In this document: positions 1-58,544 of the stretch, in pieces
How the letters are laid out: every line of letters begins with the position of its first letter
How positions within the stretch are numbered: the stretch's first letter is position 1
From: Sulfuritalea sp.
GTDB taxonomy: Bacteria > Pseudomonadota > Gammaproteobacteria > Burkholderiales > Rhodocyclaceae
NCBI GenBank assembly: GCA_030651305.1
Contig: JAUSCI010000027.1
Location: forward strand, 1 to 58,544
Length of the DNA stretch: 58,544 nt
Direction: 5' to 3'
Made by a program: the position numbers and the translations under genes
Notes under the pieces: model-generated
What the model was told of the DNA's origin: nothing
Database searches by the model: none
Seen by the model: only the letters and a program-made list of their open reading frames with translations

Positions 1-79
1 GTCTTTTCATTTCCGCATTCTGCTGTGAACCAAATGGAATAACAAGACTCCAAGGAGAAGTTCCTTCGGAGAGTTGCCC

Positions 80-243
80 ATGGCCCGCTACAAACACATC
101 GACACCAGCCCGCGGTTGATCGCCGTCGATCTGCAAAGGCAGCTCCTGCCCGGCACCTTCGAGCATGCGCTGAACTACCTGATCGATCGCCAACTTGATC
201 TGCGCTGCTTCGATGCCCGCTACAAGAACGACCTGACCGGCGC
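80..243 (+). pseudogene. IS1182-type transposase, N-terminal fragment
   Basis: The first ~54 codons (starting MARYKHIDTSPRL) resemble the N-terminus of IS1182-family DDE transposases, including the RQLLPGTFEHALN stretch typical of that family. A GGAG-containing leader lies upstream. After about position 240 the similarity stops and the sequence runs straight into an integron-integrase reading frame, so the catalytic part is absent and no function is expected. The fusion point suggests an IS that inserted into, or recombined with, an integrase gene and was later deleted. Confidence 0.75.
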
Positions 244-645
244 CAGCGCCTGTCCTTGCGCGTCAAGGACGTCGATTTCGCGGGTGGCAAATTGATCATC
301 CGACAAGGCAAGGGCAACAAGGATCGAGTGACGCTCATGCCGCAGCGTCTCAAACCGGTACTGTTAGAACATCTGGACAAGGTCAAAGTATTGCATGCCG
401 AAAATCTGGCGCGCGGACTGGGTGAAGCACCAATGCCACAGGCCTTGGCGGGAAAGTATCCCAAGGCGGGCTATTTATGGGCATGGCAATTCATATTTCC
501 TTCCACCCAGTGTTGCCGCGACCCATATACGGGAAGGACGGTGCGATTTCACGTTCACGAGAAGACGCTACAGCGAGCCGTAAAGGAGGCGGCGCGCTGC
601 GCTTGCATTGCCAAACCCGTCGGCTGCCACACATTTCGGCACTAT
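244..645 (+). pseudogene. Integron integrase (IntI) remnant, central part
   Basis: This frame encodes the middle of an integron-type tyrosine recombinase: LRVKDVDF, then GKGNKDRVTLMP, then the IntI-specific extra segment (MPQALAGKYPKAG, WAWQFIFPS, HVHEKTLQRAVKEA) and the HTFRH box with the catalytic His-Arg. The 5' third is missing (replaced by the transposase fragment), and just after HTFRH the gene is interrupted by the RIT element. The remaining 3' end resumes at 4054. The IntI-specific insert makes the assignment firm; the gene is dead. No attC array was found nearby. Confidence 0.85.
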
Positions 646-724
646 TCCGAGTTCCGGACTATGCCGAGTCTGAGCAACTGCGCGGCTGGAGTTGCGCGAT
701 TCGCGGCAGCCTGCCCGGCATAGT
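637..724 (+). repeat. RIT left 88-bp terminal inverted repeat
   Basis: By eye it is an exact reverse complement of 3944-4031. Inside it, the 9-mer ACTATGCCG (658-666) faces CGGCATAGT (716-724), so the repeat is itself framed by inverted half-sites that look like recombinase binding sites. The first bases (CGGCAC) also fit the interrupted integrase codons, so the exact element edge may lie a few bases inward. Confidence 0.85.
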
Positions 725-739
725 ACAGAGCTTCCGTTC

Positions 740-1738
740 TTACAGCTCGTTGAGGAAAGCCAGTAGTTGGTCATCCGGTCGATAGCGTACGAAGGCGACA
801 TCGAGGGGCGTGACTTTGGCCAGCACTTGCTCTTTGATGGCGAGGTTTGCGTCGAGATAGATCTGCGTAGTTTCGACGGACTCGTGGCCGAGCCACAATG
901 CGATCACGGCACGCTCGGCGCCTGCCTGCATCAACTCCATGGCGGTGGTATGTCGGAGCACATGCGGCGTGACGCGCCTGGTCGCCAGAGATGGGCAGCG
1001 CTGTACGGCCACCGCGACGTGCTTGGCGAGCAGGTATTGCATCCCATCGGCGCTCAAGCGTGTGCCACGGGCATTCGGGAACACCGTCGCGTCGGCGTTG
1101 CCGGGAATCTCCCGCAGCCAAGCGTTCAGAACAGCCGCGGTTTGCCGAGTCAGGGGGATAGCCCGTTCCTTGCGGCCCTTTCCCAGCACGCGAACGTGCG
1201 CTCCTGTGCCGTGGAACACCGAGTCCCGGCACAAGCCGGTGAGTTCAGACAGACGCAGCCCGGTTTGAATCGCCACCAGGAGCAGAGCATGATCGCGACG
1301 CCCGGACCAACTGTGCTGATCGGGCGCCGCCAACAACGCGTCAATCTCCGGGCGAGTCAGGAAGCCGACTTGGGCGCGTGTAAATCTCTGGCTGGGAATG
1401 GCGAGTACGCGCTGGATCTGTTCCGCATGAGCAGGCGCTTCGAAAGCCGCGTAGCGGAAGAACGAACGAATCGCGGTGAGCCGCAGGTTGCGACTGCGGG
1501 CCGTGATGCCGCGGTTGTTCTCGAGATCGTCGAGGAATGCGGCGATCAATGGCGCGTCGACCTGCTCGAAAGCCAACTGCGTCGGCGCCTTGTCGAGTTG
1601 CCCTTGGGCAAAGCGCAGCAGCAGGCGGAAGGTGTCCCGATACGAAGCGATCGTATGCGGACTGGCCCGGCGCTGCTGCATCAGCCGCTCGGTAAAGAAG
1701 CGCTGCAACAGCGCCGGGAAACTGACCGCCGGACTCAT
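740..1738 (-). CDS. RIT tyrosine recombinase, third gene
   Basis: This 332-aa protein has an N-terminal SAM-like core-binding domain (~10-110) and a C-terminal phage-integrase catalytic domain. The catalytic residues are visible: Arg in GLRLSELTGL, HVLRHTT, WLGHES and the nucleophilic Tyr in TQIYLDAN. It is the last gene of the trio. Its ATG overlaps the stop of the middle recombinase (ATGA), implying coupled translation. It probably acts together with the other two to move the element. The family is clear; the division of labour within RIT trios is not. Confidence 0.9.
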   Translation of the reverse strand: MSPAVSFPALLQRFFTERLMQQRRASPHTIASYRDTFRLLLRFAQGQLDKAPTQLAFEQVDAPLIAAFLDDLENNRGITARSRNLRLTAIRSFFRYAAFEAPAHAEQIQRVLAIPSQRFTRAQVGFLTRPEIDALLAAPDQHSWSGRRDHALLLVAIQTGLRLSELTGLCRDSVFHGTGAHVRVLGKGRKERAIPLTRQTAAVLNAWLREIPGNADATVFPNARGTRLSADGMQYLLAKHVAVAVQRCPSLATRRVTPHVLRHTTAMELMQAGAERAVIALWLGHESVETTQIYLDANLAIKEQVLAKVTPLDVAFVRYRPDDQLLAFLNEL

Positions 1739-2667
1739 GGCAGATCTCCCCAGCGTTGTTCAAGGCGGGCAACCGCCAAGCCCATCAGCTCCGGACAGGC
1801 ACTCAGATACCAGTAGGTATCGGCGACATGGACGTGCCCCAGGTAGGTCGATAGCATAGGCATGCGCCGCTCGACATCCTCGCCCGAGCGGTACCATCTC
1901 AGCAGCGTCTGAACGGCAAATCGATGACGAAAGTCGTGCAGGCGAGGGCCATGGCTGGCGGTCGCCCCGCGCAGACCGAGGCGGCGCGACAGCAGGTAAA
2001 AGGTTCGGTGAATATCACCGATGTCCAGATGATTACCTCGGCTGGTGATGAAGAACGTCAATGCCGTGCGGCCGGCAAGGAAGCTCTCCCGACGTGCTCG
2101 GTACTGTTCAAGCACGTCCCCCGTCGACGGATGAATTGTGACCAGACGCGACTTGCCGAATTTGGTGCCGCGAACCGTCAGCACACCTGCGTGCAGATCG
2201 ACATCCTCGGCCTTGAGACGGATCGCCTCGCCAATCCTCAGGCCAGTAACGCTGAGCAAGCCGAGCAGGCAGTGATACGTCCACGGGCGCAATCCACCTG
2301 CCGTCGGCAGTTCGAGCGCGCATTGAAGCAGGCCGGCGATGTCCTCCTCCGAGTACAGATAGGGTTGTGCCCGGCTGGGGCGGAATGGCAACAGGCCCGT
2401 CGGCGGAATCTCGGTGTGCGGGTCGCTCGCCACGTGGTAGCGGGCAAAGCCACGGACATATCCCAGCCGCTGTGCGCAGGTTGCCGGCTGCATCGACGGA
2501 CTCTGCTGCGCCCATTCGAGCGCCAACGCCACCGTGATATGCGCAGCGCTGCGGGCCTCCATGAACACGGCGAACTTTGCCAGGCACAGGCCGGCATCGC
2601 GCAGCTTGAACCCCAGATTGCGACGCAGGGCCAGATAGTCCTGGATCGATTGTTCGATCGTGGTCAT
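1735..2667 (-). CDS. RIT tyrosine recombinase, middle gene
   Basis: This 310-aa tyrosine recombinase has GLRIGEAIRLK (catalytic Arg), LHDFRHRFA (His-x-x-Arg), a longer spacer, then TYLGHVHVADTYWYL with the Tyr nucleophile. The spaced ERRMPMLSTYLGH segment is typical of middle RIT recombinases. The ATG at 2667 is chosen over an upstream GTG because AGGGAG lies at good spacing and the ATG forms an ATGA overlap with the preceding stop. It overlaps the third gene in the same way. Confidence 0.9.
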   Translation of the reverse strand: MTTIEQSIQDYLALRRNLGFKLRDAGLCLAKFAVFMEARSAAHITVALALEWAQQSPSMQPATCAQRLGYVRGFARYHVASDPHTEIPPTGLLPFRPSRAQPYLYSEEDIAGLLQCALELPTAGGLRPWTYHCLLGLLSVTGLRIGEAIRLKAEDVDLHAGVLTVRGTKFGKSRLVTIHPSTGDVLEQYRARRESFLAGRTALTFFITSRGNHLDIGDIHRTFYLLSRRLGLRGATASHGPRLHDFRHRFAVQTLLRWYRSGEDVERRMPMLSTYLGHVHVADTYWYLSACPELMGLAVARLEQRWGDLP

Positions 2668-3897
2668 GGCGCACTCCCTGGCCACGGCAGAGCCAACGGG
2701 CGCAACAAGTCAAGGTCGACCTTGGCGTAAATCATCGTCGTCTGCGGGTTGCGGTGACGCAGCAGTTCGCCGATCTCGTCCAGCGACGCACCTTGGCGCA
2801 GCATCTGGGTGGCCACGGTGTGACGCAGCAGGTGGGCACCTTTGTGGGCAGGGTCGAGTCCGGCGCGAGCAAGCGCGCGCCGGACGAGCGTGGAAATAGC
2901 CGCCGAGGTTGCGAAACCGCGATGCGGTGCGCGGATGCGGACAAAGACCCGTCGCGAGGCGCAGGCAGGACGCGAGTTGCACAGATAGTCGGCCAGTGCC
3001 TCGCCGACGTCTTGTGGAATCGGCAGGTGATCTGCGCGCGTCCCGGCGCTCCGAATGCAGAGCTCTCCCGCCGCCCAATCGAGATCGTCGAGCGCCAGCG
3101 CGACGACTTCCCCGGCCCGCAGCCCCAACCGGGCGAGCAATAGCAGAATCGCCCAATTGCGGCGACCGACCGCCGATTCCCGTTCGCAACTAGCCAAGAA
3201 GCACTGGAGTTCGTCCGACGACAACGCCCGTGGCAGCGAGGCCATCGACCAATTCGCCACCGTCGGCACGCTTATCCGCAAGTCGTTCTTGATGAGCCCA
3301 CGGTAACGCGCGTATTGCAACAAGGAACGCAACGCCGTGGTCATCAGCTTCGCGCGTTTGCCATGATGAAGTCGAGCCGCCTCCCGCTGAACGAAACCCA
3401 CCACGTCCTCCGCCTGTAGTAGATCAAGCCGGACTTCGCCATCCCGACAGTACTCAGCGAGAAAGCGTCGGGCATATCCCAGATAATTGAATACCGTAGC
3501 CGGAGCGAGCCGACGTTCCTGTTCCAGATAACGCCGGAATTCCCCTTCCAGCCGCTCGGCAGACGTCGGCTCGACCGCTGGATCCACGGCGGCAACGCCC
3601 TGCTCGTTGAGCAGAGTCAACAGCCGTCGCAAGATCGACGCATCACCGGTTCTGAAATGTCCGCTTCGGGATCGATACCGCTGATAGCACGCCAGCCGCT
3701 CTGCGGTAACGCGGCACCCTGATTCGGCACCGACTCAACCATCGACCGAAATCGGCGACCAATTGCAACGCATAGCGAACTGAAGCTCTGGCGTACCCCT
3801 GTTCGAGCATCTGCTGAGCAAAGCCATCAACATACGCGCCCAGCAACCCGTCGCGCATGCGCTTGAGCGTGCACGAATCTCTGTACAACGGTTCCAT
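2664..3897 (-). pseudogene. RIT tyrosine recombinase, first gene, frameshifted
   Basis: Two frames together make one recombinase of about 410 aa. An 84-codon N-terminal piece (from ATG 3897) ends out of frame, and a downstream frame (RRLLTLLNEQG to the end at 2664) carries the rest, with LLRHTVATQML, ELLRHRNPQTT and the IYAKVD tyrosine. Near 3705 the second frame already reads VTAERLACYQRYR, so a single indel of one or two bases close to that point explains the break. It may be a real mutation, a programmed shift or a sequencing error. The start is supported by AAGGAG 7 nt upstream, inside a strong hairpin. Confidence 0.8.
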
Positions 3898-3900
3898 CGC

Positions 3901-3941
3901 GATCTCCTTTCACCGGGACGGTATGTCCCTGAAAGGAGATC
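3901..3941 (-). promoter_or_regulatory. Hairpin sequestering the RIT first-gene ribosome binding site
   Basis: On the minus strand, GATCTCCTTTCA pairs with TGAAAGGAGATC, extended by GGGAC/GTCCC, with a 5-nt loop and a 2-nt bulge. The right arm contains the AAGGAG ribosome binding site of the first recombinase (ATG 3897). A transcript entering from outside the element would fold this way and block translation, while a promoter inside the hairpin would not. This is known for some IS transposases and inferred here. Confidence 0.7.
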
Positions 3942-3943
3942 AA

Positions 3944-4031
3944 ACTATGCCGGGCAGGCTGCCGCGAATCGCGCAACTCCAGCCGCGCAGTTGCTCAGAC
4001 TCGGCATAGTCCGGAACTCGGAATAGTGCCG
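3944..4031 (-). repeat. RIT right 88-bp terminal inverted repeat
   Basis: Exact reverse complement of 637-724. It contains the same ACTATGCCG (3944-3952) and CGGCATAGT (4002-4010) half-sites. Confidence 0.85.
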
Positions 4032-4053
4032 CCTATGCCGATCACGGCATAGG
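4032..4053. repeat. 22-bp palindrome abutting the RIT right end
   Basis: CCTATGCCG, four bases (ATCA), then CGGCATAGG: a perfect 9-bp inverted repeat sharing CTATGCCG with the half-sites inside the RIT repeats. It lies between the element and the resumed integrase remnant and has no counterpart at the left end. It may be a recombination scar or a core site. Confidence 0.7.
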
Positions 4054-4215
4054 CGCCACGCTTTTGCAACTCATCTATTGGAGTCTGGACACAACATCCG
4101 GGTCGTGCAGGAACTGATGGGCCACAAGGATGTCCAGACGACGATGATTTACACGCATGTGATGAACAACAGCCTGGCGGCGGTCAGAAGTCCGGCAGAT
4201 GTCCTATCCGGATAG
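4054..4215 (+). pseudogene. Integron integrase (IntI) remnant, C-terminus
   Basis: This is the continuation of the interrupted integrase. After a further frameshift near 4083 it reads [16 protein letters not shown], then [10 protein letters not shown] with the Tyr nucleophile, and ends [11 protein letters not shown]-stop at 4213-4215. These are the usual last residues of IntI proteins. The frameshift is separate from the RIT insertion, so the gene was or became dead independently. Confidence 0.85.
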
Positions 4216-4452
4216 ATTGGATTGCCTGTGCCTGACAACGCTCATGAGCGTCTGCTGTGGAGAACAAATGCGTCTGGCCGGATTGTGGTGGGAGCCGACC
4301 TCAAATTCCAGCCCGCGCCATAGACCGATAGCATTGTGCGCGGCACAGAAGGTTATCAATCACCAAATCCGGATAGCCGCCCTTTTTTCGGTGCCTCTGT
4401 GTCTCTGTGGTGAGGAATTTCGGTTGAGAGTCGGCGCTGGCGGTACGGCGAG
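4216..4452. other. Non-coding stretch after the integrase remnant
   Basis: No convincing gene. It contains GGTGCCTCTGTGTCTCTGTG (from 4390), a low-complexity dispersed motif I recall from many bacterial intergenic regions. Nothing resembling an attI or attC site was recognised. Confidence 0.5.
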
Positions 4453-5766
4453 TTAGCCTGGCGTGCGTCGCAGGATCATGTCCCTGACCAGATCGATATG
4501 CCCGCGCAGGGTGTACAGCATGTCGGAAAATGTCAGCGGCGTACGAATGCGGCTGGCATCGGCCTCGATGGCGTCAAGCTTCTCGATCCACTCGGTGCGA
4601 CTGTGGCGGCCCGGGTTTTCGTTGATTTCGTTTTCGAGGAACTTGAGCTCGCCGTAGCGCCGGTAAATCCGCGAACGCACTCGCCAGCCATAGATCTGCG
4701 GCGCGAACTTGAACAGCGGGATCAGCACGGCGAGCAGCGGCACCAGCATCACCACCATGCGGTCGATCAGCGTCGCCGCCCAGAACGGCAGGTAGCGCTG
4801 GAGGAAGGGTTTGCCGGACTTGTAGTAGCGTTCGGCCTCCTTCGACAGCGGAAATTCGCCGTGCCCGGCACGCGGAAACTCGCCGGGCTTCTGGAATACT
4901 CCCGGCGCACCGTGGACCTCGCTCGCTGCCTGCATCAGCAGGTCAAGCAGCGCCGGATGCGTGTCCTCGCGCACCAGCAGGCTTGCCATTGGCGAAACCA
5001 GCTGGATATCGCGCGGTGGAATATCCTGCGTCAGATCGATGGCGCCGCGCGGCAGTACCAGTCGCGCCAGGTACGGAAAGCGCCGCGTGTAGGCCTCGGC
5101 ATGCGTCAGGCTCATCAGACGCACGCCCGGCGTGTAGAGCAGCGTCCACACCAGCGCAGACTGCGTCGGCCCGACGACGAACACTGCGTCGATTTCGTTC
5201 TTCTGCAAACGCTCGGCCAGGCCCAGTCCTCCCACCGCTATCAAGCTAGTGTTCTTTGCATCGATGCCGTTGGCCGCCAGCAGTTCCTTGGCGAGATTAT
5301 TCGTACCGCTGCCGGCGCCGCCGACCGCGACGCGCTTGCCCTTGAGGTCGAGCACCTTGTCACCGCCATGGACTGCCGCCTCGCGATAGAAAATCCACAG
5401 CGGTTCGTAGTAGATATCGCCCAGGGAAACCAGCCCATCCTCTTCCGCCGGCCGCGCCGCGCCGCCCTGTATGAAGGCGGCATCGACTGCGAAATCCGGG
5501 TTGCGCAAGCGCGCCAGGTTCTCGTCGGAACCGGCGGACGGCTTTTCCTCCAGTGTTATCTCGTAGCGCGCCAGCACATCCTTGTAGCGGGCGGCGAAGC
5601 GCTGATATGCGCCGCCTTCGCCGCCGGTACTGACGATCAGCCGCTCGGACGGCGCCGGCTTGATGAACTGCGCCGCCAGCCAGAACGCGCCGATCGCCAG
5701 CAGCAAGGAAGGCAGCGCGACAAACACGATGTCGCGCCAGGAAAGCAGTTTGGGTTTTTCAGGCAT
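4453..5766 (-). CDS. TAXI-family TRAP solute-binding protein, membrane-anchored
   Basis: This 437-aa protein is a TAXI-type periplasmic binding protein. An N-terminal hydrophobic segment (~14-34) is followed by the ligand domain starting LIVSTGGEGGAYQRFAARY, with GAGSGTNNLAKELLAANGI typical of the family. A second hydrophobic stretch near residue 335-355 (MVVMLVPLLAVLIPLF) anchors a cytoplasmic tail, as in TAXI proteins that lack a partner permease. No TRAP membrane subunit is adjacent, so transport or sensing is unresolved. The ligand is unknown. Confidence 0.85.
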   Translation of the reverse strand: MPEKPKLLSWRDIVFVALPSLLLAIGAFWLAAQFIKPAPSERLIVSTGGEGGAYQRFAARYKDVLARYEITLEEKPSAGSDENLARLRNPDFAVDAAFIQGGAARPAEEDGLVSLGDIYYEPLWIFYREAAVHGGDKVLDLKGKRVAVGGAGSGTNNLAKELLAANGIDAKNTSLIAVGGLGLAERLQKNEIDAVFVVGPTQSALVWTLLYTPGVRLMSLTHAEAYTRRFPYLARLVLPRGAIDLTQDIPPRDIQLVSPMASLLVREDTHPALLDLLMQAASEVHGAPGVFQKPGEFPRAGHGEFPLSKEAERYYKSGKPFLQRYLPFWAATLIDRMVVMLVPLLAVLIPLFKFAPQIYGWRVRSRIYRRYGELKFLENEINENPGRHSRTEWIEKLDAIEADASRIRTPLTFSDMLYTLRGHIDLVRDMILRRTPG

Positions 5767-5818
5767 GTTCAGCAGGGACGGCGTGTTTGGGGAACATCAG
5801 CCCGAGCCGGCAAATACT

Positions 5819-6283
5819 CTAGAACGGAATGTCGTCCTCGAAATCATTGAAGTTGCCACCGGCTGGCTGCGCCGCCGCCGGGCGAGTGCCGGTACCACTG
5901 CCGCCCCCCGTACCGCCGGCGCTGTCGCGCGGCGGCGCGTCGCTCATACCCTGACGACCGCCCAGCATTTGCATGCGGTCGCCGCGAACTTCGGTGGTAT
6001 AGCGATCCTGGCCCTCCTTGTCCTGCCACTTGCGGGTGCGAATCGAACCCTCGACGTAGATCTGCGAGCCCTTTTTCAGGTACTGCCCGCACACCTCGGC
6101 CTGGCGACCAAAGAAACTGACCCGGTGCCACTCCGTGGCTTCCTGCTTGTTGCCTTCCTTGTCCTTCCACGTATCGGTCGTGGCTAGGCGCAGATTGGCG
6201 ACCGCTTCGCCGCTCGGCAAGTAGCGCATTTCGGGATCGGCGCCGAGATTGCCCACCAGAATCACTTTGTTAACCGAAGCCAT
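5819..6283 (-). CDS. ssb: Single-stranded DNA-binding protein
   Basis: The 154-aa protein has the OB-fold opening [21 protein letters not shown], a Gly-rich linker (~113-143) and the acidic DDIPF tail that recruits replication and repair proteins. GAGGAG precedes the ATG. It follows the MFS gene by 11 bp on the same strand. In many betaproteobacteria ssb, an MFS gene and uvrA are neighbours; here uvrA is ~25 kb away across the island. Confidence 0.97.
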
Positions 6284-6294
6284 GCATTTTCTCC

Positions 6295-7530
6295 TCAGGG
6301 TTTGGTTTCAATTATGCCATGTGCAGACGGCTGTGTCGCCGCTACCCGCCGCACTGGCACCTGCATCATGGTCGCGGCCGCGGCCAGCCACAGCGCCACC
6401 ATCGCGGCATCGAACATGAACACGGCGCCGGCATCGAAGTTCTTCATCAGCCAGCCGCCCAGAGCCCCGCCGGTGAACAGGCCGAGCGCCTGGGTGGTGT
6501 TGTACACGCCCAGCGCCGCGCCTTTGGCGCGCGGCGGAGCAATCCGCGAAATCATCGAAGGCAGCATGGCTTCGAGAATATTGAAGGCGACGAAGAAACT
6601 CAGCAAACCGCCCGCCACCACCATGAAATTCGTGTTGCCAAACCACATCACCAGCAAGGTGACGAGCAGCAGGCCGATGGCAAGGACGAACACCGGCTGC
6701 ACCTTGTTGCGCTTCTCGGCGAAGATGATCGCCGGCACCATCAGGACGAAGGATGCCAGCACCGCCGGCAGATAAACCTTCCAGTGCGAGGCGAGCGGCA
6801 AATCGCCGTAATGGATCAGCAAGCCGGGAACGACGACGAACATCGCCATCTGCACCATGTGCAGGGTAAAAATGCCGAAGTTGAGGCGCAGCAGTTGGGT
6901 ATCCATCAGCACGTCGCGAAACGGTGGCTTGGGTCCGGCCGGCAGAGGCGGCGGCGGCGGTACGACGTGGGTCACCACGCCTATGGCGGCGATCGCCAGG
7001 ATTGCCGTCATCCAGAAAATTCCGCTCATGCCGATTGCGGCGTAAAGCGGGGGAGCCGCGACCAGCGAGAAGGCGAACACCAGCCCGATGGAGGAACCGA
7101 TCATTGCCATGACCTTGGTGCGATGCTGTTCGCGCGTCATATCCGCAGCCAGCGCGGTAACGGCAGCTGAAATGGCGCCGGCGCCCTGCAACACGCGGCC
7201 GCCGATGACCCACCAGATGTCCGTCGCCAGCGCCGCGACCGCCGAGCCAAAGGCAAACAGCAGCAAACCGATGACGATCACCCGCTTGCGGCCGAAAGCG
7301 TCAGAGGCCATGCCGAAGGGAATCTGGAACATCGCCTGGGTCAGGCCGTAGGCGCCGAGCGCGATGCCGACCAGCGTCAGGTCGTCACCGCCGGGAATGG
7401 TCTGGGCATGGATCGCAAACACCGGCAGGATCAGGAACAAACCGAGCATGCGCAGCGCAAAGATGGACGCCAGGCCGGCGCCGGCGCGCTTTTCATCGCG
7501 GCTCATGGCGTCGGAAGTGGGGGATAGCAT
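6295..7530 (-). CDS. MFS transporter
   Basis: This 411-aa protein has about 12 hydrophobic segments and the MFS signature between TM2 and TM3 ([17 protein letters not shown]). It resembles drug/proton antiporter-type MFS proteins found upstream of ssb in betaproteobacteria. The substrate cannot be told from sequence. The ATG at 7530 begins [17 protein letters not shown]; an internal Met at residue 9 is an alternative start. It is likely cotranscribed with ssb. Confidence 0.9.
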
Positions 7531-7555
7531 GGGGTTCAGTTGATGCTCCAGGACA

Positions 7556-7975
7556 TCAAATATCGTCGGGAATGATCAAGTCCAACGGATGGCGGCCCTG
7601 TCGGCGGTAGGTACGAAAGTCGCCATCCAGGGTGCACATCGGACCGGGCTGCGTCTCCGCCAGACGCACCATGCAGGCGTCGGCGAGCGACATCGGCAGG
7701 TCGGTGTAGCGCTGCATCAATGCCGCGATGGCGGCTGCCTCCCGTTCGACGCCCAGACCAATGCGAAACACGCCTTGCGCCAACTTGGCCAGGATGCGGG
7801 TCGGCGGCACTCCGGCACGGGCAAGCAGAAAACAGCTTTCCGCCAACACCGGTTCACAGGTCGTTACAGGGGTAACAAAGGTGGCGAACTGGCTCACCGC
7901 CCATGCGTGAAAACGATCGGCAGGGCAGAAATAGGCTACCAGAGGCCCGGTATCGAGCAGTACGCCGCGTCGCAT
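7556..7975 (-). CDS. PIN-domain toxin (VapC-like)
   Basis: This 139-aa PIN-domain protein has acidic active-site residues visible in VLLDTGPLVAYF, EPVLAE, LADACMVRLAE and CTLDGDF. VapC toxins are Mg-dependent RNases that cut tRNA or rRNA. ATG 7975 is preferred to a longer N-terminus because the PIN strand begins directly after it and the gene lies 5 bp downstream of a matching small antitoxin gene. The target RNA is unknown. Confidence 0.85.
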   Translation of the reverse strand: MRRGVLLDTGPLVAYFCPADRFHAWAVSQFATFVTPVTTCEPVLAESCFLLARAGVPPTRILAKLAQGVFRIGLGVEREAAAIAALMQRYTDLPMSLADACMVRLAETQPGPMCTLDGDFRTYRRQGRHPLDLIIPDDI

Positions 7976-7980
7976 CGAAT

Positions 7981-8232
7981 TCAGCGACCGAAGCCGTCCA
8001 GATGAGAAGGATTCGAGGAATAATCCGGCGGAGTAGGCTCCGCAACGCCACAGCAATCCTGCATCAGGTCGTGCAGAGATGTAATCGGCGGCGTTGCCGT
8101 CAGCAAGTCCGGTTGATCCAGCACGCGACGCAGGCCATCCTCGACGAGATCCTTCAACTTGCGTCCGCGCAAAGCCGCCTCCGCCTTGGCGCGGCGGAAC
8201 AGATCGTCGGAAAGGTCAATGGTGGTGCGCAT
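7981..8232 (-). CDS. VapB-like antitoxin
   Basis: An 83-aa protein begins MRTTIDLSDDLFRRAKAEAA, a ribbon-helix-helix DNA-binding fold common in antitoxins, and has a C-terminal tail that would wrap the toxin. It precedes the PIN toxin by 5 bp, the usual antitoxin-first order with autoregulation. ATG 8232 is chosen because the RHH strand starts there; the upstream extension is made of a dispersed repeat. Confidence 0.85.
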   Translation of the reverse strand: MRTTIDLSDDLFRRAKAEAALRGRKLKDLVEDGLRRVLDQPDLLTATPPITSLHDLMQDCCGVAEPTPPDYSSNPSHLDGFGR

Positions 8233-8270
8233 AAACGCATTAAAGCACAAATATGCGGATTCCGGCAAGA

Positions 8271-8335
8271 CGCAAGAGTCGGCGCTTGCCGGCCCGCGAA
8301 GCGGAATCCCCGGCATACAGAGTGCGGGACGGCGG
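8271..8335 (+). repeat. Dispersed intergenic repeat, copy 1
   Basis: About 65 bp that recurs inverted at 36971-37037 with only scattered differences. It contains short palindromes around CCGCTTCGCGG, suggesting a REP-like element. It separates the antitoxin gene from the 390-aa gene. Confidence 0.7.
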
Positions 8336-9508
8336 CTACTCGGTGCCCCAGTATGGGGTGGCGATCGCCTCACCCAGATCGGCCTCCACCAGGCGTCGCC
8401 GCATCTCCAGCAGCCGGGCGATCAGCGCCGGTTCGGCGCGGCCATAGGCCTCGGCATCCGGCGCGCGCTTGACCACGACGCCGAGCACTTCGGTGATGGC
8501 GTTGCCGATGGAGTTCTGGCTGATGGTGACAATCAACCGGCCTTCGTCATTGCGGTAGACCAGTTGCTTGAAGGCCGGTTGCCAGCGAATCGCGTTGGCA
8601 TACTTGGCGTCCCTGATGCAGCGGTCGCGCACCATCTTCGCCGTCTTGAGGAAATCGTTGTCGAACTGGAGCTTGGCCGCGACCAGTTCGGGAAAATGAA
8701 TGTCGCGCGGCAGCGGCGCATTGCGCGTCGACACCTGCGTGAAGAAGGTCCGATAGAAATCGATGAAGCCCTTGAGGATGGTGTCGTATTCCTTCCAGAA
8801 ACGCACCTCCTTCAGTGCCGCCAATCCACCATCAGCGCCTTGGATCTCCCAACTCGGCAGCCCCTGCGGGTAGCCGGTCAGGGCCAGGCGGCAGGCGCCG
8901 TCCGCGCACGGACGCAGGATCTGCAAGTCGAGACCGGCGAAAAAGGCCCGGTACACGTCGCGCATGTGGGCCTGGAACAGCGAGTGCTGGCCGCCGTCGG
9001 TCAGGTTCGGGTTGTCGGTGTCGGCCAGCGGCGCGGCGCGCAATTCCTCCTGGTCGAAGACGATGAAATGGTTGTGCAGCATGCGAATGCTCGGCACGCC
9101 CGGCGAGGTCAACGGCCAGGTCGCATCGAGACTCGCCTCGCCGGCCAGCACCAGGTTGCGCTGAGGGTCCGGGTAGCGCTCCAGCATGTACTCGATAATG
9201 ACCTGGTTCATGCGGTTCCAGACGTTCTTGACGGCGTCGGGCACCTGGGTGCGGCGCACCGGGCGACCGAGCGGATCGAGGATGCCCTGCGAAGTGTTGT
9301 AGATGATCGAGGCGTCGAACTCGTTGCTGTGGCCGAGCGCCTTGCGGTAGAGCACCAGGCCTTCGGGATTCACCAACAAGCCGTTGTTGTGCACCAGATC
9401 GTTGAGGTTCTCGGTGCTGTTGAAGAACTCGTTCGGCTTCATCCCCTCCGGCACATCGAGCGGAATCGGACGAAACGGAGTAAGAATTTCACGCGGTCCG
9501 GATTGCAT
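8336..9508 (-). CDS. Conserved hypothetical protein, 390 aa
   Basis: I do not recognise a named family. The protein is soluble, rich in conserved-looking aromatic and Asn/His segments (RMLHNHFIVFDQEE near residue 160, WPLTSPGVPSIR, ISQNSIGNAITEVLG), and has no signal peptide. The ATG at 9508 has AGGGGA upstream. Its first ~100 codons and leader are duplicated at 30664-31092 on the far side of the island, so this gene marks the insertion locus. HNHF recalls nucleotide-binding HIT/GalT-type motifs, but that is speculation. Confidence 0.8.
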   Translation of the reverse strand: MQSGPREILTPFRPIPLDVPEGMKPNEFFNSTENLNDLVHNNGLLVNPEGLVLYRKALGHSNEFDASIIYNTSQGILDPLGRPVRRTQVPDAVKNVWNRMNQVIIEYMLERYPDPQRNLVLAGEASLDATWPLTSPGVPSIRMLHNHFIVFDQEELRAAPLADTDNPNLTDGGQHSLFQAHMRDVYRAFFAGLDLQILRPCADGACRLALTGYPQGLPSWEIQGADGGLAALKEVRFWKEYDTILKGFIDFYRTFFTQVSTRNAPLPRDIHFPELVAAKLQFDNDFLKTAKMVRDRCIRDAKYANAIRWQPAFKQLVYRNDEGRLIVTISQNSIGNAITEVLGVVVKRAPDAEAYGRAEPALIARLLEMRRRLVEADLGEAIATPYWGTE

Positions 9509-9617
9509 GCGGTCCCCTATTGGCAGGCCTTCAGACAAAACCGGGGAGCTTAGTCGCGCTCCACGAAGGCGGCAAATAGATAAATTGAACGGGCCGATGC
9601 ACTGCGGCGATGCGCCA
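9204..9617 (+). repeat. Left ~410-bp imperfect direct repeat bounding the island
   Basis: This segment covers the first ~100 codons of the 390-aa gene plus ~110 bp of leader and recurs at 30682-31092 in the same orientation. I count roughly 25-30 differences, so identity is about 93 percent. The two ends of the match are sharp. Recombination between the copies would excise the interval and leave one complete gene. Confidence 0.9.
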
Positions 9618-9853
9618 TGCCGACCCATAAGCGCGCATTGTTATAGCATGAATCAGGCGGGGCTGACTTTAGAGTTGTGTAAACGACTGGGGTTAGTGCC
9701 TATTCAACAACTATCGTGAAAATGAGTTGAGTCAAAGTGCTTCCACCTCGGTGGGACGCGTTGGTGGGTTCAAGTCACGCAACTCCAATGACGCCTCACC
9801 GCTGACCGGGTGGGGCGTCTTTCTTTTTGGCGGCGACGGCGTTGTCCCAATAG
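9509..9853. other. Island left junction, no gene
   Basis: This holds the leader of the 390-aa gene, the end of the direct repeat, and a stretch GGGTTCAAGTCACGC (~9768) that looks like a T-arm of a degraded tRNA but lacks a matching 5' half, followed by an intrinsic terminator. No coding sequence is evident. Confidence 0.45.
9790..9828 (+). terminator. Rho-independent terminator
   Basis: GACGCCTCACC and GGTGGGGCGTC form an 11-bp stem with one mismatch, followed by a T-rich run (TTCTTTTT). It follows a tRNA-like T-arm remnant, as expected behind a former tRNA gene. Confidence 0.75.
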
Positions 9854-10096
9854 TTAGCGCCGGATCTTCCTTGGGCGTTTGAAATAGCTAGGCACTGGCG
9901 GTTGTGAGGTTGCTTTCGCGGCCAGATACAACGTATGCCCAGTACGCAAAACCGCACAGGCGACCTCCACCTTGCCCGTGTAGGGGCCGTCGGCGGCCAC
10001 CTGTGGATTTTTGCTGGCGAAGAAGCACCAGGAAGAAAATTCTCCCTGGCGCTCTTTACTACATTTGACTAGGCTACGCGGACTAAAAATACCCAA
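9854..10096 (-). CDS. Possible small protein, 80 aa
   Basis: The frame starts at TTG and reads SWCFFASKNPQVAADG, then a stretch with regular hydrophobic spacing, ending PSYFKRPRKIRR. Composition looks protein-like and basic at the end, but the start codon is weak and no family is recognised. It may be the 3' remnant of a longer gene. Confidence 0.3.
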   Translation of the reverse strand: MGIFSPRSLVKCSKERQGEFSSWCFFASKNPQVAADGPYTGKVEVACAVLRTGHTLYLAAKATSQPPVPSYFKRPRKIRR

Positions 10097-10311
10097 GCCT
10101 CATAACCGTAATCATGCGCATCGAGAATCCTTGTGGAATTTTTTACTCTACGAAAGCGAGTAAAGATCCACCTAAATCCCTTCGGCGCTGCTTTTGTCGT
10201 TAAGGGACGCACATCACACACCTCCAATCTGAGTGGGAGATTCCCTTGCCTCAAGCTGAAAATGTGCTACATTTGGCTTGCGAAACTGTTGTAGACACAC
10301 CTCCTGCAGGA

Positions 10312-10378
10312 TGCCCTTCAAGCCACTCGCTTGAAGGCAGGGATGAAGAGCGAACTCATTTTTCTGGGTTCGCTTTTT
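10312..10378 (+). terminator. Two adjacent hairpins with T-tract, possible small-RNA 3' end
   Basis: A CTTCAAGC/GCTTGAAG hairpin (about 10312-10338) is followed by AGCGAAC/GTTCGCT (10349-10374) and TTTT. The orientation suits plus-strand transcription, although the adjacent gene runs on the minus strand. The stretch 10097-10412 has no convincing gene, so this may terminate a small RNA or an antisense transcript. Confidence 0.5.
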
Positions 10379-10412
10379 CATTTTGAAATAACGAAAGTAG
10401 CCCGGCGTCGTA

Positions 10413-11183
10413 TTAGTCTTCGGCATCGCTCTGACTTTCGTCGTCTGTAAGTAGCAACTCAATCTGCGCTTTGAGTCTTTCCTTGTCCGATGAGAAAAAT
10501 GGGATAGGAATCTCAAGCCACGCCTTTCGCCCGCCTGTTAGCCGTACCGGTATACGATCCAAATCTAGCCTGGAAGGAACCGAAACAGGGTGTCTATCGC
10601 CTTGCTTCACATCATCTGTTCGGCCCCCGTCGTTACCAGTGCCGCCGGGTTCAACGGCTTGAGTTTCCGCTTCAATTTCAGAGACTTCATCATCGCTATG
10701 GTCTAGCGCATGTGATACTTCTACTGAACGCCGAAACGCGGCAGAACAAGTGTCAGCCGCAGCCGGACTGAATTGAAGATGATGTACCAGATCAAACTTG
10801 ATATTTGCGTCCGCCGGCAAACCAAGCCCCTTGTATCTTTCTAGGAGCTCAGAAAAAACAGGGGGAGAATTCACCCATTTCAGTAGCAACGCCCTCTTCA
10901 TTTGATCCGTGGGCGCAAACTTATACGATTCAAGTTCCTTCGAAACGGCAAGCATGCCTTCGCTCGGTCTATCCAAGAGCCCGTAATAGCGGAGCGATGC
11001 AATAGTAGCTAGTGCCGCCCCGTTCTTTTTGCCTGAATACCCCAAATGCTGTGCAACCAACTCTATGGGTCCAGGGTGCCTTCCCTGCTTCTCATAGATC
11101 TTTAACGCCCTCTCGACGGCCTCGTCCACTGGGATTGATGGCGCCCTAGGACTTTTCTTGCGTGTGGTTATCGTCACTGCCAT
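10413..11183 (-). CDS. Hypothetical protein with winged-helix-like N-terminus
   Basis: The protein is 256 aa with AAGGAG 6 nt before the ATG. Residues ~17-80 (VDEAVERALKIYEKQGRHPG, LGYSGKKNGAALATIASLRY) look like a helix-turn-helix/winged domain seen in island proteins of unknown role. The middle (~155-200) is acidic and disordered, and residues 205-245 (IPVRLTGGRKAWLEIPIPFF, FSSDKERLKAQIELL) form a short folded tail. A large inverted repeat lies in its promoter region, suggesting autoregulation. Confidence 0.7.
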   Translation of the reverse strand: MAVTITTRKKSPRAPSIPVDEAVERALKIYEKQGRHPGPIELVAQHLGYSGKKNGAALATIASLRYYGLLDRPSEGMLAVSKELESYKFAPTDQMKRALLLKWVNSPPVFSELLERYKGLGLPADANIKFDLVHHLQFSPAAADTCSAAFRRSVEVSHALDHSDDEVSEIEAETQAVEPGGTGNDGGRTDDVKQGDRHPVSVPSRLDLDRIPVRLTGGRKAWLEIPIPFFSSDKERLKAQIELLLTDDESQSDAED

Positions 11184-11216
11184 ATGAGCTCCTTTACTGA
11201 CGTGGAGTAATCACTA

Positions 11217-11275
11217 TACTCGTATCCTGAAATACGTCAAGTACATTAATGACGTATAACAGGATATATCGAGTA
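11217..11275. promoter_or_regulatory. Long imperfect inverted repeat upstream of the winged-helix gene
   Basis: Left arm 11217-11239 (TACTCG, TATCCTG, ATACGTCA) and right arm 11250-11275 are reverse complements apart from a 3-bp insertion and a 2-bp change, with a 10-bp spacer. It sits 34 bp upstream of the ATG at 11183. The size and symmetry suit an operator for a dimeric or tetrameric regulator, possibly the gene product itself, or an element-end recombination site. Confidence 0.75.
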
Positions 11276-11807
11276 ATTATTCTGCGTCACGGAGAGCTTA
11301 TGGTGGGTTGCCGGTCCAGTCGTAAAGACTAAACGAGTAGCCATCCTCAGTTACTGGCGTAGCCAGAACGTAGCTACCTCACGCTGTGAAGAGGTAGCTG
11401 CCTGCTATCTTTGGCTAATTGTGACGCTGGCGAGCGCTGTAGGGTATTGATTTAAAAGCGCCTAATAACCCTTGGTGATTCTGAAAATCCGTGTGTCGGC
11501 AGTTCGATTCTGCCCCTGGCCACCAGTATTACAACGGCTGCCCTTCGGGGTGGCCGTTTCTATTTGGGGATGTTGCGTCGCACAGGTGGGGGCGGATTGC
11601 GCCGGGGACTGCTGGCTGTATCGGTCTTGGCAACACGCCTCGCGCATGCCGGGGCGGGGTGCTACGGAATGGCTCTGCGCCGAAGATAACCGACCTCTTA
11701 CCACTCACCCTATGCATTACTGATCGACGTGACGTCGACAATTGCCATATATACTCCGCCGCGAACCTTACATAAGATTCTCAATGGCTGCGTCTGGAGT
11801 CCTAAAG
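11276..11807. other. Intergenic region with tRNA fragment
   Basis: No gene recognised. It holds a stem-loop (GTAGCTACCTC / GAGGTAGCTGC, ~11369-11400), the tRNA-Phe 3' fragment (listed separately), and the leader of the restriction-modification gene. Confidence 0.5.
11476..11525 (+). tRNA. tRNA-Phe 3' fragment (attachment-site remnant)
   Basis: From the anticodon loop (CTGAAAATCC, anticodon GAA) through a T-arm (GGCAG TTCGATT CTGCC), acceptor strand CCTGGCC and ACCA, the sequence follows tRNA-Phe closely. The 5' half (acceptor, D-arm) is missing; upstream bases do not pair. Such 3'-half copies are what tyrosine integrases leave at the distal end of an element inserted in a tRNA gene. It is therefore an att remnant and not a working tRNA. 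Confidence 0.8.
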
Positions 11808-14195
11808 ATGAAGAACGAAAGAAAGACTGAGAATATCGTTCGCGAGGAACTGAGAGAACTGGAGTATTACGAAGCAACCAAAGACATACAGGTTGACGAG
11901 CAAAAGAGCAATATCGACGCAGTCAAGCGATTGCTCAAAATGGCCAGTAAATCTGGCAAGGGTGGTCAGGGCTCCCCTGAATTTATTGTCTCATCTCCTT
12001 CAAATCCGGATTTCTTGCTGGTAATCGAATGCAAGGCCAGCGTCAAAGATCATGCGAGTAAAGCGATCGACGATTGGATCGAAGGCAAGGTGGTTACTGA
12101 AACTGCTGAGAATCAATTCAAGAGGATCGCCAAATTTGCCGTGGATGGCGCGCTCCACTACGCACAGAGGCTCTCAAAGGAGTTCAATGTTATTGCCGTT
12201 GCAATAAGCGGAGAAGCCAAGAAGGGCGCGCTGATCTCAACTTACCTTCATACCAAGGGCGCTGATAGACCAAAGATCCTGCGTGCCAAAGATGGGGGCG
12301 TGCTGGATTCAATAATCCCTTGGGCAGATTACATAGAGCACGCCACATTTGACCCGACCGTTCAACGGCTGCGGTTTGATGAGCTGATGGATTTCTCCAG
12401 AGAGTTGCATGAGTTCATGCGTGATTATGCAAAGCTTACGGAGTATGAAAAACCGCTCTTGGTGAGCGGCACACTCATCGCTCTTCGAAATAAACCATTT
12501 GCGATTTCATTCGACGCGGAATCCCCAGAAGACTTGCAGCGCACATGGCTGACGGTCATCCAGACTGAAATCGGCAAAGCAAACATTCCCCAAGCTAAGA
12601 AGGAGAATATGGCCCAGCCGTATTCCAGCATAGCCGTGCATCCTGAACTGGGTAAGGCAACTGCAAGCTATCCGAGGGGCATTCTGCATGAATTGATCAA
12701 GCGACTGAATGAAAAGGTTTGGCCTTTCATCAGCCTTTACCACGACTTCGACGTGGTCGGTCAGTTCTACGGCGAATTCCTTAAATACACGGGTGGTGAC
12801 AAAAAGGCTCTTGGCATTGTCCTGACACCTCGACATATCACTGAGCTATTTGCGTTGCTCGCAAACGTCAATAAGGACAACAGAGTTCTTGATATCTGTG
12901 CAGGGACCGGTGGCTTTTTGATCTCTGCGATGCATCAGATGGTGAAGACAGCAGTTACCGATGCCGAACGGACAAAAATAAAACAGAGGGGTCTCATCGG
13001 TGTTGAGCAGCAGCCCAATATGTTCGCGCTGGCGGCCTCCAACATGATTCTCAGAGGGGACGGCAAGGCCAATCTGTATCAAGGGTCGTGCTTGGATTCT
13101 GCTATCGCGGGAGCAATCAAAAAGCATATGTGTGACGTGGGCATGCTTAATCCACCCTTTTCACAAAGCGATGTGGATCAGCATGAGCTTCGGTTTGTGA
13201 AGCACATGATGGACAGCTTGAAGAAAGGCGGTATTGGACTTGCGATCACGCCTATGTCATGTGCGATATCACCGCATCCTGCTAGAGATGAGTTGATGAA
13301 GCATCACACGCTAGAGGCTGTGATGACGATGCCTGACGAACTGTTCTATCCGGTTGGAGTGATCACCTGCGTAATGGTTTTCACCGCACATGTGCCCCAT
13401 TCTCTAAGCGATAAGAAAACATGGTTCGGGTATTGGAAGAATGACGGATTTACCAAAACCAAACATCGCGGTCGGGTTGACCTTGATCGACGGTGGCCGG
13501 CAATTCGTGACCGCTGGGTTGAGATGTTTCGGAACAGGGAGGTTCATGCCGGTGAAAGTGTTTTGCAGAAGGTCGGGCCGGCAGACGAATGGTGCGCCGA
13601 GGCCTATATTGAGACTGACTATGCCCGGATTCCGGCCAGCGTATTTTCAGAGACTGTTACCAGCTATGCGTCTTGGAACCTTAAGCGCCCAGTTCCACTG
13701 ACTGCCCCTGACCTGAATGGCGCCTCAAAGAAATGGAAGAACTTCTGCTTGGACGATCTTTTCGAAATAAAAAAGGGGAAGCGCTTAACTAAGGCAAATA
13801 TGACCACCGGTAAGACACCATTCATAGGCGCCATTGATAATAACAACGGGGTGACTGGCTATGTGTCACACGCTCCTCTCCATCCTGCGGGGACTATCAC
13901 AGTCAATTACAACGGCGCTGGTGTGGCAGAAGCCTTCTATCAGCCTGTTCCGTACCGCTGCTCAGACGATGTAAACGTTCTTTATCCCAAGTTCTCAATG
14001 ACGGCAAAGGTTGCCATGTTCATTTCTTCAATTATTCGTCTGGAGAAATATAGGTTCAGCTATGGCCGGAAATGGCATTTGGAGCGGATGCTGAAAAGTG
14101 AGATCCGGTTGCCGGCCACTACGAACGGCGAGCCAGATTTAAAGATGATGGAGAATTACATAGACCTTTTACCCTTTGGCGTACAGGTCACCTAG
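11808..14195 (+). CDS. Single-chain restriction-modification enzyme (Type IIG/IIL-like)
   Basis: This 795-aa protein has, in order: a PD-(D/E)XK nuclease-like region (Pro67-Asp68, Glu74-Cys-Lys76 in the string NPDFLLVIECK), a linker, an N6-adenine methyltransferase with motif I LDICAGTGGF (361-370) and motif IV NPPF (448-451), and a Type I/BcgI-like target-recognition domain from ~630 (FCLDDLFEIKKGKRL, TPFIGAID). One polypeptide would cut, methylate and recognise DNA. GGAG lies 9 nt before the chosen ATG. It probably defends the island or host; the recognition site cannot be predicted. Confidence 0.85.
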   Translation: MKNERKTENIVREELRELEYYEATKDIQVDEQKSNIDAVKRLLKMASKSGKGGQGSPEFIVSSPSNPDFLLVIECKASVKDHASKAIDDWIEGKVVTETAENQFKRIAKFAVDGALHYAQRLSKEFNVIAVAISGEAKKGALISTYLHTKGADRPKILRAKDGGVLDSIIPWADYIEHATFDPTVQRLRFDELMDFSRELHEFMRDYAKLTEYEKPLLVSGTLIALRNKPFAISFDAESPEDLQRTWLTVIQTEIGKANIPQAKKENMAQPYSSIAVHPELGKATASYPRGILHELIKRLNEKVWPFISLYHDFDVVGQFYGEFLKYTGGDKKALGIVLTPRHITELFALLANVNKDNRVLDICAGTGGFLISAMHQMVKTAVTDAERTKIKQRGLIGVEQQPNMFALAASNMILRGDGKANLYQGSCLDSAIAGAIKKHMCDVGMLNPPFSQSDVDQHELRFVKHMMDSLKKGGIGLAITPMSCAISPHPARDELMKHHTLEAVMTMPDELFYPVGVITCVMVFTAHVPHSLSDKKTWFGYWKNDGFTKTKHRGRVDLDRRWPAIRDRWVEMFRNREVHAGESVLQKVGPADEWCAEAYIETDYARIPASVFSETVTSYASWNLKRPVPLTAPDLNGASKKWKNFCLDDLFEIKKGKRLTKANMTTGKTPFIGAIDNNNGVTGYVSHAPLHPAGTITVNYNGAGVAEAFYQPVPYRCSDDVNVLYPKFSMTAKVAMFISSIIRLEKYRFSYGRKWHLERMLKSEIRLPATTNGEPDLKMMENYIDLLPFGVQVT

Positions 14196-14256
14196 CGTTC
14201 ACGCGATTGTTAGTGGCCGGGGCAGGCAATTGCTAGCGTTCATTTAACATAGAGCT

Positions 14257-14790
14257 ATGCAAAATTCCCACAGCAGGCATTCCACAGCAATTCACGAAGC
14301 CGGTCACGCTGTGGCACATTTCCGCCTCAAGATTGATCAGCTTGGAGCGAGTATCGCTTCGGATGGAAAAACAGCGGGCTACTCACATGCAAGTAGTTCA
14401 GTATTCAACGGGCGGGACGCTGAAGATCAAGTTATTGCTTATTGCTCAGGTTATGCCGCTTGTCTTGCTGTAAATCTTCCTGACGCAGATGCGGGGTGTG
14501 GAGACGACTTCGAAAAGGCGCAGGAGCTTATTGAGTCTTGGCAGCTAGGCAGCCTCACCGACGGGCAGGCCAAGGCGGTTGAACTCATGAGTCGCCCTGA
14601 GAATATTAGCGCCGTAGCCCTTATTGCGAAGCATCTGCTGCGTTGGCAAACGCTGGATGTCGACTACATGGGCATGCTGCTGGAAGTCGCAGATGGGAAC
14701 ATGACCACAGCTGAATTTGATCGATACCGTGACTTTCGATCAAGGTGCGACCCACCCTTCGCAGAAAGGTATCGCCAGTTCAGAGAATAG
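14257..14790 (+). CDS. HEAGH zinc metallopeptidase-like protein
   Basis: This 177-aa protein has AIHEAGHAVAHF at residues ~11-22, the HExxH zinc motif in the form used by M41/FtsH-like peptidases (HEAGH). No AAA domain is present, so it is a stand-alone peptidase-like domain. It lies convergent with an XRE regulator gene 62 bp away. In ICEBs1-type elements a small HExxH protease (ImmA) cleaves an XRE repressor; the same logic may apply here, although this peptidase is of a different family. Confidence 0.75.
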   Translation: MQNSHSRHSTAIHEAGHAVAHFRLKIDQLGASIASDGKTAGYSHASSSVFNGRDAEDQVIAYCSGYAACLAVNLPDADAGCGDDFEKAQELIESWQLGSLTDGQAKAVELMSRPENISAVALIAKHLLRWQTLDVDYMGMLLEVADGNMTTAEFDRYRDFRSRCDPPFAERYRQFRE

Positions 14791-14852
14791 GCAATAGTCC
14801 AAGCAGTTGCAGATCCCGGCGACCTAGCTCCTCATCCTGCCGTACTTGCCAA

Positions 14853-15149
14853 TCAGGTTTCCTTCCGCCTCTTCACAGTCTTCTTCACCTGCCTCGTAGT
14901 CGCCCCAAGCTTCTTCCCTCGCGGCTGCAATTCCTTGACCCGGTCAAACAGCTCAAACACAGTCAGGCCAAGTGCATTGGCGACTACCTCAATCGCATTG
15001 ATCGTCGGATTCGCCTGTCCCCTCTCTACCCTGCTTAGGTACGTCTGGTAGAAGCCACACCGTTCACCGAACACGACCTGGCTCTGGCCAGTCTGTAGGC
15101 GCAATTCGCGTATGCATGCGCCAAGTTGTTTGGAAAGTTGAGAAGTCAC
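14853..15149 (-). CDS. XRE-family transcriptional regulator
   Basis: A 98-aa protein has a full helix-turn-helix domain (ACIRELRLQTGQSQVVFGER, TYLSRVERGQANPTINAIEV) and a basic C-terminal tail. The start is GTG at 15149, which lies inside the same conserved block that forms the divergent promoter of the neighbouring membrane-protein gene, so it may repress itself and that gene. No clear ribosome binding site is visible, so it may be leaderless or poorly translated. Confidence 0.9.
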   Translation of the reverse strand: MTSQLSKQLGACIRELRLQTGQSQVVFGERCGFYQTYLSRVERGQANPTINAIEVVANALGLTVFELFDRVKELQPRGKKLGATTRQVKKTVKRRKET

Positions 15150-15209
15150 ATCGCGAACTGTCCGCGATATGCTCTAATTCACATAAACACTAATTCATAT
15201 AATTTGCTG
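15145..15209 (+). promoter_or_regulatory. Shared promoter/operator block, copy 1
   Basis: About 63 bp that recurs at 16588-16650 with roughly three quarters identity, although the two downstream genes are unrelated. It contains the perfect inverted repeat ATCGCG-N7-CGCGAT and a CATATAAT-like -10 region. It lies between the divergent XRE and zinc-ribbon membrane protein genes, so the XRE protein is the obvious candidate ligand. Confidence 0.75.
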
Positions 15210-15296
15210 CCTGCGCCTCAGCAGCTCCCCATCTTCGCTTCCTCAATAGTTTGTCCAAGGAGGAAGTTTCGCGTTTTTACGAAACGAAAGGTCTCT

Positions 15297-16571
15297 ATGA
15301 AAAAGATTGGATTCTTCGTGCTCGTCATCGGACTCGCCGGCTTAATAGTAACGCTCGGCATGGATACCACTGTCGCGTCCAGCCGTAGTTACGATCGCAT
15401 ACACAACATCGGCCTGATGAACGAGAAGCAAAACTTCTTACTCGTGTCTGTCGCAATAGCAATTGCAGGAGTAGTAACTCTGGTATTCGGGTATCGCAGC
15501 GAACCTTCAGGGCAAGCTTCAAACAAAGTAGCTGCGAATGCTGGCCAAGCAACACGCACTTGCCCATTCTGCGCAGAACAGATAATGGCTCAGGCTGTGG
15601 TGTGCAGGTATTGTGGTCGCGACATCAGCCCTCTCGACACCAGCGCCAGCGAGAGTGCCCCTGCTCCTGCATTGCCCAAAGCATCTGCGGGCCGAGACAA
15701 CGTATCGCGATTTCTAAGCCAAGTTGAGAATTCATTGAGGGCAGCTTTTGCTCCAATCGCCAATTCGGCGGCAATGGCATCCGTTCTGACATTTGGCATT
15801 CGCCTCAATGAGCACATCGGCAAGATTGCAATCGTTTTACTCCTGTCGGGTCTGTTTGGATTTGTGTATTTCGGAGCTTTTGCTGACTACTCGGTATGGG
15901 AACAACATGCCAATAGGGTTCGCATCTATCGGCTCCAGGATACTGCTTCGATTTTCTTTGCCGGTCTGTTCCTGCTTTTGCGGAACGCGCTTCGAAAGCC
16001 GTCCATTCAAGGCAGTGATGCGGAAACGAAAACGTCGGCCACCGGCAAATCTTCCCGGCAGTTTTTTGGTGAAGTAATTGATTTGGTCGCAATCCAAGCA
16101 GCCATGGTCCTTATGCTTGTAGTGATACATCGCGACGGCCAACTCAAGACTGCGTACGTTCTTGCACTGCTGGTGGCAGCGATGGGCTATTTGCTGGTCA
16201 GATTGGGCAGCCGGGTATTTGGGTATGCGACGATCTTTTGCGGCGCCATCTACTTGGTCTATCGCCATTTCGTTTTTGACGATCTAGGGTATAGCTTGGA
16301 AAGCCTTCGCAGGGCACTTGAGGGGCCTCCACTTATTTCTGTTACACCCTACATTTGGTTGCTATTAGCATCCGTGGCTGTTCCGCATCTGCGATTAGTA
16401 CGGCTCGGCAGCCTCCAATATGGAAGACTTCGCGGCGACATGTCGTTCAACATCGCTGGACATGAAATATCTTTACCGCTGGTATCCGCGTTGGTCTTTT
16501 CTGTTCTGTGGATTGGAATATTTGAAGCCGTTGCATATGGATACTATTCAACGATCGACAAGCTCTTTTGA
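15297..16571 (+). CDS. Membrane protein with double-CxxC zinc ribbon
   Basis: This 424-aa protein has a hydrophobic N-terminus (~4-20), a second segment (~48-65), then a short zinc ribbon with CPFCAEQI and CRYCGRDI (about 88-108), an Ala/Pro linker and several more membrane segments in the C-terminal two thirds. The ribbon type (zinc_ribbon) is common in bacterial membrane proteins of unknown role. ATG 15297 is preferred since the hydrophobic segment starts directly there. The preceding block matches the promoter of the lipoprotein gene at 16660. Confidence 0.75.
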   Translation: MKKIGFFVLVIGLAGLIVTLGMDTTVASSRSYDRIHNIGLMNEKQNFLLVSVAIAIAGVVTLVFGYRSEPSGQASNKVAANAGQATRTCPFCAEQIMAQAVVCRYCGRDISPLDTSASESAPAPALPKASAGRDNVSRFLSQVENSLRAAFAPIANSAAMASVLTFGIRLNEHIGKIAIVLLLSGLFGFVYFGAFADYSVWEQHANRVRIYRLQDTASIFFAGLFLLLRNALRKPSIQGSDAETKTSATGKSSRQFFGEVIDLVAIQAAMVLMLVVIHRDGQLKTAYVLALLVAAMGYLLVRLGSRVFGYATIFCGAIYLVYRHFVFDDLGYSLESLRRALEGPPLISVTPYIWLLLASVAVPHLRLVRLGSLQYGRLRGDMSFNIAGHEISLPLVSALVFSVLWIGIFEAVAYGYYSTIDKLF

Positions 16572-16587
16572 GCCCACGGTGCAATGA

Positions 16588-16650
16588 GGTCACATCGCGT
16601 ACTTTTTTGCGGTGTGCTCTTATTCACATATGCACTAATGCATATATTTG
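16588..16650 (+). promoter_or_regulatory. Shared promoter/operator block, copy 2
   Basis: Second copy of the 15145 block; GTCACATCGCG and TATTCACATA are kept, while the right arm of the inverted repeat is degenerate (GCGGTG). It ends directly before the GGAGG of the lipoprotein gene, so it is positioned as that gene's promoter. Confidence 0.75.
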
Positions 16651-16659
16651 GGAGGCCAT

Positions 16660-16992
16660 ATGGTCAATCGTAATGTCATTACGGTAGGTATTTGTGCGTT
16701 GCTACTTGTCGCTTGTGGTGGCGACGAAGCAGTTGCTAAGAAGTCTGTCCTTGGTAGCTTGAAGGACCCGGACTCCGCAAAGTTTGGAAAGTTCGTCCTT
16801 GCTGGAAATGAAAGCGCATCGGGTAAGCAGGGCGCTTGCTTGGAGGTAAATGCCAAGAACGCAATGGGTGGCTATACAGGCGCTCAACAGGCTCAACTCT
16901 TCAGGGCAAAGAAGGGGGAAGAGTGGCAGCTATTCGGTATCGATGCGATGGATCAAGCAATGTGCATTGAGCTGATGACTCAGAAGAAATAG
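16660..16992 (+). CDS. Small lipoprotein of unknown function
   Basis: 110 aa with a lipoprotein signal peptide ending LLLVACGG (lipobox Cys at about 19). GGAGG precedes the ATG. The mature part contains SLKDPDSAKFGKF, which is reminiscent of short periplasmic proteins in which a loss-of-function phenotype is unknown. It is coregulated by sequence with the zinc-ribbon membrane protein gene upstream. Confidence 0.75.
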   Translation: MVNRNVITVGICALLLVACGGDEAVAKKSVLGSLKDPDSAKFGKFVLAGNESASGKQGACLEVNAKNAMGGYTGAQQAQLFRAKKGEEWQLFGIDAMDQAMCIELMTQKK

Positions 16993-17151
16993 TCATGTCG
17001 TCTGCTGGTACTTCAATTGACCTGACGACTTGATCGATTTACCGATCGGAACCATGCATCCATAGCCTGAATTAAAGCAAGAGCCGTTGGCGACATTTAT
17101 GGGCTTAAGGGTTGGACACACCAACCTGTAATTGAAAACGTCGCGCCCTGT

Positions 17152-17195
17152 GAAAGCTCCCTGTGTCTTCGGACACTCGGAGCTTTCGCCTTTTC
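17152..17195 (+). terminator. Strong UUCG-capped hairpin terminator
   Basis: GAAAGCTCC and GGAGCTTTC pair, with GTGTC/GACAC stacked above and a TTCG tetraloop, followed by TTTT. It would end transcription of the lipoprotein gene. Confidence 0.75.
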
Positions 17196-17227
17196 TACTT
17201 CCGCATTTTCAAATGAGGCCAACAAAT

Positions 17228-17407
17228 ATGGCATTCCTACCTTTTCTCGGCATTTCCGCAGCCGCCATTGGGCTGATTCAGCTTGGAGTCCTGGCAGTAA
17301 CCGTCATTTACCTCAAGGCATTACTCGCAGTCGCCCTTGCCGTCGCCCTACTGCTCGGCCTCGGCCATATCTGGCGTTGGCACAAGGACACGAACCCGAA
17401 AGACTAA
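17228..17407 (+). CDS. Small membrane protein, 59 aa
   Basis: Begins MAFLPFLGISAAAIGL and contains two closely spaced hydrophobic segments, ending in a charged HIWRWHKDTNPKD tail. The AAATATGG context gives only a weak ribosome binding site. No family recognised. It heads a run of short plus-strand genes leading to ardB. Confidence 0.5.
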   Translation: MAFLPFLGISAAAIGLIQLGVLAVTVIYLKALLAVALAVALLLGLGHIWRWHKDTNPKD

Positions 17408-17488
17408 CCCGCGACCATCCATCCCGTCCCACCCATTTGCGCCCACGGAGAAATCCCTAGGCGCTTTTTTTTCGCCTAAAGGAACCCC

Positions 17489-17998
17489 GTGATCACTTTC
17501 CACCGCTTCATAGACGCATACCGCAGTTACCAACAACGGCGATGCCCCTACCGTCTGCTACAGGATCAGGCGGCCGTACTTGTCGGCATATGCCGGAATA
17601 CCTACCGTCCAATCACTGACGCACTTGAAGTTACCGACGCCGACATCGACTGGCTGCTGCAACAACCGGAAGCCGGGCAGGACTACGCCGATCTCCTTGG
17701 CGGCAACGTCTATATCTGCGAAGCCGACGATGACCTCAAGCAGATCGTCGGCATGGACATGGACTGGGCGAACGGCCATGGCAACACCTGGCCTACCTGT
17801 ACCGACTTGCCGATGGCTTGGGATAGCTGCACCCACCTTGCCGAGAAATCTGGCGATCCCGAATGGGTCCTTTTCCTACTGTGTTGGTCGGACTCGGGTG
17901 GCCCTGTGTATTACGTCCCGAAGCACCTATGGGATGCAGCCCGAGTGTCCGAGCACATGGCGGCGACCAATACAGCCTGGCAGGGAAACGCATCATGA
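17489..17998 (+). CDS. Hypothetical protein, 169 aa
   Basis: GTG start preceded by AAAGGA. A soluble, acidic protein with ITDALEVTDADIDWLL and WPTCTDLPMAWDSCTH; no recognised domain. Its stop overlaps the next ATG (ATGA at 17995), so the two are translationally coupled. Composition and coupling support a real gene of the island's small-gene operon. Confidence 0.65.
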   Translation: MITFHRFIDAYRSYQQRRCPYRLLQDQAAVLVGICRNTYRPITDALEVTDADIDWLLQQPEAGQDYADLLGGNVYICEADDDLKQIVGMDMDWANGHGNTWPTCTDLPMAWDSCTHLAEKSGDPEWVLFLLCWSDSGGPVYYVPKHLWDAARVSEHMAATNTAWQGNAS

Positions 17999-18354
17999 CA
18001 GCTCAGACAATCGATCCCGTGATTGGCGATACGTTGGATCGCCTAAGCAACCAATTGCACGAGGAAATTAAGGAGCGAGTCAGTTCGCTTGAATTCAAGT
18101 CAGCTTATCCGCAACGACTCGCAAGCTGTCTGGGTCTGCTGGAGATTCTGCGCCGAAATCTGACAGGGCTATCAGGCGTCAGTGTCATGCAGATCGAATT
18201 GGACGGGGCAACGCAATGGATCGCCACAACCGATCTGGATTATGCCCGGCAGCACCTTGCAGATATGCACGCCACAGAGATTGCCGTCCTTGATCTGCGC
18301 ACCACGATTGATGAGCAATACAGCGGAGTTGCTGCGCTGACCTTTCTTAGTTAG
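17995..18354 (+). CDS. Hypothetical protein, 119 aa
   Basis: Starts at ATGA overlapping the previous stop. It is mostly helical in appearance (TLDRLSNQLHEEIKERVSSL, LASCLGLLEILRRNL), with no membrane segment or known motif. Role unknown; probably works with its coupled upstream neighbour. Confidence 0.65.
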   Translation: MTAQTIDPVIGDTLDRLSNQLHEEIKERVSSLEFKSAYPQRLASCLGLLEILRRNLTGLSGVSVMQIELDGATQWIATTDLDYARQHLADMHATEIAVLDLRTTIDEQYSGVAALTFLS

Positions 18355-18414
18355 CACATTTGAGTATCTTATATGATAACGGCATTACTTGTCACACAAC
18401 CCAAGGAGAACTAC

Positions 18415-18939
18415 ATGAACAAAAAATCAATCGACGCTTCACCGCATATCGCCACCGCCAAGGTCTTTACCTGCGAATCCTTGTCAGGCCTCTGTGTGTT
18501 GCATGCCGCAATTGGCTACGAAGTCGGCACCACGGATCGGCTGTATATCCGCATCACGGAATCAAACGGCATGGGCAAGTTCAATTCATGCTGGTGGTCG
18601 CTGGCAGACATCGAGAAGGCATTGGCGAAAGTTCCGGAACAGGACGCCTTCAAGGCGCCGGCATTGGCCCCCGTATTTGCCGGCCGCTCGGTGAATACGC
18701 TGTACTTCGTGATTTCTGCGCTGTTGAGCATCGGCCTGTTACGCCGCGCTGAGCCAGTTGAGAACGGCTATGTCCGCAATGTGCCTGCCGAGTTGCTCAA
18801 AGAGTTGCAGACCTTGATCGAGGCAGGGACCGATCTGTTGCCGGCGACTATGGCCGAAGGCGCAGGGCCTATGGCGGTAACGATCCCGAAGGCAGCAAAG
18901 AAGTCGTCCAAGAAGTCTGCTGCACCCGTGACCGCATGA
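18415..18939 (+). CDS. Hypothetical protein with lysine-rich tail, 174 aa
   Basis: AAGGAG 6 nt before the ATG. The body contains CWWSLADIEKALAKV and VFAGRSVNTLYFVISALLSI, and the C-terminus is basic (PKAAKKSSKKSAAPVTA), which may bind nucleic acid. No family recognised. Its stop overlaps the next start (ATGA at 18936). Confidence 0.65.
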   Translation: MNKKSIDASPHIATAKVFTCESLSGLCVLHAAIGYEVGTTDRLYIRITESNGMGKFNSCWWSLADIEKALAKVPEQDAFKAPALAPVFAGRSVNTLYFVISALLSIGLLRRAEPVENGYVRNVPAELLKELQTLIEAGTDLLPATMAEGAGPMAVTIPKAAKKSSKKSAAPVTA

Positions 18940-19118
18940 CCTCGATGGCAGCCACGCTGGCCATCTTCACCTGCACCGCACTGGCCTTGTCCTTCGCCTC
19001 GACGAGAGGCATCGGGATATTGGGCGCCGGCATATTGATCTTGTTGTTCCCCGTTGTAACCACCGTGGCATTGGTCCTTGCGGGCCTAGTTGCCTTTCTC
19101 TTCCATCGCTACAAATGA
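18936..19118 (+). CDS. Small membrane protein, 60 aa
   Basis: Two hydrophobic segments (ATLAIFTCTALALSF and GILILLFPVVTTVALVLAGL) end in FHRYK. Start overlaps the previous stop (ATGA). Typical of the tiny membrane proteins found in integrated elements; no function assigned. Confidence 0.55.
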   Translation: MTSMAATLAIFTCTALALSFASTRGIGILGAGILILLFPVVTTVALVLAGLVAFLFHRYK

Positions 19119-19123
19119 GGAGC

Positions 19124-19261
19124 ATGAAAATGATTGATGTATTCATCATGGACGCGGTCTATAGTTTGCTGGATGCTGAACTTGATTGCCTGGACGATGC
19201 TGCGTTTGGCGAAGCGGTGAAGTCGCAGGCTGCTTACCTCGCTGGAATCCTCTACGACTAG
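19124..19261 (+). CDS. Small acidic protein, 45 aa
   Basis: ATG at 19124 follows GAGG and lies 5 bp after the preceding stop. The peptide (MKMIDVFIMDAVYSLLDAEL then CLDDAAFGEAV) is acidic and helical with no recognised family. Tight spacing and a good ribosome binding site favour a real gene. Confidence 0.5.
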   Translation: MKMIDVFIMDAVYSLLDAELDCLDDAAFGEAVKSQAAYLAGILYD

Positions 19262-19422
19262 GCAGTTCCAAACGATCAGTGCAACGCTGATCCTCGCAGT
19301 TCCCGCAGTACCTCCCTGAATATTCCAAAGCTGATGCCTGTATCCGCAACCATGCGGAGGTCTTCTTGCGCCTGGAATTCCTTGGGGAGAGTACGCGGGG
19401 CATTCATTTCAAGGAGCAATAC

Positions 19423-19833
19423 ATGGACACAACTGTTACCCGGCAGTTGGTTGCCGACGATCAACGCACCACCATTACCGCCGATCTCTTTGGCGTCTAT
19501 TTCCCGCTGCAGCTGGAACCGTTCGTTTATGCCATGACGAGTCGGTTGTCTGAGGACTACGGCGGCGGCTACTGGCATTTCTACCAACTCTCTAACGGCG
19601 GGTTCTACATGGCACCGGACAGCGATGGGCAATTCCAGGTCGTCAGCGAGAACGGCCATGAATGTTTCATGTCAGCGGACGCGCTGGGGATCACGGTCTG
19701 TCTCTTCGCATATAGCCATCTGTCGTTTGGCCAGGGTGACTTTGCCGAGACCTGCGCCCAGCACTACCACTGGCTGCGGGAATTCATGTTCGAGCATGAC
19801 GAGGCGAGGGACATTCTGAGGGCCATCGACTGA
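19423..19833 (+). CDS. ardB: Antirestriction protein, ArdB/KlcA family
   Basis: This 136-aa protein carries the family signature GGYWHFYQLSNGGFYMAP (about residues 46-63). ArdB/KlcA proteins reduce Type I restriction in a new host. AAGGAG lies 7 nt upstream of the ATG. It sits among small element genes, as on plasmids and ICEs, and on the same island as a restriction-modification enzyme that it may or may not affect. Confidence 0.9.
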   Translation: MDTTVTRQLVADDQRTTITADLFGVYFPLQLEPFVYAMTSRLSEDYGGGYWHFYQLSNGGFYMAPDSDGQFQVVSENGHECFMSADALGITVCLFAYSHLSFGQGDFAETCAQHYHWLREFMFEHDEARDILRAID

Positions 19834-19881
19834 ACGCTGCTACGCCCCAATTCCATATCCATCATCCAAAAGGAACACACC

Positions 19882-20067
19882 ATGAAGTATCGCGGCAAGA
19901 GCCCGTCCGAGAAGTTCCTAAGTGCAGTTGTATCGTTCATCGCCGGGACGCATTTGTACGGCAAGCCCCGGCCTTCGACATTCGAACTCATGTTGGAATC
20001 ACGCAAGTTGAGCAAACTGACAAGGGAGATGGAGAGGAAGTACGGCATCGACGGGAAGCAGGGGTGA
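19882..20067 (+). CDS. Small basic protein, 61 aa
   Basis: AAAGGA upstream of the ATG. The sequence is basic and helical (SKLTREMERKYGIDGKQG at the end) with no known domain. Located directly after ardB and 3 bp before another tiny gene. Confidence 0.55.
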   Translation: MKYRGKSPSEKFLSAVVSFIAGTHLYGKPRPSTFELMLESRKLSKLTREMERKYGIDGKQG

Positions 20068-20070
20068 GCT

Positions 20071-20193
20071 ATGTGGGATACCTTTATCGCCTACTGCCTG
20101 ACCGTGATGTTCGCCTCTTTGCGGATCGTTCTATTTGTTTTCTTCTGGGGGCTGCTGTTGATGGCGGTGCCGACGATACTCAGGGTCCTGTAG
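20071..20193 (+). CDS. Tiny membrane protein, 40 aa
   Basis: Reads MWDTFIAYCLTVMFASLRIV then a strongly hydrophobic stretch ending PTILRVL. GGGGTGAG precedes the ATG, and the gene starts 3 bp after the previous stop. One or two membrane spans. The competing frame in this stretch loses its protein character, so this short frame is preferred. Confidence 0.5.
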   Translation: MWDTFIAYCLTVMFASLRIVLFVFFWGLLLMAVPTILRVL

Positions 20194-20413
20194 GGAAATG
20201 GAATAGGCTAGGCCGACTGACTCCTAAAGACTGCTTGCCGACTGCTGACATTGTCATAGGCTATGTCGGCTCCAAGCCACAAAGCCGAAGTAGACAGGTT
20301 GGGAAAGCTGCCGTTCAACGTCCAAGTTATGCGTCACCGAGCCCCGACCGGCGAAAAGCAGGCTCGCCGCTTCACTTGGACTTCCTATCACCCACCTTAC
20401 AGTGGGCGGCCAG

Positions 20414-21058
20414 CTAGCCGAGTGCGGCTCGGCCACTCTTCTCGATGACAACAGCGTTTCCGTTCGCGGTAACAGCAAACAGGAACGGTAGGTACAACGT
20501 TCCTCCTTGTGGAGTGACAGTCTCGGGATCTAACGTCAGATAGTCGAAGTCCACCCCGATCACTGCGTTGCATCCAAGCGCATATGCAGCTTCCTTCAGT
20601 TCAGCAAGCGCATTTCGCCTGATCTGGACCAGTCCAGCCAATAGTTCTTCTCCGACGTTGCCTGACACTCGGCCGGTCCAACCCTGCGTCGGGCGGTTCG
20701 CCTGAACTGCATCGTCGCCAGAGATGTAACCCGAGTACTTGGTGATCGTGTAGCCATCAAAATTGAACCCGGAGGTTATCAGCATGCTTGCCAATGCTGC
20801 CTGCTTTTGAAAAGCAGCGCGCTCTTGATCAGCGTTCTCGCGTGCGATTCGTTTCTCTCGATCAGCGTTCTCGCGTGCGTATACTTCCATGTGTTCCTTA
20901 AACGAATTAACGATCTCCTCAATGTTCTGACCGTCATCTACGACCCGACCGCCAAACACTGAATCAGTGAATTTAAATCTCGACTTAGGCAACCATTTAT
21001 CGAGTTCGTCGCTATTGATGCCGTAGTTCGTAGCGATATCTTTTGTCTTCATCTTCAT
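20414..21058 (-). CDS. YbjQ/UPF0145-domain protein
   Basis: This 214-aa protein has a helical N-terminal part with two near-repeats (ARENADREKRIARENADQER, ~70-90) suggesting a coiled coil, and a C-terminal YbjQ-type domain (SGFNFDGYTITKYSGYISG to ALGCNAVIGVDFDYLTL). YbjQ domains form a pentameric beta-barrel-like fold of unknown role, formerly called heavy-metal binding. It follows a zinc-ribbon gene on the same strand by 10 bp, so the two probably work together. Confidence 0.75.
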   Translation of the reverse strand: MKMKTKDIATNYGINSDELDKWLPKSRFKFTDSVFGGRVVDDGQNIEEIVNSFKEHMEVYARENADREKRIARENADQERAAFQKQAALASMLITSGFNFDGYTITKYSGYISGDDAVQANRPTQGWTGRVSGNVGEELLAGLVQIRRNALAELKEAAYALGCNAVIGVDFDYLTLDPETVTPQGGTLYLPFLFAVTANGNAVVIEKSGRAALG

Positions 21059-21068
21059 GATTGGCTTT

Positions 21069-21341
21069 CTATAAAAGAAATTGCTTGGCGTCCTGATTGG
21101 TAGGATCAATGTCGAGTATCAAATTGGCAAACCGCCGCCTATTCATAGGGTCTTCTCTGCACTTTTTGAGTAGTGCTTGGATGTCGGATGTAATTCCGAT
21201 TACTGTCTCTCTTGGCCGTACATCGTCGGCTTGCGGCACATATTTTGATCGACAATAGACGCAAACGATAATGCCATCTTCCTCAACGAGTTCCTTGCTC
21301 CCACAACTCGTGCAGTTAATCATCTCAATAAGATTGAGCAT
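21069..21341 (-). CDS. Zinc-ribbon small protein, 90 aa
   Basis: Begins MLNLIEMINCTSCG with a second pair CVYCRSKY, a classical four-Cys zinc ribbon, followed by a helical tail (DIQALLKKCREDPMNRRRF). GGGGG precedes the ATG at 21341. It lies directly upstream of the YbjQ-type gene. Such ribbon/YbjQ neighbours suggest a metal- or membrane-related complex, but no function is known. Confidence 0.7.
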   Translation of the reverse strand: MLNLIEMINCTSCGSKELVEEDGIIVCVYCRSKYVPQADDVRPRETVIGITSDIQALLKKCREDPMNRRRFANLILDIDPTNQDAKQFLL

Positions 21342-21851
21342 TGCTCCCCCTAACAATTTCAAGCTGAGGAATCGAGGCAATCAGGGTGTTGGTTTCCAGC
21401 TTCGACCTTGACTACAAATCATTTTGGCAAGAATGAAGACGCATCCATCATGCCCTTATCTTGAGTGTGTGTAAATCCAACAAGGCATAGATCACCTTTC
21501 TTCTTCCCGCTGGAACGGCAGGTCAGCCCCCGATACCGGTCTTGCCAATCGCATGCCTCTGGCATCGTCAATGTCGGTTCCCGCTGCATTCCAGCCGTCG
21601 GTGCACCCCGCCATACCTCTCCGCAACCCAGCAAGCATTTCCCCTCAACATCCCTGCAATGCGCTCCGCCCGGCCAACTTCACTCACTAATTACTGCCGC
21701 CGCTCTGGCCATCGCTGACACGCGTTGGCATCATCCCTAGCTCACCTAGCGAGCCTTTCACCAGATAAACTAACTTTACGATCAACTGTATTTGATACCG
21801 GCATTGCCGTTGTCAATTGGAAAAAGACACCAACCCTGGATCTTCACGACC
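21342..21851. other. Intergenic region with cassette-boundary repeat
   Basis: No convincing gene; frames here lack good starts. It contains repeat copy A (21661-21738) and the leader of the DUF4230-like gene. Confidence 0.45.
21661..21738 (+). repeat. Cassette-boundary repeat, copy A
   Basis: About 78 bp matching 22535-22613 with only scattered changes (shared blocks CCAACTTCA, ATTACTG, CGCCGCTCTGGCCA, GCATCATCCCT). It lies before the DUF4230-like gene. Confidence 0.75.
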
Positions 21852-22520
21852 ATGCAAAAGACATTGAAAGTTCGCGTCGTACTTATTGGTTTAGCAGCAG
21901 TTGTAATCGCCATTCTGAGTGTCATCGCATACAAACGCTTTGATCTACTCGCCGAGCGTGTAATCGTTGCCGAAAAGGAACTATCCACGACAAGGGACGA
22001 ACTGCTTGGGTATGTGAAATACACCGACTACATTGCACCGGGGAAGAAGTCGCTTGAGGGTCAGACCAAGCTTCTTGCGGCGACCCTGAGACAACCGGTC
22101 AAGTGGGTGGAGCACATCGAAAGAAAGTTCCTGATCGGGAAATCGTCGGCGACAGTTCTTCTAGACTTAGGCATCGAGTACTCTTTCGGCTATGATCTGG
22201 CGCCCGGCAAGTATGACATTAGCAATACCGCTAATGGTCTTGTTATTACGGTTGGCAAGCCAATACCTGTTGCCAAGACCTCTGTCAGTTTGCGCAATTG
22301 GGAGATCCTCGACGGGGGAGTGTTTGTCGATGAAAAGGCCGCCGCTCTTGATCTGATTACACGGATTCAGCCTGTGTTTGATCAGGAAGCAAAGAGAGTG
22401 GCTCAAAGTGAATCGGTGATGGCATTGTGTGAGAAGAGATTGATCGAACACCTGACTGTTTTTCTGGAAAGACAACCGGGAGTGAAGTTTGTGCCAAAAA
22501 TTGTTGTGGCCTACAAGTGA
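21852..22520 (+). CDS. DUF4230-like membrane-anchored protein
   Basis: This 222-aa protein has an N-terminal membrane anchor (VVLIGLAAVVIAILSVIAYK), a short coiled stretch, then a beta-rich domain with ATVLLDLGIEYSFGYDL and KYDISNTANGLVITV, which fits the DUF4230 pattern. ATG at 21852 starts just before the anchor; the ribosome binding site is weak. The gene is flanked by related repeats (A before, B directly after), so it may move as a cassette. Confidence 0.6.
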   Translation: MQKTLKVRVVLIGLAAVVIAILSVIAYKRFDLLAERVIVAEKELSTTRDELLGYVKYTDYIAPGKKSLEGQTKLLAATLRQPVKWVEHIERKFLIGKSSATVLLDLGIEYSFGYDLAPGKYDISNTANGLVITVGKPIPVAKTSVSLRNWEILDGGVFVDEKAAALDLITRIQPVFDQEAKRVAQSESVMALCEKRLIEHLTVFLERQPGVKFVPKIVVAYK

Positions 22521-22534
22521 CCTGACCACCACAA

Positions 22535-22652
22535 CGCACCCCGCCCTGCCAACTTCAATCACCGATTACTGGCGCCGCTCTGGCCACCGCTGGGACGCAT
22601 CAGCATCATCCCTTTCCAGGACCAACACCTGAGCCCGGTCGTGATGGCGACG
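22535..22652 (+). repeat. Cassette-boundary repeat, copy B
   Basis: Begins 14 bp after the stop of the DUF4230-like gene. Its left part matches copy A and its right part (CCCTTTCCAGGACCAACACC and on) matches copy C, so it links the two. Confidence 0.75.
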
Positions 22653-22797
22653 GCGGGCGCACCGATGTCATAGTTTCGCCGATGCTGCGGATACCTTGGT
22701 CGACAGCCGACTTTGCGCTTTCACTGTGTTGCATAAAAATCGACATTAGATCGATATTGCAATGGAATAGACAATACGATTTCCAACCAAGACTAAC

Positions 22798-22825
22798 AGT
22801 AACCATGTATTCTGAGTGGTTACTA
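22798..22825. promoter_or_regulatory. Inverted repeat upstream of the lipoprotein operon
   Basis: AGTAACCA-N11-TGGTTACT, a perfect 8-bp inverted repeat ~80 bp before the first lipoprotein gene; a second small hairpin CCTATC-GACA-GATAGG lies at 22852-22867. The 384-bp stretch 22521-22904 otherwise holds repeat B and no gene. Likely an operator, unproven. Confidence 0.5.
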
Positions 22826-22904
22826 ATCCAAACAATCGCAGGCAGCATGCCTATCGACAGATAGGAGTCGTCTAGTCTGCTTTCTCAATTTAAGGAACCT
22901 CGGC

Positions 22905-23912
22905 ATGATCAGGAAAATTGCTTTCGGAAGGTCGGAACGCTTGGTCTGGAGCGTGGTATTGGCCTCAGTGGTTGCATTGCTACAGGGGTGTGCAACGCAA
23001 ACGCCGCCCATTGCACAAAAGGAAGCTGCGCCATCCATTGCGTCTCAGAAGGCAGCTCAGCAAGCCGCTATAGCCCAAGTGCCAGTTGTTCCAACGCTGA
23101 AGCGAAAGATTGCACTTGGCAGGATAACCAACGAGACCAACTATGGGCGGTCGCTCCTGCGTGACCAGCACGGCGATCCGCTAGGAAAACAGGTCACTGA
23201 CCTACTGAGCAAGGCACTTACAGAGTCAGGCGCCTACTTGGTTTTTGAGCGACCCGACATAACGCGCCTTCAGGCTGAGAGCCAGCTAACCGAAAAGAAA
23301 CTTAATCTGGTGGGTGTCGATGCACTCATTATTGGGTCGCTTACTGAGTTCGGACGCAAGACGATAGGCGAAACAGGATTTGCCTCATCCAGCAAGCGGC
23401 AGGTTGCTTTTGCCAAAGTTGATTTGCGTGTTGTGGATACGAATACGAGCCACGTCTTCTTCGCCACATCGGGAGCCGGTGAGTCATCAACGGAGACGGC
23501 TTCGACATTCGGGTTTGGCTCTCAAGCGGCTTATGACGGAACCCTTAACGACTCCGCTATCCGCCAGGCCGTCTCAGAGGCAGTAAGCCGTCTAAGTACC
23601 GAAATGAGCACGCGCCCGTGGCAGACATACATTTTGAAGGCCGAGGGAATCCAGGTGTTTATTGGCGGTGGCAAGGCGCAGGGCATCAAACCTGGAATGA
23701 TCTTCTCGGTTCAGACGCAAGGTGAAAAGATCAAATCACCCCAGACGGGTGCTGAAATTACCTTACCCGGCCGCTCTATTGCAAGGCTCCGTGTTGATGC
23801 CAACTTCGGCGACAGCGAACTCAGCGAAGGATCAGTCACGTCAGTTATCTCTGGATCGCTAACTGGCTTCAAGCCTGAGCAGGTAATTGTTCTTTTTGAC
23901 GGGGGCAAGTGA
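22905..23912 (+). CDS. CsgG/HfaB-family outer-membrane lipoprotein
   Basis: This 335-aa lipoprotein has signal peptide and lipobox LLQGC (Cys ~29), followed by a CsgG-type domain (IALGRITNETNYGRSLLRD, ALTESGAYLVFERPDI, VDALIIGSLTEFGRKT). CsgG proteins form outer-membrane secretion pores; shorter relatives stand beside DUF4810 and DUF799 lipoproteins, as here. AAGGAA lies 7 nt upstream. First gene of a four-gene operon; its stop overlaps the next start. Confidence 0.85.
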   Translation: MIRKIAFGRSERLVWSVVLASVVALLQGCATQTPPIAQKEAAPSIASQKAAQQAAIAQVPVVPTLKRKIALGRITNETNYGRSLLRDQHGDPLGKQVTDLLSKALTESGAYLVFERPDITRLQAESQLTEKKLNLVGVDALIIGSLTEFGRKTIGETGFASSSKRQVAFAKVDLRVVDTNTSHVFFATSGAGESSTETASTFGFGSQAAYDGTLNDSAIRQAVSEAVSRLSTEMSTRPWQTYILKAEGIQVFIGGGKAQGIKPGMIFSVQTQGEKIKSPQTGAEITLPGRSIARLRVDANFGDSELSEGSVTSVISGSLTGFKPEQVIVLFDGGK

Positions 23913-24244
23913 TGAGAAAAACTCTAACGGCGCTGAGCATTGCGGGCATTCTCGCCAATACTCTCATTCTTGGGGCATGCACCCAAATGCCCAGCGAGAA
24001 GCAAAGCGTGTCTGACATGCGCCCGCAAATTTCATTCAAAGCGCAAAGCGAATTTGTCCAAGGTGCCAGAGTTCTGGTCGATGGTCTTGACCTTGGATCA
24101 GTCGGCGACTTTCTGGACGGAATTGCCGCAGTACGAGTGTTACCTGGAATGCATAAAGTGACCGTGACTTCGGGAAGTACGATATTGCTCGACGAAAAGG
24201 TTTACCTCGGCGACGGAGTAAGTCGCTCATTCATCGTGAGGTAG
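23912..24244 (+). CDS. Small lipoprotein, PEGA-like
   Basis: 110 aa; lipobox LILGAC. The mature domain (RVLVDGLDLGSVGDF, VRVLPGMHKVTVTSG) resembles PEGA-type surface beta domains. ATG 23912 shares its A with the stop of the CsgG gene. Probably an accessory of the CsgG-type complex. Confidence 0.7.
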   Translation: MRKTLTALSIAGILANTLILGACTQMPSEKQSVSDMRPQISFKAQSEFVQGARVLVDGLDLGSVGDFLDGIAAVRVLPGMHKVTVTSGSTILLDEKVYLGDGVSRSFIVR

Positions 24245-24253
24245 TAGATCAAG

Positions 24254-24616
24254 ATGCGATATCCATCTATAGCTATAGCCGCGCTTGTCATGGGCGGATG
24301 TGTGACGACTCCAATCTATCAGTGGGGTGGCTACGAATCCAAGCTCTACGCAGGGTACAAAGACCAGACCAAGATGGAAGAATTGAAACTTGGTTTGGAG
24401 GCGCATGTTGCAGCGATGGACAAGTCCGGACAAAAGATGGCGCCGGGGTTATACGCTGAGTTGGGTACGCTCTATCTGCAGTCAGGCGACTCCGTCAAGG
24501 CCCGAGGAATGTACGCCCGCGAGCGTGACGCATGGCCGGAAAGCAAAGGTTTTATGGACGCCATGATCACCAACCTTGAACGTCAAGAGTTGGCACGCAA
24601 GGAGGTAGCCAAGTGA
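24254..24616 (+). CDS. DUF4810 lipoprotein
   Basis: 120 aa with lipobox LVMGGC and the DUF4810 pattern: YQWGGYESKLYAGY near the start, then a TPR-like helical part (MAPGLYAELGTLYLQSGDSV, KARGMYARERDAWPESK). Third gene of the operon and overlapping the next start by 4 bp. The family always sits beside CsgG and DUF799 genes, from which I infer a shared envelope complex. Confidence 0.85.
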   Translation: MRYPSIAIAALVMGGCVTTPIYQWGGYESKLYAGYKDQTKMEELKLGLEAHVAAMDKSGQKMAPGLYAELGTLYLQSGDSVKARGMYARERDAWPESKGFMDAMITNLERQELARKEVAK

Positions 24617-25254
24617 GAAATCTGATCTTGGTACCTGCTCTGCTATTGCTGGCAGGCTGCGTTGCACAGCCGGTTAAGTACGACATGAGCGCATTCGTCG
24701 CGGCGGCGCCACGGTCGATATTGGTTGTCCCGACGATTAATAAATCGCTTGATGTTGACGCCCCCAATTACGTGCTGTCAACTCTGCCAGTTCCTTTGGC
24801 AGAAAAGGGCTACTACGTATTCCCGGTCAACACCACCAAATACGTCTTGGAACAGGAAGGCATGTATGACGCCGATCGCATCCACGGCGAGCCTACAGAA
24901 AGCCTGGCAAAGCTCTTCGGGGCGGATGCCGTTCTCTACGTAAAGATAAATCGATGGGATGCCCAATACTTGCTAATTGCGGCAACAGTGACAGTCGATT
25001 TCGATTACCGCTTAGTTAGCAAGGATGGTACGGAGATTTGGAAAGAGCACAAGACCATGCAATATTCTCCGCAGAACAACAACAATTCCGGGTCGGCCTT
25101 GGCTGTTTTGATAGGGGCGGTCGTCAGTGCCGCAATGACACGCATAGCTCCGAACTACCTTCCCCTCACCCAGCAAGCTAACCGGCAGGTTTTCGTCCTT
25201 GGTCCAAATGCGCTTCCTGATGGACCCTATCGGCCGAAGGAATTGAAAAAGTAA
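24613..25254 (+). CDS. DUF799 (GNA1162-like) lipoprotein
   Basis: 213 aa; GTG start overlapping the previous stop, lipobox LLLLAGC. The body begins RSILVVPTINKSLDVDAPNY and contains LFGADAVLYVKINRWDAQY, the DUF799 signature. The Neisseria homologue GNA1162 resembles the N-terminal TolB domain. As the last gene of the CsgG/DUF4810/DUF799 set it probably acts in envelope export or assembly. Confidence 0.85.
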   Translation: MRNLILVPALLLLAGCVAQPVKYDMSAFVAAAPRSILVVPTINKSLDVDAPNYVLSTLPVPLAEKGYYVFPVNTTKYVLEQEGMYDADRIHGEPTESLAKLFGADAVLYVKINRWDAQYLLIAATVTVDFDYRLVSKDGTEIWKEHKTMQYSPQNNNNSGSALAVLIGAVVSAAMTRIAPNYLPLTQQANRQVFVLGPNALPDGPYRPKELKK

Positions 25255-25977
25255 CGAGAAAAGCCCGCCCTGTCCATCGCAGTATGGCGTGAGCATAGTC
25301 CCTTTCCAGGCCAACACCTGAGCCCGGTCTTGATCACGACGTTGCGCACAAGTGGGGCATGCGAGTGACATGGCGGACGTTGCGGCGATAGATTGTCGGC
25401 ACGCAAGCGTTACGCACACCACAGCACTTTGACCAGCGGGAATATCGGATTCAAAAGCCCCTAAACGGACCTAATTTACAAGGCAACTGCCAGACCGTTT
25501 TCGCCGTGCGCGCCCAGAGGCGACCGACTGCCAGACGACGCGGGGCCGGGACACTGAAAACCTGGAAACCTGGGAAGCTGAGCGGGGCCATCAGACCGCG
25601 CAGCATTTCAGGATTTCAGCTCGGCAGGTTTTCGCGCCGGGTCAGCCTCGCCATCCTCTGTCGTCACTGGCGAAGCGTCATTGCAAGCCACCACTATCGC
25701 AGTCGAGAGTAATTGCGTTGTGGGTGATCCGCGATCGAGCGTAACTGCCATCCACAGGTCAGCTCCGACACACGCATTGTTCGCGGCAACATTGTTGACA
25801 CCACTTCCGGATCGGCGTAAAAAGCGAACCTCACTGATGCAGCACCAAGGTCAGCAACGAGGCCGGACGTCAAAAGTTGTCCGCAACGGTCAGCCGTCAG
25901 GTTGATCGCTCGTAGTAGGTCACGCAGGACTTCAATCCCAAGGGGAATGTTTATCACCCCTTGAATTGGAGACTGAA
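25255..25977. other. Intergenic region, repeat C and replication-module leader
   Basis: No gene with a sound start. The region holds repeat copy C (25263-25341), a GC-rich segment with GGCAGGTTTTC (25623), and a leader with TTGGAG before the ATPase gene. It may hold the element's origin of replication, inferred only from its place beside the replication genes. Confidence 0.45.
25263..25341 (+). repeat. Cassette-boundary repeat, copy C
   Basis: Starts 9 bp after the stop of the DUF799 gene. From 25293 it matches the right half of copy B (CCCTTTCCAGG, CCAACACCTGAGCCCGGTC). Together A, B and C delimit the DUF4230-like gene and the lipoprotein operon as two units. Confidence 0.75.
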
Positions 25978-27495
25978 TTGACCGAATCAAATAAAAACTC
26001 GCCGGCGGTCCCGTCGGTGTATGCAAAAGACCTTGCGATCGATCGGTTAGAAGCCGCGATCTCTCCGTACGCCTCCATCGAGCCGATTGCGCAGACACTG
26101 GAGTGGCTGAGCTCGCTTCTCTACGCGGTCGATCCGGACACTGGCGACACCGCGATGGGCCGCGTAGTGACCGCAGTTTTCCGGAAACTCGACGGCGATA
26201 ACGATGGCGTTACCCTGATCGAGTATTGGGTCAAGGATGGCGACGGACACCATACTCGCGCCGAGATCGAGGCAATGTGGTCGTCGCTAAAGCTGGCCGG
26301 GGAAAATTCCAGCCCGGTCGTCAGCACTATCAAAGCAGCCGACGAGAATGACCGTGGCGCGGCAGCAATTGACGATGCGGATGAAGCTCAGTTGTCGCCC
26401 GGTGACACTGACACCATCGATTCAGCGGAGCGGCCGGCAGGCGCGAACAAGGTAATTCCCAATCTGCTGGCAAAGTTTTCGCTTCTGGGCAAGGTTGGCG
26501 AGATCGAGAAGCAAGCGGTGAATTCAATGCCATTCCTCGGGCAACTCGCTCTCACTGGACAGTCGTCGGTCTGGTACTCGCCCCCCGGCGCTGGGAAGAC
26601 GCTGCTCACCTTGGCTTTTTTGATCGAGGCTATCCAGCAGGGCAAGGTCAATCCAGCGACCGTTTTTTACTTCAACATGGACGACGACAGCGGCGGCTTA
26701 CTGGTGAAGGCCGGTATTGCCGAAGAGTTCAGATTTCACATGATCGCCGACGGCCATCAGGACTTCGACGCCAACATATTTTTCACCTACATCCTTGAAC
26801 TGATCGAGAAAGACCAAGTCGCCGGGGTTGTCATCATTCTTGACACGCTGAAAAAGGTTATGGATCTTATGGACAAGACCAAGGCGACCGCCGCTACCAA
26901 AGTATTGCGTAGGTTTGGGCAGAAGGGCGGTACCTTAGTTGGTTTGGCACACACCAACAAACACCCCGGTCGAAACGGTAAGGTGCAGTACGGCGGTGTC
27001 GGTGACATCGTCGCGGATTTCGATTGCAGCTATACATTGGAAGCCGTCTCTGGCAAGGGTGATTCGACAGAAAAGGTGGTTGAGTTCACCAAGATCAAGG
27101 GGCGCGGCAATGTCGTTGATCAGGCTGCGTACAGTTACAGCGCCGGGTTTGGCATCTCGTACCTGGAGACGCTTCTTTCAGTGCAGCCATATGACCTGGC
27201 GAAGCTCGAACCCCTGAAGCAGGCCGAAGCGATTATTTCGGATGCCGAGGTTATCAGCGCAGTCGAGATATGCATCCGTACCGGCACCAATACCAAAATG
27301 TTGCTGGCGGCCGCCGTGGCCAAGCGTACAGGCCATAGCAAGCGCGCCGCCATTCAGACCATTGAGCGTTACACCGGCGATGACCCGGCGGTGCACCGCT
27401 GGAAATACAAGGTGCGTGAGCGCGGGGCCAAGGTGTTCGAAATGCTGGATGCCACGTTGCCGCTGCCGGACGCGAAGTCCTCCCCGGCACCCTAG
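25978..27495 (+). CDS. RecA-fold replication ATPase (RepA/AAA_25-like)
   Basis: This 505-aa protein has an N-terminal EF-hand-like acidic stretch and linker (~1-150), a Walker A motif SPPGAGKT (~203), a Walker B-like VVIILDTLKK (~285) and further motifs LVGLAHTNKHPG and GGVGDIVADFDC, as in RepA-type plasmid helicases and AAA_25 ATPases. It probably unwinds or loads at the element's origin. Start TTG 25978 is chosen for the GGAG 6 nt upstream. It begins the replication module. Confidence 0.8.
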   Translation: MTESNKNSPAVPSVYAKDLAIDRLEAAISPYASIEPIAQTLEWLSSLLYAVDPDTGDTAMGRVVTAVFRKLDGDNDGVTLIEYWVKDGDGHHTRAEIEAMWSSLKLAGENSSPVVSTIKAADENDRGAAAIDDADEAQLSPGDTDTIDSAERPAGANKVIPNLLAKFSLLGKVGEIEKQAVNSMPFLGQLALTGQSSVWYSPPGAGKTLLTLAFLIEAIQQGKVNPATVFYFNMDDDSGGLLVKAGIAEEFRFHMIADGHQDFDANIFFTYILELIEKDQVAGVVIILDTLKKVMDLMDKTKATAATKVLRRFGQKGGTLVGLAHTNKHPGRNGKVQYGGVGDIVADFDCSYTLEAVSGKGDSTEKVVEFTKIKGRGNVVDQAAYSYSAGFGISYLETLLSVQPYDLAKLEPLKQAEAIISDAEVISAVEICIRTGTNTKMLLAAAVAKRTGHSKRAAIQTIERYTGDDPAVHRWKYKVRERGAKVFEMLDATLPLPDAKSSPAP

Positions 27496-27728
27496 CAGGA
27501 CGGCAGTTCCGCAGGTTTTTAGATTCGCGGGGCTGCGCAGTTTCGCGGCGGTCGGGAGCTGGCCCCGGCTGCAATCGAATAGACGCCCAGTAACGCCCAA
27601 GAGGGAATCGCGGTGACAGGCACTGATCCTGGACACCATCGCTCAACCGATCAGCAGAGGCCGTGCAGGCCACCCAATACAAACCTTCATCGGGCTTAGC
27701 GCCTGTTACCAACTATTTGGAGATTTTG

Positions 27729-28304
27729 ATGTTTGAAAAAAGCGATAGCAATTTAACGATTACCGATACTGTAAATGTGGTCGTCGAACGTTCGGGGGCA
27801 ACGACAATCGATGAAGTCGACGCGAACATGGCGGCATGGTTTTTCGACATGCTCGATTTGATCGCGAAGATCACTACGCATTTGCCTGAGGCTAAGGTTA
27901 CGAACCCGGACCTAATCATGGAGTTCGTCGACTGGCTTGACGCAATGGAAGACAGTTTCGACGTTGATCCAAGGACCTACAAGGACGCCTACAGGGCCGC
28001 GCTTCGTCAGGCCCAACTGGCTGCACTGCCAGACGATCCCGCCACGACATCAGGGCAGGCGCTTGCAGAGGCCAATTTCGGCGGGATCTGGAAGGGCACT
28101 CCGGCGGAACTCTACTACGACCTAAATTCGCTGATACCGGTCGGCGCTGAACGAACGCAGGACTGGCCCCAAGACGCCAGCCGTCGGTCTTGTCGCCTGA
28201 GCATGCTTCAAGCAGGACTGATGGTTCAAGGTGTATCGATAAAGTTTGGGGGAGGCAAGGACCACTCCATTTCTATATCGATTGAAAAGGGGCCGTCATC
28301 ATAA
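27729..28304 (+). CDS. Primase-associated C-terminal-like protein, 191 aa
   Basis: The N-terminal half is helical and acidic; the C-terminal part (WKGTPAELYYDLNSLI, DWPQDASRRSCRLSMLQ, GVSIKFGGGKDHSISI) resembles the winged-helix tail of phage and plasmid primase-helicases, which carry a GTATELL...WP..LSGRL pattern. TTGGAG precedes the ATG. Likely an initiation accessory of the module; its catalytic primase part is missing. Confidence 0.6.
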   Translation: MFEKSDSNLTITDTVNVVVERSGATTIDEVDANMAAWFFDMLDLIAKITTHLPEAKVTNPDLIMEFVDWLDAMEDSFDVDPRTYKDAYRAALRQAQLAALPDDPATTSGQALAEANFGGIWKGTPAELYYDLNSLIPVGAERTQDWPQDASRRSCRLSMLQAGLMVQGVSIKFGGGKDHSISISIEKGPSS

Positions 28305-28675
28305 ATTTGACGGAGGCCATCGCCTATATGCCTAGCCCAACTCATAGGTCATCTGAGCGCAGGGCGGTATCCGCATTCATCGGGGTACCGCCTGCCATTC
28401 ACTTCACTGGAGCAGAGCGGCGGTCAGGTCGGCAGGTTTTCAGGTTTGCGGGAGGCGCAGGTTTTCGTCGGCTATCCGATGTCGGTGATCGGTGCCGTGG
28501 TGGCCGCCCCCCCCGCGCCGCCACAGTCCGGTCCCCTACCGCCGCCGCAGACCCAGAACCGTCCGAGGCCGGGTCAGCGCGACTCCCGGATGGCGACGCC
28601 CATGCCGCACCTACCCCGGCTCCCAGCGGGTCAATTCTCGTCCGCTGCCGGCCTCAACCCGAATTGGAGTACTCA
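28305..28675. other. Spacer with GCAGGTTTT repeats
   Basis: No gene with a ribosome binding site; the open frame through it lacks one until 28676. It carries GGCAGGTTTTC at 28431 and GCAGGTTTTCG at 28457, also found in the spacers at 25623 and 27511. These may be iterons or short dispersed repeats. Confidence 0.4.
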
Positions 28676-29089
28676 ATGACTAATGCATCACCTGCTTCAA
28701 TGTTTAACCTCCCGACGCAAACGATATCCGCTGAAGAGCTGCGTCTTTCCATGCCAAAACCTCAGCGCTTGCGCAAAGTTAAGCATATCCAAGTTATACC
28801 GCCCTCCGTGGAAATCATGGCTGAACTGAAGGGTTTGCTTAAGCAACTGCATCCCGACGATCCACACCCGAAGCGCAGCTGGATGCGCATCCTGATCATC
28901 GTCAACTATGAGACCGCCGGCCACCCGGACGGATTTGCATTGGCGGACGCATGGAGTCGCCGTGGTAGCAAATACAAGGGTCCAGCCGGTGTTCGCAAGT
29001 TCTGGAAGGGCATGAAGCCGTGTCCCCACGATCCACTCAGGATTAACACCCTGCGCTGGATGGTGGATCAGAAGTCGCAGGGACTTTAA
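28676..29089 (+). CDS. PriCT-like small protein, 137 aa
   Basis: The C-terminal ~80 residues (WMRILIIVNYETAGHPDGFA, LADAWSRRGSKYKGPAGVRK, FWKGMKPCP) match the pattern of the primase C-terminal 1 (PriCT-1) domain. ATG 28676 has GGAG at 6 nt. Stand-alone PriCT proteins occur in element replication modules; a role in primase loading is inferred. Confidence 0.65.
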   Translation: MTNASPASMFNLPTQTISAEELRLSMPKPQRLRKVKHIQVIPPSVEIMAELKGLLKQLHPDDPHPKRSWMRILIIVNYETAGHPDGFALADAWSRRGSKYKGPAGVRKFWKGMKPCPHDPLRINTLRWMVDQKSQGL

Positions 29090-29262
29090 CTACCAGCCAA
29101 CCTCGAACCTGCCGCATCACCACCACGAATCACCTTAACCATTTCGATGACTTTCAAAGGAGTTCCACACCATGACTTATCCGTTTCAACCTTCGAGCCA
29201 GCACGCGGTTGCGCAATTGCCGACGCCGCGCTGCCAGCTCGTTTCTATCAGGGAGGACCCCG

Positions 29263-30441
29263 ATGCCTTATGCAGACCTTGACGCATCGTTTGTGCGTTC
29301 CGTCGACATTCCACCCAAAGGGAAAGTCGACTATTACTCGAATGAAATTACGGGATTCATTCTGGAGGTCAGGAGTACCGGTGGAAAAACTTACTACGTC
29401 CGCTACCGTGACCCTCATGGCAAGCAGCGTCAGGTCAAGATCGGCGACGCGAAATCCGTGTCCTTCGATAAGGCCCGGCAGGTTGCCGAAAGGCTGCGGT
29501 CGCGCGTGGTGCTCGGCGAGTCACCGATCGAAGAAAAGAAGGCTTTGCGTTCCGTGCCAACCTTGTCGACGTTTGCTGACACCTATATTGACCACGTCAA
29601 GCGAACCCGTCGCAACTACGATTCGAGCCTTGGCTTTCTGCGTATGCACGTACTACCGCGCTTTGGTTCTCTGCACCTTGACCAGATCACGACTGCCGCA
29701 ATCGCCGATGCGCATCAGGAGCTTCTCGACAAAGGCTATGCACTTGCCACCAGTAACAAATTACCTGTCATATTAAAAATTATTTTCAATTTGGCAAAGC
29801 GACTGAAGGTTCCAGGGGCAGAAGCGAATCCGGCAGCGGAGTTCAAGATTGTCCAGCCGCAAAACGGCCGGGAGCGCTTCTTGACGCGGGAAGAAACGGC
29901 GCGACTCAAGGATGCCCTCGAACAGAGTAAGCACCCGCAACTGAAGAACTCCGTCGCCCTGATGCTTATGCTCGGCTTTCGGAAACGAGAGCTTCTTGAT
30001 GCCAAGTGGGGCGATGTCGATCTGGAGCGACGCAGTTGGCTTATTCCCTTGTCGAAGTCCGGAAAGCCGCGCCGTGTGATCATCTCAGGCGCAGCATTGG
30101 ATGTTCTGGCGAAGTTACCCAGATGGGAGAATTGTCCCTACGTAGTGCCAGATCCTGCCACGCTGAAGCCCTATATCACCCTGCAATACCATTGGGATAT
30201 CGCCAGAAAGAAGGCTGGATTACCGGATGTGAGGATGCACGACCTGCGCCATAGTTTTGCCAGCAACCTCGTCAATTCAGGTCGTTCGATCCTGGAAGTG
30301 TCCAAGCTGCTCGGGCATTCGTCGGTCAGCATGAGTCAGCGGTACACGCACCTTGCCGACGAAACTCTTTTCTCTGCCGTCGACGCCGCTGCCAACGCGA
30401 TGGGCACATCCTGGACTGATCCGCAAAAGGTAGCCGCGTAG
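29263..30441 (+). CDS. int: P4-type tyrosine integrase
   Basis: This 392-aa protein has an N-terminal arm-type DNA-binding domain (DYYSNEITGFILEVRSTGGK, YYVRYRDPHGKQRQVKIGD), a core-binding domain (~95-190) and a catalytic domain with Arg in GFRKRELL, HDLRHSFAS, LLGHSSVSMSQ and Tyr in RYTHL. GGGAGGA precedes the ATG at 29263. Its place at the right end of the island, ~240 bp from the right direct repeat, makes it the likely agent of integration. Confidence 0.92.
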   Translation: MPYADLDASFVRSVDIPPKGKVDYYSNEITGFILEVRSTGGKTYYVRYRDPHGKQRQVKIGDAKSVSFDKARQVAERLRSRVVLGESPIEEKKALRSVPTLSTFADTYIDHVKRTRRNYDSSLGFLRMHVLPRFGSLHLDQITTAAIADAHQELLDKGYALATSNKLPVILKIIFNLAKRLKVPGAEANPAAEFKIVQPQNGRERFLTREETARLKDALEQSKHPQLKNSVALMLMLGFRKRELLDAKWGDVDLERRSWLIPLSKSGKPRRVIISGAALDVLAKLPRWENCPYVVPDPATLKPYITLQYHWDIARKKAGLPDVRMHDLRHSFASNLVNSGRSILEVSKLLGHSSVSMSQRYTHLADETLFSAVDAAANAMGTSWTDPQKVAA

Positions 30442-30663
30442 CGCACCCGCCAAGGCCGAAACCGAGGCAAAATTCACCGCACCCTCTCAGCAGGCTCTCC
30501 GCTGGGTTGGGTGGTTGGTGGGTGAATTTCGGTGGGCAGATTTAGCGAAAGAACTTTGGCTTTTGTAATGTCGACGCGACATACCGGCGTGAGTTGGGTG
30601 GTGGGTGGGTAGTAACCTTTTCGAGCAGTAAAAAAGGCCGAAAACCCTTGTGACAGCTAGCAC

Positions 30664-30984
30664 TCAGCCAAGCTCTGGACTGTTCATGCGGTTCCAGACG
30701 TTCTTCACGGCGTCGGGCACCTGGGTGCGGCGCACCGGGCGGCCGAGCGGATCGAGGATGCCCTGCGAGGTATTGTAGATGATCGAGGCGTCGAACTCGT
30801 TGCTGTGGCCGAGCGCCTTGCGATAGAGCAGCAGGCCTTCGGGATTCACCAGCAGGCCGTTGTTATGCACCAAGTCGTTGAGGTTCTCGGTGCTGTTAAA
30901 AAATTCGTTCGGCTTCATCCCCTCGGGCACATCGAGCGGAATCGGACGAAAGGGAGTGACGATTTCACGCGGTCCGGATTGCAT
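30664..30984 (-). pseudogene. Truncated copy of the 390-aa gene
   Basis: It repeats the first ~100 codons of the gene at 8336-9508, starting at ATG 30984 with the same leader, then breaks off after NVWNRMN and runs into island sequence (SPELG-stop). This is the gene fragment left or brought by island insertion. It could still be transcribed from its own leader but would give a truncated product. Confidence 0.88.
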
Positions 30985-31092
30985 GCGGTCCCCCTTGGAC
31001 AGGCATTCAGACAAGACCGGGGAGCTTAGTCGGGCGCCACGGCGCCGGCAAATAGATAAATTGAACGGGCCGATGCACTGCGGCGATGCGCG
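30682..31092 (+). repeat. Right ~410-bp imperfect direct repeat bounding the island
   Basis: Partner of 9204-9617, same orientation. The match begins abruptly at TTCATGCGGTTCC and ends after GGCGATGCGC; sequence beyond 31093 is presumed host. Confidence 0.9.
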
Positions 31093-31238
31093 AAAAGTGC
31101 ATGCAATCGAAGCCCGCGCGCCACCGGCTATCAACGGCAGGAGAGAGTTGAACGGAGGCGCACGGCCACGACCGCAGTTTCTGCGACCGGGTAGTCACCC
31201 GCACGGATGACGATGTCGCACGGGAAACGTCCCGTCGA

Positions 31239-31916
31239 TCAAAAACCGATTATGTTCCTGTTCGGCACCCTCGGCGGGATAACAAATCCATCCCTGACGG
31301 CCCTGGTTTCAAACTTGGCGGCGTCCGCCATTTGGCCATCGCGGTTATAAATATTGGCTACCTCCCAACTCGCCTTGCCCAGGCCGAGTTCGGCGGCGAT
31401 GCGCATCCATTGCTCGGTGCGATGCGAATCCTTGGTCAGCCCATGGGTGCCTTTTTGATACATTTTGGCTATGCGATATGCCGAATCCTTGCTGCCGCGC
31501 ATTGCCTGGATCAATTCACCGCGATACCCCTGGTTGCCGGACGGATCTTCGATGGCATCGGAAGAAAGTTTGGCCTCCTGCTGGGCCCGAAACGCCTTCT
31601 GGGCACCGACGTGGATCCTCCTGTTGGCCTGCGCGTATCGGCTCTTCGGAAAGTCCATCCTGAACTCCGCGCTGCGCTTGATCAATAGCTCCGGATGAAC
31701 GGTCTGCTGAATTTCCTGCCATTTTGATTCCATTGCCGCGGGTCGGAAATTCGCCTTGCGTGCAGCCGCATTGTCCGTATCGGCCAAAGCCAGCTTCTGC
31801 GTTGCGCGCTGCCCGATGGCCGACCACGGTTCTTCGAACGAATAGGCAGCGAGCGGTGACAATAAGGTGGCGGCAAGCAGCAGTCTGGTTCCTTGAAGCA
31901 AAGCTATCGATTTCAT
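31239..31916 (-). CDS. Secreted Sel1-repeat-like protein
   Basis: 225 aa with a cleavable signal peptide (MKSIALLQGTRLLLAATLL, cleavage near AAYSF). The C-terminal third (AYRIAKMYQKGTHGL, WMRIAAELGLGKASWEVANIY) fits one to two Sel1/TPR-like repeats. GGAG precedes ATG 31916. Probably a periplasmic scaffold protein; partner unknown. Confidence 0.75.
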   Translation of the reverse strand: MKSIALLQGTRLLLAATLLSPLAAYSFEEPWSAIGQRATQKLALADTDNAAARKANFRPAAMESKWQEIQQTVHPELLIKRSAEFRMDFPKSRYAQANRRIHVGAQKAFRAQQEAKLSSDAIEDPSGNQGYRGELIQAMRGSKDSAYRIAKMYQKGTHGLTKDSHRTEQWMRIAAELGLGKASWEVANIYNRDGQMADAAKFETRAVRDGFVIPPRVPNRNIIGF

Positions 31917-32196
31917 GGCTAACTCCTTTGACAATCACGATCACCGTTCACACCTCTGGCGGTTTCGATAGCGCCGCGGCATCCGGTAACAAGGCTCGCA
32001 TGGACGCTGACGGCACGTCAGTCGCTGTGGAGCTAATCCCAAACATACGCGGGACGCGCGATCGACTCTGTGCGGCACCGCACTTAGCCGGATATTCCCG
32101 GCAACCGACCCTTGCTGTGACAAGGTTTCGTCGCGATGGCTATCGCTTTCCCGCCGGGGTATATTCTCCGGTTCCCCCAACATCGCACCATGCAAC

Positions 32197-35081
<2,885 letters not shown>

Positions 35082-35085
<4 letters not shown>

Positions 35086-35420
35086 GCGGCTTCGAAAACT
35101 ATTCGCGAGAAGCCCGGCAACTCGAACACGAAATCGAAACCAAGGGCGTAATCCTGGGCATCGACTGGAACGACGCCGCGCAGCTGCGCGAACTGGCCCG
35201 CGAGGCACTGGACTGCAAGCTCGGCGCAAACAACTGCGAGCCGGATGATCCGGCCGACCGCGCCCGCATCGAACTCTTCGGGCTCGCGCAACTGATGTTG
35301 ACCGTGATGAAGGAAAGCGCCAACGCCAATATCCACACCCACGGCGGCGCGGCGTGGAAGTCCTTCGCCCACGCCTTGTGGACGGAACACGATCAGCGGC
35401 AAAACAGAGCAAAAACATGA
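35082..35420 (+). CDS. Conserved small protein, 112 aa
   Basis: Overlaps the uvrA stop by 4 bp (ATGA) and the next gene's ATG, so it is coupled to both. Soluble and helical ([37 protein letters not shown]). No family recognised; may be a conserved uvrA-linked protein in this lineage. Confidence 0.65.
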
Positions 35421-36271
35421 ATCGTCATTTCATTTCCTGGCGACGGCGCATGGTCGCGCTTGTCTCGTCCGTGCTTGCCCTCGCCGCGCCCGTGGCGACC
35501 CAGGCCGCCGAGCCGGCTCTCCTGCCGATATTCGACGCCCACCTGCACTACAACTGGGAACCTGTGCCGTATTATCCGATGGACAAGGTTCTCGCGCTGT
35601 TCCGCCAGCAGGGCATCATGGGGATACTGGCCACCAGCCGGCCCAACGACGGTACCCGCGCGCTCTATGAAGCGAAGCCCAGGGACCTGTGGGTGGTGCC
35701 CTTCATCCGTCCCTACCGAATACGCGCGGACATTCAGACCTGGATGGACGATGCCTCGATTCAGGATCTGATCGAAACCGAGTACAAGCGCGGCTATTAC
35801 GTCGGCATTGGCGAGTTCCATCTTTCGGGCAAGGCGGCAGCGACGAAACTGGTCAAGCACACGGTGGATTTCGCCGTCGAACGAAATCTCTACCTGCACG
35901 CCCATGCCGACGATGAAGCGCTGGAAATCCTCTATTCCCACAACCCAAAGGCAAGGATAGTCTGGGCCCACACCGGCTTTTCAACGGCGCCAGAAAAGGT
36001 CACGGCCTACCTCGAACGCTATCCGGCGCTCTGGTGCGAGCTTTCCTATCGCTATGGCATCACCTCCGGCGGCAAACTGACGCCTGAATGGAAAGCCTTG
36101 TTCGAGCGCTATCCCGACCGCTTCCTGCTGGGTTCCGATACATGGATCAATGAGCGCTGGGACAGTTATGGCAGCACCATGAGCGACTACCGCTCGTGGC
36201 TGGCGCAACTGCCGAAGGACGTCGCCGAGAAGATCGCCTTCCGCAACGCCGAGCGCCTGTTCAAGCGCTGA
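35417..36271 (+). CDS. Exported amidohydrolase (TIM-barrel)
   Basis: 284 aa with an N-terminal signal sequence (about 1-31, ending TQAAEP). FDAHLHYNW supplies the first metal-binding HxH of the amidohydrolase_2 family, with further ligands at LYLHAHADD, WAHTGF and LLGSDTW. A periplasmic hydrolase or decarboxylase of unknown substrate. ATG 35417 overlaps the previous stop. Confidence 0.8.
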   Translation: MNRHFISWRRRMVALVSSVLALAAPVATQAAEPALLPIFDAHLHYNWEPVPYYPMDKVLALFRQQGIMGILATSRPNDGTRALYEAKPRDLWVVPFIRPYRIRADIQTWMDDASIQDLIETEYKRGYYVGIGEFHLSGKAAATKLVKHTVDFAVERNLYLHAHADDEALEILYSHNPKARIVWAHTGFSTAPEKVTAYLERYPALWCELSYRYGITSGGKLTPEWKALFERYPDRFLLGSDTWINERWDSYGSTMSDYRSWLAQLPKDVAEKIAFRNAERLFKR

Positions 36272-36282
36272 CCAGCACACGT

Positions 36283-36918
36283 TCAAGGTCCCTCTTGCCG
36301 GCGCCAGACGCTGGCCAGCCAGGGCTGCTGCTCCAGCGGCAAGCCGGCCGGCCGGTAGTAATGCTCCAGCTCGACAAAACCGGCAGCGACCAGATAGGCC
36401 CGCCACGCGGCGAGATCGTGATAGGCGCCATAGCGCTCGCCGTTGATGCTCTCTTCATTGTTGCCGCGCGGATTCGAGCTGAACAATACACCGCCCGGCT
36501 TCAGCGTCGCGTGCAGCTGTTGCAACACGCGCGGCAACTCCTGGCTGGGCACGTGAAACAGCGAGGCATTGGCGAACACGCCGTCAAACCATGACTCGGG
36601 CAACTCGAGCTTCAGAAAATCCTGTTGCCAGACTTCGCACGCGCTATGGGTCCGCGCCATCTCAGCCAGCGCCGGCGCCCCTTCGAGCCCGATGGCGCGG
36701 TGCCCGCGTCGAACGAATGTCCGCAAGTCGCGGCCGGGGCCGCAACCAAAATCGAGCAGCGTGAATGGGGGTGCTGCCTGGATATGGCGCAACAGCGCTT
36801 CGATGTTCTGTTCCACGTCATGGTGGCGCGTGCCTTGCCAGAAGGCTTCGGCACACGCCTGGTAGTGGTTGAGCGTGCGGGCGACGACTTGCTGCAGTGT
36901 TTCCGGATCAAGGATCAT
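36283..36918 (-). CDS. SAM-dependent methyltransferase
   Basis: 211 aa, class I methyltransferase: motif I LLDFGCGPGRDL (~54-65), acidic motif II AIGLEGAP, and FDGVFANASLFHV. Substrate unknown. It converges with the amidohydrolase gene, 11 bp apart. Confidence 0.85.
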   Translation of the reverse strand: MILDPETLQQVVARTLNHYQACAEAFWQGTRHHDVEQNIEALLRHIQAAPPFTLLDFGCGPGRDLRTFVRRGHRAIGLEGAPALAEMARTHSACEVWQQDFLKLELPESWFDGVFANASLFHVPSQELPRVLQQLHATLKPGGVLFSSNPRGNNEESINGERYGAYHDLAAWRAYLVAAGFVELEHYYRPAGLPLEQQPWLASVWRRQEGP

Positions 36919-36970
36919 GAGTGCAATGCCTTCCCGATGGGACGCAGCTTACCCGATCGCCGTCACCTGC

Positions 36971-37037
36971 CCGCGGCGTCCCGGACTCTGTCTGCCGGAA
37001 ATTCCGCTTCGCGGCCCGGCAAGCGCGGACTCTTGCG
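36971..37037 (-). repeat. Dispersed intergenic repeat, copy 2
   Basis: Inverted copy of 8271-8335, again between genes. Conserved core ATTCCGCTTCGCGG with CCGGCAAGCG. Confidence 0.7.
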
Positions 37038-37148
37038 AGGAAGAAACGGGGCTCCGCATTTCGTGGTTGACCGGGCAATGTGCGGCATCTACCGGATTGG
37101 AAACTGAATAGAATTGTGCCAGGCGGCAAAACGGAGCCAGCAAAGGAT

Positions 37149-38015
37149 ATGGCGGACATCAACAGCAAAAACCTGGCGGCGGCATCGTCCCTGACACCCC
37201 GACTGACAGCGGCAGGACGTCCCGCCATCGTCACTGTCGATGCCATCAACGAACACGGTGAAGTGGTGCCGACGCGCATTCCGCGGGAGCACCCGCTGAC
37301 GCTGTATCTCGACAAGCGCGAGATCGTTACCCTGATGACCCTGGGCGCCGCACCCGAAGCGCTGGTGCTGGGCTACCTGCGCAACCAGCGGCTGGTCTCG
37401 CGGCTCGAAGACATCGCCGCGGTCCAGGTCGATTGGGAAACCGACTCGGCTGCCGTCACCACGCGAAGTGGCAACGCGGATGTCGAGCAGCGCCTGGAGC
37501 GGCGCACCATCACCAGCGGTTGCGGGCAAGGCACGATGTTCGGCGACCTGATGGAAAGCATCGACGAAATCGCTCTGCCCGACGATGGCCGCATGGATGC
37601 CGCAACGCTGGCCACCCTGCTCGACAATGTGCGCCGGCAGGATTCGATCTACAAGGAAGCGGGGGCAGTCCATGGCTGCGCCCTGGCGGCAGCCGATGGA
37701 GAAATACTGATGTTTGTCGAGGATGTCGGTCGGCACAATGCCGTCGATGCGATCGCCGGCCAGATGTGGCTGAAGAACATGAGTGGCGGCGACAAGATCT
37801 TCTACACCACCGGCCGCTTGACCTCGGAAATGGTCATCAAGACGGCGCAGATGGGCATCCCCTTCATGGTCTCGCGCTCCGGTCTCACCGAAATGGGACA
37901 CGCCATCGCCCGCAAGATCGGCCTGACTGTGATCGGGCGCGCCAAGGGGAAACACTATCTTCTATTCACCGGGCAGCATCGACTCAAGACAGACGGCGTT
38001 CAAGGGAAGGCATGA
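37149..38015 (+). CDS. fdhD: FdhD-type sulfurtransferase, atypical active site
   Basis: 288 aa. FdhD passes sulfur to the Mo- or W-pterin cofactor of formate dehydrogenases. Family motifs are present (LTLYLDKREIVTLMTLG, AGAVHGCALA, EDVGRHNAVDAI, GRLTSEMVIKTAQMGIPF). The usual CxxC pair is reduced: Cys125 in TSGCGQGTM keeps only the first Cys, with Gly at 128. Cys in VHGCAL is retained. The start is uncertain because AAAGGA sits too close to ATG 37149. It may mature the BamB tungsten enzyme encoded downstream, but this is inference. Confidence 0.85.
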   Translation: MADINSKNLAAASSLTPRLTAAGRPAIVTVDAINEHGEVVPTRIPREHPLTLYLDKREIVTLMTLGAAPEALVLGYLRNQRLVSRLEDIAAVQVDWETDSAAVTTRSGNADVEQRLERRTITSGCGQGTMFGDLMESIDEIALPDDGRMDAATLATLLDNVRRQDSIYKEAGAVHGCALAAADGEILMFVEDVGRHNAVDAIAGQMWLKNMSGGDKIFYTTGRLTSEMVIKTAQMGIPFMVSRSGLTEMGHAIARKIGLTVIGRAKGKHYLLFTGQHRLKTDGVQGKA

Positions 38016-39166
38016 GCGACTCGGTCGACCCTTTCAAGCTGGCCATTTCCGATGAGGCGCTCGCCGATCTTCGTTCGCGACTGACCAGAACACGCTGGCC
38101 GAACCGTGAAACTGTCGGCGACTGGAGCCAGGGTGTGCCGCTCGACCGGATCAAGGCGCTCTGCGATTACTGGGCGCGTGACTATGACTGGCGACGCTGC
38201 GAAGCGCGGCTCAACGCGTTCGGCCAGTACCACACCCGCATAGACGGTTTGCACATCCATTTCCTTCACGTCCGCTCGCCGAACCCGGACGCCGTGCCGC
38301 TTGTCCTTACGCACGGCTGGCCGGGATCGGTGGTCGAGTTCCTCGACGTGATCGGTTCGCTGACGGATCCGGTCGCCCACGGCGGTAACGCCGCCGATGC
38401 CTTCCATCTCGTGATTCCGTCGCTGCCGGGTTTCGGCTTTTCAGACAAGCCCGTGGCCACCGGCTGGGGTGTCGAGCGCATCGCCGCGGCCTGGATTGCC
38501 TTGATGAAGCGGCTCGGCTATGACCGCTTCTTCGCCCAGGGCGGCGACTGGGGCGCCGCCGTCACCACGGCCATCGGCATGCTCGCTCCGCCAGAATGCG
38601 CCGGGGTCCACCTCAATATGCCGCTGATCTATCCGGCGAAGGATGACCTGGCGCAACCGACCGAGGCCGAGCAGGCGTCCGTCGCGTCGATGAAGTTCTA
38701 TCGAACCAGCGACTCCGGCTACGCCAAGATGCAGCGCACGCGGCCGCAGACCCTCGCTTACGGCCTGACCGACTCACCCGCCGCACAGGCCGCCTGGATC
38801 TACGAGAAATTTCATGCCTGGACCGACAATCGCGGCGAACCTGAGGACGCCCTGACACGCGACGCCATGCTCGACAACATCATGCTGTATTGGCTACCGG
38901 CGACTGCCGCATCATCGGCGCGGCTCTATTGGGAGAGCCTCGATTTCTTCCGAACCCAGCAGATTGCGGTCCCGGTCGGCGTGACCATTTTCCCGAAGGA
39001 ATTTTCCCGTCCGTCGCGGCGCTGGGCGGAACGTCACTTCGGCAACATCATTCACTGGAACGAGATGGATAAGGGCGGGCATTTCGCGGCATTCGAGCAA
39101 CCGGAACTGTTCGTTGCGGAACTGCGAAACTGCTTCCGGAATATCCGGCCCCCCTTGAGGTCCTGA
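38012..39166 (+). CDS. Epoxide hydrolase, EHN-type alpha/beta hydrolase
   Basis: 384 aa. N-terminal EHN domain (DPFKLAISDEALADLRSRL, TRTRWPN), then an alpha/beta hydrolase with HGWPG oxyanion motif (101-105), nucleophile Asp179 in GGDWGA and catalytic His in GGHFAAFE near the C-terminus. Such enzymes open epoxides by way of an enzyme ester. ATG overlaps the fdhD stop. Physiological epoxide unknown. Confidence 0.9.
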   Translation: MSDSVDPFKLAISDEALADLRSRLTRTRWPNRETVGDWSQGVPLDRIKALCDYWARDYDWRRCEARLNAFGQYHTRIDGLHIHFLHVRSPNPDAVPLVLTHGWPGSVVEFLDVIGSLTDPVAHGGNAADAFHLVIPSLPGFGFSDKPVATGWGVERIAAAWIALMKRLGYDRFFAQGGDWGAAVTTAIGMLAPPECAGVHLNMPLIYPAKDDLAQPTEAEQASVASMKFYRTSDSGYAKMQRTRPQTLAYGLTDSPAAQAAWIYEKFHAWTDNRGEPEDALTRDAMLDNIMLYWLPATAASSARLYWESLDFFRTQQIAVPVGVTIFPKEFSRPSRRWAERHFGNIIHWNEMDKGGHFAAFEQPELFVAELRNCFRNIRPPLRS

Positions 39167-39317
39167 CTGATCGAATAGTCGACGCTGATTCAAACGAATT
39201 TGGACGTCTGGTTGAACTTGTGCGCCTGCAAGCCTGCGACTTCCGGCGCATCTCCGTATCGCCGGTCCTTGCGCTATGCTTGCACCATTGGAAATCTTAA
39301 TTTTCGAGGGAAGCGAA

Positions 39318-40181
39318 ATGCCCAAGCTGGTGGTTAACGCGAATGGTCTCGTGCTCGGGGAATTTCCGGTCAACAAGGACCGGATGGTCATTGGGAGCAA
39401 GGCGTCCAATGAGATTCCCCTCGACAATGTCAATGCCGACAACGAGCATGCGGTAATCACCCGCTGTGGCGATCTCTACGTCATCGAAGACCTTGGCAGC
39501 GCAAATGGCACTTTCGTGCACGAAAGGAAAATCACCAGGCTGCTGCTGAGCGACGAGGACCTGATTTCGGTCGGTACCTGTCAACTTCGCTTCGTCGAGG
39601 AAGATTCCAAGCGCGGTGATGCCGGCGCTGCGCCGAGCAAGGCCAAGGCGCCGGCGCCGGACGCAGGCAAACCGGCACAGGAGCCCCAGGCCAAGCGATC
39701 CGCGGCACCGACCGCCGCCAACGGCCCCGTGGCGGCGGGCGAATGCCCGCACTGCGGCTACAAGCGATTGCCCAAGGACGCCAAGGCGCCGGAAGACAGA
39801 TGCCCTTCCTGCAAGCTGGGCTATGCCACCACGCCGGGCGTCCTGATCAGCGCCGAGTCGAAAACCGGCGACCGCCTCGAGGTCTATGACAAAGAGGTCG
39901 TGATCAAGCGCAAGATGGGCGTGAAGGTGCTGCTGCAAAGCCTCAAGGGCGACCTGCTGGAAGGCATCAAGGGCGACAAGTACATTCCCACCGACACGAT
40001 CGCCTCGATCCAGCTCAAGCCGGCCAGCGCCCTGCTGGCGGGCTACATCACCATTGTCCTGCCGGAGTCGAAGGAAGGCTTCAAGCTCGCCGGCCTGGAC
40101 GATTGCACCGTCGAGTTCGTCAAGCGCGAGGAAGAGAAGTTCCTCGAAATCAAGGCCTTCCTCGACGCCAAGATCAGCTAG
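39318..40181 (+). CDS. FHA-domain protein with zinc ribbon
   Basis: 287 aa. FHA domain at ~1-95 (MVIGSKASNEIPLDN, NEHAVIT, DLGSANGTFV), an Ala/Pro-rich linker (~102-147), a zinc ribbon CPHCGYKR/CPSCKLGY (~150-175) and a C-terminal domain with VLLQSLKGDLLEGIKGDKY. FHA domains bind phosphothreonine; the convergent kinase 10 bp away is the likely partner. GAGGGA precedes the ATG. Confidence 0.85.
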   Translation: MPKLVVNANGLVLGEFPVNKDRMVIGSKASNEIPLDNVNADNEHAVITRCGDLYVIEDLGSANGTFVHERKITRLLLSDEDLISVGTCQLRFVEEDSKRGDAGAAPSKAKAPAPDAGKPAQEPQAKRSAAPTAANGPVAAGECPHCGYKRLPKDAKAPEDRCPSCKLGYATTPGVLISAESKTGDRLEVYDKEVVIKRKMGVKVLLQSLKGDLLEGIKGDKYIPTDTIASIQLKPASALLAGYITIVLPESKEGFKLAGLDDCTVEFVKREEEKFLEIKAFLDAKIS

Positions 40182-40190
40182 GGTGCGGGC

Positions 40191-41474
40191 TCAGTACACC
40201 GTGGCCAGTTCGCTGGTCGCCTGCGCCAGCCGGTCGACCAGGATGTTCATGAACGAGCGGTTGAACCGCAGCTGGCAGTTTTCCGACGCCTTGTGCAAGG
40301 AGTCGGCCTTGATCTTGAAGAGGGTGACGGGCGTGTCGGCTACGATGGTGGCGGTGCGAGGCAGCGCGCCCTGCCGGATGTAGCACATCTCGCCAAAACA
40401 GTGCCCCTTGCCCAGCGTGCTCAGCTTCTTGTTGCCCTTTTTCACGCCCACGCTGCCATCGGCGATGACAAAGAAGAAGTTACCCTTGGTCCCCTCGTCG
40501 ACCAGGAAGGTGCCGGATGGCACGCGCCCCCAGATGCTTATGCGCAGCACTTCCCAGAGCTCGATTTCGCTGAAGTCTTGAAAGAACGGCAGTGCCTTCA
40601 GCATGTTGAAGCGCTGGGTCTCGGAATCGGCTTCCCGTGGCAGATCCAGCTCCGCGATGGTCGACAGGTCCTGGGTGAACTCGCGCCAGTCGGCATGGCG
40701 CTCCGGCGTGTTGCGGCGCAAGGCCTTGGTGACGATGTCGGCCAGCCGCGCGGACAGCGCGGGACGATGGGTGCGGATGCTGGGCGGGTCTTCGTTCAGT
40801 ATCTTGTGGGTCAACCCGTAGTTGGTGTCGGATTCAAAGGGAAGGCGGCCGGTGAGCAGCTTGTACATCACCACGCCCAGGGAATAGATGTCGGTCTGGT
40901 AGCTGAGGGTGTCGTTGCGGACCTGCTCTGGCGACATGTAGGCGGGCGAGCCGACCCCGGTCAGCTGTGTCTCGTCGTTCTTCGCCAGGATCGCGGCGCC
41001 GAAATCGGCGATCTTCACTGCGCCATCCTCGCAAAGCATGATGTTCGCCGGCTTGATGTCGCGATGGATGATACCGTTGCGGCTGGCAAAATCGAGCGCC
41101 AGAGCGCACTTGAAGGCGATCTCGATCACCTTGTCCACGGGCAGCAAGTGCTCGACATGGCCGTATTTTTCGAGCGTTTCGCCCTGCACGTATTCCATGA
41201 CGATATAGCCGTCGTCGCGGCCCAGCAGCGCATCGTAGATGCCGACGATGTGCGGATGGTTGAGGCGACCGGCCAGGGCGGCCTCGTTGGCGATCAGCTT
41301 GCGGTAGGTATTGCCGTGCTCGGTGTCGGACAGGATCTCGGGCTTGAAGACCTTGATCGCCACCTCGCGATCGTTGAATGTGTCATGGGCAAGGTAAACA
41401 ATGCTCGTCGCGCCCCTGCCCAACTCGCGCGTGATCTCGTACTTTTCGATACCGACTTCAGCAACTTGCTCCAT
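40191..41474 (-). CDS. Ser/Thr protein kinase with C-terminal cyclic-nucleotide-binding domain
   Basis: 427 aa. Kinase: P-loop GRGATSIVYLA, Lys41 (VAIKVF), HRDIKPANIML (137-147), DFGAAI (157), SPAYMSPEQ. The C-terminal ~130 residues (LPFFQDFSEIELWEVLRI, GHCFGEMCYIRQGALPR) form a cNMP-binding domain. cNMP or another ligand may switch the kinase. No transmembrane segment. It is convergent with the FHA gene. Confidence 0.92.
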   Translation of the reverse strand: MEQVAEVGIEKYEITRELGRGATSIVYLAHDTFNDREVAIKVFKPEILSDTEHGNTYRKLIANEAALAGRLNHPHIVGIYDALLGRDDGYIVMEYVQGETLEKYGHVEHLLPVDKVIEIAFKCALALDFASRNGIIHRDIKPANIMLCEDGAVKIADFGAAILAKNDETQLTGVGSPAYMSPEQVRNDTLSYQTDIYSLGVVMYKLLTGRLPFESDTNYGLTHKILNEDPPSIRTHRPALSARLADIVTKALRRNTPERHADWREFTQDLSTIAELDLPREADSETQRFNMLKALPFFQDFSEIELWEVLRISIWGRVPSGTFLVDEGTKGNFFFVIADGSVGVKKGNKKLSTLGKGHCFGEMCYIRQGALPRTATIVADTPVTLFKIKADSLHKASENCQLRFNRSFMNILVDRLAQATSELATVY

Positions 41475-41715
41475 TTACCGTGGGCTCCTCGTGAAGGATT
41501 GGAAATCCAACCGACATCTCAGAAGTGTGCCTGACGCCGGGTATAGCCGTCAATCGCCGATTTTGGTCCGGTCGCGTCACGATTTGCAGAAAAGCGTTCC
41601 CGAATGGCGCCCTGAACACGGGTGGATGCCCAGGGGCAGGGAATTCATGCGTCGTCAGTGTCGGCGGATGTCGGGCTGCCCTTGGTGACCACCGTCAGCT
41701 TCCTGGCACCGGAAT

Positions 41716-41946
41716 TCAATGGCTCCTCTGCGACAACGAACTTGAAGCGCTGAGTTTCAGCACCCGACCCACAAGCACCGCTCGCGTTGCATCAAGGCAG
41801 CCGTTCAAATGCGAGGCGTCACGGGAATTGATTTGTCGAACGAAGGGCTTGCATATTCTCGTGCCGGTTCCGCGAAAATCATCGACATTGCGAATTACCA
41901 TGGTCAAGTCATGAATCAGTGCGATCGCCGCAAATTGACGCCGGCT
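41716..41946 (-). pseudogene. VapC (PIN-domain) C-terminal remnant
   Basis: The frame reads RQFAAIALIHDLTMVIRNVD then DFRGTGTRICKPF, which matches the last part of PIN toxins (typical ALVHGLTLVTRN...F.GTG...NPF). No start or acidic N-terminal residues remain, and the tail continues past the usual end. A decayed toxin-antitoxin relic. Confidence 0.7.
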
Positions 41947-42088
41947 AAACCTCCTTCAAGGTACTCAAGAAGGCTGTCGCGTCGAAGCCCTGCAGCCTGG
42001 CCACGTCGGCAAGATTGAACCGCTCTGGCCGAGTTCCCAGCGCGTCAGGGATTTCGTTGAGGGAGTTGAGCAGATGCGGACGCTTCAT
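41945..42088 (-). CDS. Possible 47-aa peptide
   Basis: MKRPHLLNSLNEIPDALGTR continuing to FLSTLKEV. No ribosome binding site of note and no known family. Possibly part of the same decayed locus. Confidence 0.2.
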   Translation of the reverse strand: MKRPHLLNSLNEIPDALGTRPERFNLADVARLQGFDATAFLSTLKEV

Positions 42089-42201
42089 GCGAAATGAGTT
42101 GTATGCAAGACTATGGATCCGGCGCCGGCGATCCCGCAATCGCCGTCCCGCCAGCGCCGACTTTCACGCGATGGATGCGTCTTTCATTTTGGATAACCGT
42201 G

Positions 42202-42249
42202 GTCTGTCCCCGATTACCGTTCCCGGTCTGTTCCCGATTATCGTTCCCG
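42202..42249 (+). repeat. Tandem 24-bp repeat of the GTCTGTCCCCGATTA type
   Basis: Two adjacent copies (42202-42225, 42226-42249) differing at a few bases; the reverse complement reads GGGGACAGACC, a motif seen next to REP-associated tyrosine transposases in betaproteobacteria (from memory). No such transposase is here. Confidence 0.6.
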
Positions 42250-42281
42250 ATTACCTGAATCAAGACTGACGGTGTTTAACC

Positions 42282-43241
42282 TTAATCTTGCCTGGCGCGT
42301 CCGGAAACCCGCTTCACCAGGACAAGCCGCTGCGAGGGCTTGAATCCGACATCGTGGAAAAACCCCAGCAGTTGGAAATCCTTGCTCGCGACAACCGTCT
42401 CGACCCGTTCGACACGCAGTCCGTCGAGATTCGCAAACAATTGCAATAACAACGCGTGGCCGACACCCCGGCGCGAATAAACCGGGTCTACGCCGATGGT
42501 ATCCAGCACGGCAACAGGTTCGGTGCGACCATAATCCCCAAAATTGGTCCGCGCCATGACAAAACCGACAGCTATGCCATCAATGCGCGCGACCAGTGAA
42601 ACGCGCACTGCGGAATCCTTCACCGCCTCGTCTACCAGTTCATAGAAGACGGCCTCGCGCCGCTGGCCAGTAACTTCCTTGTCTATGCGAACAACGTCGT
42701 ACAGGTCGTCGGGCTGCAACGTGCTCAAGTCCACCTTGTCACGATTATTGCCTTCATGCACCGCACGCCTTTGGTCTGTCACCCGAGTGTCGACCACGAG
42801 TTCGCTGCCCAGTTCGAAGCCGGCGTGGTCGAGGAACTGCATGATCGCGTGATCGCGCCAGGATGCCGTAGTGCGGATTTCGGCTATCTTCAGGCGATGG
42901 GCTTCGTCTTCGAGCCTGGACAGCAGCGCGGAACCAATTTGCTGCCCGCGCACGTCTGCAGCAACAGCAAATGCTTCGAGTCTGAGTGCCGGTTCGTTGC
43001 GTCCGAACTGCCCTTGCATCTGGCGCGCCATCATGAATCCGACCAGTTTCCCGTTCTGTTCCGCGCCCAACTGGACGTATAGCGCAGGCCGTGACTTCGC
43101 CGTCTTCAAACGCCGTTCGAAATAGAAAGCGCGGGGGTGACCGACGGCCGCGGCGTCCATGCCCATGACCGCTTCGAAGTCCTCCGCAACAAGACGACGA
43201 ATCATCATGCCATTGTTTTGCTGCTGATCAATAGTGTCCAC
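42282..43241 (-). CDS. Double GNAT-domain acetyltransferase
   Basis: 319 aa with two GNAT folds: the first with VRGQQIGSALLSRLE, the second with YSRRGVGHALLLQLFANL (acetyl-CoA loop RxxGxG/A). GTG 43241 is chosen for GAGGA at 8 nt. It lies 85 bp downstream of bamI on the same strand, so it may be cotranscribed. GNAT enzymes can acetylate acyl-CoA ligases (known for R. palustris benzoate metabolism); that use here is speculative. Confidence 0.8.
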   Translation of the reverse strand: MDTIDQQQNNGMMIRRLVAEDFEAVMGMDAAAVGHPRAFYFERRLKTAKSRPALYVQLGAEQNGKLVGFMMARQMQGQFGRNEPALRLEAFAVAADVRGQQIGSALLSRLEDEAHRLKIAEIRTTASWRDHAIMQFLDHAGFELGSELVVDTRVTDQRRAVHEGNNRDKVDLSTLQPDDLYDVVRIDKEVTGQRREAVFYELVDEAVKDSAVRVSLVARIDGIAVGFVMARTNFGDYGRTEPVAVLDTIGVDPVYSRRGVGHALLLQLFANLDGLRVERVETVVASKDFQLLGFFHDVGFKPSQRLVLVKRVSGRARQD

Positions 43242-43326
43242 AGTGAGTATCCTCAAGTGTCAGGCTGCAACCCGGTGCTCGATCTGACGCAATTCTTCAT
43301 GACGAACGAAAGGCGCTTCCCCGTCC

Positions 43327-43995
43327 CTACGTCGTAACCGGTGCCGGCATGATGGGAATCACCCGTGACTTGGGCTGCAGCGGCTTCTCAGCCTTGATCT
43401 TCTTGCGCTGGCCCGGAAACGCCAGTGCTTCGCTCAGCAGGTAGGCGGCCTGGGCGTAGGACGTCGGACAGATCGTAAAGCATTCCTGGCAGTCCCAGCA
43501 TTCCTTCCTGGCAACTTCCGGAATGAAGCTGATTTCACGCCGGGCGCCGTTGTCGATGAAGCCGACGGCATTCTTCTGCTTGACCTCGTTGCAGTAACGC
43601 ACGCACAGGCCGCAGACGATGCAGAACGATGCGTCGCGCTCGAAACGGTTGCGATCGGCGCCGTATTCCTCGGCCAGCTTGATCAGTTCCGGCGCGTCCG
43701 GCGCGTGGGCCATCAATTCCTCGACCAGCACCTTGCGAATCTTGTCCACTTTCTCCGAACGGGTGCGCACGACGATGTCCTTGGCCACCGGATAGACGCA
43801 GGACACGACATAACTGGTCCAGCCGCGTGATTCGACTTCGACCATGCACAGACGGCAGCCGCCGAAGGCCTCCAGCTTTTCGTGGTGGCACAGGGTCGGG
43901 ATGTGGATGCCTTCCTGTTGCGCTGCCTGCAGGACCGTCATGCCGGCCTTGGCCTTGACCTCCTTGCCATCGATGGTGAGGACGATGTCGGTCAT
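43327..43995 (-). CDS. bamI: Iron-sulfur subunit, BamI-type (NuoG-like)
   Basis: 222 aa. An N-terminal [2Fe-2S] ferredoxin fold (IPTLCHHEKLEAFGGCRLCM, VVSCVYP), a His-Cys segment as in NuoG, then two [4Fe-4S] motifs (CIVCGLCVRYC and CWDCQECFTICP). It would carry electrons between the BamGH NADH module and BamDEF. Overlaps bamH by 4 bp. Last Bam gene of the operon. Confidence 0.88.
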   Translation of the reverse strand: MTDIVLTIDGKEVKAKAGMTVLQAAQQEGIHIPTLCHHEKLEAFGGCRLCMVEVESRGWTSYVVSCVYPVAKDIVVRTRSEKVDKIRKVLVEELMAHAPDAPELIKLAEEYGADRNRFERDASFCIVCGLCVRYCNEVKQKNAVGFIDNGARREISFIPEVARKECWDCQECFTICPTSYAQAAYLLSEALAFPGQRKKIKAEKPLQPKSRVIPIMPAPVTT

Positions 43996-45644
43996 TTGGC
44001 TTCACTCCCGCCCGCGATGCGCGATTCATACTCGGGCTTGAAATAACGGAACATGCTCTTCAGCGGGTCGCCGGAGGTCTTGCCCAGCGCACACAGGCTG
44101 GCCGTGCCAGTGACCTCGATCAGATCTTCCAGGAGTTCCAGGTCACCCTTCTTGCCTTCGCCCTCGGTGAGCCGAGTGAGGATCTGCAGCATCTGCTGCA
44201 TGCCCTCGCGGCAGGGCACGCACTTGCCGCAGGACTCATTGACCAGGAAGTCCATCAGGTAGCGCGCCACCTCGATCATGTCGGTGTCCTCGTCCATCAG
44301 CAGCAGGCCACCGGCGCCGATCGGCGCGCCCAGCTTGGACATCCCGTCGAAATCCAGCGGAGCGTCGATCAGGTCGGCCGGGATGGAGCCGCCCATGGCG
44401 CCGCCGAAGTGGATGGCCTTGAGCGTCTTGCCGTCGCGCACGCCGCCGCCGATGTCGAACACCAGGGTGCGCAGCGGCGTACCCATCGGCACTTCGACGA
44501 TGCCGCTGTTCACCACATTGCCCGACAGGGAGATCAGCTTGGTGCCCTTGCTCTTCTCGGAGCCGATGCTGGTGAACCACTCGGCGCCCTTGTTGATGAT
44601 CTGCGGCACGTTGGCCCAGGTCTCGACGTTGTTGAGATTGCTCGGTTTGTCCCAGATGCCATTGACCGAGGTGCGAATGTACTTCGGCCGTGGTTCGGGT
44701 GCATTGCCTTCGATCGAGCGCATCAGGGCCGACGATTCGCCGGAGACGAAGATGCCGACGTCGAAATGCAGTTCGCATTCAAAGTCGAAACCGGAACCGA
44801 GGATGTCGGTGCCCAGCAGGCCGTATTCCTTCGCTTGCGCCAGCGCGTTCCTGACGTGCTTTTCCAGTAGTGGCATGTCGTGGCGGGTGTACATGAAGCC
44901 CTTATGCGCACCGATGGCATAGGCGCCGATGATCAGGCCTTCGAGTACCTTGTGCGGGTTGCCGGTGAGCATGGCGCGATCCATGAAGGCGGCGGACTCG
45001 CCTTCGTGGCCGTTGACGATGACGTACTTGGTCTTCTCCGGCGCATTCCGGGTGGTCTCCCATTTCGAGCCAGCCGGAAAGCCGCCGCCGCCACGGCCGC
45101 GCAGGTTGGCCTTCTTCACTTCGTCGAGAACCTGGTCGGGCGTCATGGTGGTCAGGGCCTTGACCAGTCCGGCATAGCCGCCGACCGCGAAGTAGTCGTC
45201 GATGTTCATCGGGTCGATCTTCGGGTTGTCGCCGATCAGAAGGCGCGTCTGGTGCTTGTAGAAAGGCACCTCGTTCATGTGTACGGCCTTGGCGCCCGTG
45301 TTCGGATCCTTGTACACCAGTCGTTCGACCACTTCGCCCTTGAGCGTGGCGGCGAGGATGTCGGGCACGTCCGCGGGCTGAACCTCGAAATAGCAGATGT
45401 CGCCGGGCGTGACCACGACGTTCGGTCCCTTTTCGCAGTAGCCGTGGCAACCGGTGGTCCTGACCTCGATCTTGTCGCCGAGCTTGCCGGCTGCTGCGAC
45501 GAAGGCGGCGGCCACCGCCGCCGAGTCCATGCCGTCGCAGGCCGCGCCGGCGCAGACCGCGATACAGGGTTTGGCGGGATCCCTGCTGGCCAGGATTTCC
45601 GCCCGGTATTTTTCCAGTTCGGCCGCTGTGTGTAGCTTTGGCAT
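43992..45644 (-). CDS. bamH: NADH-oxidising flavoprotein, BamH-type (NuoF-like)
   Basis: 550 aa. N-terminal thioredoxin-like [2Fe-2S] domain (CIAVCAGAACDGM, CHGYCEKGP), then NuoF: NADH/FMN site GRGGGGFPAGSKW and NGHEGESAAFMDR, and the [4Fe-4S] motif SCGKCVPCREGMQQ. It should oxidise NADH or another donor. ATG 45644 begins MPKLHTAAELEKYR. Longer than NuoF because of the N-terminal domain, as in other BamH proteins. Confidence 0.9.
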   Translation of the reverse strand: MPKLHTAAELEKYRAEILASRDPAKPCIAVCAGAACDGMDSAAVAAAFVAAAGKLGDKIEVRTTGCHGYCEKGPNVVVTPGDICYFEVQPADVPDILAATLKGEVVERLVYKDPNTGAKAVHMNEVPFYKHQTRLLIGDNPKIDPMNIDDYFAVGGYAGLVKALTTMTPDQVLDEVKKANLRGRGGGGFPAGSKWETTRNAPEKTKYVIVNGHEGESAAFMDRAMLTGNPHKVLEGLIIGAYAIGAHKGFMYTRHDMPLLEKHVRNALAQAKEYGLLGTDILGSGFDFECELHFDVGIFVSGESSALMRSIEGNAPEPRPKYIRTSVNGIWDKPSNLNNVETWANVPQIINKGAEWFTSIGSEKSKGTKLISLSGNVVNSGIVEVPMGTPLRTLVFDIGGGVRDGKTLKAIHFGGAMGGSIPADLIDAPLDFDGMSKLGAPIGAGGLLLMDEDTDMIEVARYLMDFLVNESCGKCVPCREGMQQMLQILTRLTEGEGKKGDLELLEDLIEVTGTASLCALGKTSGDPLKSMFRYFKPEYESRIAGGSEAK

Positions 45645-45652
45645 GTTTGTTC

Positions 45653-46105
45653 CTACTCGTATTGTTTCAGGACGTCTTCGATCTTTTCCGGCGTCATGCG
45701 GCCGTAATGCTTGCCGTTGACGATCAGCTCCGGCCCGATGCTGCAACTGCCCAGGCAGGCGCCAGTCTGGTAGGTGAATCTTGAGTCGGTGTCGGTCTCG
45801 CCGTCCTTGAGGCCGGTGAGTTCCTCTACCTTCGCTCGCAGCTTGGCCGCCCCGCGCAGGTGGCAGGTCATGCCGGTGCACACATGCACCTCGTGGCGGC
45901 CCTTCGGCGTCAGGCTGAAGGCCTTGTAGAAACTGGCGATCTGCATCACCTGGGCGAAGGGCACTTGCAGGGCATCGGCCACTTTCTGCATCACTTCCCT
46001 GGGCAGCCAGTGGTTCTGGTGCTGGATTTCGACCAGGGCGTGGATCAGTGAACCCGGCTGGCCCCGGTATTTCTCGATGATGCCGTCGATAGTATGTTCA
46101 GACAT
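45653..46105 (-). CDS. bamG: NuoE-like [2Fe-2S] subunit, BamG-type
   Basis: 150 aa, thioredoxin-like ferredoxin: HVCTGMTCHLRGAAKL and TGACLGSCSIGPELIVNG supply the four cysteines. Partner of BamH, 8 bp downstream. GGTGG at moderate spacing before ATG 46105. Confidence 0.88.
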   Translation of the reverse strand: MSEHTIDGIIEKYRGQPGSLIHALVEIQHQNHWLPREVMQKVADALQVPFAQVMQIASFYKAFSLTPKGRHEVHVCTGMTCHLRGAAKLRAKVEELTGLKDGETDTDSRFTYQTGACLGSCSIGPELIVNGKHYGRMTPEKIEDVLKQYE

Positions 46106-46145
46106 TATGTGCGTTCCACCCATGTTTGCATTTTGGTGATTGGCT

Positions 46146-46916
46146 TCAGGCGGCAAGTGCGAGCTGGGCCTGATTGCCTTCAAGACGGACGATGCCCTGT
46201 TTCGACAGGAGTTCCAGGTGGGCGGCGACTCGCGAGGGCTCGAGGCCCAGTTTTTGCGAGATGCCGCCAGCCGACCCCTCTCCCGCGCGCAGCGCACCCA
46301 TGATGCGTGCCATGGCCAGCTTGTCCAGGATCAGTTCCTTGAACAACCGGTCGTAGTCGGGCCGGGCGAAGAACTCCCGGTAGCCATCTTCGGTCCGCTT
46401 GGGCACGCGGAAGCGCTCCCGTTCGACCAGCTTGTAATAGGGCACCAGTTGCGTCGCCGCCTCCAGGCCGGACTGCAGGTCGGCGACGTCACGACCTTCC
46501 GAGGACCCAAAGGGGCCGAGGCTTTTGATCTTCGCTCCGAACTCGTTCATGACCTCGGCAAAGCGTATGCCTTCGCCCGCCGACACCCATTCCAGGCGCA
46601 GCCGGTCGGGATTGACGCCGATGTCAGCCAGGATGCGCTTGGCGACGAAGCTGTTGCCCAGGGCGTCGTAGTTGCCTTCGGGGTTGTAGTGGCAGTCGCC
46701 GAGGTGGCAGCCGCCGATGAACACGCCGTCGGCCTTCTTGGCGAAGGCGCGGAAGATGAACTCCAGGTCGACGCGGCCCGAGCACATCAGGCGGATTACG
46801 CGCAGATAGGGTGGATACTGGAAGCGCGAGACGCCGCACAGATCGGCGCCGCCGTAGCAGCACCAGTTGCACAGAAAGCCGACGATGATCGGTTTGAAAT
46901 CGGAGGGGGCAGCCAT
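46146..46916 (-). CDS. bamF: MvhD-like [2Fe-2S] protein, BamF-type
   Basis: 256 aa. The N-terminal ~140 residues match MvhD/FrhD-type electron carriers: GFLCNWCCYGGADLCG and VFIGGCHLGDCHYNPEGNY. Cys appears where selenocysteine is known in some homologues; there is no in-frame TGA. The C-terminal ~100 residues add a winged-helix-like unit (AMARIMGALRAGEGSAGG, SQKLGLEPSRVAAHLELL) of unknown use. It should link BamE to BamGHI or BamD. AAGGA before the ATG. Confidence 0.85.
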   Translation of the reverse strand: MAAPSDFKPIIVGFLCNWCCYGGADLCGVSRFQYPPYLRVIRLMCSGRVDLEFIFRAFAKKADGVFIGGCHLGDCHYNPEGNYDALGNSFVAKRILADIGVNPDRLRLEWVSAGEGIRFAEVMNEFGAKIKSLGPFGSSEGRDVADLQSGLEAATQLVPYYKLVERERFRVPKRTEDGYREFFARPDYDRLFKELILDKLAMARIMGALRAGEGSAGGISQKLGLEPSRVAAHLELLSKQGIVRLEGNQAQLALAA

Positions 46917-46950
46917 ACTCGTTCCTTATTGGTTGCGTTGTCGCTGCGCG

Positions 46951-49900
46951 TTAAACCAGTTCCAGCGCGGCGTCGATCTGGTTGAACACTTCGTCGTCCG
47001 TGTAGTGGGAAAGGCTGATGGCCGCGGTCGGGCACTTGGAAACGCACAGCCCGTCGCCCTTGCACAACACCGCATTGACCACCGCCTTCTTGCCGCGCGG
47101 CGTATCCATGAAGTTGATCGCGCCGTAGGTGCACACCGAGATGCAGGCGCCGCAGGAGACGCAGTCCATGCCCTTCACTGCGCAGACCGCACCCGAGGCA
47201 ACCACGGTGTCGCGCGACAGCAGGGTCAGCGCCCGGCCTGCCGCGCCATAGGCCTGGGTGATGGTCTCCGACATGTGCTTGGGATATTGCGCCGTGCCGC
47301 AGAGAAACACGCCTTCCGCGGCGAAATCCACCGGCCGTAGCTTGGCGTGGGCTTCCTGGAAAAAACCGTCGGGACCCAGCGGCACCTTGAACATGCGCGC
47401 CAGATCGGCGGCGCCCGGTGCGGGGATCACCGCCGCGGCGAGGATGATGGCATCGACGTCGAGTTCCAGCTTCTTGCCCAGGATGGGATCGGCGGCCGTC
47501 ACCCGGATGAAGCTGCGACCGCGCTCGTCCATGGCTGCGACCACCGGCGCATCTTCCGGCTCGTAGCGGATGAACTTGACGTCCTTCCTCGACGCTTCGA
47601 GGTAGTAGTCCTCCCTGAAGCCGTAGGTGCGAATGTCGCGGAAGAGCACATAGATCTCCACGTCCGGCTTGAGCTCCTTCATCTTCAGGGCGTTCTTCAT
47701 CGCGCCGCTGCAGCAGACGCGGGCGCAATAGTTGCGGTCCTCGTTGCGGCAGCCGACGCACTGGATCATCACCACGCTTTCCGCCGCCATCAGCTTTTCA
47801 TCATTCTTGGCGAGCTTGCCTTCCATCTCCAGCAGGGTCATCACCTTGTCATTCTTGCCGTACAGGTACTCGGTCGGCTTGAACTCGGAAGCGCCGGTGG
47901 CGATGATGGCCGCGCCGTGCTTGATGGTGCGCACGCGGCCCTTGGACTTCACCGTGGTGGTGAAATTGCCGACGTAGCCATCGACATGGATGATGGCGGC
48001 ATCGGTGATGGCGTGGATCTTCGGGTGGCGGTACACCTTCTTCTTCAGGTCCTTGACGAAGCTCTGTACGTCCATCCCCTCCAGCGTGTAATGCATGCGG
48101 TTGGCGATGCCGCCCAGATCAGAGGCCTTCTCGATCAGGTAGGTTTCGTAGCCCTGCTCGGCCAGGGTAAAGGCGCTGGTCATGCCGGCGACGCCGCCGC
48201 CGACCACCAGCGCGGTCTTGTCCACCGGCAGCGAGAACTCATCCAGCGGCTCCAGCTTGCCTGCCCGCGCCACCGACATGCGCACGATGTCCTTGGCTTT
48301 CTCCGTCGCGGCCTCCTGCTCCTTGGAGTGCACCCAGGTGCAGTGCTCGCGAATGTTGGCCATGTCGAAGAAGTACTGATTGACACCTGCCTCGCGCAAG
48401 GTGTCGCGAAACAGCGGCTCGTGCGTACGCGGCGTGCAAGCCGCGACCACGACGCGGTTCAGTCCCTTGTCGCGGATGGTGTCGGAGATGGCCTTGGCGG
48501 TGTTGGTGGCGCAGGCGAAGAGGCTCTCCTCGACGTGCACCACGTTGGGCAAGCCCTTGGCGTACTCGGCGATACCCGGCACGTCCACCACGCGGCCGAT
48601 ATTGGCGCCGCAGCGGCAGACGAAGACGCCGATCTTGGCTTCCTCCTGGGTGACGTCCTTCTCTGCCGGATAGACCCGTTCCTCGTTCAACTGCCCGCGC
48701 CGCGACATGAGCAGGTTGGACGCCAGGGCGCCAGCGCCGCTGGCGCCCATCACCGCCTCGGGAATGTCCATCGGACCCTGGAAGGCGCCGCTGGTGAAGA
48801 TGCCCGGCCGGCTGGTCTGCATCGGATTGAAGGACTCGACCTGGCAGAAGCCGTGACGGTTGAGCTCGATGCCGAAGACCTTGGAGAAGCGCTGCGCGTC
48901 CTTCGGCGGCGCCAGGCCTACCGAGAGCACCACCAGTTCGAAGAATTCCTCGACCACGCCGTCGGGCGTGGTGTAGCGGATGGAAACGTCTCCGGTTTCC
49001 GGATCTTCGCTGCCGATCGAGGTGTAGCTGCGGACGAAATGTACGTCGGGAAGTTTCTGTGCTCGCTGGTAGAAACGCTCGAAGTCCTTGCCGTAGGAGC
49101 GGATGTCGTTGTGGAAGATCTTGGCATGCATGTCGGGCAGGTGGTCCTTGGCCAGGATCACCTGCTTTTGCGTGTAGGAACAGCACACCGCCGAGCAATA
49201 ACTGTTGCCGCCTGCCGGATTGACCTGGCGCGAACCGACGCAGTGGATCCAGGCGATTTTTTTCGGATGCTTCTTGTCCGAGGGGCGCAGGATCTGGCCC
49301 TCGTGCGGCCCGGTGGAGCACAGCAGGCGCTCGAAGTCCATGCTGGTGACCACGTTGGCGAACTGGCCATAGCCGTAATCGTTGCGCGGCAAGGGATCGA
49401 AGGTTTCATAGCCGGGCGAGAGGATGACGGCGCCGACCTTGATCTTGACCTTCTCGGCTTTCTGGCCGAAGTCGATGGCGTCGTTTTCGCAGACGGTCTG
49501 GCAGATCGAGCAGGTCTTGTCCTTGAGGAACAGACAGCTCTCGTCGATGTAAGTGACCAGCGGCACGGCCTGCGAAAAATAGATGTGCACCGCCTTGTTG
49601 AGTGACAGGTCCTGGTTGAACGGATCCGGAATCTTGACCGGACAGTATTCGACGCAAACGGTGCAACCGGTGCACTTGTCCTCGATGACGTAGCGCGGCT
49701 TTTTCAGCAGGGTGACGGTGAAGTCGCCCGGCTCGCCTTCGATGCTGTCAACATCGGTGTAGGTCATCAACTGGATGTTCGGCTGGCGGTCGGTTTCGAT
49801 GAACTTCGGCGACTCGATGCACATCGAGCAGTCGTTGGTGGGAAAGGTCTTGTCCAGCTGCGACATCTTGCCGCCGACGGTCGGCGACTTCTCCACCAGG

Positions 49901-50052
49901 TAAACCTTGTAACCGCAGGTCGACAGGTCGAGCGCGGCCTGGATGCCGCTGATGCCGCCGCCGACGACCATCACGTCGCCCATGTTGTTGTCGTCCGCCG
50001 AACGAAGGACGTTCCGCGTGTTCCATTCCTGCTGCAAGAGTCCAAATTCCAC
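46951..50052 (-). CDS. bamE: HdrA-like FAD/Fe-S subunit, BamE-type
   Basis: 1033 aa, essentially two HdrA units. First FAD site VVGGGISGIQAALDL (~28), with NDCSMCIESPKF and ferredoxin CTGCTVCVEYCPV; second FAD site LVVGGGVAGMTSAFTLAEQG (~600); C-terminal ferredoxin CVSCGACISVCTYGA and CKGDGLCVSKCPTA. HdrA FAD carries out electron bifurcation; in Bam complexes it is thought to drive the low-potential step. GTG 50052 has AGGA at 8 nt. Confidence 0.92.
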   Translation of the reverse strand: MEFGLLQQEWNTRNVLRSADDNNMGDVMVVGGGISGIQAALDLSTCGYKVYLVEKSPTVGGKMSQLDKTFPTNDCSMCIESPKFIETDRQPNIQLMTYTDVDSIEGEPGDFTVTLLKKPRYVIEDKCTGCTVCVEYCPVKIPDPFNQDLSLNKAVHIYFSQAVPLVTYIDESCLFLKDKTCSICQTVCENDAIDFGQKAEKVKIKVGAVILSPGYETFDPLPRNDYGYGQFANVVTSMDFERLLCSTGPHEGQILRPSDKKHPKKIAWIHCVGSRQVNPAGGNSYCSAVCCSYTQKQVILAKDHLPDMHAKIFHNDIRSYGKDFERFYQRAQKLPDVHFVRSYTSIGSEDPETGDVSIRYTTPDGVVEEFFELVVLSVGLAPPKDAQRFSKVFGIELNRHGFCQVESFNPMQTSRPGIFTSGAFQGPMDIPEAVMGASGAGALASNLLMSRRGQLNEERVYPAEKDVTQEEAKIGVFVCRCGANIGRVVDVPGIAEYAKGLPNVVHVEESLFACATNTAKAISDTIRDKGLNRVVVAACTPRTHEPLFRDTLREAGVNQYFFDMANIREHCTWVHSKEQEAATEKAKDIVRMSVARAGKLEPLDEFSLPVDKTALVVGGGVAGMTSAFTLAEQGYETYLIEKASDLGGIANRMHYTLEGMDVQSFVKDLKKKVYRHPKIHAITDAAIIHVDGYVGNFTTTVKSKGRVRTIKHGAAIIATGASEFKPTEYLYGKNDKVMTLLEMEGKLAKNDEKLMAAESVVMIQCVGCRNEDRNYCARVCCSGAMKNALKMKELKPDVEIYVLFRDIRTYGFREDYYLEASRKDVKFIRYEPEDAPVVAAMDERGRSFIRVTAADPILGKKLELDVDAIILAAAVIPAPGAADLARMFKVPLGPDGFFQEAHAKLRPVDFAAEGVFLCGTAQYPKHMSETITQAYGAAGRALTLLSRDTVVASGAVCAVKGMDCVSCGACISVCTYGAINFMDTPRGKKAVVNAVLCKGDGLCVSKCPTAAISLSHYTDDEVFNQIDAALELV

Positions 50053-50066
50053 TTTGTTGTCCTCGC

Positions 50067-51221
50067 CTAGATTGCTTCGCGAATGATTTCGGTGATGTCC
50101 CTGATCTCGATGGACGCACCTCCGTCCGGACGGCTCAAGCGGCTGTCCTCGAAATTGGTGGTGCAATAGGGACAGGCTGTCACCATGATCTGGGCGCCTG
50201 TGCTCACCGCCTGCTCCAGGCGCAGGTCGGAGAAGCGCTCGCCCTTGGGCGTTTCCATCCAGATGCGGCCGCCGCCGCCGCCGCAGCAGAAGCTGTTCTT
50301 GCGTGACTCGGCCATCTCGTTCAATTTCAGGCCGGGCACGCTCTTCAGCGCTTCGCGCGGCTCGTCGTAGATGCCGTTGTGGCGGCCGAGATAGCAGGGG
50401 TCGTGGTAGGTCACTGTCCTGGCGAATTCCTTGGTCAGCTTCAGCCGGCCCTCATTGATCAACTGGTGCAGGAACTCGGTGATGTGGATCACCTCGAAAT
50501 TCACCTTGAACTCGCGGTATTCGTTCTTGAAGCTGTGATAACAGTGCGGCGACGACACGAGGATTTTGGTGACGCCGTTGTCGACGAAGTTGCGGATGTT
50601 CTGCCGCGCCAGGGTCTTGAACAGCTTCTCGTCGCCTGTCTTGCGGATGCTCTCGCCGCAACAGCTCTCGTCGGTGCCGAGGATGCCGAAATCGACACCC
50701 GCCGCTTGCAGGATCTCCACCGTCGCCTTGGCGATCTTCTTGCCGCGCGGGTCGTAGGAGAGATAACAGCCAGGCGAATAGAGCACCTCCATGCCGTCTT
50801 CGAAGCGCTTGACGCCCAAGTCCTTGGCCCAGTCGGCCCGCTTCGAGCGCGCTTCGCCGAAAGGATTGCCCTCCGCCCGCAGGCCGGCCGAGACGCCCGG
50901 AATCGGCGACGCGCCACCGGCAAAGACATCGTATTCGGTGGCGATGCGGCGCAGCGCGATGCCCGATTCGATCTGCTTGACGTCACGCGGACAGACTTGC
51001 GGACACTTGCCGCAGGTGGTGCAGCGCCAGATGTCCTCGCTGTCGATCTCGGTCAGGCCGAAGGTGGCCTCGCGCACGATCTTGCGCATGCTGAACTTGC
51101 CGACCCGGTTCCAGGGGCAGACGGTGTCGCACATGCCGCACTGGTAACAGGCTTTGAAAGCATCGCCGCCGCTGGCCTTGATGGCGTCGATGATCTCTTT
51201 TTGGGGGGTTACGGTCTCCAT
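50067..51221 (-). CDS. bamD: HdrD-like Fe-S subunit, BamD-type
   Basis: 384 aa. Two ferredoxin motifs at the start (CYQCGMCDTVCP, CTTCGKCPQVCP) and two CCG domains (ESCCGESIRKTG, CCGGGGGRIW) that bind noncubane clusters in HdrB/D. It would pass electrons from BamE to BamBC. Genes lie 14-27 bp from neighbours. Confidence 0.92.
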   Translation of the reverse strand: METVTPQKEIIDAIKASGGDAFKACYQCGMCDTVCPWNRVGKFSMRKIVREATFGLTEIDSEDIWRCTTCGKCPQVCPRDVKQIESGIALRRIATEYDVFAGGASPIPGVSAGLRAEGNPFGEARSKRADWAKDLGVKRFEDGMEVLYSPGCYLSYDPRGKKIAKATVEILQAAGVDFGILGTDESCCGESIRKTGDEKLFKTLARQNIRNFVDNGVTKILVSSPHCYHSFKNEYREFKVNFEVIHITEFLHQLINEGRLKLTKEFARTVTYHDPCYLGRHNGIYDEPREALKSVPGLKLNEMAESRKNSFCCGGGGGRIWMETPKGERFSDLRLEQAVSTGAQIMVTACPYCTTNFEDSRLSRPDGGASIEIRDITEIIREAI

Positions 51222-51248
51222 GGGTTCTTGTCCTTATTGTTGGAGGTC

Positions 51249-51791
51249 TTACGGCTTCGCCATCCGGGCGATGGTATCCAGCACCTGCTGCAAGCCGAAC
51301 TTGTCGATCATCGCGCCGATGCCGATCTCGACATCGCCCAGCTTGGGCTGCTCGTCTTCCTCGACTTCCTCTTCACGTTCGACGTAGATCAGAGCTTCGG
51401 CGTGACACCACTCGACGCACTTGGGCTGTGCCAGTGCGGGGGTTTCCTCGCACATGTCGCACTTCAGCGGCAGGCCGGAATCGGGCTCGTGGAACAGGTC
51501 GCGCGAGGGGCAGGAAGCGCGGCAGAAGTCGCATTCGTTGTATTCCTTGCCGTCGATGATGTACTTGTCGCGGCCGGTGCATTCCGACTCGGTGTACTCG
51601 CCGGCATACACCGGCAGGTAGATGTCCCGCAGCGGCAGGCGCACGATGCGGATGCGCGAGCGCGCCGGGTTGTTGCTGCTGTAGCGCGGCGTCGCATGCC
51701 AGGAAGAGCAGATCACCTCGCAGGCCTTGCAGCCGTTGCACTTGTCGGCGTCAATGGTGATCGACTTGACGATTTTCTTGACCTTAGCCAT
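51249..51791 (-). CDS. bamC: Ferredoxin-like electron-transfer subunit, BamC-type
   Basis: 180 aa with about three [4Fe-4S] sites (CNGCKACEVIC, CDFCRASCPS, CDMCEETP). Electron input to BamB. Overlaps bamB by 8 bp, consistent with the tight BC heterodimer. Confidence 0.92.
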   Translation of the reverse strand: MAKVKKIVKSITIDADKCNGCKACEVICSSWHATPRYSSNNPARSRIRIVRLPLRDIYLPVYAGEYTESECTGRDKYIIDGKEYNECDFCRASCPSRDLFHEPDSGLPLKCDMCEETPALAQPKCVEWCHAEALIYVEREEEVEEDEQPKLGDVEIGIGAMIDKFGLQQVLDTIARMAKP

Positions 51792-53745
51792 TGTTGTAGA
51801 TTCCTTTCTGCTCGAATTCCTCGGCGACGAAACCCATTTCCAGCTCCTCCAGGGATTCCCTGGTGGGTATGCCCTGGTTGTTGAAGCCCTTCAGCTTGTA
51901 GTACTGGTCGAGCAACTGCTTCTCCAGGTCCGGGAAGCGCTTCCGCCAATGGTCCTCCGGCGGCTTGTCGTCGGCGCGGCGCATGCCGCGGCGCACATTG
52001 AGCGCGCGCATCAGGGTGCGGGTGCGCGTCGCCGACTTCCAGACGTCGTCCTTGCTCATCTTGATGCCGGTTGCCGCCGTGACGAACTCGGGATAGTTGT
52101 GGATGTGGTAAGGCGGCTTGAGCGGGAAGGACGACAGGCCGGCGCACATGCCCAGGGCGTCGTCGATGTAGTGCATCTTCTCCATCCAGTCCACGATCTC
52201 GCAGCTGGCCTCGACCGTTGGATAGTAGGGATTCGACATTTCGCCGCGCGGCTCCCAGTCGACGTAGTACTTCTTGAACTTCTCGTCGGGAACCTGAAAC
52301 CAGTCTTTGACAAACTCCTCGCGCAACTCGCGGGTGGCGAAGGGCTCCTGCGGGAACTGGCCCTCGATCTGGGTAATGTTGATCTTTTCCCCGGTCGAGT
52401 ACATCAGGTAATAGACCGGATTCAGCATGCCCAGCTTGAGCGGCAGTTGCTCATGCTTCTTGATGGTGTTGTGGTCGTACTTCTCCGCACCCTTGCCGAT
52501 ACGTCGCGCCGCCCAGTAGGTGCCGTCGGCGAGGTAGTCGCCGATGCCTTCTCGGCGGACGATCTTGTCCAGCAGGTAGAAGAAACGGCCCTCGGTGTCT
52601 TCCGGCATGCCGGGAAAGTCTTCCAGGGTGAGGATGCCGGCTTCCAGCAATTCGAGGCCGAAAGCCATGGCCTGCGGCGCCGAAAAGCCGTCGACGCCGT
52701 ACTCGGTGGCCTTCTGCGCGATCCTGAAACCGAAGTCAAGATCGGAGAAAGCCGCCATGGTGTAGGTCAGCTTCGAGTAGCACTTCATCATGTAGGTGGG
52801 CAGGCCCGGCACCGAAATGGTGGCGCCGCACTTCATCGGACAGTTGTGGCAGCTGATCAGTCGGGTGCGGACGTTCTCCTGGGTTTGCTTCCACTTCTGC
52901 TCGATTTCATGCGTCCAGAAGTCCTTGCGCCGGGTGCGCGAATTGCCCCAGGTGAAATTGGTGGTATGCCATTCCTCGTCGACGATGGCCATTTCCTGCG
53001 GCGAACCGAGCCCCTGCAGAATCGGCGGCACGCCCTTGATCGGGTTGTCGCCGCGGAACTTGATGTACTTGAGCACGCCGTCGCACAGTTCCATGTACTT
53101 GGCCGGGTCGGCTACGTTGATGTCTTTGGTGCCGCGCACGGCGATGGCCTTGAGACCCTTGTCACCCATCACAGCGCCGATGCCGCCGCGCGAGGCCGAG
53201 GAGCGGCCCTGTTCGATCGAGGCGTAGAAGACCCGGTTCTCGCCGGCCAGGCCAATGGCTGCCACCTGGATGTCCGGATCGTCGAGTTCCTTGCGGATCG
53301 CCTCCGAGGCCGCGGTGGCGCCCATGCCCTTCAGGTGCGAGGCGTCGCGGATCTCGACCTTGTCGTTGTGGATCCACAGATAGACCAGATCTTCCGACTT
53401 GCCGCTGATGATCACCTTGTCGTAGCCGGCGTATTTCAGCTCCGGGGCGAAGAAGCCGCCCATCATCGAATAGGCCATCAGCTTGGTTTGCGGCGAGATG
53501 GTCGACACGATGGTGCGGTTGCTGCCCGGCGCCGCGGTGCCGCAAAGCAGGCCGCTGCTGAAGATCAGCAGGTTGTCCGGCGAGAATGCGTCCGTCTCCG
53601 CAGGCACCCTGTCCCACATGATCTTGGCATTGGTGCCGAGGCCACCCATGTACAGTCGGGTGTCGTTCGGGTCGGTCTCCACCCGGTCAATACTGCCCCG
53701 CGAGAGATCCACTTCCAAATCAAACCCAATTTCTCCGTAACGCAT
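51784..53745 (-). CDS. bamB: Catalytic tungsten subunit, BamB-type aromatic acyl-CoA reductase
   Basis: 653 aa, aldehyde:ferredoxin oxidoreductase superfamily, the size of BamB. Cys299, Cys302 and Cys306 (SCHNCPMKC) bind [4Fe-4S]; Cys322 (MMKCYS) is at the position of the tungsten-ligating Cys322 I recall in G. metallireducens BamB, suggesting gapless alignment. Glu251 and His260 are also present, but residue 255 is Val where I recall His. BamB reduces benzoyl-CoA to a cyclic dienoyl-CoA without ATP. The substrate here could differ. Confidence 0.9.
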   Translation of the reverse strand: MRYGEIGFDLEVDLSRGSIDRVETDPNDTRLYMGGLGTNAKIMWDRVPAETDAFSPDNLLIFSSGLLCGTAAPGSNRTIVSTISPQTKLMAYSMMGGFFAPELKYAGYDKVIISGKSEDLVYLWIHNDKVEIRDASHLKGMGATAASEAIRKELDDPDIQVAAIGLAGENRVFYASIEQGRSSASRGGIGAVMGDKGLKAIAVRGTKDINVADPAKYMELCDGVLKYIKFRGDNPIKGVPPILQGLGSPQEMAIVDEEWHTTNFTWGNSRTRRKDFWTHEIEQKWKQTQENVRTRLISCHNCPMKCGATISVPGLPTYMMKCYSKLTYTMAAFSDLDFGFRIAQKATEYGVDGFSAPQAMAFGLELLEAGILTLEDFPGMPEDTEGRFFYLLDKIVRREGIGDYLADGTYWAARRIGKGAEKYDHNTIKKHEQLPLKLGMLNPVYYLMYSTGEKINITQIEGQFPQEPFATRELREEFVKDWFQVPDEKFKKYYVDWEPRGEMSNPYYPTVEASCEIVDWMEKMHYIDDALGMCAGLSSFPLKPPYHIHNYPEFVTAATGIKMSKDDVWKSATRTRTLMRALNVRRGMRRADDKPPEDHWRKRFPDLEKQLLDQYYKLKGFNNQGIPTRESLEELEMGFVAEEFEQKGIYNNG

Positions 53746-53760
53746 TTCTCTGGTCCTCTC

Positions 53761-54561
53761 TCAGGCGGTGTTTTTGTCCATAAGGCTGGCGCGCATTACC
53801 GCCCCAGTCGTTCTTTGGTTTTCAGCGGCTACCATTTTTCGGCCGGAACTTCCAATAAGCGGCGGCAGGGTGATTGCGTCAAGGTGATGCTCCAGGCTGG
53901 ACGGCACGAAGCGCTCGGGACAACGCGCCACCAGGCCGCACACGGCGAGGGTATGGATCGTCCTGGCGACATCCTGGGGCGTCCCGTGCTGTTGGGGGTC
54001 GTACCAACCGTAACTCCAGTTGAGCATGCCGAAAACGCTGTATGTGACCCGCTCGACCTCGGCCGGGTCCAGCCTGTCTACGCCGCCGGCGCCGGGCGAT
54101 TTGCATCCGGAGACAAGAATCGCTGCCACGATGTCGCGGCAGATATTGAAGTAGGCTTCCTTGAGCAGACGCACGGTCTTGCGCCTGCCCGCAGGCAGCG
54201 CAGAGGCTTCATGCACCAGCACCCGCATCTCCGACCGGTTCTCGGCTGAATAACGGAGGTGATTCAGGATGAAGACATACAGTTGATCGACCTGATCATC
54301 GACACCCTCGAGCGCCGCGTTCGCCGAGCTGGCCATGGTTTCAAAGGCGTCGGTCTGCAGCGAAAAGAGCAGATCTTCCTTCGAGGAAAAATAGTCGTAG
54401 AAAGTGGCCAGGCCCCGTCCGGTTGCCCGGGCAAGACCGCGCATGGTCATGCCATGGAAACCATGCTCGGCAATGGCTGCGGCAGCAGCCTGGAGAATCT
54501 CGAGACGTTGTGCCTCGTGCCGGAATTGCCGCGAGGCCTCGGCGGCGACATGGCTCACCAT
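53761..54561 (-). CDS. TetR-family regulator heading the bam operon
   Basis: 266 aa. TetR-type helix-turn-helix (LEILQAAAAAIAEHGFHGMT, ATGRGLATFYDYFSSKEDLL). ATG 54561 is preferred to an upstream GTG because GGGGA lies at 6 nt. The gene ends 15 bp before bamB, so it should be cotranscribed, giving autoregulated control. Likely ligand: an aromatic acyl-CoA, by analogy only. Confidence 0.88.
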   Translation of the reverse strand: MVSHVAAEASRQFRHEAQRLEILQAAAAAIAEHGFHGMTMRGLARATGRGLATFYDYFSSKEDLLFSLQTDAFETMASSANAALEGVDDQVDQLYVFILNHLRYSAENRSEMRVLVHEASALPAGRRKTVRLLKEAYFNICRDIVAAILVSGCKSPGAGGVDRLDPAEVERVTYSVFGMLNWSYGWYDPQQHGTPQDVARTIHTLAVCGLVARCPERFVPSSLEHHLDAITLPPLIGSSGRKMVAAENQRTTGAVMRASLMDKNTA

Positions 54562-54779
54562 CGATTTCCCCTGAATGAGCGGCACTGCTCCGGAACAAAC
54601 TGAAATACATGCACGGCAGCCATCAGGTCACCTTGGTGCAAGGTGGTTCTGACGAGCGACGACGACGGGAGCAGCGCGTAAGCCATTTGACCTCCAGACC
54701 GGTTCGTACGGCCTTTTCGGGTTAACAGTCTGCAACGTATGCACGGCATTTCTTGTTGGACGACGGTAGCGATCGTACC

Positions 54780-54793
54780 CGAACGATCGTTCG
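54780..54793. promoter_or_regulatory. Palindromic operator candidate (TetR-type)
   Basis: CGAACGATCGTTCG is a perfect 14-bp palindrome ~220 bp upstream of the tetR start, in the gap between pntB and the bam operon. It has the size and form of TetR operators. Confidence 0.7.
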
Positions 54794-54798
54794 CCGAT

Positions 54799-54812
54799 TT
54801 GATCTAGGTCAA
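54799..54812. promoter_or_regulatory. FNR/CRP-family box candidate
   Basis: TTGATCTAGGTCAA matches TTGAT-N4-ATCAA with a single change. It lies 6 bp from the palindromic operator and would let an FNR/ANR-type regulator activate the operon without oxygen. Confidence 0.65.
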
Positions 54813-54842
54813 CTCTAGGCCCGGTGCACATCGGCTATGGCG

Positions 54843-54874
54843 TAAAAAAACGCCACGGCAAGCCGTGGCGTTTT
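54843..54874. terminator. Bidirectional rho-independent terminator after pntB
   Basis: CGCCACGGC / GCCGTGGCG stem with A-tract and T-tract on either side (AAAA...TTTT), so it ends transcription from both directions, isolating pntAB from the bam operon. Confidence 0.8.
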
Positions 54875-54926
54875 CATTTGGTGCGGATCCCGGTTGCCCG
54901 GGTCCGTATGACCCTGCTGCCGGCGG

Positions 54927-56339
54927 TCAGGCGGCCTTCAGCGCCACCAGCACTTCGTCCAGCATCTTCTTGGCATCGCCGAACAGCATGCGATTGTTTT
55001 CCTTGTAGAAGAGCGGGTTGTCGACGCCAGCGTAGCCGGACGCCATGCTGCGCTTCATGACGATCGAGGTCTTGGCCTTCCAGACTTCAAGTACCGGCAT
55101 GCCGGCAATCGGGCTGTTGGGATCGTCCTGCGCACCCGGATTCACGATGTCGTTGGCGCCGATGACGATCGCTACATCGGTCTGCGGGAAGTCGTCGTTG
55201 AGTTCGTCCATCTCGAACACGATGTCGTAAGGCACCTTGGCCTCGGCCAGCAGCACGTTCATGTGTCCAGGCATGCGGCCCGCGACCGGGTGAATGCCGA
55301 AGCGCACATTTACCCCCTTCTCGCGCAGATACTTGGTGATCTCGTACACCGTGTGCTGGGCCTGCGCCACCGCCATGCCGTAACCCGGCACGATGATGAC
55401 GCTCTTCGACTCGCCCAGCAGTTCGGCTGTCTCCGTGGCGCTGATCGGCACCACTTCACCGGCAGGCTGCACACCCGCCACCGGCGTCGCGCCGCTGGTG
55501 GTGCCAAAACCTCCGGCAATCACGCTGATGAAGTTGCGGTTCATCGCCTGGCACATGATGTAGGAGAGGATGGCGCCGGAGGAACCCACCAGGGCACCGG
55601 TGACGATCAGCAGGTCGTTTGACAGCATGAAGCCAGTCGCCGCCGCCGCCCACCCGGAATAGCTGTTGAGCATCGAGACCACCACCGGCATGTCGGCGCC
55701 GCCAATCGCCATCACCATGTGGATGCCGAACAGCAGGGCAATCACGGTCATCACATACAGCGGCGTCATGCCCTCGCCGGGGGCCGCGTGCAGGAACTCG
55801 CGCCCGAAGTAGATGACTACCAGCAGGCCGGCAAGATTGAGCCAGTGCCGCGCCGGTAGCAGCAGCGGATTGCCGCCGATCTTGCCCGAAAGCTTGCCAA
55901 AGGCAATGATCGAACCGGAGAAAGTGACGGCGCCGATCAGGATGCCGACGTAGATCTCGATCTCGTGGATATGCTTCTCGGCATCGGTCAGACCGCTAGA
56001 TGCCGCCGGATCGATGTAGTTCGCAAATCCGACCAGCATTGCGGCAAGGCCGACCAGACTGTGCATCAGCGCCACCAGTTCCGGCATCTGGGTCATTTGC
56101 ACGGTCCGCGCTGCATAGAGGCCGACGCTGGCGCCGACCACCATGGCGCCGATGATCCACGGAATGCCCGCCATGGTCACGCGCGGACCGAAGACCGTCG
56201 CCAGGACGGCGATGGTCATGCCGATCATGCCGTAGAGATTGCCGCGACGCGAGCTCTCGGGGTTGGACAGCCCACCGAGACTGAGGATGAAAAGAATCGT
56301 TGCTCCGATATAGGAGACGGTTGCCAGATTTCCAGACAT
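54927..56339 (-). CDS. pntB: NAD(P) transhydrogenase subunit beta
   Basis: 470 aa, close to E. coli PntB. Membrane helices in the first ~270 residues (dII), then the NADP(H)-binding dIII ([38 protein letters not shown]). With PntA it couples NADH-to-NADPH hydride transfer to proton flow. AGGAG precedes ATG; 15 bp after pntA. Confidence 0.95.
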
Positions 56340-56354
56340 GTCTTGTCTCCTGGG

Positions 56355-57917
56355 TTATTTGCGGAACATGGCCAGCATGCGCTGGGTGACGGCGAAGCCG
56401 CCGAACATATTGACTGCGGTGAGCGCTATTCCCGCCACTGCCAGCCAGCGTATCCAGCCCTCCGGCCCGATCTGTACCAGCGCGCCAATGGCGATGATGC
56501 TGCTGATCGCATTGGTCACGCTCATCAATGGCGTATGCAGGGCCGGCGTCACGTTCCACACCACCATGTAGCCGACGAAGCAGGCCAGTACAAACACGGT
56601 GAAGTGGGCAAGGAACGCCGCCGGTGCATTGGCGCCGACAAACCAGAACATGAGAGCGGCAACCAGGAAAGTTACAGTGGTACTGGTGGCGGAGCCCGGC
56701 GCGGAACTCTTGCCATGGCCCCCCTTCTTGGCGGCCGGCGCGGCAGCAGTGGCCTTTGCCGCAGCTGGTGGCGCGGCCGAAACCTTGGGCGCAGGAGGCG
56801 GCCAAGTGATGTTGCCTTCCTTGATGACGGTCAGGCCGCGAATGGCGTCGTCTTCCATGTTGACGTCGGCGATGCCGTCCTTGGTCTTGCACAGTTCCTC
56901 GGCAAGGCGGAACAGATTGGTGGAGTACAGCGTCGACGACTGCTTGGCCAGACGCGAATTCAGGTCGGTGTAGCCGACGATGGTCACGCCATGCTTCACC
57001 ACCGCCTGGCCGGGCTCGGTCAGCTCGCAGTTGCCGCCACGCTCAGCCGCCATGTCGACGATGACGCTGCCCGGCTTCATGCTCTGCACCATCTCGGCGG
57101 TAATCAGCCGGGGCGCGGGCTTGCCGGGAATCAGCGCGGTGGTGATGATGATGTCGACCTCCTTGGCCTGCTTGGCGTACATCTCACGCTGGGCCTGCAG
57201 GAAGCCTTCGCTCATCACCTTGGCGTAGCCGCCGCCGCCGGAACCTTCTTCCTCGTAATCGACCTTGACGAATTCGCCGCCCAGCGACACGACCTGGTCG
57301 GCCACTTCGGCACGGGTGTCGTTGGCGCGCACGATGGCGCCCAGGCTGACGGCGGTGCCGATCGCCGCCAGGCCGGCCACGCCGGCGCCGGCGATGAAGA
57401 CCTTGGCTGGCGGAACCTTGCCCGCAGCCGTGATCTGGCCGTTGAAGAAGCGGCCGAAGGCGTTGGCGGCCTCGATCACGGCGCGGTAGCCGGCGACGCC
57501 GGCCTGGGAGGTCAGCGCGTCCATCTTCTGGGCGCGGGAGAGCGTGCGCGGCAGCGAGTCGATGGCCAGCACCGTGGCCTTCTTTGCCGCCAGTTGCTGC
57601 ATCAGCTCTGGATTCTGCGCCGGCCAGATGAAGCTCACCAGTGTGCCGCCCTCGCGCATCAGGCCGACTTCTTCCGCAGTCGGTCCGCGCACCTTGAACA
57701 CGATGTCGGATGCAGCCCACAGTTTGGCCGCTCCGTCGATTATTTCTGCGCCTGCAGCACGATAAACTTCGTCGCTGAAATTGGCTGCATCACCGGCGCC
57801 GGATTCCACGGCGACCTTAAAACCCAGCTTGATGAGTTTTTCAACAACATCGGGCACGGTGGCCACGCGTTTTTCGCCTGCGCTTATTTCCCGGGGGATT
57901 CCTATCATTAGAGACAT
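56355..57917 (-). CDS. pntA: NAD(P) transhydrogenase subunit alpha
   Basis: 520 aa. Alanine-dehydrogenase-like NAD-binding dI ([40 protein letters not shown]), an Ala/Pro/Lys-rich linker (~372-400), then about four membrane helices. Same architecture as E. coli PntA, so dI and membrane part are fused. First gene of pntAB. Confidence 0.95.
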
Positions 57918-58115
57918 GGGGGTCTTCCGTTTTGGTTAAATTGTTTGGGTCACCGCGCCATCAAAACATCATGTCCGGAGGCACGGAAACGCGATGGTAC
58001 TTCAAAAATCTTCCGGCTATCAACATTCTTTTTGTCACTTCTGTTCACGTCGCTGGCACATTATCGTATTGGGCATTACACTGGGATTCATTCAATCCTG
58101 ACGATTCAGCAATTC

Positions 58116-58544
58116 ATGACCACAGACAATCAAAACAACTACCTGGTGATCACCGCTTCGGGAGAAGACAAGATAGGTCTCGTTGACCGGCTTTCCAGCA
58201 AAATCACTGAGAGCGGATGCAATATCGAAGAAAGCCGCATGGCGGTATTGGGCGGACAGTTTGCCCTGATCATGCTGGTTTCAGGCCCATGGCACGCGCT
58301 TTCCAAGCTTGAAGGACAAATGGGGCAGATGGGCGATCAACTGGGTCTCGCCATTGTCCATAAACGAACACAGAAACGGGAACGGACGCAGCCGGTGATG
58401 CCCTATAGTGTGGAAGTGGTGGCCATGGATCATCCAGGCATCGTCCGCAATCTGGCGGCTTTCTTCTCCAGAAAAAGCATCAATATCGAGGAGCTTCAGA
58501 CCGATACCTATCCGGCGCCACACACCGGCGCACCCATGTTTTCC
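58116..58544 (+). CDS. gcvR: ACT-domain regulator GcvR, partial
   Basis: 143 codons to the window end without a stop. Starts MTTDNQNNYLVITASGEDKI with ACT-domain residues GLVDRLSSKITESGCNIEES, then a second ACT domain (VEVVAMDHPGIVRNLAAFF). Double-ACT proteins of this type act as GcvR-like regulators of glycine cleavage. ATG 58116 is the natural start; no strong ribosome binding site. The 3' end lies outside. Confidence 0.8.
   Translation, partial: MTTDNQNNYLVITASGEDKIGLVDRLSSKITESGCNIEESRMAVLGGQFALIMLVSGPWHALSKLEGQMGQMGDQLGLAIVHKRTQKRERTQPVMPYSVEVVAMDHPGIVRNLAAFFSRKSINIEELQTDTYPAPHTGAPMFS

Follow-up and report, generated by a model that had tools for sequence, protein, structure and literature searches.

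The window analysed here, a stretch of 58,544 nucleotides from a Sulfuritalea genome of the Rhodocyclaceae, carries eight intact open reading frames on the minus strand, extending from position 53745 down to 43327 in the order bamB-C-D-E-F-G-H-I. A reading made from the sequence alone had placed a complete BamB-to-BamI set, in order and in a betaproteobacterial background, at 43327..53745; the open reading frames and the domain matches agree with this, and the coordinates are right.

The bamB gene (51784..53745, minus strand, as for all genes that follow) encodes the catalytic tungsten subunit, with 653 amino acids from an ATG, which matches PDB entry 4z3w with 1126 bits and exceeds the cut-offs of PF02730 and PF01314. 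It overlaps by 8 bases with bamC (51249..51791), encoding a ferredoxin-like subunit of 180 amino acids with 4Fe-4S dicluster matches, and this is followed by bamD (50067..51221), whose product of 384 amino acids is HdrB/HdrC-like, with cysteine-rich CCG domains and 4Fe-4S clusters (PF02754, 128.7 bits, together with Fer4 matches). BamE (46951..50052), an HdrA-like flavin and FeS subunit, has 1033 amino acids from the GTG at 50052 or 1010 from the ATG at 49983, and the shorter form scores 940 bits against the HdrA2 model NF040770, under the model cut-off of 1100. BamF (46146..46916; 256 amino acids) is FlpD/MvhD-like (PF02662, 163 bits) and carries a C-terminal HTH of the ArsR type (PF01022, 25.3 bits with a cut-off of 22). 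The operon continues with bamG (45653..46105), for a NuoE-like 2Fe-2S subunit of 150 amino acids (PF01257, 162 bits for a form one codon longer), bamH (43992..45644), for a NuoF-like FMN/NADH subunit of 550 amino acids (PF01512, PF10589 and TIGR01959, the last with 418 bits, scored on a longer form), and bamI (43327..43995), for a NuoG N-terminal-like 2Fe-2S/4Fe-4S subunit of 222 amino acids (PF13510, 67.9 bits; TIGR01973, 96.4 bits).

BamC to BamI were named from the kinds of their domains and from gene order rather than against annotated Bam references, and their NCBIfam matches lie under the curated cut-offs, as expected since the models belong to other enzymes. The names are supported by distant genomes that keep the same order beside BamB, such as that of a Desulfovibrio sp. 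(L043) in which all eight proteins are 46-74% identical to those of the window. The best reading is that the operon encodes a complete class II benzoyl-CoA reductase complex, of the ATP-independent kind, with tungsten and flavin-based bifurcation predicted. Enzymes of this class are described as W-containing complexes of about 1 MDa that reduce benzoyl-CoA independently of ATP. The complex known from G. metallireducens, BamBCDEFGHI (for BamB, PDB 4z3w and four further entries), has eight subunits of the same kinds. Unlike G. metallireducens, the host of the window is a betaproteobacterium with aerobic box genes and a class I-type gene set, and its ring-opening genes lie on another contig than its bam operon.

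Genomic setting and distribution of the operon

A gene for a TetR-family regulator (53761..54585, minus strand; PF00440 and PF17932) lies directly upstream of bamB and is probably the regulator of the operon. Farther out, the operon is flanked by genes which, from labels assigned by eye, we take to be uvrA and pntAB. The spacing between these is 19.8 kb in the window, with the operon between them, against 1.2 to 8.7 kb in all seven same-genus genomes that were fetched, none of which has bam genes at this site. The pntAB pair shows 82-89% DNA identity, over at least 2.5 kb matched, to 10 same-genus relatives, and the contig is therefore unlikely to be a stray member of the bin. BamB occurs in two of the six same-genus genomes among those listed. 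The family search, over 199 genomes, met it in 10, counting that of the window, and a search of 399 genomes of the order in that of the window alone. In the second genome of the genus, too, the TetR gene is followed by bamB, bamC and bamD. No 16S rRNA gene was detected in the assembly.

The nearest BamB among the best 80 of 173 relatives, at 97% identity, derives from a metagenome-assembled genome (MAG) titled Rhodocyclaceae bacterium. Those of three Rhodoferax or Comamonadaceae MAGs are 94% identical to the window BamB (a fourth, 91%), and eight of the nine other BamB proteins from the window's family, at 88-92%, are no nearer to it than these. The Bam counterparts identified in betaproteobacterial loci are 61-97% identical. 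The patchy presence of the locus, the empty site in relatives and the closeness of BamB across families are in keeping with an accessory operon transferred from one family to another. BamB-like proteins were also met in 82 plasmid records, all below 60% identity, and the 15 of these that were listed reach at most 30% and are annotated as aldehyde ferredoxin oxidoreductases.

Residue 255 and the Zn site of BamB

The window BamB aligns with that of G. metallireducens (4z3w) over residues 1-652 without gaps and with 469 of 652 positions identical (72%), so the residue numbering carries over. Both proteins have Glu251, Glu257, His260 and Cys322, whereas His255 of the G. metallireducens protein is replaced in the window by Val, encoded by GTC at 52983-52981 (read on the minus strand). 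The sequence-only reading had noted that Glu251, His260 and Cys322 are kept, which the gapless alignment bears out, and had given His as the G. metallireducens residue at the position of Val255; this was correct and the position is truly equivalent.

A 2025 review (PMC12096430) describes Glu251, His255, Glu257 and His260 as the "invariant" ligands of a Zn ion in the empty active site, Cys322 as the W ligand, and Glu251 and His260 as lying beside the ring, and it gives His255 a role in the proton conduit. The window BamB thus retains the W ligand and both ring-side residues and lacks one member of the Zn-ligand set. The exchange at 255 thus concerns a residue with a part in Zn binding and in the conduit and leaves untouched the pair that the review assigns to the vicinity of the ring, and its effect is more aptly sought in the Zn site and the passage of protons than in the choice of substrate.

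Relatives of BamB were sought with six peptide patterns of the window protein in one genome per species, covering 84,980 species, and the best 80 of the 173 found were kept and combined with same-locus paralogues and the results of a search within the family; the counts lean to close relatives, with distant BamB under-sampled, because only these 80 were kept. Removal of eight family-search sequences identical at 652 of 652 positions to named loci reduced 93 canonical sequences to 85 distinct ones. Glu251, Glu257, His260 and Cys322 are unvarying in all 85 (the best 80 of 173 plus the family search), while His255 is present in 44 of this same set, with His at 254 instead in 12 and at neither position in 29. 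The sequences therefore contradict the description of the Zn ligands as invariant, His255 being missing in 41 of the 85, and the ligand set has been treated here as reported rather than as defining.

Both phylogenetic trees place the window BamB inside the canonical BamB clade, which is the outcome that the sequence-only reading had itself set against its suggestion of an unusual substrate. In the second tree (LG+C20; four aldehyde ferredoxin oxidoreductase (AOR) rows, five paralogues and eight exact duplicates left out) a branch with an SH-aLRT of 97 separates the 25 betaproteobacterial sequences from the rest; two of the 25 (L023 and L027), titled only Proteobacteria, were counted here by their identity to sequences of the window's family. 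The matching group of the first tree, built with the four AOR outgroup sequences and without L017, L083 and L099, has a support of 98 and 32 members, duplicates and one alphaproteobacterium among them. Residue 255 in the 25 betaproteobacterial sequences is Val in 20, Ala in three and His in two, and these last two, from Ramlibacter (L034 and L035), weigh against a uniform Val255 clade. Outside this group the replacements are Val, Ile, Phe and Gln. The presence or absence of a His at 254 or 255 changed at least five times on either tree, and sequences lacking it are strongly clustered, with five changes against a mean of 25.1 after shuffling, a clustering to which near-copies contribute.

No clear residue compensating for His255 emerged from the alignment columns when 32 Val/Ala sequences (duplicates and one alphaproteobacterium included) were compared with 42 His255 sequences. 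Asp20 and Asp424 are present in all 32 and His279 in 28, yet both His255 Ramlibacter proteins share them, and they therefore mark the clade rather than the exchange. His300, which by our own reading lies beside an FeS-cluster motif, is found in 26 of the 32, with Tyr in the other six and in both Ramlibacter proteins, and is not a strict partner. A clade of BamB paralogues, found in the same betaproteobacterial family and 54-60% identical to the window BamB, has AOR-family domains and keeps Cys322 and His260, with Glu251 replaced by Trp, Val or Thr and the region 251-257 rebuilt.

The benzoyl-CoA pathway and the likely substrate

The genes bamA, bamQ and bamR were not found in the window, either in the operon at 43327..53745 or in its surroundings, and the earlier description of the pathway as incomplete is correct for the window; for the genome it fails, as counterparts lie on another contig (C29). 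This carries boxA, boxB and boxC, all over cut-off, a benzoate-regulator-type gene, a gene of the benzoate-CoA ligase family, and genes for Oah (597 bits; cut-off 464), Had (551 bits; cut-off 339) and, beside these, a Dch-like candidate with 182.6 bits against the TIGR03189 cut-off of 292.5. By these matches, the genome holds the rest of the benzoyl-CoA pathway outside the window, one step depending on the weaker, Dch-like candidate. PFL-like proteins of the benzylsuccinate synthase type, sought as a link to toluene, were absent from the genome.

A search for class I reductase genes elsewhere in the genome, as the sequence-only reading had recommended, yielded a single BcrAD-type pair within a four-gene class I set on contig C59. 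All four subunits score under the BCR/BZD cut-offs (TIGR02259-02263 and TIGR03190-03192), and three of them, when matched to solved structures, come closest to MbdO, MbdN and MbdQ of 3-methylbenzoyl-CoA reductase (PDB 9g87 and 9gai), with 374.2 bits for MbdO against 105.5 for BzdO, 361.5 for MbdN against 102.8 for BzdN, and 345.3 for MbdQ. Mbd is a class I, ATP-dependent enzyme unrelated to the Bam complex, and the C59 set lies outside the window. By these scores the class II complex seems to be the only benzoyl-CoA reductase of this genome, with the caution that another set may be missing from an assembly that is 97.6% complete. In the family more widely, BamB is accompanied in seven of the 10 genomes that have it by a class I catalytic subunit scoring over cut-off, of the bzd type in G568, G469 and G541 and of the bcr type in G505, G404, G508 and G570, and these organisms may thus rely on class I rather than class II; none over cut-off was detected in G000, G415 and G545, the last being 80% complete.

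The neighbourhoods of bamB in related genomes bear on the substrate. Immediately upstream of a bamB encoding Val255, and in the same direction, Oah and Dch genes are found in seven of the 23 named loci from Betaproteobacteria (L016 to L021 and L025, from MAGs with titles including Rhodoferax and Comamonadaceae). The gene for Had is also present in five of the seven, and in the other two (L017 and L019) the contig ends at or within the Oah gene. BamB from these loci is 91-95% identical to that of the window, and the operon order is the same as far as the contigs reach. The one locus scanned, L018, exceeds the NCBIfam equivalog cut-offs for Had (567 bits; 339), Oah (614 bits; 464) and Dch (375 bits; 292.5), with about 65 bases separating the end of the Dch gene from bamB. 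Beside the ring-opening genes, on the opposite strand, is a 2-oxoacid:acceptor oxidoreductase pair that might supply reduced ferredoxin. The window operon, in contrast, is adjoined by the TetR gene and not by ring-opening genes; a TetR homologue, 71-84% identical, occupies the same position in seven of the 23 named loci (L014-L036), and neither arrangement was seen beside bamB in the remaining ones.

Each of the 10 genomes with BamB among the 199 searched in the family, that of the window being one of them, encodes a single Oah over cut-off. One of these, G415, which is 97% complete, combines a Val255 BamB and Oah with the absence of any PF06050 match, and hence of a detectable class I catalytic subunit, although two BamB paralogue pieces in the same genome show that BamB-like proteins exist there beside the one with Val255. 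The ring-opening linkage, the constant presence of Oah and the gene content of G415 favour benzoyl-CoA as substrate over a changed one, and the earlier proposal of a different aromatic acyl-CoA finds no support in them.

Proposed mode of action, alternatives and context

On the basis of these sequence comparisons, we consider it likely that these accessory genes specify a functional benzoyl-CoA reductase whose Zn site is altered and whose Zn/proton gate is remodelled. By analogy with the G. metallireducens enzyme, electrons would enter via BamD to BamI and be split at flavins, with the low-potential branch reaching a W-bis-metallopterin in BamB, where W-bound water and His260 would deliver a hydrogen atom and a proton to benzoyl-CoA, and the product would pass to Dch, Had and Oah encoded elsewhere in the genome. 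With Val255, the chemical step is expected to be unchanged, Zn would have no more than three protein ligands and water to hold it, and the proton conduit would have to run without His255. A bolder reading, less likely than not, is that the Zn plug has been lost and that proton entry is gated otherwise, which might suit facultative organisms exposed to oxygen; plug loss is a prediction rather than a result because the three remaining ligands and water could still bind Zn. The points behind the oxygen-exposed reading are the aerobic box genes of the window genome and the class I reductases kept in seven of the 10 BamB-bearing genomes of the family.

An alternative that we regard as rather unlikely is that position 255 is loosely constrained, the Zn of the G. 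metallireducens crystal being optional or Glu251, Glu257, His260 and water sufficing, so that Val255 has no functional consequence. It would account for the many canonical sequences without His255, including the 12 with His at 254, for the repeated changes on either tree, for the two Ramlibacter proteins with His255 inside the betaproteobacterial clade and for the failure to detect a clear compensating residue. It is less easily reconciled with the strong clustering of sequences lacking the His, aided as this is by near-copies, or with the restriction of the betaproteobacterial replacements to Val or Ala (23 of 25) when Val, Ile, Phe and Gln occur elsewhere. This alternative is compatible with benzoyl-CoA being the substrate.

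A second alternative is that the Val255 enzyme acts on some other aryl-CoA, such as benzoyl-CoA bearing a methyl or hydroxy group. Residue 255 does form part of the active-site Zn site, and two enzymes for one substrate might look superfluous in the seven genomes with a class I subunit, but the Oah, Dch and in most cases Had genes next to Val255 bamB in seven of the 23 loci, the lack of a detected class I enzyme in G415 and the retention of ring-side Glu251 and His260 render it improbable. Still harder to sustain, and in our judgement very improbable, is that the operon is a relic, whether non-functional or of recent acquisition, or the product of faulty binning: its absence from the same place in the seven relatives and its rarity in family and order would be expected on those grounds, and against them stand the intact state of all eight open reading frames, the conserved counterparts in other betaproteobacterial loci, the match of the neighbouring gene pair to same-genus relatives and the second genome of the genus with the same gene order.

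Class II genes of a betaproteobacterium may already have been treated in the subscription literature, and we do not claim a first report of such genes in Betaproteobacteria. In the open-licence PMC texts consulted, no bamB-I operon with an altered residue 255 was found, the spelling "His 255" that the review uses escaping an exact match to "His255". Bam-like but unclustered genes are described for Rhodoferax ferrireducens (PMC2755013), Georgfuchsia toluolica uses a class I enzyme (PMC9765128), and class II enzymes are placed in strict anaerobes, with the two classes divided by lifestyle (PMC12096430). The box genes, and the frequent co-occurrence of class I and class II genes in the family, sit badly with this division, if the lifestyle that they suggest for these uncultured organisms is correct.

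As far as the same review tells, the Zn-expulsion model rests on structures from G. metallireducens. Natural variants, including sisters with and without His255 in one supported group, namely Ramlibacter and its neighbours, allow a direct test of the model, and thereby of the means by which water is excluded from the enzyme. In addition, bamB has been employed as a field marker beside bcrC and bamA (PMC5400083), and genes from Betaproteobacteria of groundwater, lakes and permafrost soil, to judge from record titles, would be misread if bamB were taken as a marker of strict anaerobes.

A second BamB clade with residue 251 replaced

The alignment and tree placed 15 sequences in a second BamB clade, 54–60% identical to the window BamB, in which Cys322 and His260 are retained, the 251–257 region is rebuilt and the Glu251 of canonical BamB is replaced by Trp (9 of 15), Val (3) or Thr (3), residues being numbered as in the Geobacter metallireducens BamB structure (PDB 4z3w). 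Its hosts are the same Betaproteobacteria, together with Chloroflexi (locus L072) and Desulfobacterales (locus L040). Such genes occur at the Ramlibacter loci L034 (6274–8747) and L035 (2872–4779), and at loci L031 (6714–8663), L109 to L117 and L178 (8738–11208), and for some of them BamC is the sole adjoining partner. The clade is likely to have a different substrate or reaction from canonical BamB.

Two bam sets (loci L176, L177 and L184) were found in one genome of the window's family, G505, which is assembled in two contigs. One carries a canonical Val255 BamB with Oah and Had genes nearby and the other a Thr251 BamB paralogue. When each set was compared with the window proteins, BamG, BamH and BamI of both were 82, 91 and 82% identical, respectively, to those of the window, and this equal identity suggests a recent duplication of the BamG-BamH-BamI module.

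An aldehyde oxidoreductase of 784 aa, with a C-terminal ThiS-like domain (27.1 bits; cut-off 22.5), is encoded in the window's genome (L097, 8810–11164).

BamF and the bamI end of the operon

At the C-terminus of BamF (46146–46916) is a helix-turn-helix of the ArsR type, which matches PF01022 at 25.3 bits (cut-off 22). A gene for a double GNAT-domain acetyltransferase (42282–43256) adjoins the bamI end of the operon, and homologues, 53–56% identical, lie at the same end in three more distant Betaproteobacteria (L033–L035), in the opposite relative orientation.

Recombinases and a putative second insertion

Three tandem tyrosine recombinase genes on the minus strand (740–3632) resemble a recombinase-in-trio element, and they are adjoined by a shorter integrase-like ORF (256–723) scoring just under the Pfam cut-off. 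A gene pair labelled by eye as ssb-like and MFS-transporter-like is separated from a uvrA-like gene by a region of about 24 kb (7556–31934) in which most ORFs are unassigned. Because counterparts of the genes flanking this region sit side by side in the comparison genome G460, it appears to be a second insertion within this contig.
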